Program-made: the position numbers and the translations under genes | Source: Modestobacter marinus | GTDB taxonomy: Bacteria; Actinomycetota; Actinomycetes; Mycobacteriales; Geodermatophilaceae | Direction of reading: 5' to 3' | DNA: 64,000 nucleotides | NCBI RefSeq assembly: GCF_011758655.1 | Contig: NZ_JAAMPA010000001.1 | Coordinates: forward strand, 682,001 to 746,000 | Shown here: piece by piece, positions 1 through 64,000 of the stretch | How positions within the stretch are numbered: position 1 is the stretch's first letter | How the letters are laid out: each line of letters starts with the position of its first letter | Notes under the pieces: model-generated | Database searches by the model: none | What the model saw: the letters and a program-made list of their open reading frames with translations, nothing else | Told to the model about the DNA's origin: nothing

Positions 1-396
1 CCGCCCACCTGGTCGGTGGAGGCGGCGGCCGCCCGGCTGACCAGCCTGCCCACCGGCGGCCGCACCCCGCTGGCCGCCGGGCTGCTGCGGGCGCACGAGA
101 CGCTGCGGCTGGAGCGGGTGCGCGACCCGCAACGGCGTCCGCTGCTCGTCGTCGTCACCGACGGCCGGGCGACCGGCCCGCGGGGCGGCGACCACCTCGC
201 CGACGCCCGCCGGGCCGCCGGGCTGCTGGCCACGGCCGGGACGGCGAGCGTCGTCGTCGACTGCGAGTCCGGGCCGGTGCGGCTGGGCCTGGCCGCGGCG
301 CTCGGTCAGCAGCTGGGCGCGCAGACGCTGCGGCTCGAGGAGTTGGGCGCCGAGGCGCTGTCCGGCGTCGTCCGCTCGGTGCGAGAGGCGGCCTGA
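1..396 (+). CDS. Magnesium/cobalt chelatase subunit D-like VWA protein (C-terminal part)
   Basis: The open frame enters from the left edge, so only the last 131 residues are present. They form the C-terminal half of a von Willebrand A domain: LPTGGRTPLAAG carries the MIDAS threonine and VVVTDGRAT carries the last MIDAS aspartate. Chelatase D subunits with this ending act with an AAA+ partner to insert a metal into a tetrapyrrole. It is followed after 1 nt by cobO and then cobB, the same order as M. tuberculosis Rv2850c-cobO-cobB, so a role in the cobalamin pathway is likely. Whether the substrate is cobalt or magnesium cannot be read from the fragment. Confidence 0.85.
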   Translation, partial: PPTWSVEAAAARLTSLPTGGRTPLAAGLLRAHETLRLERVRDPQRRPLLVVVTDGRATGPRGGDHLADARRAAGLLATAGTASVVVDCESGPVRLGLAAALGQQLGAQTLRLEELGAEALSGVVRSVREAA

Positions 397-397
397 C

Positions 398-1012
398 ATG
401 CCCCAGGGACAGGTGACCGCGGTCCCGGTCGACGGGCTGACCACCCGCCAGCGCCGCAACCGGCCGCTGCTCGCGGTGCACACCGGGGAGATGAAGGGCA
501 AGTCCACCGCCGCCTTCGGGATGGCGATGCGGGCGTGGAACCAGGGCTGGTCGATCGCGGTCTACCAGTTCGTCAAGAGCGCCAAGTGGAAGGTCGGCGA
601 GGAGAACGCGCTGACCGCGCTGGGCCGGGTGCACGAGACCACCGGCGAGGGCGGCCCGGTCGTCTGGCACAAGATGGGCTCGGGCTGGTCGTGGTCCCGA
701 CGGGCCGGCACCGAGACCGACCACGCCGCCGACGCGGCCGAGGGCTGGGCGCAGATCAAGCGCGACCTGGCCGCCGAGGCGCACCGCTTCTACGTGCTCG
801 ACGAGTTCACCTACCCGCTGAAGTGGGGCTGGGTGGACGTCGACGACGTCGTGGCGACCCTGACGGACCGGCCGGGCAACCAGCACGTCGTCATCACCGG
901 GCGCGACGCCCCACCGGCGCTGATCGAGGCCGCCGACCTGGTCGTGGAGATGACCAAGGTCAAGCACCCGATGGACGCCGGCCAGAAGGGCCAGCGGGGG
1001 ATCGAGTGGTGA
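398..1012 (+). CDS. cobO: Cob(I)yrinic acid a,c-diamide adenosyltransferase
   Basis: This 204-residue protein is the CobO/BtuR corrinoid adenosyltransferase, which transfers the 5-prime-deoxyadenosyl group of ATP to reduced corrinoid. The ATP-binding P-loop is HTGEMKGKSTAAFGMAMRA near residues 28-46. The family motif FYVLDEFTYPLKWGW follows, with VVITGRDAPPALIEAADLV and the C-terminal MDAGQKGQRGIEW typical of CobO. Its length matches the family. The ATG starts 1 nt after the upstream stop, so it is translationally coupled to the chelatase-like gene. About 100 nt containing a palindromic repeat pair separates it from cobB. Confidence 0.95.
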   Translation: MPQGQVTAVPVDGLTTRQRRNRPLLAVHTGEMKGKSTAAFGMAMRAWNQGWSIAVYQFVKSAKWKVGEENALTALGRVHETTGEGGPVVWHKMGSGWSWSRRAGTETDHAADAAEGWAQIKRDLAAEAHRFYVLDEFTYPLKWGWVDVDDVVATLTDRPGNQHVVITGRDAPPALIEAADLVVEMTKVKHPMDAGQKGQRGIEW

Positions 1013-1021
1013 CCCCCTCCC

Positions 1022-1099
1022 GGGCAGAAATGGCCATTTCTGCCTCTCGTCGCGGACCGTCACGTCCCTGCGCCCGGGCAGAAATGGCCATTTCTGCCC
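1022..1099. repeat. Paired 22-bp palindromes, dispersed family 1, copy 1
   Basis: Two identical perfect 22-bp palindromes (1023-1044 and 1077-1098; core GCAGAAATGGCCATTTCTGC) flank a spacer containing CGGACCGTCAC at 1053-1063. The same palindrome-spacer-palindrome arrangement, with the same 11-mer in the same orientation, recurs at 58958-59037. It fills almost the whole cobO-cobB gap in an operon whose other junctions overlap. It resembles a REP/BIME-type intergenic element; its function is unknown. Confidence 0.85.
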
Positions 1100-1115
1100 T
1101 CCCGGGGGCCGGGCG

Positions 1116-2501
1116 ATGAGCGTCCGGATGCCGCGGATCGTGGTCGCGGCGCCGTCCTCCAACGCGGGGAAGACGTCGATCACGACCGGGCTGATCGCGG
1201 CGCTGACCGCACGCGGGCTGACCGTGAGCCCGCACAAGGTCGGGCCGGACTACATCGACCCGGGTTACCACGGGCTCGCCGCCGGCCGGCCCGGGCGCAA
1301 CCTGGACATGTGGCTGGTCGGCGACGACCGGATCACCCCGCTGTTCCTGCACGGCTCGCGGGGCGCCGACGTCGCGGTGGTCGAGGGCGTGATGGGGCTG
1401 TTCGACGGCGCCGCGCACGCCAGCGTCGAGCCCGGTTACGGCTCCACCGCCCAGGTCGCCGCGCACCTGCAGGCCCCGGTCGTTCTCGTGGTCGACGCCG
1501 CCTCGCAGGCCCGCAGCGTGGCCGCGCTGGTGCACGGGTTCGCCACCTTCGACCCGACGGTGCGGATCGGCGGCGTCGTCCTCAACCGGGTCGGCAGCGA
1601 CCGGCACGAGGCGATCCTGCGCGAGGCGCTGGGCGCGGCCGGGGTACCGGTGCTGGGTGCGGTCCGCCGGATCGCGGAGCTGCAGACGCCGTCCCGCCAC
1701 CTGGGGCTGGTGCCGGCCGCCGAGCGGTCGGCGGAGGCGGTGCGGACGGTGCGCGCGCTGGGCGCGGTGGTCGAGTCCAGCATCGACCTGGACGCCGTCC
1801 TGCGCCTGGCCCGCACCGCGCCGGACCTCGCCGGGGAGCCCTGGGACCCGGCCGCCGAGGTCACCCGGGTCGAGGGCCGGCCGGTCGTAGCCGTGGCCGG
1901 CGGCCCCGCGTTCACCTTCGGCTACGCCGAGACCACCGAGCTGCTCACCGCCGCCGGCGCTCAGGTGGTGACCGTCGACCCGCTGCGGGACGACGCGCTG
2001 CCCGAGGGCACCCGGGCGCTGGTCGTCGGCGGCGGCTTCCCGGAGGTGCACGCCAGCGCGCTGAGCGCGAACGTCGGCCTGCGGACGGCGATCGCCGACC
2101 TGGCCGCCCGCGGGGGCCCGATCGCCGCGGAGTGCGCCGGGCTGCTGTACCTCTCCCGGGAGCTGGACGGCGAGCCGATGTGCGGGGTGCTGCCCACGAC
2201 GACCGCGATGCACCCCCGGCTCACGCTGGGCTACCGGGCCGCGGTGGCGCTCACCGACAGCGTGCTCGCCCCGGCCGGCACCCGGGTGCGCGGGCACGAG
2301 TTCCACCGCACCACCGCCGGCCCCGCCGCCGGGGCGACCCCCGCCTGGCAGTGGAACGCCGACGGGCCGGAGGGCTTCGTGACCGGGAACGTGCACGCCT
2401 CCTACCTGCACCTGAACTGGGCCGGGTCCCCCGGGATGGCCACCCGCTTCGTCGCCGCCGCCGCGCGGGTCCCCCAGGAGGTCGGACATGCACATCGCTG
2501 A
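1116..2501 (+). CDS. cobB: Cobyrinate a,c-diamide synthase
   Basis: This 461-residue amidotransferase amidates the a and c side chains of the corrin ring using glutamine and ATP. The N-terminal domain has the P-loop-like [15 protein letters not shown] and the family signature [12 protein letters not shown]. The C-terminal class I glutaminase domain has [10 protein letters not shown], the nucleophile region [11 protein letters not shown] with its Cys, and the late His motif NVHASYLHL. The length fits the family. The 3-prime end overlaps the start of cbiM by 14 nt. The ATG at 1116 follows directly after the repeat pair, with GGGGCCGGGCG as a weak ribosome-binding context. Confidence 0.95.
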
Positions 2502-3210
2502 GGGGTTCCTGCCGCCCGCGCACGCCATCGGCTGGACCATCGCCGCCGCCCCGTTCGTCGTCCACGGCGCCCGGGCGGTGGTCAAGGAGGTACGGGAGAA
2601 CCCGGAGTCGACCCTGCTGCTCGGCGCCGCCGGGGCGTTCACCTTCGTGCTGAGCGCGATCAAGCTGCCCTCGATCACCGGCAGCTCCAGCCACCCGACC
2701 GGCACCGGGCTCGGCGCCGTGCTCTTCCGGCCGCCGGTGATGGCCTTGCTGGGCACCGTCGTGCTGCTGTTCCAGGCGCTGCTGCTGGCCCACGGCGGGC
2801 TGACCACCCTGGGCGCCAACGCCTTCTCCATGGCGGTCGTCGGTCCGTGGGCCGGCTACGCCGCCTACCGGCTGGTCCGGCGCAGCGGCGGCGGGCTGCT
2901 CCCCGGGGTCTTCGCCGCGATGGCGATCGCCGACCTGGCCACCTACGTCACGACGGCGCTGCAGCTGGCCTGGGCACACCCCGACGCGGCCAGCGGCTTC
3001 GCCGGCGCGGCGGCGAAGTTCCTGTCCGTCTTCGCGTTCACCCAGGTGCCGCTGGCGATCGGCGAGGGCCTGCTCGGCGTCCTGCTGTTCCGGGTGCTGA
3101 CGGTCAACGCCCGCCCGGAGCTGGAGCGCCTCGGCGTCCTCCGGCCGGATCCGGGGCCGGTGGACACCGAGGCCCCGGTGCGCGCGCCCGCCCCGGGCGG
3201 CGAGCGATGA
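2488..3210 (+). CDS. cbiM: ECF cobalt transporter substrate-binding membrane protein CbiM
   Basis: This 240-residue integral membrane protein is the substrate-specific component of a cobalt (possibly nickel) energy-coupling-factor transporter. The mature N terminus begins [10 protein letters not shown]; in CbiM/NikM proteins the N-terminal Met-His loop inserts into the protein and coordinates the metal. Six to seven hydrophobic segments follow, with the conserved [20 protein letters not shown] near residues 53-72. It starts inside the end of cobB and overlaps cbiN by ATGA. Embedding in a cobalamin operon makes Co2+ the likely substrate. Confidence 0.95.
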
Positions 3211-3635
3211 GGCGGCACCTGGTCACCGCCCTGCTGGTGCTGGCCGTGATCGCGCTGTTCGCCACCCCGCTGCTGCTCGACGGGGGCAGCGAGTACGCCG
3301 GCACGGACAGCCAGGCCACCGAGCTGATCGAGGAGTCCGACGCCGGCTACGAGCCGTGGTTCGAGTCGGTCTTCTCCCCCGGCTCGTCGGAGATCGAGTC
3401 CGGCCTGTTCGCGCTGCAGGCGGCGCTCGGCGGCGGGGTGCTGGGCTACGTGCTCGGCCGCCTGAAGGGCCGACGGACGGCGGAGCAGACCAGCCGGCGG
3501 ACGGCGGAGCAGACCAGCCGGCGGACGGCGGAGCAGACCGGCCGGCGGACGGCGGAGCAGACCCGCCGGGAGACGGGCGAGCAGCCGGCCCGGCGGACCG
3601 TGGAGCCGGCACGCACGGAGCCCACGACGCCGTGA
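3207..3635 (+). CDS. cbiN: ECF cobalt transporter auxiliary protein CbiN/PDGLE domain, with repeat tail
   Basis: This 142-residue protein has the CbiN layout: an N-terminal membrane helix (about residues 5-24), an extracytoplasmic segment, and a second helix near residues 67-85 ([18 protein letters not shown]). CbiN helps load metal into CbiM. Family members normally end soon after the second helix. Here a charged tail of four RRTAEQT[SGR] octapeptides plus a decayed copy extends into the cytoplasm, encoded by a 24-bp tandem repeat. The ATG lies in the ATGA overlap with cbiM, and GTGA overlaps cbiQ. Confidence 0.85.
3471..3590 (+). repeat. 24-bp in-frame tandem repeat in cbiN
   Basis: Four near-identical 24-bp units (3471-3494, 3495-3518, 3519-3542, 3543-3566) and one decayed unit (3567-3590) encode [12 protein letters not shown] octapeptides. 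The differences are confined to the last codon of each unit. The unit length keeps the frame, so copy number can change without disrupting cbiN. Confidence 0.95.
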
Positions 3636-4369
3636 CCGGGCTGGCGATCGACGACGCCGCCTGGGCCAGCGCCTGGCGGCTGCGCTCCCCCGCCGACAAG
3701 TTGCTGCTCAGCGGCGGGCTGGTGCTCGCCGCGCTGGTCCTCCCCGCCTGGCCCGGCAGCGTGCTGGTCGGGCTGGCCGCCGTCGTCCTGGCGCTGGGCC
3801 CGGCCCGGGTGCCGGCGCGCACCTTCGGCCGCGCGGTGCGGCTGCCGCTGGCGTTCATCCTCATCGGGGCGCTGACCGCCGTCGTCCAGGTCGGGGACGG
3901 CGGCCTCGGCTGGGCACCGGACGCGGCCGCGCAGGCGGGCGGGCTGGTCGCCCACGCGGTCGCCGGCAGCGCCGCGGTGCTGCTGCTGGCCACGACGACG
4001 CCGATGTCGGACCTGCTGCCGGCGCTGCACCGGCTGCGGGTGCCCGACGCCGTGGTGGAAGTGGCCTCGGTGACCTACCGGATGCTGTTCGTGCTGCTCA
4101 CCAGCCTGTCGACCATCCGCGAGGCGCAGGCCGCCCGGATGGGGCACGCGGGCCTGCGCAACACCTACCGCTCCTCGGGGATGCTGGCCGCCGCCGTGCT
4201 GACCCGCTCCTGGGACCGGGCCCGCCGGCTGTCCGACGGGCTGGCCGGGCGGGGCATGGAGACCGGGCTGCGGGTGCTGCCGGAGGTGCTGCCCTCCTCG
4301 GCGCGGTTCGTGGCGACGACCGTCGTCGGCCTGGCCGCCCTGGTCACCGTGAGCCTGGTGGCGGCATGA
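3632..4369 (+). CDS. cbiQ: ECF cobalt transporter T component CbiQ
   Basis: This 245-residue membrane protein is the transmembrane coupling (T) subunit linking CbiM to the ATPase CbiO. It has about five hydrophobic segments and the cytosolic T-component helices, including the Ala-Arg-Gly type signatures [12 protein letters not shown] and [15 protein letters not shown] that contact the ATPase grooves. Translation starts at GTG in the GTGA overlap with cbiN and ends in an ATGA overlap with cbiO. The position within cbiMNQO leaves little doubt about its role. Confidence 0.93.
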
Positions 4370-5211
4370 GCCACCTGACGCTGGCCGCCGAGGGCCTGGA
4401 CGCGGGGTACGAGCGGGGTGCGCGGGTGCTGGACGGCGCCTCGCTGACCGTGCCGCCCGGCCGCCGGCTCGCACTGCTGGGCGCGAACGGGTCGGGCAAG
4501 ACGACGCTGCTGCGCTGCCTGTCCGGGGCCCTGGCGCCCGCCCGCGGCCGGGTCACCCTGGACGGCGCCGAGCTGCGCCCCACCCGGTCGGGCCTGCGCG
4601 CCCACCGCCAGGCGGTGCAGCTGGTGCTGCAGGACCCCGACGACCAGCTGTTCAGCGCCTCCGTCGCCCAGGACGTCTCCTTCGGTCCGGTGAACCTGGG
4701 GCTGCCCGAGGCCGAGGTCCGTGCCCGGGTCGCCGAGGCGCTGGAGCTGCTCGCCGTGGCGCACCTCGCCGGCCGCCCGACCCACCAGCTCTCCTACGGC
4801 GAGCGGAAGCGGGTCGCCATCGCCGGCGCGGTCGCCATGCGGCCCTGCGTGCTGATGCTCGACGAGCCCACCGCCGGGCTCGACCCCACCGCGGTCGGCG
4901 AGGCGCTGGCCGCGCTCGCCCGGTTGCAGGAGGCCGACTCGACAGTCGTGATGAGCACCCACGACGTCGACCTGGCGCTGCGCTGGGCCGACGAGGTCGC
5001 CGTCGTGGTGGACGGCGGGGTGGTGCAGGGCGCACCGGACGTCGTCCTCGGCGACGACGTGCTGCTGGCCCGGGCCCGGCTGGACCGGCCGTGGGCGCTC
5101 AGCGTCGGCGCCCGGCTGCAGGCGCTCGGGCTGCTGCCCGACGGCGCACTCCCCCGCGACGCCGACGCGCTGCTGGCCGCGCTCCCCGACCGCCCCGGGG
5201 TCACGGCGTGA
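4366..5211 (+). CDS. cbiO: ECF cobalt transporter ATP-binding protein CbiO
   Basis: This 281-residue ABC ATPase powers the cobalt ECF transporter. Visible motifs are Walker [11 protein letters not shown]-loop region [15 protein letters not shown] (the DDQLF sequence is typical of ECF ATPases), signature [13 protein letters not shown], Walker [14 protein letters not shown] and H-loop STHDVDL. A single ATPase gene is present, so it probably acts as a homodimer. It overlaps cbiQ by ATGA and the next gene by GTGA. Confidence 0.95.
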
Positions 5212-6842
5212 TCGTCGTGGGCATCGGGGCACGCGCCGGGGTGACCGCCGACGAGGTGCTGGCCGCCGTGGACGCGGTGCTGCCGGCGCCGGAGGGCCCC
5301 GTCCGGCTGGCCTCGCTGGACAGCCGGGCCGCCGAACCGGGGCTGCGCCAGGCCGCCGCGCGCCGCGGCTGGCCGCTGACCGGGCACCCGGCGGCCACCC
5401 TGGCCGGCGTCCCGGTGCCCACCCCGTCGGCGCGGGTCGCCGCCGCTGTCGGCACGGCGTCGGTCGCCGAGGCGGCGGCGCTGCTGGCGGGTGGGCGGCT
5501 CGTCGTGGCAAAGACGGTGCACGGCCGGGTGACCGTGGCGGTGGCCCTCGACCCCGCCCCGCGGCCCCACGACGCCGACATCTCTCAGCACGACGTGGAC
5601 CTCCGCCACCACGACATCGACCTCCGGCACCACGACACCGACCTCCGGCACCACGACACCGACCTCCGGCACCACGACACCGACCTCCGGCACCACGACA
5701 CCGACCTCCGGCACCACGACACCGACCTCTGGCACCACGACACCGACCTCCGGCACCACGACACCGACCTCCGGCACCACGACATTGACCTCCGGCACCA
5801 CGACATCGACCTCCGGCACCATGGCGACGCCGAGGTCGGACCCGGCCTGGTGGACCTGGTGGTGAACGTCCGTGCCGACGCGCCCCCGGCCTGGCTGCGC
5901 ACCGTGCTGCACGAGGCGGTCGAGGCCAGCGCCGCCTACCCCGACCCGCGCCCGGCCCGGGCAGCGGTCGCCGCCGCGCACCGCCGCGACCCGGCCGAGG
6001 TGCTGCTCACCGCGGGGGCCGCCGAGACGTTCACGCTGGTCGCGCGGGCGCTGCGTCCGCGCCGCGCGGTCGTCGTCCACCCCTCCTTCACCGAGCCCGA
6101 GGCCGCACTGCGCGCTGCCGGCCACCCGGTGGAGCGGCTGCTGCTGCCCGGTCCGGGGTACCGGCTGGACCCGGCGGCGGTGCCGGCCGACGCCGACCTC
6201 GTCGTCGTCGGCAACCCGACGAACCCGACGTCGGTGCTGCACCCCGCCGCCGACCTCGCAGCCCTGGCCCGCCCCGGGCGGGTGCTGCTGGTCGACGAGG
6301 CGTTCGCCGACACGGTGCCCGGTGAGCCGGAGTCGCTGGCCGGCCGCAGCGACCTGCCCGGGCTGCTCGTGGTGCGCAGCCTGACCAAGACCTGGGGGCT
6401 GGCCGGGCTGCGCGTCGGCTACGCGCTCGGCCCCGCCGACCTGGTCGCCGCACTGGCCGCGCAGCAACCGCACTGGCCGGTCTCCACTCCCGCGCTGGCC
6501 GCGCTGTCCGCCTGCACCGGTCCGGCCGCCCGGGCCGAGGCCGAGGAGGTGGCGCACCAGCTCACCGAGCACCGGGCCGCGCTGCTCGCCGCGCTCCCAC
6601 GCACCGTCGAGGTGCTGGCCGAGCCGCGGTCGTCGTTCGTGCTGCTGCGCGTGCCGGGCGGTGCCCGGGTGCGCGAGCGGCTGCGGGAGCGGGGCTGGGC
6701 GGTGCGCCGGGGCGACACGTTCCCCGGCCTGACCGGCGACCACCTGCGGGTGGCCGTACGCGACCCGGGGACCTCCCGTGCGTTCGCTGCGGCGCTGGCT
6801 GAGACCCTTGACCCGATCGACACGACCGAGGAGGTCCGCTGA
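5208..6842 (+). CDS. Fusion: CobE/CbiG C-terminal-like domain, His/Asp repeat linker, CobC-like PLP enzyme
   Basis: This 544-residue protein has three parts. Residues about 1-115 ([38 protein letters not shown]) match CobE / CbiG C-terminal domains of corrin ring modification. Residues about 128-204 are eleven copies of the heptapeptide HD[TIV]DL[RW]H. Residues about 215-540 are a class I/II PLP aminotransferase fold like L-threonine-O-3-phosphate decarboxylase (CobC/CobD), with [20 protein letters not shown] and the PLP-lysine motif [12 protein letters not shown]. The CobC part would supply the aminopropanol side chain. GTG lies in a GTGA overlap with cbiO. The His-rich linker is discussed as a finding; metal binding by it is only a hypothesis. 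Confidence 0.85.
5589..5819 (+). repeat. 21-bp in-frame tandem repeat, 11 copies
   Basis: Eleven contiguous 21-bp units encode HD[TIV]DLRH, with one unit reading HDTDLWH. Most changes fall at two codons (ACC, ATC or GTG in position 3, and CGG, CGC or TGG in position 6), so the array is young or homogenised. It contributes 22 histidines and 22 aspartates to the linker between the CobE-like and CobC-like domains. Confidence 0.97.
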
Positions 6843-7927
6843 GCACCGACCCGACCCCCTTCGCCGGAACGCTGCTGGGCGCGACCATCGCCGCCATCGC
6901 CCCGCGGGACACCGCCGCCGAGCGGGCCGCCCGGGAGCGGCTGGACCGGATGACCAAGCCCCCCGGCTCCCTCGGGGTGCTCGAGGACGTCGCCGCGCAG
7001 CTGGCCGGCACCGCCGGGGCGTGCCCGCCTCCGCTGCCCGAGCCGGCCGTGGTCGCGGTCTTCGCCGGCGACCACGGGGTGCACGCCCAGGGGGTCACCC
7101 CCTGGCCGCAGGAGGTCACCGCCCAGATGGTCGCGAACCTCGCCGGCGGCGGCGCCGTGGTCAACGCCTTCGCCGCCCAGCTGGGCGCCGAGGTGGTCGT
7201 GGTCGACGTCGGGGTGGCCACCCCGGTGGGTCCCGCCGCGGGCCTGCTGGAACGCACCGTCCGCCGCGGCACCGCCGACCTCTCGGTCGGTCCGGCGATG
7301 ACCCTCGCCGAGGCCCGGCAGGCGGTGGAGGTCGGCATCGAGGTGGCGACGACGCTCGCCGCCGGGCACGGCTGCCTGGTCACCGGCGACATGGGGATCG
7401 GCAACACCACCGCGTCGGCGGCCCTGGTCTGCGCGTTCACCGGCGCGGCCCCGGCCGCGGCGACCGGCCGCGGCACCGGCATCGACGACCCCACGCTGGC
7501 CCGCAAGGTCGAGGTGGTCACCCGCGCGGTGGCGCGGGTGCCGGGTCGCCCGGCCACGCCCGAGGCGGCGCTCGCCGCACTGGCCGAGCTCGGCGGGCTG
7601 GAGCACGCCGCGCTGGCCGGCTTCGTGCTCGGCGCCGCGGCCGCCCGGGTGCCGGTGCTGCTGGACGGGGTGATCGCCGGCGCGGCCGCGCTCGTCGCCG
7701 CCGCGCTGTGCCCCGCCGCCCTGGAGCACGCCCTCGCCGGTCACACGTCGGCCGAGCCGGGACACGGCCTGGCCCTGCACGCCCTGGGCCTGCGCCCGCT
7801 GCTCGGGCTGGACCTGCGCCTCGGCGAGGGCACCGGTGCCCTGCTCAGCCTGCCCCTGGTGGCCAGCGCGGCCCGGGCGCTGCGCGACGTCGCCACCTTC
7901 GACTCCGCGGGTGTGACCGAGAAGTGA
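6839..7927 (+). CDS. cobT: Nicotinate-nucleotide--dimethylbenzimidazole phosphoribosyltransferase
   Basis: CobT makes alpha-ribazole phosphate from nicotinate mononucleotide and dimethylbenzimidazole for the lower ligand of B12. Motifs are TKPPGSLG, AGDHGVHAQGVTPWP, TGDMGIGNTTASAA and EPGHGLALHALGLRPLL near the end. No ATG, GTG or TTG exists in frame between the upstream stop and ATG 6950, and that ATG would delete about 37 family-conserved N-terminal residues just before TKPPGSLG. I therefore place the start at CTG 6839, in a CTGA overlap with the previous stop and behind GAGGAGG (6828-6834), giving 362 residues. The overlap mirrors the ATGA/GTGA junctions of the rest of the operon. Confidence 0.9.
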   Translation: MSTDPTPFAGTLLGATIAAIAPRDTAAERAARERLDRMTKPPGSLGVLEDVAAQLAGTAGACPPPLPEPAVVAVFAGDHGVHAQGVTPWPQEVTAQMVANLAGGGAVVNAFAAQLGAEVVVVDVGVATPVGPAAGLLERTVRRGTADLSVGPAMTLAEARQAVEVGIEVATTLAAGHGCLVTGDMGIGNTTASAALVCAFTGAAPAAATGRGTGIDDPTLARKVEVVTRAVARVPGRPATPEAALAALAELGGLEHAALAGFVLGAAAARVPVLLDGVIAGAAALVAAALCPAALEHALAGHTSAEPGHGLALHALGLRPLLGLDLRLGEGTGALLSLPLVASAARALRDVATFDSAGVTEK

Positions 7928-9264
7928 CCGCCTCTCCGAGCCCGGGCACCGTCTACCCGGTGGGGCTGCGCCTGGCCGGGCGCCGCGTCGTCGTCGTCGG
8001 CGGGGGCCAGGTCGCGCACCGCCGGGTCGCCGGCCTGCTGGAGGCCGGCGCTGAGGTCACCGTGGTCAGCCCCGAGGTCACCCCGGCCCTGGAGGCGCTG
8101 GTCGCGCCCGGTTCGGTCACCTGGCACCCGCGGCGCTGGGTCGACGGCGACCTGGCCGGCGCCTGGTACGCCGTGGCCGCCACCGACGACCCGGACGTGA
8201 ACGCGGCCGTCGCCGCCGAGGCCGAGCGCGACCGGGTCTTCTGCGCCCGCGCCGACGACCGCGGCGCCTCCAGCGTCTGGACCCCGGCGGTCGGCCGGCA
8301 GGGCGACCTGGTCATCGGCGTGCACGGCGGCGGCGACCCGCAGCGGGCCGTCGGCGTGCGGGACGCGGTGCTGACCGGGCTGACCGACGGCTCCATCGCC
8401 GACCGCGCCTCCCGCACCCCCTCGGTGGCCGCCGGCAGCGTCGTCCTGGTCGGTGGCGGGCCGGGCGACCCCGGCCTGGTGACGGTCCGCGGCCGGCAGG
8501 CGGTCGCCACGGCCGACGTCGTCGTCGCCGACCACCTCGCCCCGCAGGGGCTGCTGGCCTCGCTGCCCGCCGACGTGCTGGTCATCGACGCCTCGAAGCT
8601 GCCGCGCGGGCGCTCGATGGCGCAGGAGCAGATCAACGAGCTGCTGGTGTCGCACGCGCTGGCCGGTCGCCGGGTGGTGCGGCTCAAGGGCGGCGACCCG
8701 TTCGTCTTCGGCCGTGGCTTCGAGGAGCTCGAGGCGTGCGCCGCGGCGGGCGTCCCGGTCGAGGTCGTGCCCGGGGTGACCAGTGCGATCGCCGTGCCCG
8801 GCCTGGCCGGGGTCCCGGTCACCCACCGCGGGATGACCCACGAGTTCGTCGTCGTCTCCGGGCACGTGCCGCCGGGGCACCCGGCGTCGCTGGTCGACTG
8901 GGCGGCGCTCGGGCGCCTGCGCGGCACGGTCGTGGTGCTGATGGGGGTCGACACCGCCCCGGCGATCTCCGCCGCCCTGGTCGAGCACGGCCGGTCGCCG
9001 GAGACGCCGGTCGCCGTGGTCAGCGACGGCGCCACCCCGGCCCAGCGCACGCTGCGCACCACCCTCGCCGGGCTGGCCCGGACCATCGCCGACGAGGGCG
9101 TCCGACCGCCCGCCGTCTGGGTGGTCGGGGACGTCGTCGGGCTGTCGGCCCCGGCGGTGCCCGCCCAGGAGGTCCCGGGGGTCCCCGCTCAGAACGCATC
9201 GGGGGTGCCCGCTCAGGAGGTCCCGGGGGCGCCCGCTCAGGAGGCCACGGCGCCTCCCGCTTAG
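7924..9264 (+). CDS. Siroheme synthase / uroporphyrinogen-III C-methyltransferase (two-domain)
   Basis: The 446-residue protein joins two domains. Residues about 1-150 form a CysG N-terminal-like precorrin-2 dehydrogenase/ferrochelatase with the NAD-binding RRVVVVGGGQVAHRRVAGLL. Residues about 165-410 form a SAM-dependent uroporphyrinogen-III methyltransferase with VVLVGGGPGDPGLVTVRG, VVRLKGGDPFVFGRG and VPGVTSAIAVPGLAGVPVTHR. It makes precorrin-2, the branch point between cobalamin and siroheme, and probably oxidises and chelates it to siroheme. It ends in an unusual tail of VPAQEVPG-type octapeptides. GTG overlaps the cobT stop (GTGA). It appears to be the last gene of the operon. Confidence 0.92.
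   Translation: MTASPSPGTVYPVGLRLAGRRVVVVGGGQVAHRRVAGLLEAGAEVTVVSPEVTPALEALVAPGSVTWHPRRWVDGDLAGAWYAVAATDDPDVNAAVAAEAERDRVFCARADDRGASSVWTPAVGRQGDLVIGVHGGGDPQRAVGVRDAVLTGLTDGSIADRASRTPSVAAGSVVLVGGGPGDPGLVTVRGRQAVATADVVVADHLAPQGLLASLPADVLVIDASKLPRGRSMAQEQINELLVSHALAGRRVVRLKGGDPFVFGRGFEELEACAAAGVPVEVVPGVTSAIAVPGLAGVPVTHRGMTHEFVVVSGHVPPGHPASLVDWAALGRLRGTVVVLMGVDTAPAISAALVEHGRSPETPVAVVSDGATPAQRTLRTTLAGLARTIADEGVRPPAVWVVGDVVGLSAPAVPAQEVPGVPAQNASGVPAQEVPGAPAQEATAPPA
9157..9252 (+). repeat. 24-bp in-frame tandem repeat in the siroheme synthase tail
   Basis: Three full 24-bp units (9157-9180, 9181-9204, 9205-9228) and a diverged fourth encode V-P-A-Q-x-x-x-G octapeptides at the C terminus, after the conserved methyltransferase domain. 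Like the other two arrays in this operon the unit is a multiple of three. Confidence 0.9.
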
Positions 9265-9294
9265 ACGCCGCCGGCCCCGGATACCCCGGTGCCC

Positions 9295-9882
9295 ATGAGC
9301 TCCCCGCGCACCGTCGCCCGCTGGGTGTTCGACGTCGCCGTCGTCGTCGCCCTGGTCAGCGCCGTCGTCATGGCCGTCTCCGGCAACTGGGACGCCACCA
9401 TCCGGTTCGGCCTCATCGCCGCGGTCATGGTCGCGGTGCGCACCAGCGACGTCCCGCTGCCCTTCGCCGGGGCGTTCGCCGTCCTGCTGCTGCTGTCGAC
9501 GTGGGCAGCCGTCCGGCACTGGTACCGCCAGATCGACCAGTTCGACCTCCTGGTCCACTTCCTGACCCCCGGGAGCCTGGCCGCGGTCGTCTACTTCGCC
9601 CTCGTCCACCAGCGGCTGCTCCCCGACGTCCGCCGGCAGACCCCGCGCCTGCGCTCCGCGGCACCGGTGCTGTGGGTGGTGCTCGTCGGCACCACCGCGG
9701 CCGTGGTCTGGGAGTTCTACGAGCTGGTGATGGAGCGGCTGTCCCCCTCCTCGATGAACGTCGGCTACACCGACACGGTGCTCGACCTGCTCGCCGGGAT
9801 GCTCGGCTCGGCCGTCGCGGGCGGGCTGGTGCTGGCCTGGGGCCGGCGCGCCGACACGCACCCGCAGCACGACGGCAGGTGA
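9295..9882 (+). CDS. Polytopic membrane protein, DUF2238/YjdF-like
   Basis: A 195-residue membrane protein with five to six hydrophobic helices. The signatures DQFDLLVHFLTPGSLAAV, VVWEFYELVME and YTDTVLDLLAGMLGSAVAG resemble the D/H-rich helices of the DUF2238 (YjdF) and VanZ-like families, whose molecular function is not established. An in-frame GTG at 9289 is an alternative start two codons upstream. It begins 30 nt after the cobalamin operon, in the same direction, with no terminator visible between them, so read-through is possible. Confidence 0.7.
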   Translation: MSSPRTVARWVFDVAVVVALVSAVVMAVSGNWDATIRFGLIAAVMVAVRTSDVPLPFAGAFAVLLLLSTWAAVRHWYRQIDQFDLLVHFLTPGSLAAVVYFALVHQRLLPDVRRQTPRLRSAAPVLWVVLVGTTAAVVWEFYELVMERLSPSSMNVGYTDTVLDLLAGMLGSAVAGGLVLAWGRRADTHPQHDGR

Positions 9883-9928
9883 GCCTCGGGCCGCCCGGCG
9901 TCACCGGGCCACCGGCCCGCTGCGCGGT

Positions 9929-9934
9929 TACGTT
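9929..9934 (+). promoter_or_regulatory. Extended -10 hexamer of a leaderless promoter
   Basis: TACGTT lies 6 nt before ATG 9941 and no Shine-Dalgarno sequence is present. Transcription would begin at or next to the start codon, as in many actinobacterial leaderless genes. Confidence 0.55.
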
Positions 9935-9940
9935 GGTCCG

Positions 9941-10807
9941 ATGCCGTACGTCGTCTCCTCGGATGCCACCGTCCTCACCCTGCGCACCCAGGGCCCGGCC
10001 GACGGGCCGGTCGTCGTCCTCGTCAACGGCCTGGGCATGACGACCGACTCCTGGGGCCGGGTCCCCGAGCTGCTCGCCGACCGCCACCGGGTGGTCCGGT
10101 ACGACCTCCGGGGCCACGGGCGCAGCGGCAACGCCCCCGCCGACGACTACAGCCTCGAGGCGCACGCCCAGGACCTGGCGGCCGTGCTCGCTGAGGTCGT
10201 GCCCGACGGGCAGCAGGCGGTCGTGGTCGGCAACAGCCTCGGCGGCGGCATCATCGTCGTGCACGCCCGCGACCTCGGGCTGGACCGGATCAGCGGGGTG
10301 GTGTTCGCCGGCTCCGGTGGCTCGGGCGTCACCGCCCCCGGGCTCGCCCGCGACCTGCCGCCGGTGGCTCGCCGACTGGTCCGCCGGGTCTGGCTGTACA
10401 CGCTGCGCCTGGTGGCCGTGGTCGCCAACCGGGTGCGGCCGATCGAGCCGCTGGCCGACTGGCTGGTGCGGCAGTTCGCCTTCGAGCCGGGCGCGCCGGC
10501 GGACGCGGTCGCCCAGGTGCGGGAGGACTTCATGGGCAGCCGTCGGGTGCCGCTGGCCCGCACGACGCTGGCCAGCGTGAGCACCAACGGCGTCCGGTAC
10601 GCCTCGGCGCTGACCGTGCCCACCCTGGTCGTGCACGGCGACCACGACCCGGAGGTGCCGCAGGAGGAGATCGACGAGCTCATGCCGGAGCTGGCCGACG
10701 GTGAGCTCGTCCAGCTGCCCGGCGCCGGGCACATGGTGGCCCTGACCCGCACCGAGGAGACCGCCGAGCAGATCGCCCGCTGGGTCCGCCGGGTCGGGGC
10801 CGGCTGA
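9941..10807 (+). CDS. Alpha/beta hydrolase
   Basis: A 288-residue alpha/beta hydrolase. The oxyanion-hole region is VVVLVNGLGMTTDSWG, the nucleophile elbow VVGNSLGGGI places Ser near residue 90, the acid lies in VHGDHDPEVP, and the catalytic His in LPGAGHMVALTR. The layout resembles 3-oxoadipate enol-lactonase/esterase relatives, but no pathway neighbours define a substrate. It stands alone, with a leaderless promoter upstream. Confidence 0.8.
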   Translation: MPYVVSSDATVLTLRTQGPADGPVVVLVNGLGMTTDSWGRVPELLADRHRVVRYDLRGHGRSGNAPADDYSLEAHAQDLAAVLAEVVPDGQQAVVVGNSLGGGIIVVHARDLGLDRISGVVFAGSGGSGVTAPGLARDLPPVARRLVRRVWLYTLRLVAVVANRVRPIEPLADWLVRQFAFEPGAPADAVAQVREDFMGSRRVPLARTTLASVSTNGVRYASALTVPTLVVHGDHDPEVPQEEIDELMPELADGELVQLPGAGHMVALTRTEETAEQIARWVRRVGAG

Positions 10808-10824
10808 CGGGACGACCGGCGCGC

Positions 10825-10860
10825 AGAGCACTGGTGCTCTCGATGTAGCAGCCCTACTAT
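10825..10860 (+). promoter_or_regulatory. Promoter with 16-bp inverted repeat ahead of the ABC exporter operon
   Basis: TACTAT (10855-10860) is a good -10 hexamer. The inverted repeat AGAGCACTGGTGCTCT (10825-10840, 7-bp arms) covers the -35 region, a typical repressor operator position. AGGAG near 10886-10890 serves as the ribosome-binding site for ATG 10901. The XRE protein encoded by the third gene of the operon is the obvious candidate ligand. A 14/16 match to this palindrome occurs at 41787-41802. Confidence 0.55.
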
Positions 10861-10900
10861 CACCGCCGTCAGCTCCTCCCTGCTCCAGGAGTGGTGCGTC

Positions 10901-11866
10901 ATGGCCGCGGTCCCCCCCTCCCCCGCCTTCCCCGAGCCTCCCCAGCTGGGCCCACCGGGCGATCTGCCCGCCGTCCGGGTCCGGGGCCTGCGGATGGCCT
11001 ACGGCACCCACGAGGTGCTGAGCGGGGTCGACTTCGACGTCCGGCAGGGCGAGGTGGTCTGCCTGCTCGGCCCCAACGGCGCCGGGAAGACGACCACGAT
11101 CGAGGTGCTGGAGGGCTTCCGGCTGCCCTCGGCCGGCTCGGTGGAGGTGCTGGGCGCCGACCCGGCCCGTGGCGACGACGCCTGGCGGGCCCGGGTCGGG
11201 GTGGTGCTGCAGTCCTGGCGGGACCACCCCCGGTGGACCCCGCGACGGCTGCTCAGCTACCTGGGGGGCTACTACGAGCCGTACTCGACGCCCGAGCGCC
11301 CGCGTCCCTGGGACGTCGAGGACCTGCTGTCCACGGTCGGGCTGACCGAGGAGGCCGACCGGAAGATCGCCACCCTCTCCGGCGGGCGCCGCCGACGGCT
11401 GGACGTCGCCGTCGGGCTGATCGGCCGGCCGGAGCTGCTCTTCCTGGACGAGCCGACCGCCGGGTTCGACCCGCAGGCCCGCCGCGACTTCCACGACCTG
11501 GTGCACCGGCTCTCCGACCTCGAGGGCACCTCCATCCTGCTCACCACCCACGACCTGGGTGAGGCCGAACGGCTCGCCGACCGGATCCTCATCCTCACCG
11601 ACGGGCGGATCGTCGCCGACGGCAGCGCGGCGGCGCTCACCCGGCAGGTGGCCGGCACCAGCGAGGTGCGGTGGGTGCGGGACGGCGAGCAGTTCGTGCA
11701 CGCCACCGACGACATCGTCCCGTTCGTCCGCCGGCTGCTCGACCAGCACGGCGACGAGCTCACCGACCTGGAGGTGCGGCGGGCCGACCTGGAGGACACC
11801 TACATCGCGATGGTGCAGCGCTTCGAGTCCCGGCCGCAGCGGCACCTGGCGGAGGTGGCCCGGTGA
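10901..11866 (+). CDS. ABC exporter ATP-binding protein
   Basis: This 321-residue ATPase belongs to the drug/lipid exporter type paired with ABC-2 permeases (DrrA/CcmA-like). It has Walker A GPNGAGKTTT, Q-loop VVLQSWRDHPRWTP, signature LSGGRRRRLDVAVGL, Walker B LLFLDEPTAGFDP and H-loop TTHDLGEAERL. A C-terminal extension of about 90 residues follows, as in DrrA. Proline-rich residues precede the domain. It overlaps the permease gene by GTGA. Substrate unknown. Confidence 0.9.
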   Translation: MAAVPPSPAFPEPPQLGPPGDLPAVRVRGLRMAYGTHEVLSGVDFDVRQGEVVCLLGPNGAGKTTTIEVLEGFRLPSAGSVEVLGADPARGDDAWRARVGVVLQSWRDHPRWTPRRLLSYLGGYYEPYSTPERPRPWDVEDLLSTVGLTEEADRKIATLSGGRRRRLDVAVGLIGRPELLFLDEPTAGFDPQARRDFHDLVHRLSDLEGTSILLTTHDLGEAERLADRILILTDGRIVADGSAAALTRQVAGTSEVRWVRDGEQFVHATDDIVPFVRRLLDQHGDELTDLEVRRADLEDTYIAMVQRFESRPQRHLAEVAR

Positions 11867-12717
11867 GCGCCTCCCGCCAGGCCGTGCGCCAGGGCCTGCG
11901 CCGCGGCTGGACGGAGTTCGTGCAGAGCCTGCGCAGCCCGCAGGACCAGGGCTTCTACCTCTTCCTCGGCGTGATCACCCTCGCCGTCCTGTGGTTCAAC
12001 CGGGACAACGAGGTGGGCGACACCGGCCTGCTCTACCCGACGTTCGCGCTGCCCAGCATCCTGGGCGGGCTGCTCACCTTCGGCCTGGTGATCGGGCCGG
12101 GCTACTCCCTGGCGATGGAGCGGGAGGACGGCACGCTGCTGCGGCACAAGGCGCTGCCGCACGGGATGGAGGGCTACGTCACCGGGCAGCTGACCCTGCA
12201 GTCGCTGACCCTGCTGCCCAGCCTGCTGGTCGTCCTCGTCCCGAGCATGCTGCTCTTCGACGGCGTGGTGCCCGGCGGCGCGGGCAGCTGGCTCGCCGTC
12301 CTCGGCCTGATCGCGCTCGGCGTGCTCGCCACGATGCCGTGGGGCATGGTGCTGGGCTCGGTGGTGCCCGGCGTCCAGAAGATGGGCACCTGGGGGATGC
12401 TGCCGGTCCTGCTGATCACCGCCATCTCCGGCATCGTCGTCCCGATCCAGGCGATGTGGGGCTGGGTGCAGGCCGTCGCCCAGGTCTTCCCGGTCTACTG
12501 GCTCGGGCTCGGGCTGCGCTCGGCCTTCCTCCCCCCGGAGGCGGTCACCGGCGAGCTGGGAGACTCCTGGCGGACCGGCCCGATGCTGCTGGTCCTCGGC
12601 GCCTGGACGGTGGCCGGCCTGGTGGTCGCACCGCGGGTGCTGCGCCGGATGGCCCGGCGGCAGTCCGGGTCGACGGTCGAGGCGGCACGGGAGACGGCTC
12701 TGCAGTGGGTGCGGTGA
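11863..12717 (+). CDS. ABC-2 type permease
   Basis: A 284-residue permease with six hydrophobic segments in the ABC-2 pattern, including the AMEREDGTLLRHKALPHG loop that in this family contacts the ATPase and the segment PWGMVLGSVVPG. It starts at GTG in a GTGA overlap with the ATPase, so the two form the exporter. The regulator gene follows after 4 nt. Confidence 0.88.
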   Translation: MSASRQAVRQGLRRGWTEFVQSLRSPQDQGFYLFLGVITLAVLWFNRDNEVGDTGLLYPTFALPSILGGLLTFGLVIGPGYSLAMEREDGTLLRHKALPHGMEGYVTGQLTLQSLTLLPSLLVVLVPSMLLFDGVVPGGAGSWLAVLGLIALGVLATMPWGMVLGSVVPGVQKMGTWGMLPVLLITAISGIVVPIQAMWGWVQAVAQVFPVYWLGLGLRSAFLPPEAVTGELGDSWRTGPMLLVLGAWTVAGLVVAPRVLRRMARRQSGSTVEAARETALQWVR

Positions 12718-12721
12718 GCGG

Positions 12722-12973
12722 GTGAACGAGGGCGTCTTCAACCGGATCGCCCTGCTCCGGGCCGAGCAGGGGGTCAGCCGGCGCGAGCTCGCCGACGCCC
12801 TCGGCGTGCACTACCAGACGATCGGCTACCTCGAGCGCGGCGAGTACAACCCCAGCCTGAACCTGGCGCTGCGGATCGCGGAGTTCTTCCAGCTGCCGGT
12901 CGAGACGGTCTTCTCCACCACGCCCTTCCCCCGGATCAGCGACACCACCGCGCCCCGGTCCGCCTCGGGCTGA
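12722..12973 (+). CDS. Small XRE-family transcriptional regulator
   Basis: An 83-residue protein that is almost entirely one Cro/C1-type helix-turn-helix: NRIALLRAEQGVSRRELADA, then LGVHYQTIGYLERGEYNPS and LRIAEFFQLPVETVF. It belongs to the compact YozG/HTH_3 group. Placement 4 nt after the ABC-2 permease implies co-transcription and probable autoregulation of the exporter operon through the palindrome at 10825-10840. Start is GTG. Confidence 0.85.
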   Translation: MNEGVFNRIALLRAEQGVSRRELADALGVHYQTIGYLERGEYNPSLNLALRIAEFFQLPVETVFSTTPFPRISDTTAPRSASG

Positions 12974-12984
12974 CCGTCGTCGGC

Positions 12985-13965
12985 TCAGCTCCCGGGCGTC
13001 GTCGCCGACTCCGCACCGGCCGGCACCGGGTCGACGACGGCGGTCTCGGCCGGCGAGCGGTCCTCGCCCAGCCGGACCAGCACGATCCCCGCCAGGACGA
13101 CGACCCCGCCGACGAGCTGGACGGCGTTCGGCTGCTGCCCCAGCGCCAGCCAGGCCGCCACCACCGCGAACAGCACCTCGCTCAGCCCGACGAAGGAGCT
13201 GAGCCGGGAGCCGAGCCGGCGGACGGCGGCGACCCCGGTGGCGTAGGCCAGCGCCGCGGACACCAGCGCCACCCCGAGCACCGGGACCACCCAGCTGGTC
13301 GACCGGCCGGCCAGCTCGACGTCCGCGGCGACGGTGCGCCACGGGAGGACGCCGACGAGCGCGGCCGCGCCGAGCACCAGGGCACCCGTGGCGAGCCCGG
13401 CCCAGGCGGTGACCAGCGGCGGCAGCGCGTCGTCGGAGTGCGCGGAGAGGACGAAGTAGGAGGCCAGCCCGACCGCGGCGATCAGCCCCCACATCACGCC
13501 CAGCGGGTCGATCTGCGCGCCGCTGAGCACGTCGAGGACCAGCACCAGGCCGCCGACGGCCACCACGACCCCGGCGCCGGTGACGCGGCTGGGCCGCTGC
13601 CCCAGCCGCGCCCAGGTCCAGAGCACGACGAGCAGCACGCCGGAGTACTCCAGCAGCAGCGCCACGCCGACCGACAGCCGGGAGACGGCGAGGAAGTAGG
13701 CCAGCTGGGGCAGCGCGACGGCCAGCGTGCCGAAGGCCAGGACGGCGCCGGCGTTGGCCCGCAGCAGCGACCACCTGCCCCGCAGCTGGGCCAGGGCGGG
13801 GACGGCGAGCGCCAGCGACGCGACCGCGATCCGCGCGGTCACCGCGGCCCCGGCGGTCCAGCCGGCGTCCAGCAGCGCGGTGGCGAACACCCCCGAGGTG
13901 CCGAACGCGGCCGCGGAGACCACGGCCAGCAGCAGTCCGATCAGCCCGGTCCGGCGGTCGAGCAC
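12985..13965 (-). CDS. EamA/DMT-family transporter
   Basis: A drug/metabolite transporter with ten predicted membrane helices in two EamA repeats (first repeat begins TGLIGLLLAVVSAAAFGTSG, second near LGVMWGLIAAVGLASYFVLS) and a hydrophilic C-terminal tail. I chose GTG at 13965 because AAGGAGG (13974-13980) lies six to eight bases upstream, giving 326 residues. An in-frame TTG at 13992 has no such site. It is divergent from the CGNR zinc-finger gene. Substrate is not predictable from sequence; amino acids or metabolites are typical. Confidence 0.85.
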   Translation of the reverse strand: MLDRRTGLIGLLLAVVSAAAFGTSGVFATALLDAGWTAGAAVTARIAVASLALAVPALAQLRGRWSLLRANAGAVLAFGTLAVALPQLAYFLAVSRLSVGVALLLEYSGVLLVVLWTWARLGQRPSRVTGAGVVVAVGGLVLVLDVLSGAQIDPLGVMWGLIAAVGLASYFVLSAHSDDALPPLVTAWAGLATGALVLGAAALVGVLPWRTVAADVELAGRSTSWVVPVLGVALVSAALAYATGVAAVRRLGSRLSSFVGLSEVLFAVVAAWLALGQQPNAVQLVGGVVVLAGIVLVRLGEDRSPAETAVVDPVPAGAESATTPGS

Positions 13966-14043
13966 GGCAGACACCTCCTTGTCAGGAGTCAACGGACGTA
14001 CGCTCCTGTACCGGGGACGCTAGCAGAGGAGTACAGGAGTCAC
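13966..14043. promoter_or_regulatory. Divergent intergenic region with CTCCTGTA/TACAGGAG inverted repeat
   Basis: The EamA and CGNR genes diverge from this 78-bp gap. It contains an 8-bp inverted repeat, CTCCTGTA at 14003-14010 and TACAGGAG at 14032-14039, plus a further CAGGAGT at 13983-13989. The right arm overlaps the AGGAG ribosome-binding site of the CGNR gene. TAGCAG at 14021-14026 is a possible -10. Confidence 0.4.
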
Positions 14044-14583
14044 ATGCTGTTTGCCCATGACACCGAGATGGGGATCGCCTGCGCCGCCGCGCTGGTGAAC
14101 ACCACCGGGGACGGCGAGGAGCGACTGCCCGACCCGGCGGCACTGGCCGCGTTCCTCGACGACTGGCAGTTCACCGGCAGCCGGGCCGGCGACGCCGCCG
14201 AGCTGGCCGCGGTGCACGAGCTGCGGTCGGTGCTGGCCGGGGTCTGGGACGCCGACGAGGACGGCGTGGTCGCCGTCGTCAACCGGCTGCTGCGCGAGGG
14301 CAACGCCCTGCCGCAGCTGGTCCGGCACGACGACTGGGGCTACCACGTGCACGCCACCGGGCCGGAGGCCCCGGTCGCCGACCGGTGGGGGGTGGAGGCC
14401 GCCATGGCCCTGGCCGACCTGGTGCGCGCCGGCGCCCTCGACCGGTTGCGCCGTTGCGCCGCCGCCGGCTGCGACGACGTCCTGGTCGACCTCACCAAGA
14501 ACGCCAGCCGGCGGTTCTGCGACAGCACGTGCGCCAACCGCGAGCACGTGGCCGCCTACCGGGCCCGCCGCGCCGCCGACTGA
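14044..14583 (+). CDS. CGNR zinc-finger / ABATE-domain protein
   Basis: A 179-residue protein with the N-terminal ABATE stress-linked domain (ALVNTTGDGEERLPDPAALA onward) and a C-terminal CGNR zinc finger: RRCAAAGCDDVLVD followed by RRFCDSTCANREHVAAYRAR. The four zinc-ligand cysteines are in place; the name-giving CGNR is CANR here. The family is thought to comprise DNA-binding regulators. Divergence from an EamA permease, a common pairing, suggests local regulation of that permease. ATG 14044 follows AGGAG by 4 nt. Confidence 0.85.
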   Translation: MLFAHDTEMGIACAAALVNTTGDGEERLPDPAALAAFLDDWQFTGSRAGDAAELAAVHELRSVLAGVWDADEDGVVAVVNRLLREGNALPQLVRHDDWGYHVHATGPEAPVADRWGVEAAMALADLVRAGALDRLRRCAAAGCDDVLVDLTKNASRRFCDSTCANREHVAAYRARRAAD

Positions 14584-14617
14584 GCCGCACACCCCGTGCC
14601 GCGCACAGCCGGCCCGC

Positions 14618-15343
14618 TCACGTCCGCTCGGCGAGGTCCTCGAGGAGCACCTGGCGCTCGGCCGGGTCCCGGCGCGGGCACGAGGTGCACAGCACCTCGT
14701 GCGGCACCCGGTAGAGCAGGCAGCAGGACGCCCGCCGGGTGAACCGGGCCGCGCTGCCGTCGGGCCGGCCGACGTCGACGTAGCGCGGCGCGGGCAGCGG
14801 CGCACCGATCGCCGCGGCCAGCGGCCCGGCCAGCGCGGTCACCGTGGCGACGTCGCCGACCGCGCGGCCGAGGGCGAGCAGCCGGTTGGCCAGCGAGTCG
14901 GTGGCGATCGCCCACAGCGGCCGCTCCCGGGCCCCGCCGGCCTCGGCCACCGCGGCCACGACCGCGCCGATCGTCGTCCGCAGGTCACCGGCCAGGTCCG
15001 GGCCGGCGCCGCCGCGGGTGGTCGCCGCGACGGGCACGCCGCCGGCCAGCGCGTGCACCGTGGTGTCCGCCAGCCGCGCCGACAGCCCCACCCCGGTCAC
15101 CAGCCCGGCCAGCACCGGGGTGAGGAGCACGCTGGACACCGAGTACCACCACACGGTGGCCAGCACCCGCCGGTCGTCGGTCCGCTGCCGGACGGCGCGG
15201 GTGGCGAGCACCTGCGCCGTCCACGCCGGGTCGGCCAGCAGCGGCCCCGGGACGGGCGTCGCCGACGGCGGGGCGAGCAGCCCCAGCGCGGCGGCTCCGG
15301 GCAACCGGGACACCACGAGCGCCTGGGCACCGTCGTCCGTCAC
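14618..15343 (-). CDS. FhuF-like (2Fe-2S)-binding protein
   Basis: The C terminus RRASCCLLYRVPHEVLCTSC followed by PRRDPAER carries the CC-x10-C-x2-C motif that binds a [2Fe-2S] cluster in FhuF-type ferric-siderophore reductases. The rest (VRQRTDDRRVLATVWWYSVS) matches actinobacterial short FhuF-like proteins that lack an obvious siderophore domain. I place the start at GTG 15343, giving 241 residues; the frame stays open far upstream through unrelated sequence, so the start is uncertain. No siderophore genes are adjacent. Confidence 0.75.
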   Translation of the reverse strand: MTDDGAQALVVSRLPGAAALGLLAPPSATPVPGPLLADPAWTAQVLATRAVRQRTDDRRVLATVWWYSVSSVLLTPVLAGLVTGVGLSARLADTTVHALAGGVPVAATTRGGAGPDLAGDLRTTIGAVVAAVAEAGGARERPLWAIATDSLANRLLALGRAVGDVATVTALAGPLAAAIGAPLPAPRYVDVGRPDGSAARFTRRASCCLLYRVPHEVLCTSCPRRDPAERQVLLEDLAERT

Positions 15344-15469
15344 CCGACCAGTCTGCCCAGCCGGCGCCGACCGCGTGGGACGGACCTGACGGGAGCGTGA
15401 CCGGGGCCATAGGTTGTGCACCGAGGCAGCGCCGCGCAGACCAGGCGGCGCCCGACCACGGAGGTGCGC
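15344..15469 (+). promoter_or_regulatory. acs promoter region
   Basis: TAGGTT at 15410-15415 is a plausible -10 about 55 nt before acs, and ACGGAGG (15458-15464) precedes the ATG as ribosome-binding site. No convincing -35 or CRP-like site was seen. Confidence 0.4.
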
Positions 15470-17452
15470 ATGAGCGAGACGACCGGCCAGCCAGAGGGCA
15501 ACCAGGCCCTGTCCGACCAGCTGCCCGAGGGGGGCTTCCCGCCCCCGGCCGAGCTGGCCGCGGCCGCCAACGCCGGACCCGACGTCCACGAGCGCGCAGC
15601 CGCCGACCGGGTCGGCTTCTGGGAGGACGCAGCGCGCCGGCTCGACTGGGCCGAGCCCTGGGAGCAGGCGCTGGACTGGAGCAACCCCCCGTTCGCGAAG
15701 TGGTTCGTCGGCGGCAAGCTCAACGTCGCGGTCAACTGCGTCGACCGGCACGTCGACGCCGGGCACGGCGACCAGGTCGCCTACCACTGGGTCGGCGAGC
15801 CCGGTGACACCCGCACGCTGACCTACGCCGAGCTCAAGGACGAGGTCTGCCGCACGGCCAACGCGCTCACCGAGCTCGGCGTGACCGCCGGCGACCGCGT
15901 CGCGATCTACCTGCCGATGATCCCGGAGGCGGTGATCTCGATGCTCGCGTGCGCCCGCATCGGCGCCGTCCACATGGTCGTCTTCGGCGGCTTCTCCCCC
16001 GACGCCCTCGCCAGCCGGATCACCGACGCCGACGCGAAGGTCGTCATCACCGCCGACGGCGGCTACCGGCGCGGCGCACCCAGCCCGCTCAAGCCGAACG
16101 TCGACGAGGCGCTGACCAAGACCGAGGGCGTGCGCAGCGTGCTCGTCGTCAAGCGCACCGAGACCGACGTCGAGTGGACCGAGGGCCGCGACGTCTGGTG
16201 GCACGAGCTGGTCGCCGGCCAGTCGGCCGAGCACGAGGCGCAGGCCTTCGACGCCGAGCACCCGCTCTACATCATGTACACCTCGGGCACGACGGCGAAG
16301 CCCAAGGGGATCCTGCACACCTCCGGCGGCTACCTCACCCAGGTCTCCTACACCCACTGGGCGACCTTCGACCTCAAGCCCGACACCGACGTCTTCTGGA
16401 CCGCGGCCGACGTCGGCTGGGTCACCGGGCACAGCTACATCGTCTACGGGCCGCTGGCCAACCGGGCGACCTCGGTCATGTACGAGGGCACCCCGGAGAC
16501 CCCGCACCGGGGCCGCTGGTGGGAGATCGTGCAGCAGTACGGGGTGACGATCCTCTACACCGCACCGACCACGATCCGCACGTTCATGAAGTGGGGCGAC
16601 GACGTCCCGGCCGGCTTCGACCTCTCCTCGCTGCGGCTGCTCGGCTCGGTCGGTGAGCCGATCAACCCCGAGGCGTGGCTCTGGTACCACAAGAACATCG
16701 GCGGCGGCCGCTGCCCGATCGTGGACACCTGGTGGCAGACCGAGACCGGCGCGCACATGATCACCCCGCTGCCGGGCACGACCACCCTCAAGCCCGGCTC
16801 GGCCCAGCGCCCCTTCCCCGGCATCGCGGCCAGCGTGGTCGACGAGGAGGGCAAGCCGATCGAGCCCGGCGCCACCGGCTACCTGGTGCTCACCGAGCCC
16901 TGGCCGTCGATGCTGCGCACCATCTGGGGCGACGACGAGCGGTACGTCGACACCTACTGGAGCCGGTACGGCCAGGGCGTCTACTTCGCCGGCGACGGCG
17001 CCAAGCTCGACGAGGACGGCGACATCTGGCTGCTCGGCCGGGTCGACGACGTCATGAACGTCTCCGGGCACCGCATCTCCACCACCGAGGTCGAGTCCGC
17101 CCTGGTCAGCCACCCGACGGTGGCCGAGGCGGCGGTCGTCGGCGCCACCGACCCGACCACCGGACAGGGCATCGTGGCGTTCGTCATCCTGCGCGGGGAC
17201 GCCGTGGACTCCGGCGAGGACCTGGTGAAGGCGCTGCGCCAGCACGTCCGCAAGGAGATCGGGCCGATCGCCAGCCCGCGGCAGATCATGGTCGTCGCCG
17301 AGCTGCCCAAGACGCGCTCGGGGAAGATCATGCGCCGGCTGCTGCGGGACATCGCGGAGAACCGCGAGCTGGGCGACGTCAGCACCCTGACCGACTCCTC
17401 GGTCATGGACCTGATCAGCTCCAAGCTCCCGGCCGCGCCCAGCGAGGACTGA
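15470..17452 (+). CDS. acs: Acetyl-CoA synthetase (AMP-forming)
   Basis: This 660-residue adenylate-forming enzyme converts acetate, ATP and CoA to acetyl-CoA. Motifs in order: [24 protein letters not shown] phosphate-binding loop near residues 265-283 (here [14 protein letters not shown]), [14 protein letters not shown], the adenine-binding [12 protein letters not shown], the hinge [16 protein letters not shown], and the C-terminal TRSGKIMRR whose lysine is the site acetylated by Pat-type enzymes. Length and motif spacing match Acs. ATG 15470 follows GGAGG at an ideal distance. It is monocistronic and followed by strong hairpins. Confidence 0.96.
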
Positions 17453-17615
17453 CGAAGGACCCCGTCCTCCCCGACCCTCGCAAGCTCGGGCCGGGCCCCT
17501 GGACGGGGCCTGACCTCGCCACGTGCACGCTCGCGGCGGGCCCCTGCGAGGGGCCTGACCGCACCACGTGAACGCTCGCAGCGGGCCCTGCGAGGGGCCT
17601 GACCGTGCCACGTGG
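17450..17615 (+). repeat. Stop-codon-linked repeat, dispersed family 3, copy 1, with tandem sub-repeats
   Basis: Beginning with the acs stop codon itself, TGACGAAGGACCCC starts an element running to about 17510 that can fold through CCCCGTCC (17460-17467) with GGACGGGG (17501-17508). It contains the internal CTCGCAAGCTCG. Two further 44-45-bp units (17512-17556, 17557-17600) and part of a third repeat the gggcccctgcgaggggcct hairpin. Related elements lie directly after the stops of the genes ending at 19430 and 57045. It looks like a structured 3-prime-end or termination element. Confidence 0.75.
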
Positions 17616-17665
17616 CGAGGTCGGGGCGGGCGGCTGCGACGGGGCAGTCCAGGGACGGACCTGAC

Positions 17666-17704
17666 GGGGTCTCCGGGGGTGCGTCACGCACCCCCGGAGA
17701 CCCC
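17666..17704 (+). terminator. 18-bp perfect hairpin downstream of acs
   Basis: GGGGTCTCCGGGGGTGCG (17666-17683) and its exact complement (17687-17704) enclose a 3-nt loop. No T-run follows, as usual for actinobacterial terminators. It separates acs from the holin-like gene. Confidence 0.65.
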
Positions 17705-17807
17705 TTCGGGGCATCCGGGACGGCGGCCGGGACGCGCATGCGGCACGATCACCGGGACAACAACGTGCCGCGTCGTCCGATCGGCACCGACCAGGGAGGA
17801 GCCATTC

Positions 17808-18338
17808 GTGGCCCACAGTGTCTCGACGACTCCGCCGGTGAGTCGTCCCGCCGGGGCAACTCCGCTGGCGGGGCGTCCCGCCGGGCCCGCCGAGCCCTCG
17901 GTCGGCACGCTCGCCAAGAGCGCGATGGCCGACGTGTCGACCCTCGTGCGCGGCGAGATCGAGCTCGCCAAGGCCGAGGTCGGTGCCTCCGTCAAGCGCG
18001 GAGGAGCCGGCGCCGCGGCGTTCGCCGCAGCCGGCGTGATGCTGGCCTTCGCCGGGTTCTTCTTCTTCTTCTTCCTCGCCGAGCTGCTCGCCGAGTGGCT
18101 CCCCCGGTGGGCGGCGTTCCTCATCGTGTTCGCGCTGCTGGTGCTGATCGCGGCGATCGTCGGCTTCGTCGGGTGGCGACTGGTCAAGAAGATCAAGAAG
18201 CCCGAGCGCACCATCGAGACGCTGCAGGACCTCCCCGACGTCATGCGTCGTGAGGCCCCCGGCAAGCGGACCCACGACCTGCCCACCGTGCGGAACGGCC
18301 AGGTCGTCCGCCAGGACGCGCACGCCCCCCTGCGCTGA
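17808..18338 (+). CDS. Holin-X type (phage holin superfamily III, DUF1469) membrane protein
   Basis: A 176-residue protein with two central membrane helices (AAAFAAAGVMLAFAGFFFFF and WAAFLIVFALLVLIAAIVGF) preceded by a helical segment SAMADVSTLVRGEIELAKAE that is typical of Actinobacterial Holin-X proteins. The family is chromosomal and its role is unknown; the name does not imply a phage. GTG 17808 follows AGGGAGGA. The next gene appears to start inside its stop codon. Confidence 0.8.
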   Translation: MAHSVSTTPPVSRPAGATPLAGRPAGPAEPSVGTLAKSAMADVSTLVRGEIELAKAEVGASVKRGGAGAAAFAAAGVMLAFAGFFFFFFLAELLAEWLPRWAAFLIVFALLVLIAAIVGFVGWRLVKKIKKPERTIETLQDLPDVMRREAPGKRTHDLPTVRNGQVVRQDAHAPLR

Positions 18339-19336
18339 ACCTGCGCGACGGGGCCCGCCGGCTCACCGGGCGCGGGGCGCCCCGGGCCGACGAGCCCCGG
18401 CCAGGGATCGCCGCGACGGTCCCCGCGGAGCGGCCCGACGCCACCAGCGTCCTGCTCCCGGGGCCGTGGGCGCACCGGGACGTCTCGGCCAACGGCGTCC
18501 GACTGCACGCCGCCGAGGCCGGCAGCGGCCCGCTGGTGCTGCTGCTGCACGGGTTCCCGCAGTTCTGGTGGTCATGGCGGCACCAGCTGACCGGGCTGGC
18601 CGCCGCCGGGTTCCGGGTGGTCGCCCCCGACCTGCGGGGCTACGGCGCCAGCGACAAGCCGCCCCGCGGGTACGACCTGCCGACCGCCGCCGCCGACGCG
18701 GCCGCGGTCGTGCGGGCGCTCGGCGAGGAGGACGCGGTCGTCGTCGGCGCCGACTGGGGCGGCCTGGTCGCCTGGACGATGGCCGCGCTGCACCCCCGGA
18801 GCGTGCGCAGTCTCGTCGTCGTCTCGGCGGCACACCCCCGCCGGCTGCGCAGCTCGGTCTCCGACCCCCGGCAGCGGCGGGCCCTGGCCCACGCCCTGCC
18901 CTTCCAGCTCCCCCGGTTGCCCGAACGGCGCCTGACCCGGCCCGACGACGACCCGGTGGCCGAGTGGATGCGCCGCTGGGCCGGCCCCTCCTGGGTGCAC
19001 ACCGCCGACTTCGCCGAGGCCGTGAGCCGGTACCGGTCGGCCAGCCGCATCCCCCAGGCGGCCTACGGGGCGATGGAGTACCACCGCTGGGCCGGGCGCT
19101 CGCAGCTGCGCCCGGACGGGTGGCGCTTCGCCCGGCGGATGGCCGCCCCCGTCACCGCGCCCACCCTGCAGCTCCACGGGGCACTCGACCCGGTGGTTCT
19201 GACCTCGACCGCCCAGGGGTCGGGCCGCTACGTGGCCGGCGCCTACGAGTGGCGGGAGCTGCCCGGCGTGGGGCACTTCCCGCACGAAGAGGCCCCGGAC
19301 GAGGTGACCGCCGCCATCGCCGCCTGGGCCCACTGA
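18335..19336 (+). CDS. Alpha/beta hydrolase, epoxide-hydrolase-like (putative CTG start)
   Basis: The fold begins with NGVRLHAAEAGSGPLVLLLH and HGFPQFWWSWRHQL. The nucleophile elbow GADWGG carries Asp, as in epoxide hydrolases and haloalkane dehalogenases, and the catalytic His lies in LPGVGHFPHEE. The first ordinary start codon in frame is GTG 18536, in the middle of the first conserved strand and unusable structurally. The frame is open back into the preceding gene; CTG 18335 overlaps its stop as CTGA and gives 333 residues with a plausible N terminus (PWAHRDVSANGVRLH). The start is inference; the hydrolase identity is solid. Confidence 0.75.
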   Translation: MNLRDGARRLTGRGAPRADEPRPGIAATVPAERPDATSVLLPGPWAHRDVSANGVRLHAAEAGSGPLVLLLHGFPQFWWSWRHQLTGLAAAGFRVVAPDLRGYGASDKPPRGYDLPTAAADAAAVVRALGEEDAVVVGADWGGLVAWTMAALHPRSVRSLVVVSAAHPRRLRSSVSDPRQRRALAHALPFQLPRLPERRLTRPDDDPVAEWMRRWAGPSWVHTADFAEAVSRYRSASRIPQAAYGAMEYHRWAGRSQLRPDGWRFARRMAAPVTAPTLQLHGALDPVVLTSTAQGSGRYVAGAYEWRELPGVGHFPHEEAPDEVTAAIAAWAH

Positions 19337-19373
19337 CGCACCGAGCCCCCCGCGCTGGGGCCCGGCCGCCCCT

Positions 19374-19432
19374 GGCCCCGTCCAGAGGCTCGTCCCGAGC
19401 TCGCGAGGGATGAGGAGGGCGGGGTCCTCCTA
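19374..19432 (-). repeat. Stop-codon-linked repeat, dispersed family 3, copy 2
   Basis: On the minus strand the marP stop (TAG, 19432-19430) runs straight into GAGGACCCCGCCCTCC, then CCCTCGCGAGCTCGGG and CTGGACGGGGCC. This aligns along its whole length with the element after acs at 17453-17510. It lies in the gap between the convergent hydrolase and marP genes and probably serves as a terminator. Confidence 0.7.
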
Positions 19433-20611
19433 CTCGCAGGCGCCGGTGTCGACCTCGGCGACCGCCGCCCCACCGACCGTCACGGCCTCGGCCACCTCCT
19501 GGGCGGTCAGCGCGTAGCCGGTCTCCGGGTCGTCGATCGCCGAGGCGAAGACCACGCCGAGCACCGACCCGTCGGAGGCGAGCAGCGGGCCACCGGAGTT
19601 GCCCGCCCGCACCTGCCCGTAGAGGGCGTACACGTCGCGCTGCACGGTGCGGGTGGTCCGGAAGTCCGGGCCGCTGATGTCCCCGCGGTCGCGCACCCGG
19701 GCCGGTCCGACGTAGAAGGGCCCGCCGCCGGGGTAGCCCATGACGATCGCGTCGGCGCCGGTGTCGACGGGCGTGGCGGCGAACTCCAGCGGCTCCTGCG
19801 GCAGCCCGGGGACGGCGAGCACGGCCACGTCGGTGGCCTCGTCGACGTACACCGTGACGGCGTCGTAGGCCTCACCCTCGGCGATGACCGTGGGGTCGGT
19901 GACGCCGGCCAGCACGTGCGCGTTGGTCATCACCCGGTCGTCGGCGAAGACGAAGCCGGAGCCGTCGATCTGCCGGGAGCAGGAGGCCGCGATCCCCCGG
20001 ATCTGCACCACCGAGTCGCGCACCTGGTCGACCACCGGGCTGGCCAGCAGCGCCTGGTCCGGCGCCGGGACGTCGCGCGCCTGGGTGGGGGTCAGGGGGT
20101 CCAGGACGTCGGGCAGGCCCTGCCGGTCGATCGCCTCGCGGAGCGAGTCGTAGAGCGTGCGCACCTGGTCGGGCACGGTGCGGTCCACGGCCTGGACGAG
20201 GGAGGACTGGCGGACCTGCCCGGCCACGCCGGGGAACGGGGAGCTGGCCAGCGGGATGGCCACCATCCACGCCACCAGCAGGACGGCGAGGGCGGAGACC
20301 ACCGCCCCGGCCACCGAGTCGACGACCTTGGCCGGTTCCCAGGTGATCCACCTGCGCACGGCCCTGCCGATCAGCCCGGCCAGCAGCTGGCCGAGCAGCG
20401 CGCCGGCCAGGACCACGACCAGGGCGACGAACACCCGGGTCACCGAGGAGTTGGCCAGGTCGTCGGCGATCGGCCCGGAGAGCTGGGCGCCGACGACGGC
20501 ACCGCCGAAGAACCCCACGAACGAGGTGGCGGAGATGATCAGGCCCTGCCGGAAGCCGGAGAGGGCGAAGACGAGCGCGAGCACGATGAGGGTGAGGTCG
20601 ACGAGGGACAT
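19430..20611 (-). CDS. marP: MarP-family membrane serine protease
   Basis: A 393-residue protein with four N-terminal CvpA-like membrane helices (to about residue 120) and a C-terminal trypsin-like periplasmic protease. The triad is visible as His232 (TNAHVLAG), Asp261 (DVAVLAVPG) and Ser339 (VRAGNSGGPLL). Cysteines in IAASCSRQ and at the C terminus (DTGACE) match the disulphide pair known in M. tuberculosis MarP (Rv3671c), a protease needed for acid and oxidative stress resistance. Gene order around it is also that of Rv3671c-Rv3676. It is the last gene of a minus-strand run beginning at nth. Confidence 0.93.
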   Translation of the reverse strand: MSLVDLTLIVLALVFALSGFRQGLIISATSFVGFFGGAVVGAQLSGPIADDLANSSVTRVFVALVVVLAGALLGQLLAGLIGRAVRRWITWEPAKVVDSVAGAVVSALAVLLVAWMVAIPLASSPFPGVAGQVRQSSLVQAVDRTVPDQVRTLYDSLREAIDRQGLPDVLDPLTPTQARDVPAPDQALLASPVVDQVRDSVVQIRGIAASCSRQIDGSGFVFADDRVMTNAHVLAGVTDPTVIAEGEAYDAVTVYVDEATDVAVLAVPGLPQEPLEFAATPVDTGADAIVMGYPGGGPFYVGPARVRDRGDISGPDFRTTRTVQRDVYALYGQVRAGNSGGPLLASDGSVLGVVFASAIDDPETGYALTAQEVAEAVTVGGAAVAEVDTGACE

Positions 20612-20657
20612 GGTCAGCGCCCCCGGTCGATCGCGGGCCCGCCCGCTCCCTGCGCCG

Positions 20658-21146
20658 TCATCCCGGGGAGCTCACCGTCATCGTGCCGACCTGCCCCAGT
20701 GCCACGTGGAAGCTGCACTCGAAGGGGTACTCACCGGGCTCGGTGACGGTGAACTCGATCGTCTCGCTCTTCCCCGGGCCGAGCACCGGGATCTGCTCGG
20801 TGATCTCGGCCGGGCCTGCTCCCTCGGTGAAGAGGAGGTTGTGGGTCATCTGCTCCCCGGAGTTGAGCAGCGTCAGCCGCACCTCGCCGGGGGCCACGGT
20901 GAAGGTGGCGGGGGTGAAGACGTAGTCGTCGCCGGTCTCCACGGTGATCTCCTGGACGCCGTCCGCGGCGGTCTGCACCTGACCGGCCTCGGCGCCGGCG
21001 ACGCGCTCCACCTCGGGGAGCGCCGGCTCGGAGCTGCACCCCGCGAGCAGCGCCGAGGCGAGGGTGAGGGCCAGCAGCGGGCCGGCCAGCGGACGGGCGG
21101 GCCGGTGGCGTCGGGCGCCTCCGGCAGCGGAGCGGGCCGTGGTCAT
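20658..21146 (-). CDS. Cupredoxin-domain lipoprotein
   Basis: A 162-residue exported protein with a signal peptide ending in the lipobox LLAGC (Cys near residue 36), then a cupredoxin fold. The expected type-1 copper ligands are present: His in MTHNLLF, Cys and His in YPFECSFH, with Met in VGTM as a possible axial ligand. Such proteins carry electrons or bind copper at the outer membrane face. It overlaps the Nudix gene by 4 nt and lies upstream of marP, a position with no counterpart in the mycobacterial locus. Confidence 0.82.
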   Translation of the reverse strand: MTTARSAAGGARRHRPARPLAGPLLALTLASALLAGCSSEPALPEVERVAGAEAGQVQTAADGVQEITVETGDDYVFTPATFTVAPGEVRLTLLNSGEQMTHNLLFTEGAGPAEITEQIPVLGPGKSETIEFTVTEPGEYPFECSFHVALGQVGTMTVSSPG

Positions 21147-21907
21147 CGCCCTGGAACGGTACGCGCGGAGCTGCTCAGGCCGGTGTCCTCGGCCACCGTC
21201 GGCGCGGCGCGGTCGGCGACGTCGGAGTCGACGGGCTCCGCCGGCACGTCACCGGGCCGCACCGGCGGGACGGCCAGGGGACGCACGTCACGGTCGTCCC
21301 ACGGCTGGTGCAGCCCGGCGGCCTCCAGGACGGCGTCCAGCAGGGCTGCCGTGAAGCCCCACACCACCATGTCGGCCACCCCGAACGCCGGGCCGACGTA
21401 ACCGGCGGGGTGCCGGACGCGGAACCGGTTGCCCGGGTCGACCAGCTCGCTCAGCGGCACCCGGGCGACCCGCGCCACCTCCCGCGGGTCGCCGGTGGTC
21501 ACGTCGCGGGGGTCGTCCCACCAGCCCAGCACCGGGACGACGAGGTTGTCCGACGGCCCGAGGAACAGCGCGGGCAGGGTGGCGAGCACCCGCACGCCGG
21601 ACGGGTCGACGCCGGCCTCCTCGTGGGCCTCGCGCAGCGCCGTGCCGACCGGGTAGTCGTCGCCGGGGTCGGCGCCACCGCCGGGGAAGGCCGGCTGACC
21701 GGCGTGGCTGCGCAGGTGCGCCGACTTCTCGATCAGCAGCACGTCGGGCCCGGCCGGGCCCTCGCCGAAGAGGATGAGCACCGCCGAGCGCCGGGCGCTG
21801 TCGGAGGCCTGGCCGTGCCGGTGCCACAGCGGCAGCTGGCCGGCGTTGGCGACCAGCCGCTGCAGGTGCTCGGGCAGCTCCGGGAGCTCCTCGGCGGAGA
21901 CGGTCAC
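21143..21907 (-). CDS. Nudix hydrolase, CoA pyrophosphatase-like
   Basis: A 254-residue protein with a Nudix box FPGGGADPGDDYPVGTALRE followed by AHEEAGVD; an Asp takes the place of the usual first box Glu, as often in CoA pyrophosphatases. HAGQPAFPGG upstream of the box is the NuCoA-type signature. It corresponds in position to M. tuberculosis Rv3672c. GTG 21907 overlaps the stop of the thioredoxin-like gene (GTGA), and its own stop overlaps the cupredoxin gene. Confidence 0.87.
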   Translation of the reverse strand: MTVSAEELPELPEHLQRLVANAGQLPLWHRHGQASDSARRSAVLILFGEGPAGPDVLLIEKSAHLRSHAGQPAFPGGGADPGDDYPVGTALREAHEEAGVDPSGVRVLATLPALFLGPSDNLVVPVLGWWDDPRDVTTGDPREVARVARVPLSELVDPGNRFRVRHPAGYVGPAFGVADMVVWGFTAALLDAVLEAAGLHQPWDDRDVRPLAVPPVRPGDVPAEPVDSDVADRAAPTVAEDTGLSSSARTVPGR

Positions 21908-22500
21908 AGCTGCACCCCGAGGTGCTCGGCCACGAGCCCCTGGAACTCCTCGAGCGAGTGCACCGGGCCGACCTGGACGTGGGCGACCGACCCGTCGGCG
22001 GCCAGGAAGAAGGTGTACGGGAGGTTGTTGACCCCCATCCCGGTCATCACCTCGCCGTCGGCGTCGAACGCGCTCGGGAAGGTCACCCCTGCGTCGTCGG
22101 CGAAGGAGGCCGCCGCGGGCACGCGGTCGACCGAGACCACGCCCAGCACCCGCACCTGGTCACCGGCGGTGTCGGCGAGCTGCTGGACCAGCGGCAGCTC
22201 CTCCCGGCAGGGGGCGCACCAGCTGGCCCACAGGTTGAGCACGGTGGGCACCCCGGGGGCCCGGCTGAGGTCGAGGGTGCCGCCGCCGAAGCACTCGAAG
22301 ACGGTGGCCGGCAGGTCGCTCTCGGCCGCCGGGACCTCGGGCTGCTCCGGGCACGGCTCGAGGTCGGTCTCCACCGAGCCCACGTCGCTGCCCGCCGGTG
22401 ACGCGACGGTCTCCTCGGGCGCCGCCTCCTCGGACGAGCAGCCGGTGAGCACGCCCGCCAGGAGACCGATGGCGCCCAGGGCGCGCAGTGCCCGGCTCAC
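21904..22500 (-). CDS. TlpA/ResA-like thiol-disulphide oxidoreductase lipoprotein
   Basis: A 198-residue secreted thioredoxin-fold protein. It has a signal peptide with lipobox LLAGVLTGC (Cys near residue 21), and the active site [13 protein letters not shown] with CxxC. It also has the cis-proline region [14 protein letters not shown]. It should act outside the membrane in cytochrome maturation or disulphide reduction. Rv3673c occupies the same place in M. tuberculosis. GTG 22500 overlaps the nth stop (GTGA). Confidence 0.88.
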
Positions 22501-23309
22501 TCGGTGTCCGAGGCGGCCGGGGTCTTGACCAGCTTGGCCGCGGCCTCGGGGTCGAGCGGGCCGATCCCGTAGGACGGGCACCAGGCCGTCAGGCCACAGG
22601 CCCCGCAGGCCGGCTTCTTGGCGTGACAGACCCGCCGCCCGTGGAAGATCACCCGGTGGGAGAACATCGTCCACTCCTTCTTCGGGATCACCTCCGCGAT
22701 CTCGGCCTCGACCTTGACCGGGTCCTCCTCCGCGGTCCAGCCGAACCGGCGGACCAGCCGGCCGAAGTGGGTGTCGACGGTGAGGCCCGGCACGCCGAAG
22801 GCGTTGCCGAGGACCACGTTGGCGGTCTTGCGGCCGACCCCCGGCAGGGTGACCAGGTCGGCGAGCCGGCCGGGCACCTCGCCGTCGAACCGCTCGACCA
22901 GCGCCTGCCCCAGGCCGATCACCGAGTTGGCCTTGGCCCGGAAGAAGCCGGTGGGCTTCAGCACCTCCTCCAGCTCGGCCCGGTCGGCCCCCGCGTAGGC
23001 GGCGGCGTCGGGGTAGCGGGCGAACAGCACCGGGGTGACCTTGTTGACCGTCTTGTCGGTGGTCTGCGCCGACAGGACGGTGGCCACCAGCAGCTCCAGC
23101 GGGGTGGTGAAGTCCAGCTCGCAGTGCGCGTCGGGGTGGATGACCGTCAGCTCGCGGGCCATCCGCCGGGCCCGGCGGGTGCGGGCCAACGGGCTCTCCT
23201 CCGGGTCGAACGGGGACACGCCCAGCCGGGCCGCGCGGGCAGGACGGCGGGCGCGCGCCGGCCGGGTGTAGGCCGGCGGGACGTCGGGAGAGGTGGCGGG
23301 CCGGGACAC
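22497..23309 (-). CDS. nth: Endonuclease III
   Basis: DNA glycosylase/AP lyase for oxidised pyrimidines. The helix-hairpin-helix [18 protein letters not shown] contains the catalytic Lys, the catalytic Asp is in [11 protein letters not shown], and the C-terminal [4Fe-4S] ligands are [17 protein letters not shown] (C-x6-C-x2-C-x5-C). The frame is open further upstream, but GTG 23309 lies 7 nt after TACCCT and gives 270 residues with a typical N-terminal extension, so I use it. It heads the minus-strand run nth-tlpA-nudix-cupredoxin-marP. Confidence 0.92.
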
Positions 23310-23316
23310 GCGTGTG

Positions 23317-23322
23317 AGGGTA
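23317..23322 (-). promoter_or_regulatory. -10 hexamer for nth, leaderless geometry
   Basis: TACCCT on the minus strand ends 7 nt before GTG 23309. No ribosome-binding site is present between them. Confidence 0.45.
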
Positions 23323-23463
23323 GGCGTCCCGTCTGACAGCCACCGCCCGTCATACTCGGTGCTGACGTCCACCCGGTCGGTGACCGCGGACGTCCCCGGC
23401 CGCTCGACGACCTGGTCCCCCACCCGGCCTCCCCGCCGGGGTCGTCCTCCCGAGGAGGTGCAC

Positions 23464-23757
23464 GTGGTCGCCCTCATCGTCATCCTCTTCCCGCCCCTGC
23501 TGATCGCGTTCCTGCTGGTGATGGAACGGGTCGAGGAGCCCTTGCGGCGCCCGACCTCCCAGCGCGAGGTCGAGGACTTCCTCGGCTCCGCCACCCCCGG
23601 CGAGGTGGGCACGCTGGCCAACTCCGGCATCCGCCGGGCGATGAGCCGCTGGCGGAGTCGCCGCCGCGGCCGCGCGCGCAGCGCCCCCCGCCCGGCGCTG
23701 ACCGAGTCGGCCCACGGACCGGCCGACGAGGACGTCGACCCGCTCGACGAGGACTGA
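23464..23757 (+). CDS. Small membrane protein, Rv3675-like
   Basis: A 97-residue protein with one N-terminal membrane helix ([20 protein letters not shown]), then a conserved-looking cytosolic stretch [17 protein letters not shown], a basic segment and an acidic end. Position between nth and crp matches M. tuberculosis Rv3675, whose function is unknown. GTG 23464 follows GAGGAGG (23453-23459), which fixes the start. Confidence 0.75.
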
Positions 23758-23825
23758 GCTCCAGGCACACGAAGTGCACGTCAGGAAGCCGTCGGCGCTC
23801 CGCTGCCACTCAGAGTGGGCAGGCT

Positions 23826-23868
23826 CGTGACGGAGTGCACTGGTGAGGCGGGCCACAGGCCCTAGACT
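23826..23868 (+). promoter_or_regulatory. crp promoter with possible CRP site
   Basis: TAGACT (23863-23868) is a good -10 55 nt before crp. CGTGACGGAGTGCACT (23826-23841) approaches the actinobacterial CRP consensus GTGA-N6-TCAC (one arm perfect, the other GCAC), suggesting autoregulation. The site is imperfect and untested. Confidence 0.4.
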
Positions 23869-23922
23869 CTCCGAGTAACGCGGGTCGCCATCGCACCCGT
23901 GAGGACGTTGCGAGAGGTGCAC

Positions 23923-24597
23923 GTGGACGAGGTCCTTGCCCAGTCCGGTCTCTTCCAGGGGCTGTCGGAGGAGGCTGCCGAGCCGGTCGCGAGCGCGCTG
24001 GAGACGGTGACGCTCCCCCGCGGTCGCGTGGTCTTCAACGAGGGCGAGTCGGGCGACAGCCTCTACGTCGTCCTGTCCGGCAAGGTGAAGATCTCCCGCC
24101 GGGCGCCCGACGGCCGGGAGAACGTGCTGGCCGTGATGGGTCCCTCCGACCAGTTCGGTGAGCTGTCGGTGTTCGACCCCGGCCCGCGCACCGCGACGGC
24201 CACCGCCGTCACCGACGTGCGCCTGGCGAAGATGCCCAACCAGATGCTGCGCCCGTGGATCACCGCGCACCCGGAGATCGGTGAGCAGCTGCTGCGGGTG
24301 CTGGCCCGTCGGCTGCGGCGCACCAACGACTCGGTCGCCGACCTGATCTTCACCGACGTCCCCGGCCGGGTGGCCAAGGCGCTGCTGCAGATGGCCGACC
24401 GCTTCGGCAGCCGGGAGACCGACGGCCTCCGCGTCAAGCACGACCTGACGCAGGAGGAGCTGGCCCAGCTGGTCGGCGCCTCCCGCGAGACGGTGAACAA
24501 GGCGCTGGCCGACTTCGTGCACCGCGGCTGGATCCAGCTGCAGGGCAAGTCGGTCGTCGTCCTCGACGAGGAACGCCTCCGCCGCCGCGCCCGCTGA
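23923..24597 (+). CDS. crp: CRP/FNR-family cAMP receptor protein
   Basis: A global regulator of 224 residues, the same length as M. tuberculosis Crp (Rv3676). The cyclic-nucleotide domain includes [20 protein letters not shown] and the phosphate-binding [20 protein letters not shown]. The winged helix recognition region is [23 protein letters not shown] 23923 matches the family N terminus (VDEVLAQSG) and sits behind GAGAGG. A GTG at 23899 would add eight residues without family support. Synteny with Rv3674c-Rv3676 is clear. Confidence 0.93.
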
Positions 24598-24611
24598 CCC
24601 CACAGCGCTGA

Positions 24612-24647
24612 CGAGGGCCCCGTCCGGTTCCCCGGACGGGGCCCTCG
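24612..24647. terminator. Bidirectional terminator between crp and Nudix gene
   Basis: A perfect 16-bp stem (CGAGGGCCCCGTCCGG at 24612-24627 with its complement at 24632-24647) encloses a TTCC loop between two convergent genes. No T-run on either side. Confidence 0.7.
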
Positions 24648-24700
24648 CACGTCGCGGACCGGGCGACCACAGCCGACCTGAACAGACCCCAGCGACGGGA

Positions 24701-25510
24701 TCACGAGGGAAGCGGCGTGACCATCCGGATCCGGGTGCCGTCGGGCAGCACCGCGTAGTTGCCGTCCGGCCCCTGTTCGAAGGTGGGGCTGATCGGCTCG
24801 AGCGGCGCCGGCGGGGAGCCGGCCAGGGTCGCGGCGGCGTCGGCGAAGGGCGTCAGCTGGCCGAGCGTGTGGATCGTCGGCGGCAGCATCGGCCGGGTGC
24901 CGGCGGCGTGCTCGGCGAGCGCGGCGGCCGGCGTCGTCCACACCGCCTCGTCCGCCTCGCCGGAGACGTCCCGCGCCTCCTGGCCGACGGGCAGCAGGGC
25001 GGCGAAGAACTTGGTGTCGTACCGCCGCCGTTCCGGGGGCGGGGTGATCCAGTGCGCGAAGGGCCGCAGCAGGTCCGCCCGCAGCGCCAGCCCCCGCCCG
25101 GCCAGCAGCTCGGCGAGGGAGAGCTCGTGGCCCAGCAGGGCCTGCCGCTGGGCCTCCCAGTCGTCACCGGAGACGTCGGGCACCACGGCTCCGGAGCCGT
25201 CCGCCGGACCGGCCAGCAGGACGCCGGCCTCCTCGAACGTCTCCCGGACGGCGGCGCACACCAGCTCCCGGGCCAGTCGTTCGTCGCAGCCGAAGGCGCT
25301 CGCCCAGTGGGCCGGGGGCGGCCCCACCCAGGCCAGCTCGGTGTCGCCGTCCCGGTCGTCGACCCCACCACCGGGGTAGGCGGTCATCCCACCGGCGAAC
25401 GGCATCCCCCGCGTGCGCCGGAGCAGGTACACCTCCAGCCCGGGTGCGCCGTCCCGCAGCAACAGCACCGTCGCCGCCTGCCGGATCGCAACAGGGGCAG
25501 GCGAGCTCAC
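24701..25510 (-). CDS. Nudix hydrolase, NUDT19-like
   Basis: A 269-residue Nudix protein. After TAYPGGGVDDRDGDTELAW there is an insertion of about 30 residues inside the Nudix box before CAAVRETFEEAGVLL, the arrangement of the peroxisomal NUDT7/NUDT19 CoA-diphosphatase group. Substrate therefore may be a CoA ester, but this is inference. It lies 4 nt after the RidA gene and is likely the last gene of the DUF4177-RidA-Nudix unit. In mycobacteria a metallo-beta-lactamase (Rv3677c) sits at this place. Confidence 0.8.
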   Translation of the reverse strand: MSSPAPVAIRQAATVLLLRDGAPGLEVYLLRRTRGMPFAGGMTAYPGGGVDDRDGDTELAWVGPPPAHWASAFGCDERLARELVCAAVRETFEEAGVLLAGPADGSGAVVPDVSGDDWEAQRQALLGHELSLAELLAGRGLALRADLLRPFAHWITPPPERRRYDTKFFAALLPVGQEARDVSGEADEAVWTTPAAALAEHAAGTRPMLPPTIHTLGQLTPFADAAATLAGSPPAPLEPISPTFEQGPDGNYAVLPDGTRIRMVTPLPS

Positions 25511-25514
25511 GGCG

Positions 25515-25982
25515 TCATCTCAGTTCGACGGTGAGCTCGACCTCGACGGGGGCGTTCATCGGGAGCTCGGCGACGCCGACGGCGCTGCGGGCGTGCTGGC
25601 CGGCCTCGCCGAAGACGCGGCCGAGGAACTCGCTGGCGCCGTTGACGACCCGCGGCTGGCCGGAGAACCCCTCCGCGCTGGCCACGTAGCCGACGACCCG
25701 CACGACCCGGGCCACGGAGTCCAGGCCGACGAGGTCGTCGATCGCGGCCAGCCCGTTCAGCGCGCACACCTTCGCGTCGGCTGCGGCGTCCTCGATGTCC
25801 ACGGCGCCGCCGACCTTGCCGGTGCGGCGGAGCCCGCCGTCGACGAACGGCAGCTGGCCGGAGGTGAAGACCAGCTGGCCGGTGCGGATGGCCGGCACGT
25901 AGGCGGCGACCGGGGCGGCCACCGGGGGCAGCCGGACGCCGAGCTCGGCGAGCCGCGCGTGCCAGGAGACGGGGGCGGTCAT
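25515..25982 (-). CDS. RidA/YjgF-family protein
   Basis: A 155-residue Rid-family enamine/imine deaminase-like protein (VFTSGQLPFVDGG, VVRVVGYVASAEGF, VGVAELPMNAPVEVELTVEL). The canonical catalytic Arg of true RidA is not evident: the motif near the end reads ARSAVGVAELP, with Arg shifted relative to R105. It belongs to the group of longer actinobacterial homologues such as Rv3678c, which occupies the same locus. ATG 25982 fits the family N terminus. Confidence 0.85.
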   Translation of the reverse strand: MTAPVSWHARLAELGVRLPPVAAPVAAYVPAIRTGQLVFTSGQLPFVDGGLRRTGKVGGAVDIEDAAADAKVCALNGLAAIDDLVGLDSVARVVRVVGYVASAEGFSGQPRVVNGASEFLGRVFGEAGQHARSAVGVAELPMNAPVEVELTVELR

Positions 25983-25989
25983 CGGTGCC

Positions 25990-26163
25990 TCAGCTGTTCG
26001 GGCGCTTGAGGTAGGCCACCAGCTGGTCGCCACCGCCCGGTCCGGGGACGACGGTCACCAGCTCCCAGCCGTCGACGCCCCAGGAGTCCAGGATCGCCTT
26101 GGTGTTGTGGGTCAGCAGCGGGATGGTGGCGTACTCCCAGGTACGACGGGCCTGATCACTCAT
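25990..26163 (-). CDS. DUF4177 small protein
   Basis: A 57-residue protein (MSDQARRTWEYATIPLLTHN, then LDSWGVDGWELVTVVPGP, GDQLVAYLKRP) with the short beta-rich DUF4177 pattern DxWGxxGWELV. M. tuberculosis has a homologous small gene (Rv3678A) between the RidA gene and Rv3679. Function unknown. The ATG lies 6 nt after TAGCGT, so this gene would head a leaderless minus-strand transcript that continues into RidA and the Nudix gene. Confidence 0.85.
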   Translation of the reverse strand: MSDQARRTWEYATIPLLTHNTKAILDSWGVDGWELVTVVPGPGGGDQLVAYLKRPNS

Positions 26164-26224
26164 GCCGCGACGCTAGCGCAGCCGGGACGCGCCGGAGTGC
26201 GTCACCGCTCGTAGGCTGGTGCGG
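26164..26224. promoter_or_regulatory. Divergent leaderless promoters (DUF4177 / first ArsA-like gene)
   Basis: On the minus strand TAGCGT (26175-26170) ends 6 nt before ATG 26163. On the plus strand TAGGCT (26212-26217) ends 7 nt before GTG 26225. Both transcripts appear leaderless and share a 61-bp control region. Confidence 0.5.
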
Positions 26225-27247
26225 GTGAGCCCAGAGCCCGTGCACCGGGAACCGTCGCGCGCAGGATCGGTGCCCGTGCGGTGCCACGTCGTCACCGGCA
26301 AGGGAGGCACCGGGAAGACGACCGTCGCCGCGGCCCTCGCCCTCTCGCTGGCCGCCGACGGCGGCCACGTGCTGCTGGTGGAGACCGAGGGACGGCAGGG
26401 CATCGCCCAGCTCTTCGACACCCCGCCGCTGCCCTACGAGGAGCGGCGGGTCGCCGTCGCCCGGGGTGGCGGGGAGGTGAAGGCGCTGGCGATCGACGTC
26501 GAGGCGGCCTTCCTCGAGTACCTGGACATGTTCTACAACCTGAAGCGGGCCGGCCGGGCGCTGCGCAAGATGGGCGCGATCGACTTCGCCACCGCCATCG
26601 CGCCCGGGCTCCGCGACGTGCTGCTCACCGGCAAGATCAAGGAGGCGGTGACCCGGCGGGAGAACGGCCGCCCGGTCTACGACGCCGTCGTCGTCGACGC
26701 ACCGCCGACCGGCCGGATCACCCGGTTCCTGAACGTGACCAACGAGGTGTCGGGGCTGGCCCGGTCGGGCCCGATCCGGGCGCAGAGCGACGGGGTGATG
26801 GCGGTGTTCCGCTCGCCGCAGACGGCGGTGCACGTGGTGACGCTGCTGGAGGACATGCCGGTCCAGGAGACCGCGGACGCGATCGCCGAGCTGACCGCGG
26901 CCCGGCTGCCGGTCGGGTCGGTGATCGTCAACATGGCGACGGAACCGCTCCTGCCGGCGTCCAGCATCGCCCGCACCGCCGAGGGCCGGCTGACCGGCGC
27001 CGACCTGCAGCCCGCGCTCACCGCGGCCCAGCTGGCCGGGATCGACGGGCTGGCGGACGGGCTGGTGGCCGAGGCGGTCGAGCACGCCCGCCGGTGGATC
27101 TCCCAGGACGCACTGCGCGGGGACGTCGAGGCGCTGGGCCGCCCGCTGGTGGAGCTGCCGCTGTCGTCGTCCCCGATCGACCTGGGCTGCCTGTTCGAGC
27201 TGGCCGACCGGCTGGACGGGCACCTGCGCACCGAGGTCGCGGCGTGA
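26225..27247 (+). CDS. ArsA/GET3-like ATPase (Rv3679-type)
   Basis: A 340-residue SIMIBI-class ATPase with the deviant Walker A VTGKGGTGKTTVAA and VVVDAPPTGRITRFL as switch II-type motif. In mycobacteria the paired proteins Rv3679 and Rv3680 form a complex resembling anion-pump ATPases/GET3; Rv3679 and Rv3680 are reported to help tolerate reactive carbonyl and nitrosative stress. I chose GTG 26225 over GTG 26219 because of its distance to the -10 hexamer. It overlaps the second ATPase gene by GTGA. Confidence 0.87.
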   Translation: MSPEPVHREPSRAGSVPVRCHVVTGKGGTGKTTVAAALALSLAADGGHVLLVETEGRQGIAQLFDTPPLPYEERRVAVARGGGEVKALAIDVEAAFLEYLDMFYNLKRAGRALRKMGAIDFATAIAPGLRDVLLTGKIKEAVTRRENGRPVYDAVVVDAPPTGRITRFLNVTNEVSGLARSGPIRAQSDGVMAVFRSPQTAVHVVTLLEDMPVQETADAIAELTAARLPVGSVIVNMATEPLLPASSIARTAEGRLTGADLQPALTAAQLAGIDGLADGLVAEAVEHARRWISQDALRGDVEALGRPLVELPLSSSPIDLGCLFELADRLDGHLRTEVAA

Positions 27248-28467
27248 CCGCCGCCCAGCCGCCACGGCGGCCCACCCCGGCACCGCCGCTGGACCTGGCG
27301 GCCCTGGTCAGCGACCGGGAGACGCGGATCATCGTCTGCTGCGGTTCCGGCGGTGTCGGCAAGACGACCACCTCGGCGGCGCTCGCGCTGGCCGCGGCCG
27401 AGGCGGGGCGGGAGGTCGTCGTCCTGACCATCGACCCGGCCCGCCGGCTGGCCCAGTCGCTGGGCCTGGTCGAGCTGGACAACGAACCGCGGCTGGTCGA
27501 GACGCCCGGTGCCCCGGGTGAGCTGCACGCGATGATGCTGGACATGAAGCGGACGTTCGACGACGTCGTCGCCGCGCACTCGACGCCCGAGCGGGCGCAG
27601 GTGATCTTCGACAACCCCTTCTACCAGGCGCTCTCCTCCTCCTTCGCCGGCACGCAGGAGTACATGGCGATGGAGAAGCTCGGGCAGCTGCGGGCCAGCG
27701 ACCGCTGGGACCTGGTCATCGTCGACACCCCGCCGTCCCGGTCGGCGCTGGACTTCCTGGACGCCCCGAACCGGATGAGCCGGTTCCTCGACGGCACGAT
27801 GATCCGGCTGCTGACCGCCCCCGCGCGGGCCGGCGGCCGGGCCGGGGTGCGGTTCGTGGGGGCCGGCTTCCTGCTGTTCAGCCGGATCATCAGCAAGATC
27901 CTCGGCGGCCAGCTGCTCAACGACATCTCCGCCTTCGTCTCCGCGCTGGACACCATGTTCGGGGGCTTCCGGGAGCGCGCCAACGCGACCTACGAGCTGC
28001 TCCGCCAGCCCGGGACGTCGTTCGTCGTCGTCGCCGCCCCCGAGCCGGACGCGCTGCGGGAGGCCTCGTACTTCGTCGACCGGCTCTCCACCGAGGGCAT
28101 GCCGCTGGCCGGGCTGGTGCTCAACCGCACCCACCCGCCGGCCACCACGGCCCTGTCGGCCACCCGCGCCGAGGGCGCCGCCGAGGCGGTCGCGGAGGCC
28201 GGGGGCCCGGGCTCGAAGCTGGCCGCGGGGGCGCTGCGGGTGCACGCCGAGCGGATGACGGTCGCCACCCGCGAGCAGCGGCTGGCCGACCGGTTCACCA
28301 GCGCCCACCCGGAGGTGCCGGTCCGGACGGTGCCAGCCGCCGCCGGGGACGTGCACGACCTGGACGGGCTGCGGGTGATGGGCGAGGCGCTGCTCGCCGA
28401 GGAGGGCGACACCGGGACCGGGACGCCGCGCAGCCGGGTGCTGCCGATCCGCCCCCAGGCCGGCTGA
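27244..28467 (+). CDS. ArsA/GET3-like ATPase (Rv3680-type)
   Basis: A 407-residue partner ATPase with Walker A GSGGVGKTTTSAALA, the switch motif LTIDPARRLAQSLG and VIVDTPPSRSALDFLD. GTG 27244 overlaps the preceding stop (GTGA), so the two subunits are produced in step. The order Rv3679-Rv3680 is conserved in actinobacteria; whiB4, which follows in M. tuberculosis, is absent here. The C-terminal 40 residues are low-complexity. Confidence 0.88.
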   Translation: MTAAQPPRRPTPAPPLDLAALVSDRETRIIVCCGSGGVGKTTTSAALALAAAEAGREVVVLTIDPARRLAQSLGLVELDNEPRLVETPGAPGELHAMMLDMKRTFDDVVAAHSTPERAQVIFDNPFYQALSSSFAGTQEYMAMEKLGQLRASDRWDLVIVDTPPSRSALDFLDAPNRMSRFLDGTMIRLLTAPARAGGRAGVRFVGAGFLLFSRIISKILGGQLLNDISAFVSALDTMFGGFRERANATYELLRQPGTSFVVVAAPEPDALREASYFVDRLSTEGMPLAGLVLNRTHPPATTALSATRAEGAAEAVAEAGGPGSKLAAGALRVHAERMTVATREQRLADRFTSAHPEVPVRTVPAAAGDVHDLDGLRVMGEALLAEEGDTGTGTPRSRVLPIRPQAG

Positions 28468-28472
28468 CCCCG

Positions 28473-28495
28473 CCCCTCCCGCGGGGCGGGAGGGG
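28473..28495 (+). terminator. Hairpin after the ATPase pair
   Basis: CCCCTCCCGC (28473-28482) pairs with GCGGGAGGGG (28486-28495) around a 3-nt loop, 6 nt after the stop codon. Confidence 0.55.
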
Positions 28496-28611
28496 CAGGA
28501 GAGACGGCCGGGTCACCCGTTCGTGCGCACGTCATCCCCGGGCCTGGTCGCGGTCGTCACGCTCCGTTAGCGTCCGCCCGACCGTTCCGTCGGAGGGATG
28601 ACACACCAGGC

Positions 28612-29727
28612 ATGAGCACCGCACCCGAGCTCGACCGCACCACCGCGACGACGTCGCCGGAGCCGGCCGGCCTCTTCGGCACCGGCACCGCCGTCCCCGC
28701 CGCCGACCTCCCCGTCGAGATCCCGGTCGACACCGCCGGGCTCTCCCCCGACGACAAGGCCCGCACCCGGGTCATCACCAGCGCCATCCGTCGCCGGTCG
28801 CAGGAGCTTCGGCGCGAGCACCCGGTGCTGCGGCACCAGGACGCCCTCGGGCTGACCGCCTTCGCCGTCGCCGTCCTCGGCTTCACCGGCAGCGGTGCGC
28901 TGTACCTGACCGGGGTGCTGCCCTGGTACGTGACCCTGCTGCTGTCGGCGGCCTTCGCCGCCGTCGGGCACGAGGTGGAGCACGACCTGATCCACGCGCT
29001 CTACTTCCGCCGCCGCAAGGCCGTGCGGTACGCGCTGCTCTTCGGCGTCTGGGCGATCCGCCCCTACACGATCAACCCCGTCTACCGGATCCGGCTGCAC
29101 CTGCGGCACCACGCGTACTCGGGCCTGCCCGACGACATCGAGGAGGTGTCGATCACCAACGGCAAGCCGTGGGGCGCCGTCCGGCTCTACAGCCTGCTCG
29201 ACCCGTACGTGCCGGCGCTGATCCGGATCGTCACCACCAGGCCGAAGGACGCCGAGGACGCGCTCTGGCGGCGGACCATCCTCAAGGCCAGCCTCGGCCT
29301 GACGCCGGTGGCGATCACCATCTGGTACGCGTTCCTCGGCCTGCACCTGGCCAGCTGGCTGGGCGCCGAGGTGCCCGCGACCTGGCTGCACGCGCTGACC
29401 GTGCTGACCGTGGTGTGGGTCGGCCCCAACGTCTGGCGGGGCTTCTGCCTGCACTTCATCAGCAGCAACATGCACTACCAGGGGGACGTCGAGCAGGGCA
29501 ACGTCCTACAGCAGACCCAGGTCTTCAACCGCTGGTACCTGGTCCCCTTCCAGGTCTTCTGCCTGAACTTCGGCAGCACCCACCCGATCCACCACTTCTA
29601 CGTGGCCGACCCGTTCTACGTCCGGCAGCTCATGGAGCGGGACATCCACCCGGTCCTGGCCGCCAACGGCGTGCGGTTCAACGACATGGGCACGTTCAAG
29701 CGGGCGAACCGCTACCAGACCTCCTGA
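28612..29727 (+). CDS. Membrane fatty acid desaturase
   Basis: A 371-residue integral membrane di-iron desaturase/hydroxylase-type protein. The three histidine boxes are GHEVEHDLIH, HLRHHAYSG and HPIHHFYV, with an additional NMHYQGD. Two to four membrane helices separate the boxes. It occupies the place where whiB4 lies in the mycobacterial locus. TAGCGT at about 28569-28574 may be its -10. Substrate and regioselectivity cannot be inferred; an acyl lipid or sterol-like substrate is typical of the superfamily. Confidence 0.85.
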   Translation: MSTAPELDRTTATTSPEPAGLFGTGTAVPAADLPVEIPVDTAGLSPDDKARTRVITSAIRRRSQELRREHPVLRHQDALGLTAFAVAVLGFTGSGALYLTGVLPWYVTLLLSAAFAAVGHEVEHDLIHALYFRRRKAVRYALLFGVWAIRPYTINPVYRIRLHLRHHAYSGLPDDIEEVSITNGKPWGAVRLYSLLDPYVPALIRIVTTRPKDAEDALWRRTILKASLGLTPVAITIWYAFLGLHLASWLGAEVPATWLHALTVLTVVWVGPNVWRGFCLHFISSNMHYQGDVEQGNVLQQTQVFNRWYLVPFQVFCLNFGSTHPIHHFYVADPFYVRQLMERDIHPVLAANGVRFNDMGTFKRANRYQTS

Positions 29728-29731
29728 CGGC

Positions 29732-29776
29732 CGCGCGGAGCGGCCTGCCGACGTCCTCGGCAGGCCGCTCCGCGCG
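29732..29776 (+). terminator. 20-bp perfect hairpin after the desaturase gene
   Basis: Arms 29732-29751 and 29757-29776 are exactly complementary and enclose CGTCC, starting 5 nt after the stop. It isolates the desaturase from the PBP promoter. Confidence 0.75.
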
Positions 29777-29836
29777 TCGTCCTCAGGTGCTCCGCGAGTT
29801 GCGTCCGAGGCAGGGGACGCAGGCCCGCCGGACAGG

Positions 29837-29842
29837 TACCTT
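29837..29842 (+). promoter_or_regulatory. -10 hexamer for the PBP gene, leaderless geometry
   Basis: TACCTT ends 8 nt before ATG 29851; there is no Shine-Dalgarno sequence. Confidence 0.5.
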
Positions 29843-29850
29843 GGCCTGCG

Positions 29851-32148
29851 ATGTCCGACTCTGCGCGTTCTCCGCTCGGTGCCCTGGTCAAGCTGGCCGC
29901 CACGATCGTCGTGGCCGGCGCCCTGGTCGCTGCCATGTTGCTGCCCTGGGTCGGGGGGACCGGGCTCGCCGCCCGGAACTCCGCCAGCCTGCTCGACGCC
30001 CTCCCGGTCGAGCTCACCGACGAGACGCCGAACGGCAACGCCACCATGGTGGCCGCCGACGGGCAGCCGATCACGCAGTTCTACGACAACAACCGCACGC
30101 CGGTGACGCACGACCAGATCTCCGACGTGATGAAGCAGGCGATCGTCGACATCGAGGACTCGCGCTTCTACCAGCACAACGGGCTGGACGTGGAGGGCAC
30201 GGCCCGCGCGCTGGCGAAGAACGTCGCCGCCGGGGCCGTCCTCGAGGGCGGGTCCACGCTCACCCAGCAGCTGGTCAAGCAGACCCTGCTGCAGACCGCG
30301 GACAACGCGGAGGAGCGGGCTGCCGCCGAGGAGGAGTCGGTCGGCCGCAAGCTCAAGGAGGCCCGCCTCGCCCTCGCGCTGGAGGAGGAGTACTCCAAGG
30401 ACGAGATCCTCACCCGCTACCTGAACATCGCCTACTTCGGCCAGGGCGCCTACGGCATCCAGGCGGCCGCGCAGAAGTACTTCAGCGTGAACGCCATCGA
30501 CCTGACGCTGCCGCAGGCATCGGTGCTCGCCGGGCTGGTGCAGAGCCCCAAGTTCGACCCGATCTCCTACCCGGCGGAGGCGACCGAGCGGCGCAACCAG
30601 GTGCTGAACCGGATGCACCAGCTCGGGCACATCACCGACCAGGAGCTGGCCGACACCACGGCCGCGCCGATCCCGCTGGCCCCCGGCGGCAACGCCCCGA
30701 ACGGGTGCATCGACGCCGCGATCGGCGGCTTCTTCTGCGACTACGTCATGAGCTACCTGACCCAGGCCCTCGGGCTCAGCATGGACGACATCAAGGACAA
30801 CGGCTGGACGATCCAGACCACCCTGCGTCCGGACATGCAGGTCGCCGGCGACCAGGCCGTGCTCGCGACCCAGGGCATGGGCGACCCGATCGTCGGGGTC
30901 TACGACGCGATCGAGCCCGGCACCGGGCACGTGATGGCGATGAGCGTGAACCGGCGGTTCGGCTGCGGCGACCCGGCCGCGGGCTGCGAGTCGGTCAACT
31001 TCGCCACCATCCCCACCAAGGGCTCCGGGTCGACGTTCAAGACCTTCGTCGCCGCGGCCGCCCTGGAGCAGGGGCTGCCGGCCAGTCACACGATCACCAC
31101 CAGCGAGCCCTACCGGAGCCGCGTCTACCAGGGCTTCAACACCGATACGGCGGAGTACGAGCCCTACGAGGTCGAGAACGTCGGGAACAACTACCCGAAC
31201 ACGCTGACCATGACGCAGGCGCTCTACATGTCCTCCAACACCTACTTCCTGGCGCTGGAGGACGCGCTGGGCCGCATCGAGCCGGCCGTCCGGATGGCCG
31301 AGCGGCTGGGCATGAACTTCGACTACTCGGTGACCCAGACGCCGGCGCAGAAGATCATCGACGAGAACCGGCCCTCCTTCGCCTTCGGCACCGACGGGGT
31401 CAGCCCGCTCGACCTGGCCAACGCCTACGCGACGATCGCGGCCAGCGGGGTGAAGTGCGCGCCGAAGCCGGTCCTGCAGATCGTCGACCGCAACGGCGAG
31501 CCGGTCACCGACGACGAGGGCCAGCCCGTGGTCCCCGGGGACCAGTGCGAGCAGGTGGTCGAGCCCGGCCTCGCCAACACCCTGGCCCAGATGCTGCGCA
31601 AGGACGTCGAGCCGGGCAACCCGATGCAGACCGGCGCACGCGCCTACGTCCCCGGCCACCAGATCGCCGGCAAGACCGGCACGGTGAACAACAACGACTC
31701 GGTGACCTTCGTCGGGTTCACCCCGGAGTACGCCGCCAGCGTCATGGTGTTCCGCCCGACCGGCATCGACAGCGTCGGCGGCTACGGCGGCGGGCGCCCG
31801 GCGACCATCTGGCACGACGCGATGCTGCCGATCCTCTCGGGGCAGCCCACCGCCGCCTTCCCGGCGGCCGACCCGAAGTACGCCGGGAGCGGGGTGGACG
31901 CACCGCCCACGAGCGCCCGGCCCTCGTCCTCGTCCTCGTCCTCGAACGACGGCGACGACCGCGAGTCGCGGCGCTGGAACCGGTCGTCGAGCCGGGACAC
32001 CAGCCCGGCGAGCTCGCCGGCCCCGGCCCCCGCGCCGGTCGTCGAGCCGGCACCGTCGACCGCCGCGGCGCCGACCACCGAGGCGGCTCCCCCGGCCGAC
32101 CCGGCGGCTCCGCAGCCCGACCTGAACGGGGACGGGCAGCCGGGCTGA
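29851..32148 (+). CDS. ponA2: Bifunctional class A penicillin-binding protein (PonA2-like)
   Basis: A 765-residue peptidoglycan synthase with one N-terminal membrane helix (LVKLAATIVVAGALVAAMLL). The GT51 transglycosylase domain has EDSRFYQHNGLD, GGSTLTQQLVKQ and RKLKEARLALALEEEYSKDE. The transpeptidase domain has SxxK in GSTFKTF, SxN in MSSNTYF and KTG in AGKTGTVNN. Mycobacterial PonA2 ends in a PASTA domain; here that is replaced by a Ser-run and a Pro/Ala-rich tail from about residue 690. Adjacent metallophosphoesterase matches the Rv3682-Rv3683 pair. Confidence 0.93.
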   Translation: MSDSARSPLGALVKLAATIVVAGALVAAMLLPWVGGTGLAARNSASLLDALPVELTDETPNGNATMVAADGQPITQFYDNNRTPVTHDQISDVMKQAIVDIEDSRFYQHNGLDVEGTARALAKNVAAGAVLEGGSTLTQQLVKQTLLQTADNAEERAAAEEESVGRKLKEARLALALEEEYSKDEILTRYLNIAYFGQGAYGIQAAAQKYFSVNAIDLTLPQASVLAGLVQSPKFDPISYPAEATERRNQVLNRMHQLGHITDQELADTTAAPIPLAPGGNAPNGCIDAAIGGFFCDYVMSYLTQALGLSMDDIKDNGWTIQTTLRPDMQVAGDQAVLATQGMGDPIVGVYDAIEPGTGHVMAMSVNRRFGCGDPAAGCESVNFATIPTKGSGSTFKTFVAAAALEQGLPASHTITTSEPYRSRVYQGFNTDTAEYEPYEVENVGNNYPNTLTMTQALYMSSNTYFLALEDALGRIEPAVRMAERLGMNFDYSVTQTPAQKIIDENRPSFAFGTDGVSPLDLANAYATIAASGVKCAPKPVLQIVDRNGEPVTDDEGQPVVPGDQCEQVVEPGLANTLAQMLRKDVEPGNPMQTGARAYVPGHQIAGKTGTVNNNDSVTFVGFTPEYAASVMVFRPTGIDSVGGYGGGRPATIWHDAMLPILSGQPTAAFPAADPKYAGSGVDAPPTSARPSSSSSSSNDGDDRESRRWNRSSSRDTSPASSPAPAPAPVVEPAPSTAAAPTTEAAPPADPAAPQPDLNGDGQPG

Positions 32149-32155
32149 CCGGACG

Positions 32156-32199
32156 AACGGCAGAGGGGCCGGGCCTGCGGGCCCGGCCCCTCTGCCGTT
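32156..32199. terminator. 20-bp perfect hairpin between PBP and yqeY genes
   Basis: Arms 32156-32175 and 32180-32199 are exact complements around TGCG. It lies 7 nt after the PBP stop and can serve both converging genes. Confidence 0.75.
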
Positions 32200-32250
32200 C
32201 CGGGGCGCTGCCCGCGCCCTGCCTCACCGCTCACCCGGACTGCCAGGCCC

Positions 32251-32340
32251 CTCCGCTCAGCCGAGCTGGCCCGGTCTCCTCGCTCAGCCGAGCTGGCCCG
32301 GTCTCCTCGCTCAGCCGAGCTGGGCCTGCCCCTTCGCTCA
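32251..32340 (-). repeat. 27-bp tandem repeat carrying copies of the yqeY stop region
   Basis: Three 27-bp units (32251-32277, 32278-32304, 32305-32331) each contain GCTCAGCCGAGCTGG, and the fourth occurrence is the genuine end of yqeY (QLG-stop, TGA at 32340-32338). The array therefore amplifies the terminal codons and stop of yqeY downstream of the gene. GCTC/GAGC within each unit can form a small hairpin. Confidence 0.85.
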
Positions 32341-32790
32341 GCCGAGCTGTCGGCGCACCTCGGCGGCCACCCGGCCGCCCTCGGCCCGACCGGCCACCCG
32401 GCCCTGCACGGCGCCCATGACCTTGCCCATGTCCTTCATGCCGGCCGCACCGGTCGTGGTGATCACGTCGGCGACGAGCGCGGTCAGGTCGGCGTCCTCG
32501 AGCTGGGCGGGCAGGTAGGTGGCCAGCACCCCCTCCTCGGCCTTCTCCCGCTCGGCCTGGTCGGCGCGGCCGGCGCCGCCGAATGCCTCGGCGGCCTCAC
32601 GGCGCTTCTTCGCCTCCCGGCGCAGCACCGTCTGCACCTCCTCGTCGCTCAGCTCGCGGGCCTCCTTGCCAGAGACCTCCTCGGCGGTCACGGCGGCGAG
32701 CACCATGCGCAGCGTCGCGGTGCGCAGCTCGTCGCGGCCCTCCATGGCGGTGGTCAGGTCGGCGCGCAGTCGGTCCTTCAGCTCAGGCAC
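32338..32790 (-). CDS. GatB/YqeY-domain protein
   Basis: A 150-residue YqeY-family protein, helical, related to the tRNA-binding tail domain of GatB. Motifs include LKDRLRADLTTAMEGRDELR, VLRREAKKRREAAEAF and the C-terminal GMKDMGKVMGAVQGRVAGRA. GTG 32790 gives exactly the usual family length; the frame is open upstream through non-conserved sequence. Role unclear; possibly linked to tRNA-dependent amidation. Confidence 0.9.
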   Translation of the reverse strand: MPELKDRLRADLTTAMEGRDELRTATLRMVLAAVTAEEVSGKEARELSDEEVQTVLRREAKKRREAAEAFGGAGRADQAEREKAEEGVLATYLPAQLEDADLTALVADVITTTGAAGMKDMGKVMGAVQGRVAGRAEGGRVAAEVRRQLG

Positions 32791-32844
32791 GGTGCAGAGC
32801 CTGCCACCTCCGCCCGGGCCGGGACGACACAGTTCCCCTCCCCC

Positions 32845-32850
32845 TAGGCT
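32845..32850 (+). promoter_or_regulatory. -10 hexamer for metallophosphoesterase gene, leaderless geometry
   Basis: TAGGCT ends 6 nt before ATG 32857. Confidence 0.5.
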
Positions 32851-32856
32851 CAGGGG

Positions 32857-33771
32857 ATGCGCGCGACCACCGCCGTCCCTGCCGCCCTGCTGGCCACCGG
32901 CGCCGCGACCGTCGCCTACGCGGGCCTCGTCGAGCGCACCCACTGGACGCTGCGGCGCTTCGACGTCCCGGTGCTGCCACCGGGCTCACGGCCGCTCCGC
33001 GTCCTGCAGCTGTCGGACCTGCACATGACCGCCGGCCAGCACAGCAAGCAGGCCTGGGTCGCCGGGCTCGCCGCCCTGCACCCGGACGTCGTCATCACCA
33101 CCGGGGACAACCTGGCCGGCATGGACGCCGTCCCCGCGACGCTGCGGGCGCTGGAGCCGCTGATGGAGCTCCCCGGCGCGTTCGTGCTGGCGAGCAACGA
33201 CTACTTCGCGCCCCGGCCGAAGAACCCGTTGAAGTACTTCAAGACCGAGCACAAGCGGGTGCACGGTGACGAGCTCCCGTGGCGGGAGCTCCGCGACGGG
33301 ATGACCGCCCGGGGCTGGCTGGACCTCACCAACCACACCGGGACGCTGACCGTGCGCGGGGTGCGGATCGCGCTGGCCGGCGTCGACGACCCGCACCTGA
33401 AGCTGGACCGCTACGACGACGTCGCCGGCCCGGCGGACCCCACCGCCGACGTGCGGATCGGGCTGGTGCACTCCCCCGAGCCGCGGGTGCTCGACCGGTT
33501 CACCGCCGACGGGTACGACCTGCTGCTGTGCGGGCACACGCACGGCGGGCAGCTGCGGGTGCCGTTCTACGGGGCCCTGGTCACCAACTGCGGCATCGAC
33601 CGCGAGCACGTGCGCTGGCTGCACCGGTGGGCGGAGCCCTCCGCCGCCGCCCCGAACGGCACCTGGCTGCACGTCTCGGCCGGGCTGGGCACCAGTCCGT
33701 ACGCGCCGGTGCGGTTCGCCTGCCCGCCAGAGGCCACCCTGCTGACCCTGGTCGCCCGGACCGCCGGCTGA
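32857..33771 (+). CDS. Metallophosphoesterase (Rv3683-like)
   Basis: A 304-residue calcineurin-like phosphoesterase with an N-terminal hydrophobic anchor (TAVPAALLATGAATVAYAGL). The metal-binding motifs are LSDLHMTAG (D-x-H), TTGDNLAG (GDN), LASNDYF in place of GNH, GLVHSPEP and LCGHTHGGQL (GHxHGG). Related to YkuE-type membrane-associated phosphoesterases. It follows the class A PBP as in M. tuberculosis, hinting at a cell-envelope function. Confidence 0.88.
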   Translation: MRATTAVPAALLATGAATVAYAGLVERTHWTLRRFDVPVLPPGSRPLRVLQLSDLHMTAGQHSKQAWVAGLAALHPDVVITTGDNLAGMDAVPATLRALEPLMELPGAFVLASNDYFAPRPKNPLKYFKTEHKRVHGDELPWRELRDGMTARGWLDLTNHTGTLTVRGVRIALAGVDDPHLKLDRYDDVAGPADPTADVRIGLVHSPEPRVLDRFTADGYDLLLCGHTHGGQLRVPFYGALVTNCGIDREHVRWLHRWAEPSAAAPNGTWLHVSAGLGTSPYAPVRFACPPEATLLTLVARTAG

Positions 33772-33831
33772 AGGCCCCGCCCAGCCGCCCTCGACAGGGT
33801 CTCCACCCACTCACGGTGGGCCCCTACGAGG
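33772..33831 (+). repeat. Degenerate family 3 element after the metallophosphoesterase stop
   Basis: Directly after the stop the sequence AGGCCCCGCCC, then CCACCCACTCACGGTGGG and CCCCTACGAGG, resembles the element at 56985-57044 with several changes. Assignment to the family is tentative. Confidence 0.4.
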
Positions 33832-33867
33832 AGCCCGTGGGCGTCGAGTACAGTTCTCGACGCACCT

Positions 33868-33944
33868 CGGGGTGTGGCGCAGCTTGGTAGCGCGCGTCGT
33901 TCGGGACGACGAGGCCGCAGGTTCAAATCCTGTCACCCCGACCA
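33868..33944 (+). tRNA. tRNA-Pro (anticodon CGG)
   Basis: The acceptor stem CGGGGTG (33868-33874) pairs with CACCCCG (33934-33940), followed by A and an encoded CCA. The anticodon stem CGTCG/CGACG encloses TTCGGGA, anticodon CGG at 33902-33904. The T-arm contains GGTTCAAATCC. TACAGT (33849-33854) is a likely -10. Confidence 0.95.
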
Positions 33945-34049
33945 TCCACTCAGGGACCGCCGACCCGGCGGTCCCTGAGTGCGTTCCAGGGGTCCACGTC
34001 ACTCACGCGCACGGTTTCCGCCGGGGCCGGCGAGGGCACCTGCCCCACG

Positions 34050-35426
34050 GTGACCGAATGGCTGCTCCTGCTGGCGGCCGTGGTGCTGACCGCGCTCACC
34101 GGGTTCTTCGTCGCGGCCGAGTTCTCCCTCACCACGGTGGACCGAGGCAAGGCCCAGGAGGCGGCAGCGGCCGGGGACACCGGCGCGGCCGGCGTCGTGA
34201 CGGCCCTGCGGGGCCTGTCCACCCAGCTGTCCGCCGCGCAACTGGGCATCACGCTGACCACCCTGGTCGTGGGCTTCCTCGCCGAGCCCGCACTGGGCGG
34301 CCTGCTCGAGCCGGTGCTGGAGGCGATCGGCCTCCCGGAGAACGCCACGAGCCCGATCGCCATCGCGCTGGCCATCTTCCTGGCCACGTTCCTGCAGATG
34401 ATCATCGGCGAGCTGGGGCCCAAGAACCTGGCGATCGCCCGGCCGCTGCCCACCGCCTCGCTGGTCGCGCCCGGCATGCGGCTGTTCACCACGGTCGCCG
34501 GGCCGGTCGTGCGCTCCCTGCAGCGGCTGGCCAACGCGATCGTGCGCCGGCTGGGATTCGAGCCCCGCGAGGAGCTCGACGACACCCGTGACGCGCAGGG
34601 TCTGGCCGCGGTCGCCCGCCGTTCGGCCGAGGAGGGCGACCTCTCCCCCGTCGCCGCCCGGCTGCTGGCCCGCTCCCTGGGTCTCCGCGAGAAGTTCGCC
34701 ACCGACGTGATGACGCCGCGCACCCGGCTGTGGACGCTGAGCTCGACGGCGACCGCGGCCGACGTCATCGACGCCGCCATCCGGTCGGGCAACTCCCGCT
34801 TCCCGGTCTACGGTGCCGACCTCGACGAGGTGACCGGCGTGGTGCACGTCAAGCACGCGGTCTCCGTCCCCGACGAGGAGCGGCTCGAGCGCACGGCGGG
34901 CGAGCTGGCCGAGCCGGTGCTCGCCGTCCCCTCCTCCCTGCACCTGGACCCGCTGCTGGACCTGCTGCGCGAGCAGGGGCTCCAGCTGGCCCTGGTCGTC
35001 GACGAGTGGGGTGCCACCCACGGCATCGTGACGCTGGAGGACATCGTGGAGGAGCTGGTCGGCGAGATCACCGACGAGACCGACCGGCCCCTGCGCCAGC
35101 TGCGCCGCGACGCCGACGACTGGGTGCTCTCCGGCCTGCTGCGCCCGGACGAGCTGCGGGAGCGCACGGGGGTCTCGGTGCCCGAGGGCCGGTACGAGAC
35201 GGTCGCCGGGTTCGTCGTGGAGCGGCTGGCCCGCCTGCCGGAGCGGGGTGAGTCGGTGGAGATCGAGGGCTGGCGGCTCACCGTCGACGAGATCGAGGGA
35301 CGGCGCGTCTCGCGGCTGCGGGCCACGCCCGTCCCGGCCGAGGACGACGAGGCACCGCCCGACGACACGACCCGACCGGCCGGCGCCACCGCCGTCCACC
35401 CCGTACGAGAGGCGGCCCAGGCATGA
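34050..35426 (+). CDS. CNNM/CBS-domain membrane protein (hemolysin C family)
   Basis: A 458-residue protein with a DUF21/CNNM membrane domain (FFVAAEFSLTTVDRGKAQE, AAQLGITLTTLVVGFLAEPA, MIIGELGPKNLAIARP), a paired CBS module (VMTPRTRLWTLS and LVVDEWGATHGIVTLEDIVE) and a C-terminal CorC_HlyC domain (WVLSGLLRPDELRER onward). Homologues are implicated in Mg2+ or Co2+ homeostasis. Start GTG 34050. It overlaps the second family member by ATGA. Confidence 0.9.
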   Translation: MTEWLLLLAAVVLTALTGFFVAAEFSLTTVDRGKAQEAAAAGDTGAAGVVTALRGLSTQLSAAQLGITLTTLVVGFLAEPALGGLLEPVLEAIGLPENATSPIAIALAIFLATFLQMIIGELGPKNLAIARPLPTASLVAPGMRLFTTVAGPVVRSLQRLANAIVRRLGFEPREELDDTRDAQGLAAVARRSAEEGDLSPVAARLLARSLGLREKFATDVMTPRTRLWTLSSTATAADVIDAAIRSGNSRFPVYGADLDEVTGVVHVKHAVSVPDEERLERTAGELAEPVLAVPSSLHLDPLLDLLREQGLQLALVVDEWGATHGIVTLEDIVEELVGEITDETDRPLRQLRRDADDWVLSGLLRPDELRERTGVSVPEGRYETVAGFVVERLARLPERGESVEIEGWRLTVDEIEGRRVSRLRATPVPAEDDEAPPDDTTRPAGATAVHPVREAAQA

Positions 35427-36514
35427 GCGACGGGTTGGCGCTCTTCGTCCTGGTCCTCCTGCTGCTGGGCAACGCGTTCTTCGTCGCCGCCGAGTTCGCG
35501 CTCGTCTCCGCCCGGGCCGACCAGATCGAGCCGCGCGCGGAGGCCGGTTCGGCGCGCGCCCAGAAGACGCTGGTCGCGATGCGCAACGTCAGCCAGATGA
35601 TGGCCGGCGCGCAGCTGGGGATCACGCTGTGCTCCCTGGGGCTCGGCGCGATCGGCGAGCCCGCGGTCGCGCACCTGATCGAGGTCCCGCTGGAGGCCGT
35701 CGGGGCGCCGGAGGCGCTGCTGCACCCGATCGCCCTGGTGATCGCCCTCTCGCTGGTCACCGTGCTGCACATGGTGCTGGGCGAGATGGTGCCGAAGAAC
35801 ATCACCATCGCCGGTCCCGACCGGGCCGCGATCGCCCTGGGCCCCCCGCTGGCCGTGGTGGTGCGGGTGCTGAAGCCGTTCATCTGGTTCTTCAACACCG
35901 TCGCCAACGGCTTCGTGCGGCTGTTCGGGGTCACGCCGACCGACGAGGTCTCGGCCAGCTTCGACCACGACGAGATCCAGTCGATGATCACCCAGTCGCG
36001 GCGGGAGGGGCTGCTGGGCAGCGAGGTCAGCGACCTCGCCGCCGGCGCCCTCACCTTCGAGCAGCACGACGTCAGCTCGGTCCTGCTGCCGCCGGACTCC
36101 CTGGTCACCGTGCCGCGGGACTCCACGCCCCGGCAGCTGGAGGGGGTCGTCGCCGAGTACGGCTACAGCCGCTACCCGATGCGCGACGACAGCGGCGCAC
36201 TGGTCGGCTACGTCCACGTCAAGGACGTGCTGGGCAGCGGCCCGACGTACCGGGACCAGCCCGTGCCCGCCCAGGCGGTGATCGACTTCGTCGCGCTGAC
36301 CCCGGCGGAGCCGCTGCCGGAGGTGCTGCGGGAGATGCGCCGCTCCGGCGCGCACCTGGGGCTGGTGCGGGACGGTGACCGGGTGCTCGGCCTGGTGGCG
36401 TTGGAGGACGTGCTGGAGCAGCTCATCGGCGACGTCCGCGACGCCGGGGTCGAGCGGCCGGCCGCCGGCCGGCCGCCCGCCGCGGAGGTCGGCGCCGGCG
36501 CAGGGGGAAGATGA
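35423..36514 (+). CDS. CNNM/CBS-domain membrane protein, short form
   Basis: A 363-residue paralogue of the preceding protein: CNNM domain (FFVAAEFALVSARADQIEP, GAQLGITLCSLGLGAIGEPA, VLGEMVPKNITIAGP) and CBS pair (YSRYPMRDDSGALVGYVHVK, LGLVALEDVLEQLIGDV). It lacks the CorC_HlyC domain present in its neighbour. Adjacent long and short members also occur as Rv1842c-Rv1841c in mycobacteria, suggesting a heteromer. Confidence 0.9.
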   Translation: MSDGLALFVLVLLLLGNAFFVAAEFALVSARADQIEPRAEAGSARAQKTLVAMRNVSQMMAGAQLGITLCSLGLGAIGEPAVAHLIEVPLEAVGAPEALLHPIALVIALSLVTVLHMVLGEMVPKNITIAGPDRAAIALGPPLAVVVRVLKPFIWFFNTVANGFVRLFGVTPTDEVSASFDHDEIQSMITQSRREGLLGSEVSDLAAGALTFEQHDVSSVLLPPDSLVTVPRDSTPRQLEGVVAEYGYSRYPMRDDSGALVGYVHVKDVLGSGPTYRDQPVPAQAVIDFVALTPAEPLPEVLREMRRSGAHLGLVRDGDRVLGLVALEDVLEQLIGDVRDAGVERPAAGRPPAAEVGAGAGGR

Positions 36515-36518
36515 CCCG

Positions 36519-38324
36519 GTGACCGCCGAGCCCTCGTCGAAGCCGCCCGCACCCGCCCTCCCCGAGGAGGTCACCGCGCGCTGGCAGGCCCGGTTCCGCG
36601 CCCCCCGGGTCAGCCTGCCCGACTGGGCCGAGGACGCCCCGCAGCGCAGCCTGTACGCCTCCGACGCCAGCGGCGTCATGGAGCAGTACGCCTGGGACCG
36701 GGACACGGACGCGCACCGCCAGGTGACCGACCGGCCCAACGGCACCCTGGCCGCGACGCTGACCCCCGACGGCGAGACGATCTGGTGGTTCGCCGACACC
36801 GACGGCGACGAGTTCGGCGTCTGGATGACCCAGCCCTTCGCCGGCGGGCCGGACGCCGTGGCCCTGCCGGAGGTGGGCCCGGCCTACCCCGCCGGGCTGG
36901 AGCTCGGGCACACGGTCACCGCCGTGGGCCGCTCCACCGACGACGGCAGCGAGCTGTGGGTCGCCCCCGCCGGCGGCACGCCGACGGTCTTCTACTCCTC
37001 GCCGGACACCGCAGGGGTGGACGCGCTCTCCCGCGACGACTCGCTGCTGGTCTTCTCGCACTCCGAGCACGGCGACCCGCGCTACCCGGCGCTGCGCGTG
37101 CTGCGCACCGCCGACCTCTCCCTCGTCGCCGACAAGTGGGACGGCGAGGGCCGCGGACTGCACGCGCTGAGCTTCTCCCCCTCCGCCGGCGACCAGCGGC
37201 TGCTGGTGGGTCACGAGCGTCGCGGCCGCGAGGAGCTGCTGATCTGGGACATCGCCACCGATACCGAGACCGAGCTGGTCCTCGACCTGCCCGGCGACGT
37301 CACCGCCGGCTGGTACCCGGACGGCTCGGCGCTGCTGGTCGGGCACGACCACGCCGCGCGCAGCGAGCTGTACCGCTACGACCTGACCTCCGGGTCGCTG
37401 GAGCAGCTGGACACCCCCCGTGGCGTCGTCCGTGGTGCGACCGCCCGACCCGACGGCACCGTGGAGCTGGCCTGGTCGTCGGCCGAGCTGCCGCCGGTCA
37501 TCCGCCGGGCCGATGGCCCGGTGGTGCTGGCCGCGCCCGGTGAGACGCCGCCGGCCGCCTACCCGGTCGAGGACCGCTGGGTGCCGGGCCCCGGTGGGGA
37601 CGTGCACGCCCTGCTCGTCCGGCCCGCCGGGGAAGGCCCGTTCGCGACCGCCTTCCTGGTGCACGGTGGCCCGGAGTCCCAGGACGACGACTCCTACCGC
37701 GCCCGCCGGGCGGCCTACGTCGACGCCGGCTACGCGGTGGTGCACGTGAACTACCGGGGCTCCACCGGCTACGGCAGCGAGTGGCGCGACGCGCTCACCG
37801 GGCGACCGGGGCTGACCGAGCTGGAGGACGTCGGCGCCGTCTACGACGCCCTGGTCGCCGAGGGCGTGGTCGACCCGAACCGGACGATCCTCACCGGCGG
37901 CTCGTGGGGCGGCTTCCTCACGCTGCTCGGCCTGGGCACCCAGCCCGAGCGCTGGTCGGCCGGGATCGCCGAGGTACCGGTCGCGGACTACCTGGCTGCC
38001 TACGAGGACGAGATGGAGGGGCTCCGGGCCTACGACCGCGCGCTCTTCGGCGGCTCACCGGAGGAGGTGCGCGACGTCTACGTGCGCTTCTCGCCGATCA
38101 CCTACGTCGACGCGGTCGCCGCTCCGGTGCTCGTCGTCGCCGGCGCGAACGACCCGCGCTGCCCCATCCGCCAGATCGACAACTACCTGGCCGCGCTGAC
38201 CGAGCGCGGCAAGGACCACGAGGTCTACCGCTTCGACGCCGGCCACGGCTCCCTGGTGATCGAGGAGACGATCCGGCAGGTGGAGGTGGCGCTCTCCTTC
38301 GCGCTGCGCCACGTGGCGCCCTAG
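36519..38324 (+). CDS. S9-family prolyl oligopeptidase-like peptidase
   Basis: A 601-residue serine peptidase. Residues about 80-350 are beta-propeller-like repeats; the C-terminal alpha/beta hydrolase domain has the nucleophile elbow TGGSWGGF, the acid in VAGANDPRCPIRQ and the His in DAGHGSLV. No signal peptide, so it is probably cytosolic. GTG 36519 lies 4 nt after the previous stop with GGGGGAAG upstream. Its TAG stop shares CTAG with the probable stop of the convergent gene. Confidence 0.9.
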   Translation: MTAEPSSKPPAPALPEEVTARWQARFRAPRVSLPDWAEDAPQRSLYASDASGVMEQYAWDRDTDAHRQVTDRPNGTLAATLTPDGETIWWFADTDGDEFGVWMTQPFAGGPDAVALPEVGPAYPAGLELGHTVTAVGRSTDDGSELWVAPAGGTPTVFYSSPDTAGVDALSRDDSLLVFSHSEHGDPRYPALRVLRTADLSLVADKWDGEGRGLHALSFSPSAGDQRLLVGHERRGREELLIWDIATDTETELVLDLPGDVTAGWYPDGSALLVGHDHAARSELYRYDLTSGSLEQLDTPRGVVRGATARPDGTVELAWSSAELPPVIRRADGPVVLAAPGETPPAAYPVEDRWVPGPGGDVHALLVRPAGEGPFATAFLVHGGPESQDDDSYRARRAAYVDAGYAVVHVNYRGSTGYGSEWRDALTGRPGLTELEDVGAVYDALVAEGVVDPNRTILTGGSWGGFLTLLGLGTQPERWSAGIAEVPVADYLAAYEDEMEGLRAYDRALFGGSPEEVRDVYVRFSPITYVDAVAAPVLVVAGANDPRCPIRQIDNYLAALTERGKDHEVYRFDAGHGSLVIEETIRQVEVALSFALRHVAP

Positions 38325-38792
38325 CGGCCCCTGCGCCGGCCGGCCACGCGGGGACGCGGCGGGGTGAGCAGCGCCTGGCGGGCGCTCTCCCCGCCGCCGC
38401 GTGACCGCGCGCCGGTACCGCCCCCGGCTGCCCCTCGGGTCGCCGGGGGCGTAGGCGTACCAGCCGAACTCCGCACCGGGCGGGTCGGGCGCCTCGTCGT
38501 CGGCGGCCATCCGGGCGTGGAGGAGTTCCAGGACCCGTTCGGCGAGCGGGTCGTCGGTCAGCACGACCGGCAACTCCGCCGGGTCCCGCCCCTCCGCGGC
38601 CAGCGCGTCGGTCAGCCACTCGTACCAGCGCGGTCCGAACGCGTGGACGGCGGCGTCGCTGAGCAGGGCGTGGGCGGCGTCGACCGGCACACCGTCGGCC
38701 AGCGCGAGCTCCACCTCGATCATCCCGCGCAGCGTGTAGAGGTCCGCCCCGGGCCGCGGCTGCCCCTCGGGCACGGGCAGCTCGGACGTCAC
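38321..38792 (-). CDS. Hypothetical protein, probable frameshift near its 3-prime end
   Basis: From GTG 38792 the frame encodes a plausible acidic helical protein (GADLYTLRGMIEVELALADG, FGPRWYEWLTDALAAEG, EFGWYAYAPGDPRG). After about residue 122 it becomes Arg/Pro-rich and runs on to a stop at 38055, 270 nt inside the S9 peptidase. If one base is skipped in the G/C run near 38417-38437, the other frame continues as ESARQALLTPPRPRVAGRR and stops at TAG 38323-38321, overlapping the S9 stop as CTAG. I therefore give the repaired extent. Family unknown to me. Confidence 0.6.
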
Positions 38793-38820
38793 CGCGCCAT
38801 CCTGCCCGAGGAGACCGACC

Positions 38821-41114
<2,294 letters not shown>

Positions 41115-41120
41115 GGGCTC

Positions 41121-41126
41121 AGGCTA
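41121..41126 (-). promoter_or_regulatory. -10 hexamer for lysC-asd, leaderless geometry
   Basis: TAGCCT on the minus strand ends 6 nt before GTG 41114. Confidence 0.5.
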
Positions 41127-41433
41127 CCGGCGGGACATGGCCGACCCACGCCCGCACGGCAGGTCGTCGGCGGCTCGTGGGCGGGACCTGCAAGCCGTGC
41201 GCCGGTTGCCCCCGTCCGCCGGACGAGACCGCCTCCGGAGGGGTCCGGCGCCGCAGGTCCTCCGCCGAGACGGCCCCGGGCAAGCGGCAGATCCCGATCC
41301 GCGCAGGCCTGCGACTCGCGGCGCGCTCCCGCGCAGCACGTTGGCGCCCACGGCGGGTCCGGACCGCACGGCAGGTCTGGACCGCACGGCAGGTCCGCGG
41401 CGGGCCACTGCAGATTTGAAGGACCCCGGCGGG

Positions 41434-41684
41434 CCCGAAGCCCACGGCAGGGCCGAAGCCCACGGCAGGGCCGAAGCCCACGGCAGGGCCGAAGCCCACG
41501 GCAGGCGAAGCCCACGGCAGGGCCGAAGCCCACGGCAGGGCCGAAGCCCACGGCAGGGCCGAAGCCCACGGCAGGGCCGAAGCCCACGGCAGGGCCGAAG
41601 CCCACGGCAGGGCCGAAGCCCACGGCAGGGCCGAAGCCCACGGCAGGGCCGAAGCCCACGGCAGGGCCGAAGCCCAACGGCAGG
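41434..41684. repeat. 18-bp minisatellite, 14 units
   Basis: Units of 18 bp (GCCGAAGCCCACGGCAGG) are contiguous from 41434 to 41684. Unit 5 (41506-41521) is 16 bp and the last (41666-41684) is 19 bp; the rest are virtually identical. These two length changes disrupt any single reading frame. There are no spacers. Confidence 0.97.
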
Positions 41685-41757
41685 TCCGAATGCCCCCGGC
41701 AGGTCCAAGCGGCAGGTGCGATGCGGCAGGTCCCCTGCGCCACAGGCAGTCCCTGGC

Positions 41758-41802
41758 CAGTAGTGCTCTGGTGCAGCAGTGCAGCCAGAGCACTACTGCT
41801 CT
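41758..41802. promoter_or_regulatory. 14-bp inverted repeat and overlapping 16-bp palindrome
   Basis: CAGTAGTGCTCTGG (41758-41771) is complementary to 41785-41798 across a 13-nt loop. Overlapping the right arm is AGAGCACTACTGCTCT (41787-41802), matching 14 of 16 positions of the palindrome at 10825-10840. It lies 72 bp before the HTH gene. Confidence 0.6.
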
Positions 41803-41804
41803 GA

Positions 41805-42803
<999 letters not shown>

Positions 42804-42811
42804 CCCGCTGC

Positions 42812-42890
42812 TACGGTTGCCCCGTGCGCGGCAGCCTCCTGCTTATCAGCCGCGGCGAGGCCCTCTCCTAGGTCGGCCCCCTCGCCGCGG
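42812..42890 (+). promoter_or_regulatory. leuA leader: leaderless promoter and attenuator
   Basis: TACGGT (42812-42817) ends 6 nt before the leader peptide GTG. The end of the leader reading frame forms the left arm of an 11-bp perfect stem, CCGCGGCGAGG (42850-42860) with CCTCGCCGCGG (42880-42890). Ribosome stalling at the Leu codons just upstream would influence folding, the logic of leucine attenuation described for actinobacterial leuA genes. Confidence 0.7.
42824..42871 (+). CDS. leuL: leuA leader peptide
   Basis: Fifteen codons from GTG to TAG encode VRGSLLLISRGEALS. Three consecutive leucine codons (CTC CTG CTT) include CTT, rarely used in this GC-rich sequence, followed by Ile, and another Leu codon comes near the end. 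Short Leu-rich leader peptides ending before a hairpin precede leuA in many actinobacteria. The gene symbol is by analogy. Confidence 0.72.
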   Translation: MRGSLLLISRGEALS

Positions 42891-42893
42891 TGA

Positions 42894-44699
<1,806 letters not shown>

Positions 44700-44708
44700 T
44701 CCACCCTG

Positions 44709-44744
44709 CCCGTCCGGGTGCGGTGTCCACCGCACCCGGACGGG
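44709..44744. terminator. Bidirectional terminator between leuA and the mnh operon
   Basis: A perfect 16-bp stem, 44709-44724 with 44729-44744, loop GTCC. It starts 9 nt after the leuA stop and ends directly at the mnhG stop codon. Confidence 0.75.
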
Positions 44745-45344
44745 TCAGCCGCGCGGCCGCTCGGCCGGCTCGTCGCCGGCCACTCCAGCGCCGGCTCGCT
44801 CGTCCGGGGTCCGGTCGTCGGAGGCCCGGTCCGGGGAGGTCCCGTCGTCGGGGGCCCGGCCGTCGGGCACCTCGTCGTCCCTGGCCCCGGCGTCGCCGGC
44901 TCCGTCGTCCTCGACGACCTCGGGCTCGGCCTGGTACCCGGCCGGTGCATCGGCGGGGTGGTCGCCTTCCACGCCCTTCTGCCCGGCGCGGAGTTCGGCG
45001 CCCCGGGCCGCGTCGGCGAGCTCGTCGACGAACAGCTTGTCGCGGCGGACGTGCCGGCGCCGGTAGGCGATCCGGCTGACCATGTGCGCGTTGACCGGCG
45101 CGGTGATCAGCTGGAACGCCGCGACCAGCAGCAGCATCCAGGTCGCCGACCAGCCGGTCAGCCGGATGGCGCCGCCGGCCAGGATCAGCAGCACCCCCAT
45201 GACCTGGGGCTTGGTGCCGGCGTGCATCCGGGAGAGGACGTCGGGGAAGCGGAGCACGCCCAGGCCCGCGGTGAGGCACAGGAAGGCCCCGACCAGCAGC
45301 AGGACGGCCGCGATCCAGTCGGGCACGGAGTCGAAGTCGTTCAC
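44745..45344 (-). CDS. mnhG: Na+/H+ antiporter subunit G (MnhG/MrpG), extended
   Basis: A 199-residue small antiporter subunit with three helices (WIAAVLLLVGAFLCLTAGLG, VMGVLLILAGGAIRLTG, TWMLLLVAAFQLITAPVNAH). MnhG proteins are usually about 110-130 residues; here an Asp/Glu/Pro-rich cytosolic tail of about 90 residues is added. Overlaps mnhF by 4 nt. Last gene of the operon. Confidence 0.9.
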   Translation of the reverse strand: MNDFDSVPDWIAAVLLLVGAFLCLTAGLGVLRFPDVLSRMHAGTKPQVMGVLLILAGGAIRLTGWSATWMLLLVAAFQLITAPVNAHMVSRIAYRRRHVRRDKLFVDELADAARGAELRAGQKGVEGDHPADAPAGYQAEPEVVEDDGAGDAGARDDEVPDGRAPDDGTSPDRASDDRTPDERAGAGVAGDEPAERPRG

Positions 45345-45688
45345 GTGACGTCCTCCCCGCGCAACGGCGCGTTCCGCTCGGCGCCGGCGGGACCCAGCCC
45401 GGTCTCCTCGCTGTCGTCGTGCGAGGAGCGCAGCAGCATGCCGCCGATGTACCGCGCCACCGCGATGGACCCGACGAAGGCCAGCAGCGAGACGACCACG
45501 AGCACCGGGACGATCGTGGGGTCACGCTCCAGCGCCGCGTACAGCGCCAGACCGGCGGTGATGATCACCAGCACGGTGTCGGTGGCCACCACGCGGTCGA
45601 GCAGCGAGGGCCCGAGCATGAGCCGGACGACCGCCAGCACGGCACCCACCCCGAGCATCGTGTAGACCACGACCGAGAAGACCGTCAC
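45341..45688 (-). CDS. mnhF: Na+/H+ antiporter subunit F (MnhF/MrpF)
   Basis: A 115-residue three-helix subunit with the conserved LMLGPSLLDRVVATDTVLV. Overlaps both neighbours by 4 nt. Part of the Mrp-type multi-subunit antiporter that exchanges Na+ for H+ and supports pH homeostasis. Confidence 0.92.
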   Translation of the reverse strand: MTVFSVVVYTMLGVGAVLAVVRLMLGPSLLDRVVATDTVLVIITAGLALYAALERDPTIVPVLVVVSLLAFVGSIAVARYIGGMLLRSSHDDSEETGLGPAGAERNAPLRGEDVT

Positions 45689-46287
45689 CGTGACACCTCC
45701 GCGCCGTCCGACCCGGACACGGGCTCCCCGACCGGGCCGTCGTCCCCCTGGCGGGGGGTGTCCTCGAGCCGGGCGATGTCCTCCTTGGTGCCGAACGCGC
45801 GCACGACCCGCTTCTCCATGGTCAGCACACCGGCCCGCTGTCGCTCCACGTCGTCCATGTCGTCCACGTGCAGCAGGTGGACCCCCAGCGTCCGCCGCGG
45901 CCGGTCCAGGTCCAGCACGATCGAACCCGGGACCAGCGTCAGCGACTCCGCGATCAGGGTGAGCAGCAGATCGGAGTCGGTGCGCAGCTGCACGGCGATG
46001 ATCGCCCCCTGCTGCATGCCGCTGGGCCGGATCGCCTGCCAGGCGACCTGCGCGCTGGAGACGGTGAGGTCCTTGAGGAAGTAGCCGGCGAAGCGGAGCA
46101 GGGCCACCGGGTGCAGCCGTGCCCCGGCCATGACCGCGGGCAGGGGCAGCACGTTGGTCACCAGTACCGCGACCAGCAGCCCGGACAGCAGGTTGGCCCA
46201 GGACAGGGTGCCCCAGAGCAGGATCCAGATCAGCACCAGCCAGGTGAGCACCGGCAGCTGGTGCCGCAGTCGCATCGCACCGCTCAT
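45685..46287 (-). CDS. mnhE: Na+/H+ antiporter subunit E (MnhE/MrpE)
   Basis: A 200-residue MnhE protein: two N-terminal helices (LVLIWILLWGTLSWANLLSG), then SLTLVPGSIVLDLDRPRRTL and LLHVDD of the soluble part. The C-terminal 40 residues are variable and acidic. ATG 46287 shares its position with the last base of mnhD. Confidence 0.9.
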   Translation of the reverse strand: MSGAMRLRHQLPVLTWLVLIWILLWGTLSWANLLSGLLVAVLVTNVLPLPAVMAGARLHPVALLRFAGYFLKDLTVSSAQVAWQAIRPSGMQQGAIIAVQLRTDSDLLLTLIAESLTLVPGSIVLDLDRPRRTLGVHLLHVDDMDDVERQRAGVLTMEKRVVRAFGTKEDIARLEDTPRQGDDGPVGEPVSGSDGAEVSR

Positions 46288-48038
46288 CAGGGGGCCTGCT
46301 CGCCGTAGACGGCCTCGATGTAGGGCAGCCGGTCCCGCAGGTCCTCCGCGGCCCGAGTCGTCAGCCCGTACAGCGGACCGGCGACCACGGTGAGGCCGAC
46401 CGTGAGGGCCACCATCACCCCGGTGGCGGCGGTCATCACCGCCGGCAGCGGCTGCAGGGAGGGCTCCCGGTCCTCGTCACCACCGCGCGGCCGACCCTCG
46501 CCGCCCGCGGGCGCTGCCGTGGCCACGGCCACGTGCCGCGCCCAGGCGCCCCGGCGGCCCGTCTGCCGGGCCTCGGTCGTGGAGGTCGCACCGGCGGGCG
46601 CCTCGGTGACGAAGTCGTCGTCGGCCGGCTCGTCCGCCCCGGTGGGGTCGTCGTCAGGGCCGACGTCGGGGCCTGCGTCGTGGGCCGCCGCCGCGGCCGT
46701 GTCCGCGGACGCCGACTGCGCCCGCGGGCGCCAGAAGGCCCGGGTCCAGATCCGGGACATCGCCACGAGGGTCAGCAGGCTGGTGACCACCGCGCCGCCC
46801 ACCAGCACGTAGGCGGCCCAGCCCCCGTCGGCGATCCCGGCGCCGAGCAGCCCCACCTTGCCGATGAAGCCGGAGAACGGCGGGATGCCGGCCAGGTTCA
46901 TCGCCGGGATGAAGAAGAGCACGGCCAGCAGTGGGGAGGCCGTGGCCAGCCCGCCCAGCCGGCCGGTGGCCATCGTCCCGCCGCGCCGTTCGATCAGGCC
47001 GGCGACCAGGAACAGCGTCGTCTGGATGGCGATGTGGTGGACCACGTAGAAGATTGCACCGGCCAGGCCGGCGGCCGAGGCGAGGGCGATGCCGAAGACC
47101 ATGTAGCCGATGTGGCTGACCAGCGTGAAGGACAGCGTCCGGCGGATGTCGCTCTGCGCGACGGCGCCGAGGATGCCGATCAGCATGGTGGCCAGCGCGG
47201 CCCACATCAGCAGGTCGTCCAGGGCGCCGTCCGGGAACAGCAGGGTCTGGGTGCGGATGATCGCGTAGACCCCGACCTTGGTGAGCAGCCCGGCGAACAC
47301 CGCGGTGACCGGGGCCGGGGCGGTGGGGTAGCTGTCGGGCAACCAGGCCGACAGCGGGAAGACCGCCGCCTTGATGCTGAAGGCGATGAGCAGGAGGCCG
47401 TGCAGCAGGAGCTGCGTCCCGTCGGGCAGCTCGGCGATCCGCAGCGACAGCTGGGCCATGTTCACCGTGCCGGTCGCCGCGTAGACGAGGGCGATGGAGG
47501 CCAGGAACAGCAGCGAGCTCAGCAGGCTGACCACCACGTAGGTGATGCCGGCCCGGATCCGCGGCGCCGAACCGCCCAGGGTCAGCAGCACGTAGCTGGA
47601 GGTCAGCAGCACCTCGAAGCCGACGTAGAGGTTGAACAGGTCGCCGGCCAGGAACGCGTAGCTCACGCCGGCGATGAGCACCAGGAACGTCGGGTGGAAG
47701 ATCGACAGCGGGGTGTCCTCGTCGCCGTCGGCCGTGCCCTGGCCGACCGCGAACACCAGGACCCCGAGCCCCACGGTGCTGGCGACCACCAGCATCAGCG
47801 CCGAGAGCCGGTCGACCACCAGCATGATCGCCACCGGGACCGGCCAGTCGCCGACGGCGATCGCCGCGGCCCCGTTGGCGTCGGCGATGAACAGCAGGGC
47901 GACCGACACGGCCACCACGGCGGTGAGCACCAGGATGCTGACCGCCCGCTGCAGCTGGGGGTGGCGACCCACCAGCAGGGTGGCGGCCGCGCCGAGCAGC
48001 GGCAGCAGCACCGGCAACGGTGCGAGCACCTCGGTCAC
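46287..48038 (-). CDS. mnhD: Na+/H+ antiporter subunit D (MnhD/MrpD)
   Basis: A 583-residue proton-translocating subunit homologous to complex I NuoN/NuoM, with about 14 helices. Conserved stretches include AAVFPLSAWLPDSYPTAPAP with the key Lys upstream (SIKAAVFPLS) and IPPFSGFIGKVGLL. An unusual acidic/Ala-rich cytosolic insertion of about 90 residues (ASADTAAAAAHDAGPDVGPD region) lies before the final helix. Confidence 0.92.
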   Translation of the reverse strand: MTEVLAPLPVLLPLLGAAATLLVGRHPQLQRAVSILVLTAVVAVSVALLFIADANGAAAIAVGDWPVPVAIMLVVDRLSALMLVVASTVGLGVLVFAVGQGTADGDEDTPLSIFHPTFLVLIAGVSYAFLAGDLFNLYVGFEVLLTSSYVLLTLGGSAPRIRAGITYVVVSLLSSLLFLASIALVYAATGTVNMAQLSLRIAELPDGTQLLLHGLLLIAFSIKAAVFPLSAWLPDSYPTAPAPVTAVFAGLLTKVGVYAIIRTQTLLFPDGALDDLLMWAALATMLIGILGAVAQSDIRRTLSFTLVSHIGYMVFGIALASAAGLAGAIFYVVHHIAIQTTLFLVAGLIERRGGTMATGRLGGLATASPLLAVLFFIPAMNLAGIPPFSGFIGKVGLLGAGIADGGWAAYVLVGGAVVTSLLTLVAMSRIWTRAFWRPRAQSASADTAAAAAHDAGPDVGPDDDPTGADEPADDDFVTEAPAGATSTTEARQTGRRGAWARHVAVATAAPAGGEGRPRGGDEDREPSLQPLPAVMTAATGVMVALTVGLTVVAGPLYGLTTRAAEDLRDRLPYIEAVYGEQAP

Positions 48039-48562
48039 GACTGCGCCCCCCGGGTCGGCGGGAAGGTCACGTCGTCGGAGGGGATCCCCGCGTAGCGCTG
48101 GGCGAGCTGTGCCTCGACGTCCACGTCCGAGTGCAGGGTGTTGCCCTTCCCGGCCGGCCGGTCCTCCGGCGGGAGCTCGCCGGGGTCGATGTCGTCGGCG
48201 TCCTGCCCCTCCCGGCTGGCGACCCGGCGGTCCTCCTCGTCGATCTCGATGACCTCCTGGCGGACCAGCCGCCAGGAGCGGTGCACCATCGCCAGCAGGA
48301 AGGCGGTGACGCCGAAGGTGATGACGATGGCGGTGAGCACCAGCGCCTGCGGCAGCGGGTCGCTCATCTCCTCCGCCTCCGCGTACCCGAAGACCGGCGC
48401 CAGCGCCGCCGGCCCGCTCGCGGACAGCAGCAGCAGGTTCGTGGCGTTGCCCAGCAGGATGAAGCCGAGGATCACCCGGGTGAGGCTGCGGTCCAGCAGC
48501 AGGTAGACCCCTGCGGTGTAGAGGCCACCGATCACGATCGGCAGCACGATGGTGGGGGTCAT
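48035..48562 (-). CDS. mnhC: Na+/H+ antiporter subunit C (MnhC/MrpC)
   Basis: A 175-residue NuoK-like subunit with three helices (IVIGGLYTAGVYLLLDRSLT, VILGFILLGNATNLLLLSAS, LPQALVLTAIVITFGVTAFL) and a charged cytosolic tail longer than usual. Four-base overlaps with mnhD and mnhA. Confidence 0.92.
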   Translation of the reverse strand: MTPTIVLPIVIGGLYTAGVYLLLDRSLTRVILGFILLGNATNLLLLSASGPAALAPVFGYAEAEEMSDPLPQALVLTAIVITFGVTAFLLAMVHRSWRLVRQEVIEIDEEDRRVASREGQDADDIDPGELPPEDRPAGKGNTLHSDVDVEAQLAQRYAGIPSDDVTFPPTRGAQS

Positions 48563-51444
48563 CGCACGATCACCTCCTCGGGAGCGGCGTCGACCGGGTC
48601 CTCCTCGTCCTCCTGGCGGTCCTGCTCGGCACCGAGGCTGCGCAGGATGTCCAGGACGAGGCCGACCACGATCAGGTAGACGCCGATGTCGAAGAACAGC
48701 GCGGTCGGCAGGCTGGCGTGTCCCAGCACCGGCAGGTCGGCCTCCAGGTAGGCCGACTCCAGCACCGCGCCGCCGAGCACGAGCGCGGCGAGTCCGGTGC
48801 CGCCGGCGAACACCAGGCCGCCGCCCAGCAGCAGGCCCGGCGGCACCGGGGCGGCCTCACCGAGCTCGTAGCGACCGCCGGCGAGGTAGCGCAGGACGAG
48901 GGCGAGCCCGGCCACCAGCCCACCGGCGAAGCCGCCACCGGGGTCGTTGTGGCCGGAGAAGAGCAGGAACAGCGAGAAGACGACGATCGTGTGGAAGAGG
49001 AAACGGGTGGCGACCTCCAGCACCACCGACCGGCGCTGCGGCGCGAGCGTGGACGACGCCGACAGCCACTGCTCCCGCGGCGCCCGCCGCGCGTCGCCAC
49101 CGTCGCCGGACGTCTCCTCGGCGGTCGCCCGGTCGACAGCCCCGGTGCGGTGCCGCAGGAAGACCAGGCTGGCCACCCCGGTCGCCGCCACGACCAGCAC
49201 CGACAGCTCGCCCAGGGTGTCCCAGGCACGGATGTCCACGAGGATCACGTTGACCACGTTCTGCCCGTGGCCCTCCTCGAGAGCGAGCTCGGGGATCTCC
49301 GTCGACACCGGGGTGGCCGTCCGGGCGCCGAGCGCCGCCGCCCCCGCCCCGGCCATCACCAGGCCGACGCAGACGGCGATCACGGCACGCACGGTCCGCT
49401 CGGCGGGCCGGTGGCGCTCACCGATGTCCTTGGGCAGCTTGCGAAGCACGAGCACGAAGACGACGAGGCTCAACGTCTCGACCAGGAACTGGGTGAGCGC
49501 CAGGTCCGGGGCGCCGTGCAGCACGAACAGCAGGGCCAGCCCGTAGCCGGTGACCCCGACGGCGAGCACCGCGGACAGCCGCTGCCGGATCCGCACCGTC
49601 AGCACGGCCGCGCCCAGCACCACCGCGCCGACCAGCGCCTGCAGCGGGGTGTCCCAGGCGCGCCACTCGTCCGGCCACGGGGTGCGGGCCAGCAGCACCA
49701 GCCCCGGCACCAGCAGGACGACGACGAGGATCGTGCCCAGGTAGGTCGGCAGCGACCCGCGCTGCGTCGTCCCGGTCACCAGGACGGCGATCCGGTCCAG
49801 GCCCTGCAGGGTGTTCCAGTAGCTCTCGTCGGCGGAGGCGCCCACGGCCAGCCGGTGCTGCAGCCGGGTGAACTGCGACCGGAGCGCGAAGATCGCGGCG
49901 CCACCGAGCAGGGTGACCGCGGAGAGCGCGAGGGCCGGCTGCAGGCCGTGCCACAGCGCCAGGTGCTCGGACTCGGGGGCGATCAGCGGCAGCGTCTCGG
50001 CGTAGGCGGCCACCAGGTGGTCCAGCAACGGGCTGGCCGGGCCGGCCGCCAGCCCGGCGAGCGCCAGGACGGCCGGCGCCGCGAGGAACAGCGGCCCGGG
50101 GTGGTGCTCGAGCTCCGCCGGGGCGGTCTCGGGCAGCTCCGGCTTCCGCGCGAAGGCGCCCCACAGGTAGCGGGCGCAGTAGGCGGCGGTGAACACCGAC
50201 CCGAGCACCAGGCCGACCAGGACGACGACGGCGCTGACCCGGTCGGGCAGGCCGCCCTCCCACAGTGCGGTGAACGCCGCCTCCTTGCCCACGAAGCCCA
50301 GGAACGGGGGCAACCCGACCAGGCTGGCGGCGGCGAGGGTGGCGATGACGGCGAGGGCGGGCATCCGCCGGCCGAGCCCGGAGAGCAACCGCAGGTCGCG
50401 CACCCCGGTCGCGTGGTCGATCACGCCGACGGAGAGGAACAGCGTCGACTTGCTCAGCGCGTGCGCGATGGTCATCGCCAGCCCGGCCGCGGCCAGCTCC
50501 TGGCTGCCGGCGCCGACCATGGTGATCAGGAAGCCGAGCTGGCTGACGGTGCTGAAGGCCAGCAGCAGCTTGAGGTCGTTCTGCCGCAGCGAGCGCCAGC
50601 CGCCGATCAGCATGGTGGCCACGCCGAGCCCGAGCACGACCGGCCGCCAGCCGGGGACGTCGGCCAGGCCGGGGGCGAGCCGGGCGACCAGGTAGATGCC
50701 GGCCTTCACCATGGCCGCGGCGTGCAGGTAGGCGCTGACCGGGGTGGGCGCCTCCATCGCGGCGGGCAGCCAGAAGTGGAAGGGCACCATCGCCGACTTG
50801 GTGACCGCGCCGGCCAGGACCAGCATCGTGCCGGCCACCATCACCGGGCCGCTGCCCGGGTCCAGGACGATCTCCGACAGCAGCCGGCTGCCGCTGGCCG
50901 CGGAGATCATCAGCAGCCCGACGAGCATCGCCAGGCCGCCGGCGGTGGTGAGCAGCAGCGCCTGGCTGGCCGCCCGCCGTCCGGCCAGCTTGGCCCCCGA
51001 GCCGCCGATCAGCAGGAACGAGAAGACGGTGGTGAGCTCCCAGAAGACGTAGAGCACCAGCACGTCGTCGGCCAGCACCAGGCCGAGCATCGACCCGGCG
51101 AAGGCGGTCATCACGCCGGCGAACCGGCCGACGCCCTCCTCGTCGTCCTCGAAGTAGCGCGCGCAGTAGACCAGCACGAGCGCGCCGACCCCGGTGACCA
51201 GGGCGGCGAAGGTCAACGCCAGCGCGTCCAGCCGCAGCGCGATCTGCAGGTCCAGCGCCGGGATCCAGGAGAGCGTCTCGCGGACCTCTCCCCCGCCGAC
51301 GACGGTGCCCAGCCGGGTCAGCACCCACCCGAAGGCGGCCGCGGGCACCAGGGCGAGGGCCAGGAACGCCTGCCGTCCCCACCACCGCACGAGCAGCGGC
51401 GCGCCGACCGCGGCGAGCAGGTGGAGCAGGAGCAGCAGGCCCAA
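48559..51444 (-). CDS. mnhA: Na+/H+ antiporter subunit A/B fusion (MnhAB)
   Basis: About 961 residues. The N-terminal two thirds are MrpA/NuoL-like (KSAMVPFHFWLPAAMEAPTP, AYLHAAAMVKAGIYLVARLA, GLPPFLGFVGKEAAF), then the MrpA C-terminal region (GAPDLALTQFLVETLSLVVF). The last 150 residues form an MnhB domain (SGHNDPGGGFAGGLVAGLAL). No separate mnhB exists, so B is fused. The start at TTG 51444 is chosen because GGAAGGG lies just upstream and translation begins directly at the first helix; the upstream 26 codons look non-coding. A small hairpin at 51526-51543 separates it from the response-regulator gene. Confidence 0.9.
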   Translation of the reverse strand: MGLLLLLHLLAAVGAPLLVRWWGRQAFLALALVPAAAFGWVLTRLGTVVGGGEVRETLSWIPALDLQIALRLDALALTFAALVTGVGALVLVYCARYFEDDEEGVGRFAGVMTAFAGSMLGLVLADDVLVLYVFWELTTVFSFLLIGGSGAKLAGRRAASQALLLTTAGGLAMLVGLLMISAASGSRLLSEIVLDPGSGPVMVAGTMLVLAGAVTKSAMVPFHFWLPAAMEAPTPVSAYLHAAAMVKAGIYLVARLAPGLADVPGWRPVVLGLGVATMLIGGWRSLRQNDLKLLLAFSTVSQLGFLITMVGAGSQELAAAGLAMTIAHALSKSTLFLSVGVIDHATGVRDLRLLSGLGRRMPALAVIATLAAASLVGLPPFLGFVGKEAAFTALWEGGLPDRVSAVVVLVGLVLGSVFTAAYCARYLWGAFARKPELPETAPAELEHHPGPLFLAAPAVLALAGLAAGPASPLLDHLVAAYAETLPLIAPESEHLALWHGLQPALALSAVTLLGGAAIFALRSQFTRLQHRLAVGASADESYWNTLQGLDRIAVLVTGTTQRGSLPTYLGTILVVVLLVPGLVLLARTPWPDEWRAWDTPLQALVGAVVLGAAVLTVRIRQRLSAVLAVGVTGYGLALLFVLHGAPDLALTQFLVETLSLVVFVLVLRKLPKDIGERHRPAERTVRAVIAVCVGLVMAGAGAAALGARTATPVSTEIPELALEEGHGQNVVNVILVDIRAWDTLGELSVLVVAATGVASLVFLRHRTGAVDRATAEETSGDGGDARRAPREQWLSASSTLAPQRRSVVLEVATRFLFHTIVVFSLFLLFSGHNDPGGGFAGGLVAGLALVLRYLAGGRYELGEAAPVPPGLLLGGGLVFAGGTGLAALVLGGAVLESAYLEADLPVLGHASLPTALFFDIGVYLIVVGLVLDILRSLGAEQDRQEDEEDPVDAAPEEVIVR

Positions 51445-51570
51445 CGGGTCCCTTCCGGTGGTCGCCGGCCGCGCGTGCGGGTGCACGCACCGACCCAGGC
51501 GCATCGAACAGTTGCGCCCCATCCTCCCGGCTGCCTTGCCGGGCGGCGACTCGGGCAGGCGTGCGGCCGG

Positions 51571-52230
51571 TCACCGGCCGGGGGTGACCAGGCCGCTCTC
51601 GTAGGCGAACGCGACCGCCTGCACCCGGTCGCGCAGGCCCAGCTTGAGCAGCACCCGGCTGACGTGCGTCTTCACCGTCGCCTCACCCAGGTACAGCCGG
51701 CCGGCGATCTCGGCGTTGGACAGGCCGGTGGCCAGCAGCTCCAGGACGTCGGTCTCCCGCTCCGTCAGCTGGGCCAGCTGCCCGGCCCGCACCGGGTCCG
51801 GGGCCGGCGCGGCCGCGAACGACTCGATGACGCGCAGGGTGACCGCGGGGTCCAGCAGCCCCTGTCCGGCCGCGACCGTGCGCACGGCGGCCACCAGGTC
51901 CTCCGGCGGGGCCACCTTGAGCAGGAAGCCGCTCACCCCGGCCCGCAGCGCGGCGGCCACGTACTCGTCCTGGTCGAAGGTGGTCAGGACGACCACCCTG
52001 GTCGGCAGCTGTTGGGCGAGGATCCGGCGGGCGGCCTCCAGCCCGTCCACCCCCGGCATCCGGACGTCCATCAGGACGACGTCGGGCCGCAGCTCGGCCA
52101 CCACCCGCACCCCCTCGGCCCCGTCGGCCGCCTCCCCGACGACCTCGAGGTCGGGTTCGGCGGCCAGGACCATCCGCAGCCCGGTGCGGACCATGGCCTG
52201 GTCGTCGACGAGCACCACCCGGATCGTCAT
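51571..52230 (-). CDS. NarL/LuxR-family response regulator
   Basis: A 219-residue regulator with a receiver domain (VVLVDDQAMVRTGLRMVLAA, phospho-acceptor Asp in VVLMDVRMPGVDG, Lys in GFLLKVAPPEDL) and a C-terminal LuxR-type HTH (LTERETDVLELLATGLSNAE, TVKTHVSRVLLKLGLRDRVQ). It overlaps the kinase gene by ATGA, forming a two-component pair. Confidence 0.94.
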   Translation of the reverse strand: MTIRVVLVDDQAMVRTGLRMVLAAEPDLEVVGEAADGAEGVRVVAELRPDVVLMDVRMPGVDGLEAARRILAQQLPTRVVVLTTFDQDEYVAAALRAGVSGFLLKVAPPEDLVAAVRTVAAGQGLLDPAVTLRVIESFAAAPAPDPVRAGQLAQLTERETDVLELLATGLSNAEIAGRLYLGEATVKTHVSRVLLKLGLRDRVQAVAFAYESGLVTPGR

Positions 52231-53402
52231 CGCACCTCCTGCGGCCGGGCCGAGCGGGGCACGGGGAACGTCGCCCGCACCCGGTAGCCGCCACCGCGCA
52301 GCGGTCCGACCTCCAGGCTCCCGCCGGCGACGGCGACCCGCTCCCGCATGTGCAGCTGCCCGTGCCCGCCCGGCGCGGGGTCGGGCCGGTCCGCCGAGGG
52401 CGCCACCCGCGGCCGGCCGTCGTCGGTCACCGTCACCGTGACCCGGTCGGCGCGGTGGGCGACCTCGACGCAGGTGGCGGCGCCGCCGGCGTGCCGGACC
52501 ACGTTGGACAGCGCCTCCTGCACGACCCGGACGGCGGAGACGTCGACCAGCGGCGGCAGCTCCGCCGGCGCCCCGGTGACGGTCAGCTCGATCGGCACAC
52601 CACCGGCCCGGAGCTCGTCCAGTACGGCGTCCAGCCGGGACAGCGACGGCTGCGGAGCGGGGGCGCCGTCCGGGTGCTCGCGGAGCACGCCGACCACCCG
52701 GCGCATCTCGTCCACCGCCTCCCGGCCGAGGCGTTCGAGGCCCAGCAGCACCTCCTGGGCCTGCGGCTGGTCGGGCAGCAGCCGGCGCAGGCCGCCCATC
52801 TGCAGCACCATCACGCTCACCGAGTGAGCCACCGAGTCGTGCACCTCCCGGGCGATCCGGGCCCGTTCGGCCACCGCCGCCGCCGTCGCCACCGTCTCCT
52901 GCTGGGCGGCCAGCCGGGCGGCCAGCACCTCCAGCTCCCGGGACCGCTGCCGGGACTGCCGGACGAGAGCCCCGACCCCCCAGGCGACGCCCGTGACCAG
53001 CAGGTAGAAGAAGCCCTCCCACGGCGACGGCGAGAACAGCAGGCCGGCCACCAGGACCAGCAGCGTCGCCGCCGCGGCGACCAGGGCGCCCCGCCGGGCC
53101 GAGAGCACCGCGGCGGCGTGGCCGACCAGCACGGCCATGCCGATGAGCTGGGCACCGCCCGGCCCCGGGGAGTCCAGCGCGAAGTTGCCGAGCACCGAGG
53201 CCGAGCCCAGCAGGGCGGCGGCGGCCGGCCAGCGCGGGCAGCAGACCAGCAGCAGCCCGACCGCCACGCCGGGCACCGCCAGCGCCATGCCCTGGCCGAG
53301 GAAGTCGTCGAGCGCCGACTCCAGCACGGCCATGCCGCCGATGAGGAGGCCGACACCCGGCCAGACCCAGCGGCCGGCGGAGCGGACGTCCCAGCGCGGC
53401 AT
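52227..53402 (-). CDS. Two-component sensor histidine kinase (HisKA_3 family)
   Basis: A 391-residue kinase with five to six N-terminal membrane helices (WVWPGVGLLIGGMAVLESAL to WEGFFYLLVTGVAWGVGALV). It has a coiled linker, the phosphorylated His in AREVHDSVAHSVSVMVLQMG, and an ATPase domain with ALSNVVRHAGG and VTVTDDGRP. The G2-like box reads GGHGQLHMRERV, a Gln where Leu is usual. ATG 53402 lies 6 nt after TACCGT on the minus strand. The divergent membrane protein gene is a likely target. Confidence 0.92.
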   Translation of the reverse strand: MPRWDVRSAGRWVWPGVGLLIGGMAVLESALDDFLGQGMALAVPGVAVGLLLVCCPRWPAAAALLGSASVLGNFALDSPGPGGAQLIGMAVLVGHAAAVLSARRGALVAAAATLLVLVAGLLFSPSPWEGFFYLLVTGVAWGVGALVRQSRQRSRELEVLAARLAAQQETVATAAAVAERARIAREVHDSVAHSVSVMVLQMGGLRRLLPDQPQAQEVLLGLERLGREAVDEMRRVVGVLREHPDGAPAPQPSLSRLDAVLDELRAGGVPIELTVTGAPAELPPLVDVSAVRVVQEALSNVVRHAGGAATCVEVAHRADRVTVTVTDDGRPRVAPSADRPDPAPGGHGQLHMRERVAVAGGSLEVGPLRGGGYRVRATFPVPRSARPQEVR

Positions 53403-53588
53403 GCGAGCACGGTAGGGGGCCGGGAGAGGGCCGGACATCCCCCGCACGACGGACCCGCCGCGGCCACCGCTCCGCCGTCCGGCGGACCCCGGTCGGTGCG
53501 TGCGGACGGACGCCGGGCACCCCCGTCCGTTCCTAGCGTCCTCGCCGACACCGCGACGAGCCGGTGCCCCACCGATCCGAGGACGACC
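53403..53588. promoter_or_regulatory. Divergent promoter region, kinase operon / membrane protein gene
   Basis: TACCGT (minus strand, 53414-53409) fits a leaderless kinase transcript. TAGCGT (plus strand, 53534-53539) is a likely -10 for the gene at 53589, with GAGGACG upstream of its ATG. No clear direct or inverted operator repeat was recognised. Confidence 0.45.
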
Positions 53589-54296
53589 ATGACCACCCAG
53601 CTCACCCCGCCCACCGGCCGGCCGGCCACCGCCCCCGCCGTCGACCGGCCCACCCGCAGCGCCGCCGCCCGGCTGCTGCCGATCGCCGGCGGTGCGCTGA
53701 TCGCCGGCCCGCTGCTCTACGTCGCTGGGATGGCGACCTCGCCGCCGGCGGACTCGATGGCCGCCGCCGACTACGTCGCGTCGCTGGCCCGGGACGAGGG
53801 TCAGACCGCGCTCTCGGCGCTGCTGCTGCACTACGGCAACCTGCTGCACGCACTCGCCTGGCTGGCCGCACCGGCGCTCGTCCGCGGCCGCCGCGGCGGC
53901 ACCCTCACCGTCGTCGGCGCGCTGCTGTCGGCCCTCGGGCTGGTCAGCGTCACCGGCCTGGTGCTGTCGGACTTCTGGACCGGTGCCATCGGGCGCGAGC
54001 TGGACCCGGCGACGGCGGAGGCGCTGTTCACCACGGTCGAGAGCTCGGCCGGGATGGGGGTCGTCGGCACGCTGACCCTGCTCGGGCTGATCGGACCGGT
54101 CGTGGCCCTGGCCGGCCTGGCCCGGGACGGGGTCATCGGCTGGTGGCTGCTGGCCCCGGCGGTCGCCGCCCTGGTGCTGTCGATGGCGCTGCCGTTCCAG
54201 CCGCTGCTGTTCGCCGCGTTCGCGCTGGTCGGCGCCGCCCCCACCGTCGTCGTCGGGCTCCGGCTGCTGCAGCGGTCGCGGGCCGGTGCCGTCTGA
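53589..54296 (+). CDS. Polytopic membrane protein (DUF4386-like)
   Basis: A 235-residue protein with six hydrophobic helices (LLPIAGGALIAGPLLYVAGM, GGTLTVVGALLSALGLVSVT, WWLLAPAVAALVLSMALPF). Similar in layout to DUF4386-type proteins that often accompany two-component systems; family assignment is tentative. Divergent from the kinase/regulator pair, so perhaps under its control. Confidence 0.65.
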   Translation: MTTQLTPPTGRPATAPAVDRPTRSAAARLLPIAGGALIAGPLLYVAGMATSPPADSMAAADYVASLARDEGQTALSALLLHYGNLLHALAWLAAPALVRGRRGGTLTVVGALLSALGLVSVTGLVLSDFWTGAIGRELDPATAEALFTTVESSAGMGVVGTLTLLGLIGPVVALAGLARDGVIGWWLLAPAVAALVLSMALPFQPLLFAAFALVGAAPTVVVGLRLLQRSRAGAV

Positions 54297-54313
54297 GGCG
54301 CCGCCGTCCCCCT

Positions 54314-54382
54314 GCACCAACGACTGTCCCCCCGCATCAGCGTTGGTGCGGGGGGACAGTGTTCGATCAGGTGACCTGATCA
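54314..54382. repeat. Dispersed family 2 element, copy A (terminator-like)
   Basis: GCACCAACG (54314-54322) pairs with CGTTGGTGC (54341-54349). A competing 14-bp perfect stem joins 54323-54336 with 54347-54360. The palindrome GATCAGGTGACCTGATC follows at 54365-54381. All motifs recur at 60757-60807. It lies between convergent genes and may terminate both. Confidence 0.75.
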
Positions 54383-54396
54383 CTGCTGCGGGCCGG

Positions 54397-56253
54397 TCAG
54401 CCCTCGGCGATCTCCGCGGCGGCCAGCCAGTCGGTCTCGACCTGCTCCTTCTCCGCCTGCACCGCCCGCAGCTGCGCGTCCAGCTCGGCGGCCTTCCCGT
54501 AGTCCGTGGCGGCCGCGGCGAGCTGCTCGTGCAGCTTCTTCTCGTCGGCGTCCAGCTTGAGCATCCGGCGCTCCAGCCGCGAGGCCTCCTTGCGGGCCGC
54601 CCGGGAGTCCGCCGCACTGTGCGCCGACGCCGCGGAGCTGCCGACCGGGGCCGCAGCACCCGACCCGGGCAGCGCGGCCTCCCCGGCGGCGCGGCGCCGC
54701 AGGTACTCCTCCACCCCGCCGGGCAGCGCGGCCAGCGAGCCGTCGCCCATGAGCGCGACCACCGAGTCGCACACCCGGTCGACGAAGTACCGGTCGTGGC
54801 TGACCACCAGCACCGTGCCGGGGAAGTTGTCGAGCAGGTCCTCGAGCGCGGTGAGGGTGTCGATGTCCAGGTCGTTGGTCGGCTCGTCGAGCAGCAGCAC
54901 GTTCGGCTCGGCCATCAGCAGGCGGAGCAGCTGCAGCCGCCGGCGCTCGCCGCCGGAGAGGTCGCCCACCGGCGTCCACTGCCGGTTCGCGGCGAAGCCG
55001 AACCGCTCGGCCAGCGTGGAGGCGGAGATCTCCTGGTTGCCGATCTTCGCGATCCGGGCGACGTCCTGCACCGCCTCGAGCACCCGCTGGCGCGGGTCGA
55101 GCTCGGTGACGTGCTGGGACAGGTAGGCCTGGGCGACCGTCTGACCGACGACGACCTTCCCGGCGTCCGGCTCCACCTCGCCGACCAGCAGCTTGAGCAG
55201 CGAGGTCTTGCCCGCGCCGTTCACCCCGACGACGCCGATCCGGTCGCCCGGGCCGACGTGCCAGGTCAGGTCGCGGAACAGCGTCCGCTCGCGCGGACCG
55301 TCCGGGTCGGCGGGACCGGCCGGGTCGTCGGCGTCGTCCACCGGGCCGTGGCCGCGCACCGTGTAGGTGACGTCCTCGACGTCGTAGACCGTCTTGCCCA
55401 GCCGCCGGGCGGCGAAGCCGGCCAGCGCCATCGTGTCCCGGGCGGGCGGCTCGTCGGCGATCAGCGCCTGGGCCGCCTCGATCCGGAACTTCGGCTTGCT
55501 GGTGCGGGCCGGGGGGCCCCGGCGCAGCCAGGCCAGTTCCTTGCGCACCAGGTTGAGCCGGCGCTCCTCGGTCACGTTGGCGATCCGGGCGCGCTCGGCG
55601 CGGGCCAGCGTGTAGGCGGAGTAGCCGCCCTCGTAGGCGTGCACGCTGCCGTCGGCGACCTCCCACGTGGTGGTGGAGACCTCGTCGAGGAACCAGCGGT
55701 CGTGGGTCACGACGATCAGCCCGCCGGTGCGGGCCTTCACGTACTCGGCCAGCCAGGCCACGCCCTCGACGTCGAGGTGGTTGGTCGGCTCGTCGAGCAC
55801 CAGCAGGTCCAGCGGGCGGATCAGCTGGGCGGCCAGCGCGACCCGGCGACGCTCACCACCCGACATGGGGGCGACCGGGGAGTCCAGCCCGATCCGGTCC
55901 AGCTCCAGGCCGGTCAGCACCGAGCGGACGGCGGCGTCCCCGGCCCACTCGTGCTCGGCGGCGAACCGGGAGGCGGGCAGCACGACGTCGCGCACCGTCG
56001 TCCCCGGAGGGAGGGTGCCGGTCTGGTCGAGCACGCCCATGGCCAGGTCACCGCGGCGGGTGACCCGGCCGGAGTCGGGCTCCTGGGTGCCGGTGAGGAC
56101 GCCGAGCAGGGTGGACTTGCCACCACCGTTGCGGCCGACCACACCGATCCGCTCACCGGCGGCGACCCCGAGGGAGACGTCGTCCAGGATCACCGTCGTC
56201 CCGTGGGCCTTCGACACCCGTTCCAGGTTGACCAGGTTCAGGGGTGCGCTCAT
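54397..56253 (-). CDS. ABC-F family ATPase (Uup-like)
   Basis: A 618-residue soluble protein with two ABC domains. The first has GRNGGGKSTLLGVLTG, MSGGERRRVALAAQL and LVLDEPTNHLDVEG; the second has GVNGAGKTSLLKLLVG, LSGGERRRLQLLRLL and LLLDEPTNDLDIDT. An interdomain linker and a C-terminal coiled coil (RMLKLDADEKKLHEQLAAAA) are typical of Uup-type members. ABC-F proteins act on ribosomes or DNA intermediates rather than transporting; Uup-like function is inferred. Confidence 0.92.
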   Translation of the reverse strand: MSAPLNLVNLERVSKAHGTTVILDDVSLGVAAGERIGVVGRNGGGKSTLLGVLTGTQEPDSGRVTRRGDLAMGVLDQTGTLPPGTTVRDVVLPASRFAAEHEWAGDAAVRSVLTGLELDRIGLDSPVAPMSGGERRRVALAAQLIRPLDLLVLDEPTNHLDVEGVAWLAEYVKARTGGLIVVTHDRWFLDEVSTTTWEVADGSVHAYEGGYSAYTLARAERARIANVTEERRLNLVRKELAWLRRGPPARTSKPKFRIEAAQALIADEPPARDTMALAGFAARRLGKTVYDVEDVTYTVRGHGPVDDADDPAGPADPDGPRERTLFRDLTWHVGPGDRIGVVGVNGAGKTSLLKLLVGEVEPDAGKVVVGQTVAQAYLSQHVTELDPRQRVLEAVQDVARIAKIGNQEISASTLAERFGFAANRQWTPVGDLSGGERRRLQLLRLLMAEPNVLLLDEPTNDLDIDTLTALEDLLDNFPGTVLVVSHDRYFVDRVCDSVVALMGDGSLAALPGGVEEYLRRRAAGEAALPGSGAAAPVGSSAASAHSAADSRAARKEASRLERRMLKLDADEKKLHEQLAAAATDYGKAAELDAQLRAVQAEKEQVETDWLAAAEIAEG

Positions 56254-56301
56254 CGCCGTCCAGCATCCCAGGTGCGCCGGCGGCGGCGATGAGCAGCCGG
56301 G

Positions 56302-56946
56302 TCAGCGCCGCCAGAACAGGTGGTGGATCACCCCGCTCGGGCTCGGCACGGCCTCGTGGTGGAACCGGTCGAGCAGCTCGTCGGGTGAGGTCCACAGCCG
56401 TGAGCCGGCGCCGAGCTCCACCGGCGCCACCGCCACGTGCAGGGTGTCCACGAGGTCTGCGTCCAGGAACTCCCGGACGGTCGTGGCTCCCCCACCGAGC
56501 CGGACGTCCCGGCCGTCGGCCGCCGCCTTCGCCTTCTCCAGCACCTCGGCGGGCTCCCCGCCGACGAAGTGGAACGTGGTGTCCGCCAGGGTGAACGAGG
56601 GCCGCTCGTGGTGCGTCAGCACGAACACCGGCGTGTGGAACGGCGGCTCGTCGCCCCACCAGCCCTGCCACTCGTGGTCGGTCCACGGTCCGCGCTGGGG
56701 CCCGAACTTGTTGCGGCCCATGATCTCGGCGCCGATGTTGCGCCCGAACTCGCGCATGAGGTGGTCGTCCAGGCCGCGGGTGCCGCCGGGCCCGCTCCGG
56801 TTGGGCCAGCTCGCGGTGGCGAAGGCCCAGGCGCCGAGCACCATCGGGTCGGCGTGGCCGAACGGTCGTTCCAGGCTCTGCCCCTCCCCCGCGCCGAACC
56901 CGTCGCTGGAGAGCATGAAGTTGTGGACCCTGAGCTCTTGGACCAT
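56302..56946 (-). CDS. Dihydrofolate reductase-like (RibD C-terminal) protein
   Basis: A 214-residue RibD_C/DHFR-fold reductase of the YyaP/YwjB type: MLSSDGFGAGEGQSL, EIMGRNKFGPQRGPW, VFVLTHHERPSFTLADTTFH, VRLGGGATTVREFLDADLVD. Substrate unknown; probably not essential DHFR. ATG 56946 sits behind GAGGAG. Confidence 0.88.
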   Translation of the reverse strand: MVQELRVHNFMLSSDGFGAGEGQSLERPFGHADPMVLGAWAFATASWPNRSGPGGTRGLDDHLMREFGRNIGAEIMGRNKFGPQRGPWTDHEWQGWWGDEPPFHTPVFVLTHHERPSFTLADTTFHFVGGEPAEVLEKAKAAADGRDVRLGGGATTVREFLDADLVDTLHVAVAPVELGAGSRLWTSPDELLDRFHHEAVPSPSGVIHHLFWRR

Positions 56947-56984
56947 GTCCGGCTCCTCGTCGCGATTGGCGGACCCGCTGGAAC

Positions 56985-57047
56985 GGCCCCCTCGCAGGGT
57001 CCCACCGCGAGCTTGCGAGTGGTGGGGGGCGAGGGGGTCCTTCGTCA
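56985..57047 (-). repeat. Stop-codon-linked repeat, dispersed family 3, copy 3
   Basis: On the minus strand the transglutaminase stop starts TGACGAAGGACCCC, identical over 14 bases to the acs stop region at 17450-17463. It continues with CACTCGCAAGCTCGCGGTGG and CCCTGCGAGGGGGCC. CCCCCTCG and CGAGGGGG can pair to close a long hairpin. Confidence 0.75.
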
Positions 57048-57995
57048 GGCCAGCCGGGTGACCTCCACGGTCACGGTCGAGCCCTCGCTGCGCGGGCCGG
57101 AGAAGATCCCCTTGAGCGGCGGGACGTCGGAGTAGTCCCGCCCCCGGGCCAGGGTGACGTGCCGGGGCCCGATCTCCACGGAGTTCGTCGGGTCGTGGCC
57201 GGACCACCCGCCGTCCCACCACTCCACCCAGGCGTGGCTCTCCCCGGTGACCGACTGCCCGATGGCCGCCGCGGGCGCGGGGTGCAGGTACCCGGAGACG
57301 TAGCGCGCGGGCAGGCCGAGGGCGCGGAGCAGACCGACGGAGACGTGCGAGATGTCCTGGCAGACGCCCTTGCGGTGGGTCCACGCCTGCATCGCGTTGG
57401 TCTTCACGTTGGTCGACCCGGTCAGGTACTCCATGTGCTCGTGCACGAAGGCGCAGACCAGGTGCCCGGCCTCCCGCGGGCCGGCGTCCCCGACGACGGC
57501 CCGCACCTCGTCGACCACCGGGGAGTCCATCGCGGTCAGCGGCGTGGGGCGGAGCATCTCCCCGAACCGGTCCCGCAGGTCCGGGACGGCCAGGTCGGCC
57601 CAGCTCACCGGGTCCGGGACGTGCGGTTCCGGGCCGGCCTCCACCTCCGAGGTGGCCTGCACGACCAGCTCGGTGTGCGGGCCGTGGGTGTCGAAGGCGG
57701 TGACCGTCGACCCCCAGTAGTCGCGGTAGGCGTGCACGGTGGCGGCCGGCTCGATCTCCACCCGGGACCGCAGGGTGGTCTGCCGGCTGCTGTTCTCCGG
57801 GGTCATCCGCGCCTCGTTGTAGGAGGAGCGGACCGGCCCGCCGTAGCGGAACGCGCTGCGGTGCACGACCCGCAGCCGCCAGCGGTCCCCGGGGACCCGC
57901 ACGGAGCCGGACTGCACCTGCGACTGGCTCTGCCCATGGCCGTGCTGGGACTGGCCCTGCTGGGACTGGCTCTGACGCTGCGGCACCGCGCTCAC
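57045..57995 (-). CDS. Transglutaminase-family protein
   Basis: A 316-residue protein with the bacterial transglutaminase N-terminal domain (WRLRVVHRSAFRYGGPVRSS) and a papain-like core: Cys in RKGVCQDISHVSVG, His in GESHAWVEWWDGG, Asp in GHDPTNS. An unusual Gln/Ser-rich stretch (QRQSQSQQGQSQHGHGQSQS) occupies residues 5-30. GTG 57995 overlaps the alpha-E stop (GTGA). Third gene of the conserved ATP-grasp / alpha-E / transglutaminase module. Confidence 0.9.
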   Translation of the reverse strand: MSAVPQRQSQSQQGQSQHGHGQSQSQVQSGSVRVPGDRWRLRVVHRSAFRYGGPVRSSYNEARMTPENSSRQTTLRSRVEIEPAATVHAYRDYWGSTVTAFDTHGPHTELVVQATSEVEAGPEPHVPDPVSWADLAVPDLRDRFGEMLRPTPLTAMDSPVVDEVRAVVGDAGPREAGHLVCAFVHEHMEYLTGSTNVKTNAMQAWTHRKGVCQDISHVSVGLLRALGLPARYVSGYLHPAPAAAIGQSVTGESHAWVEWWDGGWSGHDPTNSVEIGPRHVTLARGRDYSDVPPLKGIFSGPRSEGSTVTVEVTRLA

Positions 57996-58942
57996 CCCAC
58001 GCCTTCCGGCACCCAGACCTGCGGCGCCTGCTCGGTGAAGAACCGGTTGGTGACCGCCTCGCTGGCCGCCGAGCAGGTGCGCTGCAGCTCGTCCAGCCGG
58101 GCCGGCAACCGCGCCAGGATCTCGTCGGTCTGCATGAACTCCAGCATCGTCCGGGCGCGGCCGACGATCCGGTGCGCCTCGCCGGCGACGCCGATCCGGT
58201 GGCCCTCCCGCACGTTGGCCCGCTCCAGCTCGGCCAGGCACCCCTCGGCGCGCTCGAGCGAGGCGAACACCGAGCGCGGGAAGAGCCGGTCCAGCAGCAG
58301 GAACTCCGCGGCCCGGCTGGAGTTCACCGCACCCCGATAGGTGCGCAGGTAGGGCTCGTAGGCACCGGTCGAGCGCAGCACCAGCGTCCAGGACGGCGCC
58401 GCGTCCCCGGCCAGCACGCGGGTGGAGAGCATCCGGGAGGTCATGTCGACCCGCTCCAGCGACCGGCCCAGGACGAGGAACAGCCAGCTCTCGTCGCGGC
58501 TCATCGTGGCGTCGGCCAGGCCGAAGACCATCGCCGAGCGCTCCCGGACGAACCGGAACAGCGAGTGCGGGCCGTACCGGCGGGCCATCGTGCGCTGCTG
58601 CGGCAGGGCGTTGTGGGTGACGTTGAGCGACTCCCAGATCTCCGCCGACAGCACCTCCCGGGCGCCGCGCGCGTTCTCCCGGGCGGCCGACAGCGCCCCG
58701 GTGATCGAGCTCGGGCTCGCCCGGTCGAAGGCCAGGGTGGCCAGCACCCGCTCGGTGTCGGCCTCCTCGGGCGGGCAGGGCGCACCCATCAGCGCGAGCA
58801 GGTTCGCGCAGGCCCGCTGCTCGTCGATCCACGGGTCCTCGACCAGCCGCTGGGTGTGCACGTCGAGGATCCGGGCGGTGTCGTCGGCCCGCTCGACGTA
58901 GCGCCCGATCCAGAACAGCGACTCCGCGATCCGGCTCAGCAC
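57992..58942 (-). CDS. Alpha-E domain protein
   Basis: A 316-residue all-helical protein with the alpha-E signature start [20 protein letters not shown] followed by TARILDVHTQRLVEDP, plus MSRDESWLFLVLGRSLERVD. The biochemical role of the family is not established; it is nearly always encoded between a circularly permuted ATP-grasp protein and a transglutaminase, as here. GTG 58942, overlapping the ATP-grasp gene by 7 nt. Confidence 0.92.
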   Translation of the reverse strand: MLSRIAESLFWIGRYVERADDTARILDVHTQRLVEDPWIDEQRACANLLALMGAPCPPEEADTERVLATLAFDRASPSSITGALSAARENARGAREVLSAEIWESLNVTHNALPQQRTMARRYGPHSLFRFVRERSAMVFGLADATMSRDESWLFLVLGRSLERVDMTSRMLSTRVLAGDAAPSWTLVLRSTGAYEPYLRTYRGAVNSSRAAEFLLLDRLFPRSVFASLERAEGCLAELERANVREGHRIGVAGEAHRIVGRARTMLEFMQTDEILARLPARLDELQRTCSAASEAVTNRFFTEQAPQVWVPEGVG

Positions 58943-60609
58943 GGCGGCACCTCCCCAGGGGCAGAGATGGCCATCCCTGCCCTGGGCGACGGACCGTCAC
59001 CGTCCCGATGGACGGCAGAAATGGCCATTTCTGCCCCTTGTTGCTGTTGCTGGGACTGGGCGAGGGCGTTGTCGTTGGGCGGGCCCGGGTCCTGCGCCGG
59101 CGGCTCGACCGGCAGGTCCTCGGTGGTGAACTCGATCCGGGTGACGTCCTGCTCGGGCACCGGCTCGACCGCCGGGCGCGGCGCGCTGAGCACCCAGGTG
59201 TCCTTCGAGCCCCCGCCCTGGCTGGAGTTCACCACCAGCTCCCCCTCGGGCAGCGCCACCCGGGTCAGCCCACCGGGCAGCACCCAGACGTCGGTGCCGT
59301 CGTTGACCGCGAACGGCCGCAGGTCGACGTGCCGCGGGGCGATCCGGCCGTTGATCAGCGTCGGGGACGTCGACAGGCCGATCGGCGCCTGGGCGATCCA
59401 GTCCCGCGGGCTGCTGCGCACCTTCACCGCGAGCTCCTCCAGGGTCCGCTCGTCGGCCCGCGGCCCGATGACGATGCCCTTACCGCCCGAGCCGTCGACC
59501 GGCTTGAGCACCAGCTGGTCGAGCGAGGAGAGCACCCACTCGACGGTGTCGGGCTCGTCGAGCCGGTGGGTCTCGGCGTTGGCGAGCACCGGTTCCTCGC
59601 CCAGGTAGTAGCGGATGAGGTCGGGCACCCAGGTGTAGAGCAGCTTGTCGTCGGCGACGCCGTTGCCCACCGCGTTGGCGATGGTCACCCGGCCGGCGCG
59701 GGCGGCGTTGAGCACCCCGGCGCAGCCGATCACCGAGTCGGAGCGGAAGTGCACCGGGTCGAGGAACTCGTCGTCGATCCGGCGGTAGATGACGTCGACC
59801 CGTTGCTGGCCGTCCGTCGTCCGCATGCTGACCTGCCCGCCGGAGCAGACCAGGTCCCGGCCCTCGACCAGCTCGACGCCCATCTGCCGGGCCAGCAGGG
59901 CGTGCTCGAAGTAGGCGGAGTTGTAGACGCCGGGGGTGAGCAGCACGACCGTGGGGTCGCTGACGCCGGCCGGCGCCGACGCCTTCAGCGCGGCGAGCAG
60001 CCGGCCCGGGTACTCCGCGACCGGCTGGACCCGGTGGTCACCGAACAGCTCCGGCAGCACCGACGTCATCGCCGCCCGGTTGGTGATCACGTAGCTGACG
60101 CCCGACGGCGAGCGGAGGTTGTCCTCCAGCACCCGGAAGTCGCCGGCCTCGTCCCGCACCAGGTCGATGCCGCTGACGTGCACCCGGACGCCGTTGGGTG
60201 GCACCAGCCCGTGCGCGGCCCGGTGGAAGTGCGCGCTGGTGGTGACCACGCTGCGCGGCACGATCCGGTCGGTGAAGACCTCCCCGGCGCCGTAGACGTC
60301 CGCCAGGAATGCCTCCAGCGCCCACACCCGCTGGGCCACCCCGCGCTCGATCACCGACCACTCCTGGTGGCCGATCACCCGGGGGACGATGTCCAGCGGG
60401 AAGGGCTGCTCCTCGCCGGCGTGCGCGAAGGTCACCCCGGCGTCGCGGTAGGTCTGCGAGAGGACGTCGGCCCGGGCGGCCAGCTCCTCCCCCGACATCG
60501 GCTGCAGCGAGCTGAACAGGCCGGTGTAGGGGGTGCGGGGCCGGCCGGGGGCCGCGAACATCTCGTCCCACTGCCGCCCGAGCGGGTAGCCGTCGAAGAG
60601 GTCCGCCAT
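58936..60609 (-). CDS. Circularly permuted ATP-grasp protein (type 2)
   Basis: A 557-residue protein of the circularly permuted ATP-grasp family (formerly DUF404/DUF407). Markers are [60 protein letters not shown] and [20 protein letters not shown] with the ATP-binding Lys and Gly loop. Such enzymes are predicted carboxylate-amine ligases. Its last 40 residues, after a Gln run, are encoded by the palindromic repeat pair (EMAISA and GMAISA), extending the protein beyond the family's usual end. ATG 60609 lies 6 nt after TAGGTT. Confidence 0.92.
58958..59037. repeat. Paired 22-bp palindromes, dispersed family 1, copy 2
   Basis: The palindrome at 59014-59035 is identical to those at 1023 and 1077. 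Its partner at 58960-58981 has three substitutions (GCAGAGATGGCCATCCCTGC). The spacer contains CGGACCGTCAC (58990-59000) exactly as in copy 1. This copy sits inside the 3-prime coding end of the ATP-grasp gene. Confidence 0.85.
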
Positions 60610-60615
60610 GCGACG

Positions 60616-60621
60616 AACCTA
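60616..60621 (-). promoter_or_regulatory. -10 hexamer for the ATP-grasp operon, leaderless geometry
   Basis: TAGGTT on the minus strand ends 6 nt before ATG 60609. Confidence 0.5.
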
Positions 60622-60756
60622 GACAGGCCGTGTGTCCCGCGCGTTTCGACACCACCGGACCGTGACCTGGTGGTGACCCCGGAGCCGCGCGTGGCGGCAC
60701 GCCTCCGTCATGGCACACGGACGACGCCGTCCGACCGCACCTGCGGCTGGCCCGCT

Positions 60757-60807
60757 GCACCAACGCTGGTGCGGGCGGACAGCCGGTGATCAGGTGACCT
60801 GATCACC
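60757..60807. repeat. Dispersed family 2 element, copy B
   Basis: GCACCAACGCTGGTGC (60757-60772), GGACAG, and a palindrome with 11-bp arms and one central base (60785-60807, core GATCAGGTGACCTGATC) repeat the motifs of 54314-54382. It lies 24 nt downstream of the lacI-type gene on the minus strand, so it is probably its terminator. Confidence 0.75.
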
Positions 60808-60830
60808 GCTGTGGACGGCGCGGGTCTCCG

Positions 60831-61859
60831 TCAGGCCGAGGCGCGCCGGACCAGCGACGTGCGGCACACCCGGGACTCCACCGGCCCCCCGACGCCGTCG
60901 ATCTGGCGCAGCAGCAGCTCGGTGAGCAGCGGGGTCATGTCGGCCAGCGGCTGGGCGACCGTGGTCAGCGGCGGGTCGCACCGGGTGGCGACGGCGGCGT
61001 CGTCGAAGCCGACCACGGCGACGTCCTCGGGCACCCGCCGGCCGGCGCGGCGCAGGGCACCCAGCGCCCCCACCGCCATGGGGTCCGAGGCCACGAAGAC
61101 GGCGTCGAGCTCGGGGTCGCGACCCAGCAGCGACTCCATCGCCCGGGCGCCGCCGGCCTCGGTGAAGTCGCCCTCCGCCTCCAGTTCCGGGAACGTCCGC
61201 AGCCCGGCCGCGGCCAGCGCCGCCCGGTGACCGGACAGCCGGTCGACCCCGGCGATCATGTCCAGCGGCCCGGTGATGGTGGCGATCCGGCGGTGCCCGG
61301 TGGCGATCAGGTGCGACGTGGCGACCTCGGCGCCGCCGCGGTTGTCGGCGTCGACGTAGGCGACCGCCCGGTCGTCGAAGGGCCGCCCGCACATCACCAG
61401 GGGCACCCCGGCGTCGGCGAGGATGTCCGGCAGCGGGTCGTCGCTGTGCACCGACATCAGGATGACGCCGTCGACGTGGCCCTGGCGGGCGTACCGGCCG
61501 ATCTTCTGCTGCTCGCGTTCGTCCTGGGCGGTCAGCAGCACCAGGTTCAGGTCGGTGTCGGCCAGGGTCGCGGACACCCCCCGCACGATGCTGGCGAAGA
61601 ACGGGTCGGAGAACACCTGGGTGTTGGGCTCGTTGAGCACCAGGGCGATGGTGTCGGTGCGCCGGGTGACCAGGCTCCGGGCCATCCGGTTGGGCACGTA
61701 GCGCAGCTCGGCGATCGCCGACCGGACGGCCTCCCGGGCCTCCGGGCTCACCCGCGGTGAGTCGTTGACCACCCGGGACACCGTGGCGCGGGACACGCCG
61801 GCCAGCACGGCGACCTCGTCCAGCGTCGGCACCGCGGCACGCGGGGTCGTGTCGGTCAT
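60831..61859 (-). CDS. LacI-family transcriptional regulator
   Basis: A 342-residue repressor. The N-terminal HTH is PTLDEVAVLAGVSRATVSRV followed by the hinge helix region YVPNRMARSLVTRRTD. The periplasmic-binding-like sensor domain spans about residues 65-335 (FVASDPMAVGALGALRRAGR, VAVVGFDDAAVATRCDPPLT). It is divergent from a sugar ABC transporter with two matching palindromic operators between them, so it very likely represses both genes and responds to the transported sugar. Confidence 0.93.
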   Translation of the reverse strand: MTDTTPRAAVPTLDEVAVLAGVSRATVSRVVNDSPRVSPEAREAVRSAIAELRYVPNRMARSLVTRRTDTIALVLNEPNTQVFSDPFFASIVRGVSATLADTDLNLVLLTAQDEREQQKIGRYARQGHVDGVILMSVHSDDPLPDILADAGVPLVMCGRPFDDRAVAYVDADNRGGAEVATSHLIATGHRRIATITGPLDMIAGVDRLSGHRAALAAAGLRTFPELEAEGDFTEAGGARAMESLLGRDPELDAVFVASDPMAVGALGALRRAGRRVPEDVAVVGFDDAAVATRCDPPLTTVAQPLADMTPLLTELLLRQIDGVGGPVESRVCRTSLVRRASA

Positions 61860-61898
61860 GTGTCTCCAGTGTTCGGGGCGGGGTGTCCATGGTGCACC

Positions 61899-61914
61899 GT
61901 GAGAGCGCTCTCGC
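61899..61914. promoter_or_regulatory. LacI-type operator 1
   Basis: GTGAGAGCGCTCTCGC contains the perfect palindrome GAGAGCGCTCTC (61901-61912), of the LacI-family type with central CG. It lies 40 bp upstream of the regulator start. Confidence 0.75.
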
Positions 61915-61954
61915 CTAGTACCCGCCCGGCCCCGAACCGTTACTCAGCCGTTAC

Positions 61955-62014
61955 TTGACAGCCTCCTGTGGCCCAGACCACTCTGTGCGCCACGGCCGTG
62001 AGAGCGTTCTCACG
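61955..62014 (+). promoter_or_regulatory. Promoter and LacI-type operator 2 of the sugar ABC transporter
   Basis: TTGACA (61955-61960) is a consensus -35; CACTCT 18 bp downstream (61979-61984) is a modest -10. The operator CGTGAGAGCGTTCTCACG (61997-62014) lies just past the expected start of transcription. Its centre is 99 bp from that of operator 1, allowing simultaneous occupation. Confidence 0.65.
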
Positions 62015-62068
62015 CCCCCGGTGGACGATGCAGTGGAGCACGCGTCCCGGGACGACCCAGGAGGTCCG

Positions 62069-63391
62069 ATGTTCCATTCCTCGAAGAGCAGGGCGGCGTG
62101 GGGCGCGGCCCTGGCCGCGGTGCTGCTGACCGCCGGCTGCGGCGGTTCGGACGACGCGAGCGCCGACGCCGCCGCCGAGTACGACCCGGACGCGCCGGTC
62201 ACCCTGACCGTCGGCACGTTCGGCACCATGGACTTCGACAACGCGGGGCTCTACGAGGAGTACATGGAGCTCCACCCGAACGTCACGATCGAGCAGAACA
62301 ACGTCGCCCAGTCCGCCGCGTACTACAAGTCGCTGCAGACCCGGCTGGCCGCGAACTCCGGCCTCGACGACATCCAGGCCCTGGAGATCGGCTTCATCGC
62401 CGACGTCGTGCGCAACCACGCCGACGCGTTCGTCGACTTCGCCGCGGAGGAGAACGGCGACGAGCTCGAGGGCAACTTCTACGACTGGAAGTGGGGCCAG
62501 GCCACCACCGCGGACGGCAAGACCATCGGCCTCGGCACGGACACCGGCCCGCAGGCCATGTGCTACCGCAAGGACCTCTTCGAGCAGGCCGGGCTGCCCA
62601 CCGACCGCGCCCAGGTGGCCGAGCTGTGGCCGACCTGGGACGCGTACCTGGACACCGCGCGCCAGTACCAGTCCTCGTCGGACGCCGCCTTCGTCGACAG
62701 CCCGGCGAGCATCTTCTCCTCCTCGGTCTACCAGGGCGACGTCGCCTACAACGACGAGGAGGGCAACCCGATCCCCGAGGAGAGCGACGGCGTCGAGCGG
62801 GCGTGGGAGTACGCCAGCACGGCCGCCGACGAGGGCCTGACCGCCAACCTCAGCCAGTTCGGTGACGAGTGGAACGCCGCCTTCTCCAACGGCGCCTTCG
62901 CCACCATCGCCTGCCCGGCCTGGATGCTCGGCTACATCAACTCCCAGATGGGTGACGGCGGCGCCGGCCTGTGGGACATCGCGCCGCTGCCGGGCTCCGA
63001 CGAGAGCGCCAGCAACTGGGGTGGCTCCTTCCTCGGCGTCCCGGCCGACGGGGAGAACGTCGAGGCCGCCAAGGACCTCGCCGAGTGGCTGACCGCCCCG
63101 GAGCAGCAGGTCAAGATGTTCACCGAGGCCGCGCACTTCCCCTCCAGCCCGCAGGCCGCGGAGGACCCCGGCGTCATGGGCGCGACCAACGAGTACTTCA
63201 GCGGCGCCCCGACCGGCGAGATCTTCGGTGAGTCGGCGGCGAACATCCAGCGCACCCCGATCGGCCCGTACGACACGCAGATCCAGGAGGCGTTCACCAC
63301 GGCGCTGACCGACATCGCCTCCGGCGGTGCGACGCCCGACGAGGGCTGGGAGAACGCGCTGAAGGCGGCTCGCCAGGCCACCGGCGGCTGA
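62069..63391 (+). CDS. Sugar ABC transporter substrate-binding lipoprotein
   Basis: A 440-residue family 1 extracellular solute-binding protein. The signal peptide ends in lipobox LLTAGC (Cys near residue 24). Binding-protein motifs follow (PVTLTVGTFGTMDFDNAGLY, FSNGAFATIACPAWMLGYIN, ASNWGGSFLGVPADGENVEA). Homologues of this subgroup bind oligosaccharides such as cellobiose; the exact sugar is not determinable. ATG 62069 follows CAGGAGG (62058-62064). First gene of an operon continuing with the permease. Confidence 0.93.
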   Translation: MFHSSKSRAAWGAALAAVLLTAGCGGSDDASADAAAEYDPDAPVTLTVGTFGTMDFDNAGLYEEYMELHPNVTIEQNNVAQSAAYYKSLQTRLAANSGLDDIQALEIGFIADVVRNHADAFVDFAAEENGDELEGNFYDWKWGQATTADGKTIGLGTDTGPQAMCYRKDLFEQAGLPTDRAQVAELWPTWDAYLDTARQYQSSSDAAFVDSPASIFSSSVYQGDVAYNDEEGNPIPEESDGVERAWEYASTAADEGLTANLSQFGDEWNAAFSNGAFATIACPAWMLGYINSQMGDGGAGLWDIAPLPGSDESASNWGGSFLGVPADGENVEAAKDLAEWLTAPEQQVKMFTEAAHFPSSPQAAEDPGVMGATNEYFSGAPTGEIFGESAANIQRTPIGPYDTQIQEAFTTALTDIASGGATPDEGWENALKAARQATGG

Positions 63392-63421
63392 CCCCAGGTC
63401 CAGCAGCCGCCGACCGGACGC

Positions 63422-63454
63422 GGTGCCCGGGGGCGTCGAACGCCCCCGGGCACC
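63422..63454 (+). terminator. Intercistronic hairpin between binding-protein and permease genes
   Basis: A perfect 15-bp stem (63422-63436 with 63440-63454) and a CGA loop occupy the 145-nt gap. In binding-protein operons such hairpins often reduce read-through and stabilise the upstream message; here that is inference. Confidence 0.6.
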
Positions 63455-63536
63455 TGCCCGGTCCGCCGTCCCGGCCCGCTCGAGCCCCCGGGACCCTTCC
63501 GGCCCGATCCGCGCACCGATCCGTCGAGGACCCTGC

Positions 63537-64000
63537 ATGACCATCGCCAGTGGCACCGTCCGTGAGGCGGCGATCGCCGCACCACCCCCGACCTCCGCCG
63601 CCACCTCCCCCGCCCGCCCGCGCAAGCGCCGGCAGCTGACCCGCAACCGCTGGGGCTACGCCTACGTCGCACCGTTCTTCCTGGTGTTCACGGCGTTCAG
63701 CCTCTACCCGTTCATGTACACCGCCTGGGTCTCGCTGCACGAGACGAGCCTGTCCAACATCAACGGCGGCACCTGGGTCGGGCTGGAGAACTACCGGGAG
63801 CTGCTGCAGAGCGAGTTCTTCTGGAACGCCGCCCGCAACACCCTCACCATCGGGATCCTGGCCACGGTCCCCCAGCTGTGCATGGCCCTGGGGCTGGCGC
63901 ACCTGCTGAACTACAAGCTCCGCGGCCGCACCTTCTTCCGCACCGTGATGCTGATGCCCTACGCGACCAGCATCGCCGCCGCGACCCTGGTGTTCTCCCA
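63537..64000 (+). CDS. Sugar ABC transporter permease (MalF/UgpA type), partial
   Basis: From ATG 63537 to the window edge 154 codons are open. A Pro/Ala-rich cytosolic start is followed by membrane helices (YAYVAPFFLVFTAFSLYPFM, TLTIGILATVPQLCMALGLA, FFRTVMLMPYATSIAAATLV). This is the first inner-membrane permease of the transporter; the conserved EAA loop and the second permease lie beyond the window. Confidence 0.88.
   Translation, partial: MTIASGTVREAAIAAPPPTSAATSPARPRKRRQLTRNRWGYAYVAPFFLVFTAFSLYPFMYTAWVSLHETSLSNINGGTWVGLENYRELLQSEFFWNAARNTLTIGILATVPQLCMALGLAHLLNYKLRGRTFFRTVMLMPYATSIAAATLVFS

Follow-up and report, generated by a model that had tools for sequence, protein, structure and literature searches.

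A histidine-rich linker in a CbiG_C-CobC fusion protein of Modestobacter marinus is probably a young coding minisatellite derived from the domain junction

The CbiG_C and CobC domains of a fusion protein encoded by Modestobacter marinus are joined by a linker containing eleven heptapeptides rich in histidine and aspartate. The linker is best explained as an in-frame coding minisatellite of recent origin, which the domain junction itself would have seeded and which would be tolerated because it lies in a segment predicted to be disordered; a probability of about 0.88 is given to this reading. The array is ordinary in kind. Four lines of evidence lead to the minisatellite reading: the identity of the repeat unit, its sporadic and repeated occurrence among relatives, the mixed chemistry of the units found in different lineages, and the presence of sister arrays in the same operon. 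The analysis was performed on a window of 64,000 nucleotides (NCBI RefSeq assembly GCF_011758655.1, contig NZ_JAAMPA010000001.1, positions 682,001 to 746,000 of the forward strand). Coordinates are those of the window unless a locus or a genome is named.

Results

The fusion gene and its domains

The features discussed below are the following.

3469-3606, plus strand: second coding array of the operon, 24-bp units, RRTAEQTS tail of cbiN (TRF)
4366-5211, plus strand: open frame directly upstream of the fusion, named cbiO (cobalt ECF transporter ATPase) by presumption from family knowledge; 80-96% identical in those relatives where cbiO lies upstream of CbiG_C
5208-5546, plus strand: CbiG_C / CobE-like domain (PF01890, E 3.8e-28, residues 1-112 of P0001)
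5550-5825, plus strand: linker between the domain matches, 92 residues with 24 His and 25 Asp, pLDDT below 50
5562-5821, plus strand: 21-bp minisatellite, 12.4 copies (TRF, unit table)
5808-5831, plus strand: native junction copy DLRHHGDA, opening the CobC domain, presumed seed of the repeat; HHGD invariant in the 40 aligned fusions
5826-6842, plus strand: CobC domain, Rv2231c-family PLP enzyme, stop codon included (NF005915; K393 invariant)
6842-7927, plus strand: open frame of the downstream neighbour, presumably cobT by family knowledge; similar order in many relatives
9150-9261, plus strand: third coding array of the operon, 24-bp units, PAQEVPG tail of cobA/cysG (TRF)

The frame of the fusion (5208-6842, plus strand) starts with a GTG at 5208, which overlaps the TGA of the cbiO frame, and ends with a stop codon at 6842. 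It encodes 544 residues including the start methionine. The window protein is called P0001 here; its database counterpart, P0002, covers an identical span and differs from it only in the start methionine. A fusion of CobE/CbiG_C to CobC had been proposed in an earlier sequence-only reading and was confirmed by three profile matches. Membership of the CbiG_C / CobE family was supported by 98.8 bits against a PF01890 gathering score of 27, Aminotran_1_2 (Pfam) matched residues 225-528, and the NCBIfam equivalog NF005915 for the Rv2231c-family CobC matched residues 200-529 with 491.4 bits, above its cut-off of 360. K393 of the CobC domain, which we take from family knowledge to be the PLP-binding lysine, was found in all 40 rows of the fusion alignment A1. 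Identity as the threonine-phosphate decarboxylase CobD of TIGR01140 was rejected, since the score of 241 bits fell below the equivalog cut-off of 290.55. The window protein scores above the NF005915 cut-off like the Rv2231c-family CobC proteins and differs from them by its fusion to CbiG_C. For Rv2231c of M. tuberculosis, histidinol-phosphate aminotransferase activity is reported (PMC11065945), and the CobC role of the window protein is therefore assigned by pathway context.

Structure of the array

TRF analysis of positions 5562-5821 gave a period of 21, 12.4 copies, 91% matches and a score of 408. Eleven clean heptads of the form HD[TIV]DL[RW]H span 5589-5819, of which one is HDVDLRH, three are HDIDLRH, six are HDTDLRH and one is HDTDLWH; the earlier count of eleven heptapeptides with 22 His and 22 Asp was reproduced for this span. 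Six of the eleven units are identical in DNA, so the array is not due to chance, and the other five differ from the consensus. Both synonymous and non-synonymous changes between the units are few. Each 21-bp unit corresponds to seven codons, and the reading frame is open through the whole array. Head-to-tail copies, a unit within the range of about 10-60 bp and high identity are the features by which a minisatellite is recognised, and all were observed at 5562-5821. No second such array was seen when the genome was searched for the unit with up to three mismatches: ten matches lie in tandem at this locus and six others, each with three mismatches, are dispersed; the reversed pattern, used as a control, gave five matches. 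The linker is predicted to be disordered, as residues 117-219 of P0001 received AlphaFold2 pLDDT values below 50, although this region has little alignment depth and low values are expected there anyway.

The native junction as source of the unit

The commonest fused junction in the clade, seen in relatives without an expansion, encodes DVDLRHH-GD. In locus L017 the unexpanded junction reads GAC GTC GAC CTC CGG CAC CAC GGC, which is the unit plus GGC. Residues H203, H204, G205 and D206 are invariant in 40 of 40 fusions of alignment A1. The same motif was observed outside the aligned fusions. Among 81 further CobC-type proteins, which are free-standing or shorter and include a few fragments of fusions, HHG[DE] lies near the N-terminus in 79, is preceded by at most eight residues in 61, and forms part of a [MVL]TDLxHHG[DE] start in 31. 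The profile match to 3fkd, a solved threonine-phosphate decarboxylase, begins with HGD, which marks HGD as an older motif of the family; the matches to CobD 1lc5 and to 3p1t begin after the HHGD motif. At the level of sequence, these comparisons show that the junction takes its H-H-G-D from the native CobC start, and that the heptad is a head-to-tail copy of this start together with the residues just before it.

Linker variation among relatives

Homologues were collected with the whole protein, array included, as the query, and the best 120 of 7994 matches were used, a choice that favours array carriers. Of the resulting 121 proteins, 15 that lacked a match to one of the domains were dropped, leaving 106, and removal of P0002 gave 105 distinct fusions for the tree. 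A comparison of linker length and histidine content in related species had been proposed in the sequence-only reading, and it showed the His-rich linker to be a minority state. Among the 105 distinct fusions (best 120 of 7994 matches) the linker ranges from 7 to 92 residues, the commonest length is 8 residues (46 fusions), and at least eight linker histidines are present in five rows only, so that a His-rich stretch is not conserved among the orthologues. The row nearest to the window in this set, P0005, is 93% identical and has the 8-residue linker DPDLRHHG. Rows that are 88-93% identical to P0001 range from no tandem copies to eleven heptads. Such differences in copy number among close relatives are expected of a minisatellite.

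Tandem linkers were found in 12 of the 105 fusions (best 120 of 7994 matches) and are scattered over the tree, from whose construction the linker was excluded. The 12 carriers required 11 changes of the tandem state, and also 11 when the starred branches alone were counted. The carriers are not clustered: shuffling gave a mean of 11.6 changes, and 179 of 500 shuffles were as low. The units include HDxDLRH in the window protein, RHGDIDL (8.3 copies) in P0010, DLRHPDI in P0011, an RHHxIDL-like unit in P0006, DLRHQDI in P0003, DPDHH in P0076, ADGDGPGGADGGG in P0060 and DDDA in P0038; those of P0060 and P0038 contain no histidine. The four other linkers with at least eight histidines (P0006, P0010, P0014 and P0076) all stand apart from the window row on the tree. 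Arrays containing histidine have consequently been gained repeatedly, which counts against the minisatellite reading.

A survey of the genus, in which the query also contained the array, covered 22 other genomes, and the linker was measured in 19. By the tandem criterion used for the tree, five of these 19 carry a tandem linker (L010, L011, L015, L019 and L021); the other 14 fall short of it, L026 narrowly, with a histidine-free EPADL/EPADV doublet. The genomes without a linker measurement are G002, G008 and G022, and the match table for G008 shows the domains abutting. The CobC domain matches of G008 (G008:C1:626659-628001) come in two pieces in different frames, possibly through a frameshift or a sequencing error.

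Conservation within the unit

Departures from DVDLRHH were tallied in 46 internal units of 11 arrays; these arrays were picked by eye because they have the DxDLRHx register, and some share an origin. Last units were omitted. Arrays with other units were excluded (P0038, P0060, P0076, L058 and P0029, the last with the linker of L021/L040), as was L011, whose linker duplicates that of P0004. The departures numbered 4 at D1, 36 at V2, 0 at D3, 5 at L4, 1 at R5, 1 at H6 and 21 at H7. The second histidine, H7, is altered in 7 of the 11 arrays, and the non-ligand arginine R5 in one unit of the 46. D3 and H6 are as well kept as R5, an observation that counts against the minisatellite reading, and the comparison of candidate ligands with the other positions gives a mixed picture. 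The uniformity of the unit may come largely from recent copying.

Fused and split loci

Adjacent CbiG_C and CobC genes are often fused in the clade. The 32 loci L039-L070 comprised 10 fused genes, 19 pairs of split frames and 3 unresolved cases, and closely spaced separate frames encode the domains in many loci from Blastococcus, Klenkia and Geodermatophilus. Two of the six patterns of the peptide-pattern scan were derived from the array. In Modestobacter sp. Leaf380 (L058 6335-6453) an unfused CobC frame has a 15-bp array of its own, which encodes DPGHH-type units and occupies the corresponding N-terminal position. It precedes the start chosen for the database protein P0122 (322 residues); judging from an upstream GTG and the HHGD motif, the array is probably translated.

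Gene neighbourhood and other arrays

The fusion gene had been described as encoded immediately after a cobalt ECF transporter, and cbiO was indeed found directly upstream. Of the 32 loci L039-L070, 22 have cbiO upstream of the CbiG_C-CobC pair, and these include fused and split pairs with long and short junctions. The cobalt-importer neighbourhood is thus independent of the array. The loci L047, L050, L053, L054, L065, L069 and L070 (Geodermatophilaceae-type) had no cbiM match, and the interval from cobB to CbiG_C contained no match to cbiO; in L054 the sole cbiO-like match, of 31%, lies elsewhere. A 77-bp tandem duplication was observed just upstream of the cbiO match of Modestobacter lapidis (L044 5001-5154).

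Two further coding arrays of the operon, in the tails of cbiN and cobA/cysG, differ markedly in chemistry from that of the linker and were not shared by the relatives compared. The cbiN anchor was found in 9 of 11 loci, and the RRTAEQTS run was absent from all 9; GRRTAEQT occurs once in L039, and L044 has at most one diverged second copy. The cobA anchor was likewise found in 9 of 11 loci, and in none of the 9 did a PAQEVPG repeat follow the same conserved segment. TRF arrays scoring at least 100 numbered 24 in 464 kb of the genome (the 64-kb window contributed 7 and a 400-kb sample 17), and 19 of them have a period divisible by 3. The linker array ranks second of the 24 by strength, which counts against the minisatellite reading. 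The strongest of the 24 lies at 41349-41710 (36-bp units, 7.9 copies) and is accompanied by another at 41895-42099 (96-bp units, 2.1 copies); the longest open frame across both has 501 codons on the minus strand.

A perfect 16-bp palindrome, AGAAATGGCCATTTCT, is present in the window at 1026-1041, 1080-1095 and 59017-59032. It was found at 24 places in the genome, against none for the reversed control, and is a dispersed palindromic element. As a speculation, DNA similar to it could also encode the linker sequences RQNGHFGG (P0044) and RSGHFGEE (P0019).

Discussion

A neutral minisatellite expansion was one of two explanations offered in the sequence-only reading, and it is supported by the derivation of the unit from the junction, by the sporadic distribution among relatives and by the sister arrays of the operon. 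The seed would have been the native D-V-D-L-R-H-H-G-D at the fused CbiG_C-CobC boundary, from which copies would have arisen by replication slippage or unequal recombination. A unit of 21 bp would keep the copies in frame, and a disordered linker would tolerate them. The richness in histidine and aspartate would then be inherited from the seed and not selected for metal, and we infer that the array is selectively neutral. The array shares with in-frame coding minisatellites its 21-bp unit, high identity, head-to-tail arrangement, variation in length between close relatives and position in a predicted-disordered linker. It differs in that the unit can be traced to a native junction; the comparison includes one genome of the species.

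The other explanation was an in-pathway store or buffer, in which Co2+ brought in by the adjacent ECF transporter would be bound by the His/Asp array and retained for corrin synthesis. The 22 His and 22 Asp within 77 residues, the cbiO gene directly upstream and the separate gain of histidine-containing arrays in several lineages speak for it. Against this, the array is absent from most relatives measured, histidine-free arrays arise in the same linker, the second histidine of the unit is not kept (H7 altered in 21 of 46), and short-linker fusions with cbiO upstream exist (L041, L043, L044, L045 and L066). On family knowledge, neither joined domain is the cobalt-inserting enzyme, and the CobN match is about 47 kb upstream of where the window begins. 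Furthermore, each of the 18 genus genomes searched contains CbiC (PF02570), CobN (PF02514) and CobS (PF02654), three marker families of the cobalamin pathway, regardless of the linker and including those with linkers of 8 to 18 residues. The search covered 18 of 23 genus genomes, that of the window included; G002, G011, G015, G019 and G022, all less than 90% complete, were omitted. Close homologues with the marker genes and without a His-rich linker are the majority of those measured, and homologues of this kind, with full cobalamin synthesis, had been named in the sequence-only reading as a refutation. The Co2+ store is unsupported, and the comparative evidence does not favour it. A storage function is considered very improbable. 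Binding of Ni, Co or Zn by the linker is chemically plausible, as an incidental property and not as the reason for the array. It is just as doubtful that the junction is a mutational hotspot at which slippage repeatedly makes metal-binding linkers, with the eleven-heptad version co-opted as a cobalt buffer.

Known His-rich proteins differ from the window protein in their distribution. The His-rich regions of HypB, CooJ, Hpn and Hpn-like typify their respective families and are linked to nickel enzymes. They have in common with the linker a high density of histidine with metal-binding side chains, but most orthologues measured lack the stretch seen in the window. CbiX-L resembles the window protein more closely, as both belong to the cobalamin pathway and carry a low-complexity stretch rich in histidine. 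According to a review (PMC7689651), metal storage has been proposed for the long His-rich C-terminus of CbiX-L, a point in favour of storage in the linker too, but deletion of this region left cobalt insertion unaffected, and it is thus dispensable for that reaction. CbiX-L inserts cobalt and its His-rich region is diagnostic of it, whereas the enzymes joined here, on family knowledge, do not insert cobalt and the window array is sporadic. No description of a CbiG_C-CobC linker was found in the open-access literature searched by title or abstract start.

Selection could also have acted on length, a longer flexible linker between the domains being favoured whatever its sequence. The predicted disorder is consistent with such a spacer, as are long linkers of unrelated composition (32 residues in P0039, P0042 and P0054, and 51 in P0019). 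However, a linker of 8 residues is the commonest, sister rows differ widely, and 19 of the 32 loci L039-L070 encode the domains in split frames; there is little reason to expect that this is the explanation. Tandem arrays of 21-bp units over 260 bp may be miscounted in short-read assemblies, and the copy number could be wrong through collapsed or expanded reads. An assembly artefact is nevertheless extremely unlikely, as the frame is intact through all copies, five of the eleven units differ from the consensus, and related arrays are present in other assemblies (G013, G006 and G020).

With the linker read as a young coding minisatellite, a striking and function-like composition beside a cobalt importer can come from the copying of a short native motif. 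Composition alone is therefore insufficient for calling metal-binding domains, and caution is advised. The linkers of 7 to 92 residues in closely related enzymes form a natural series for testing whether linkers of low complexity matter.
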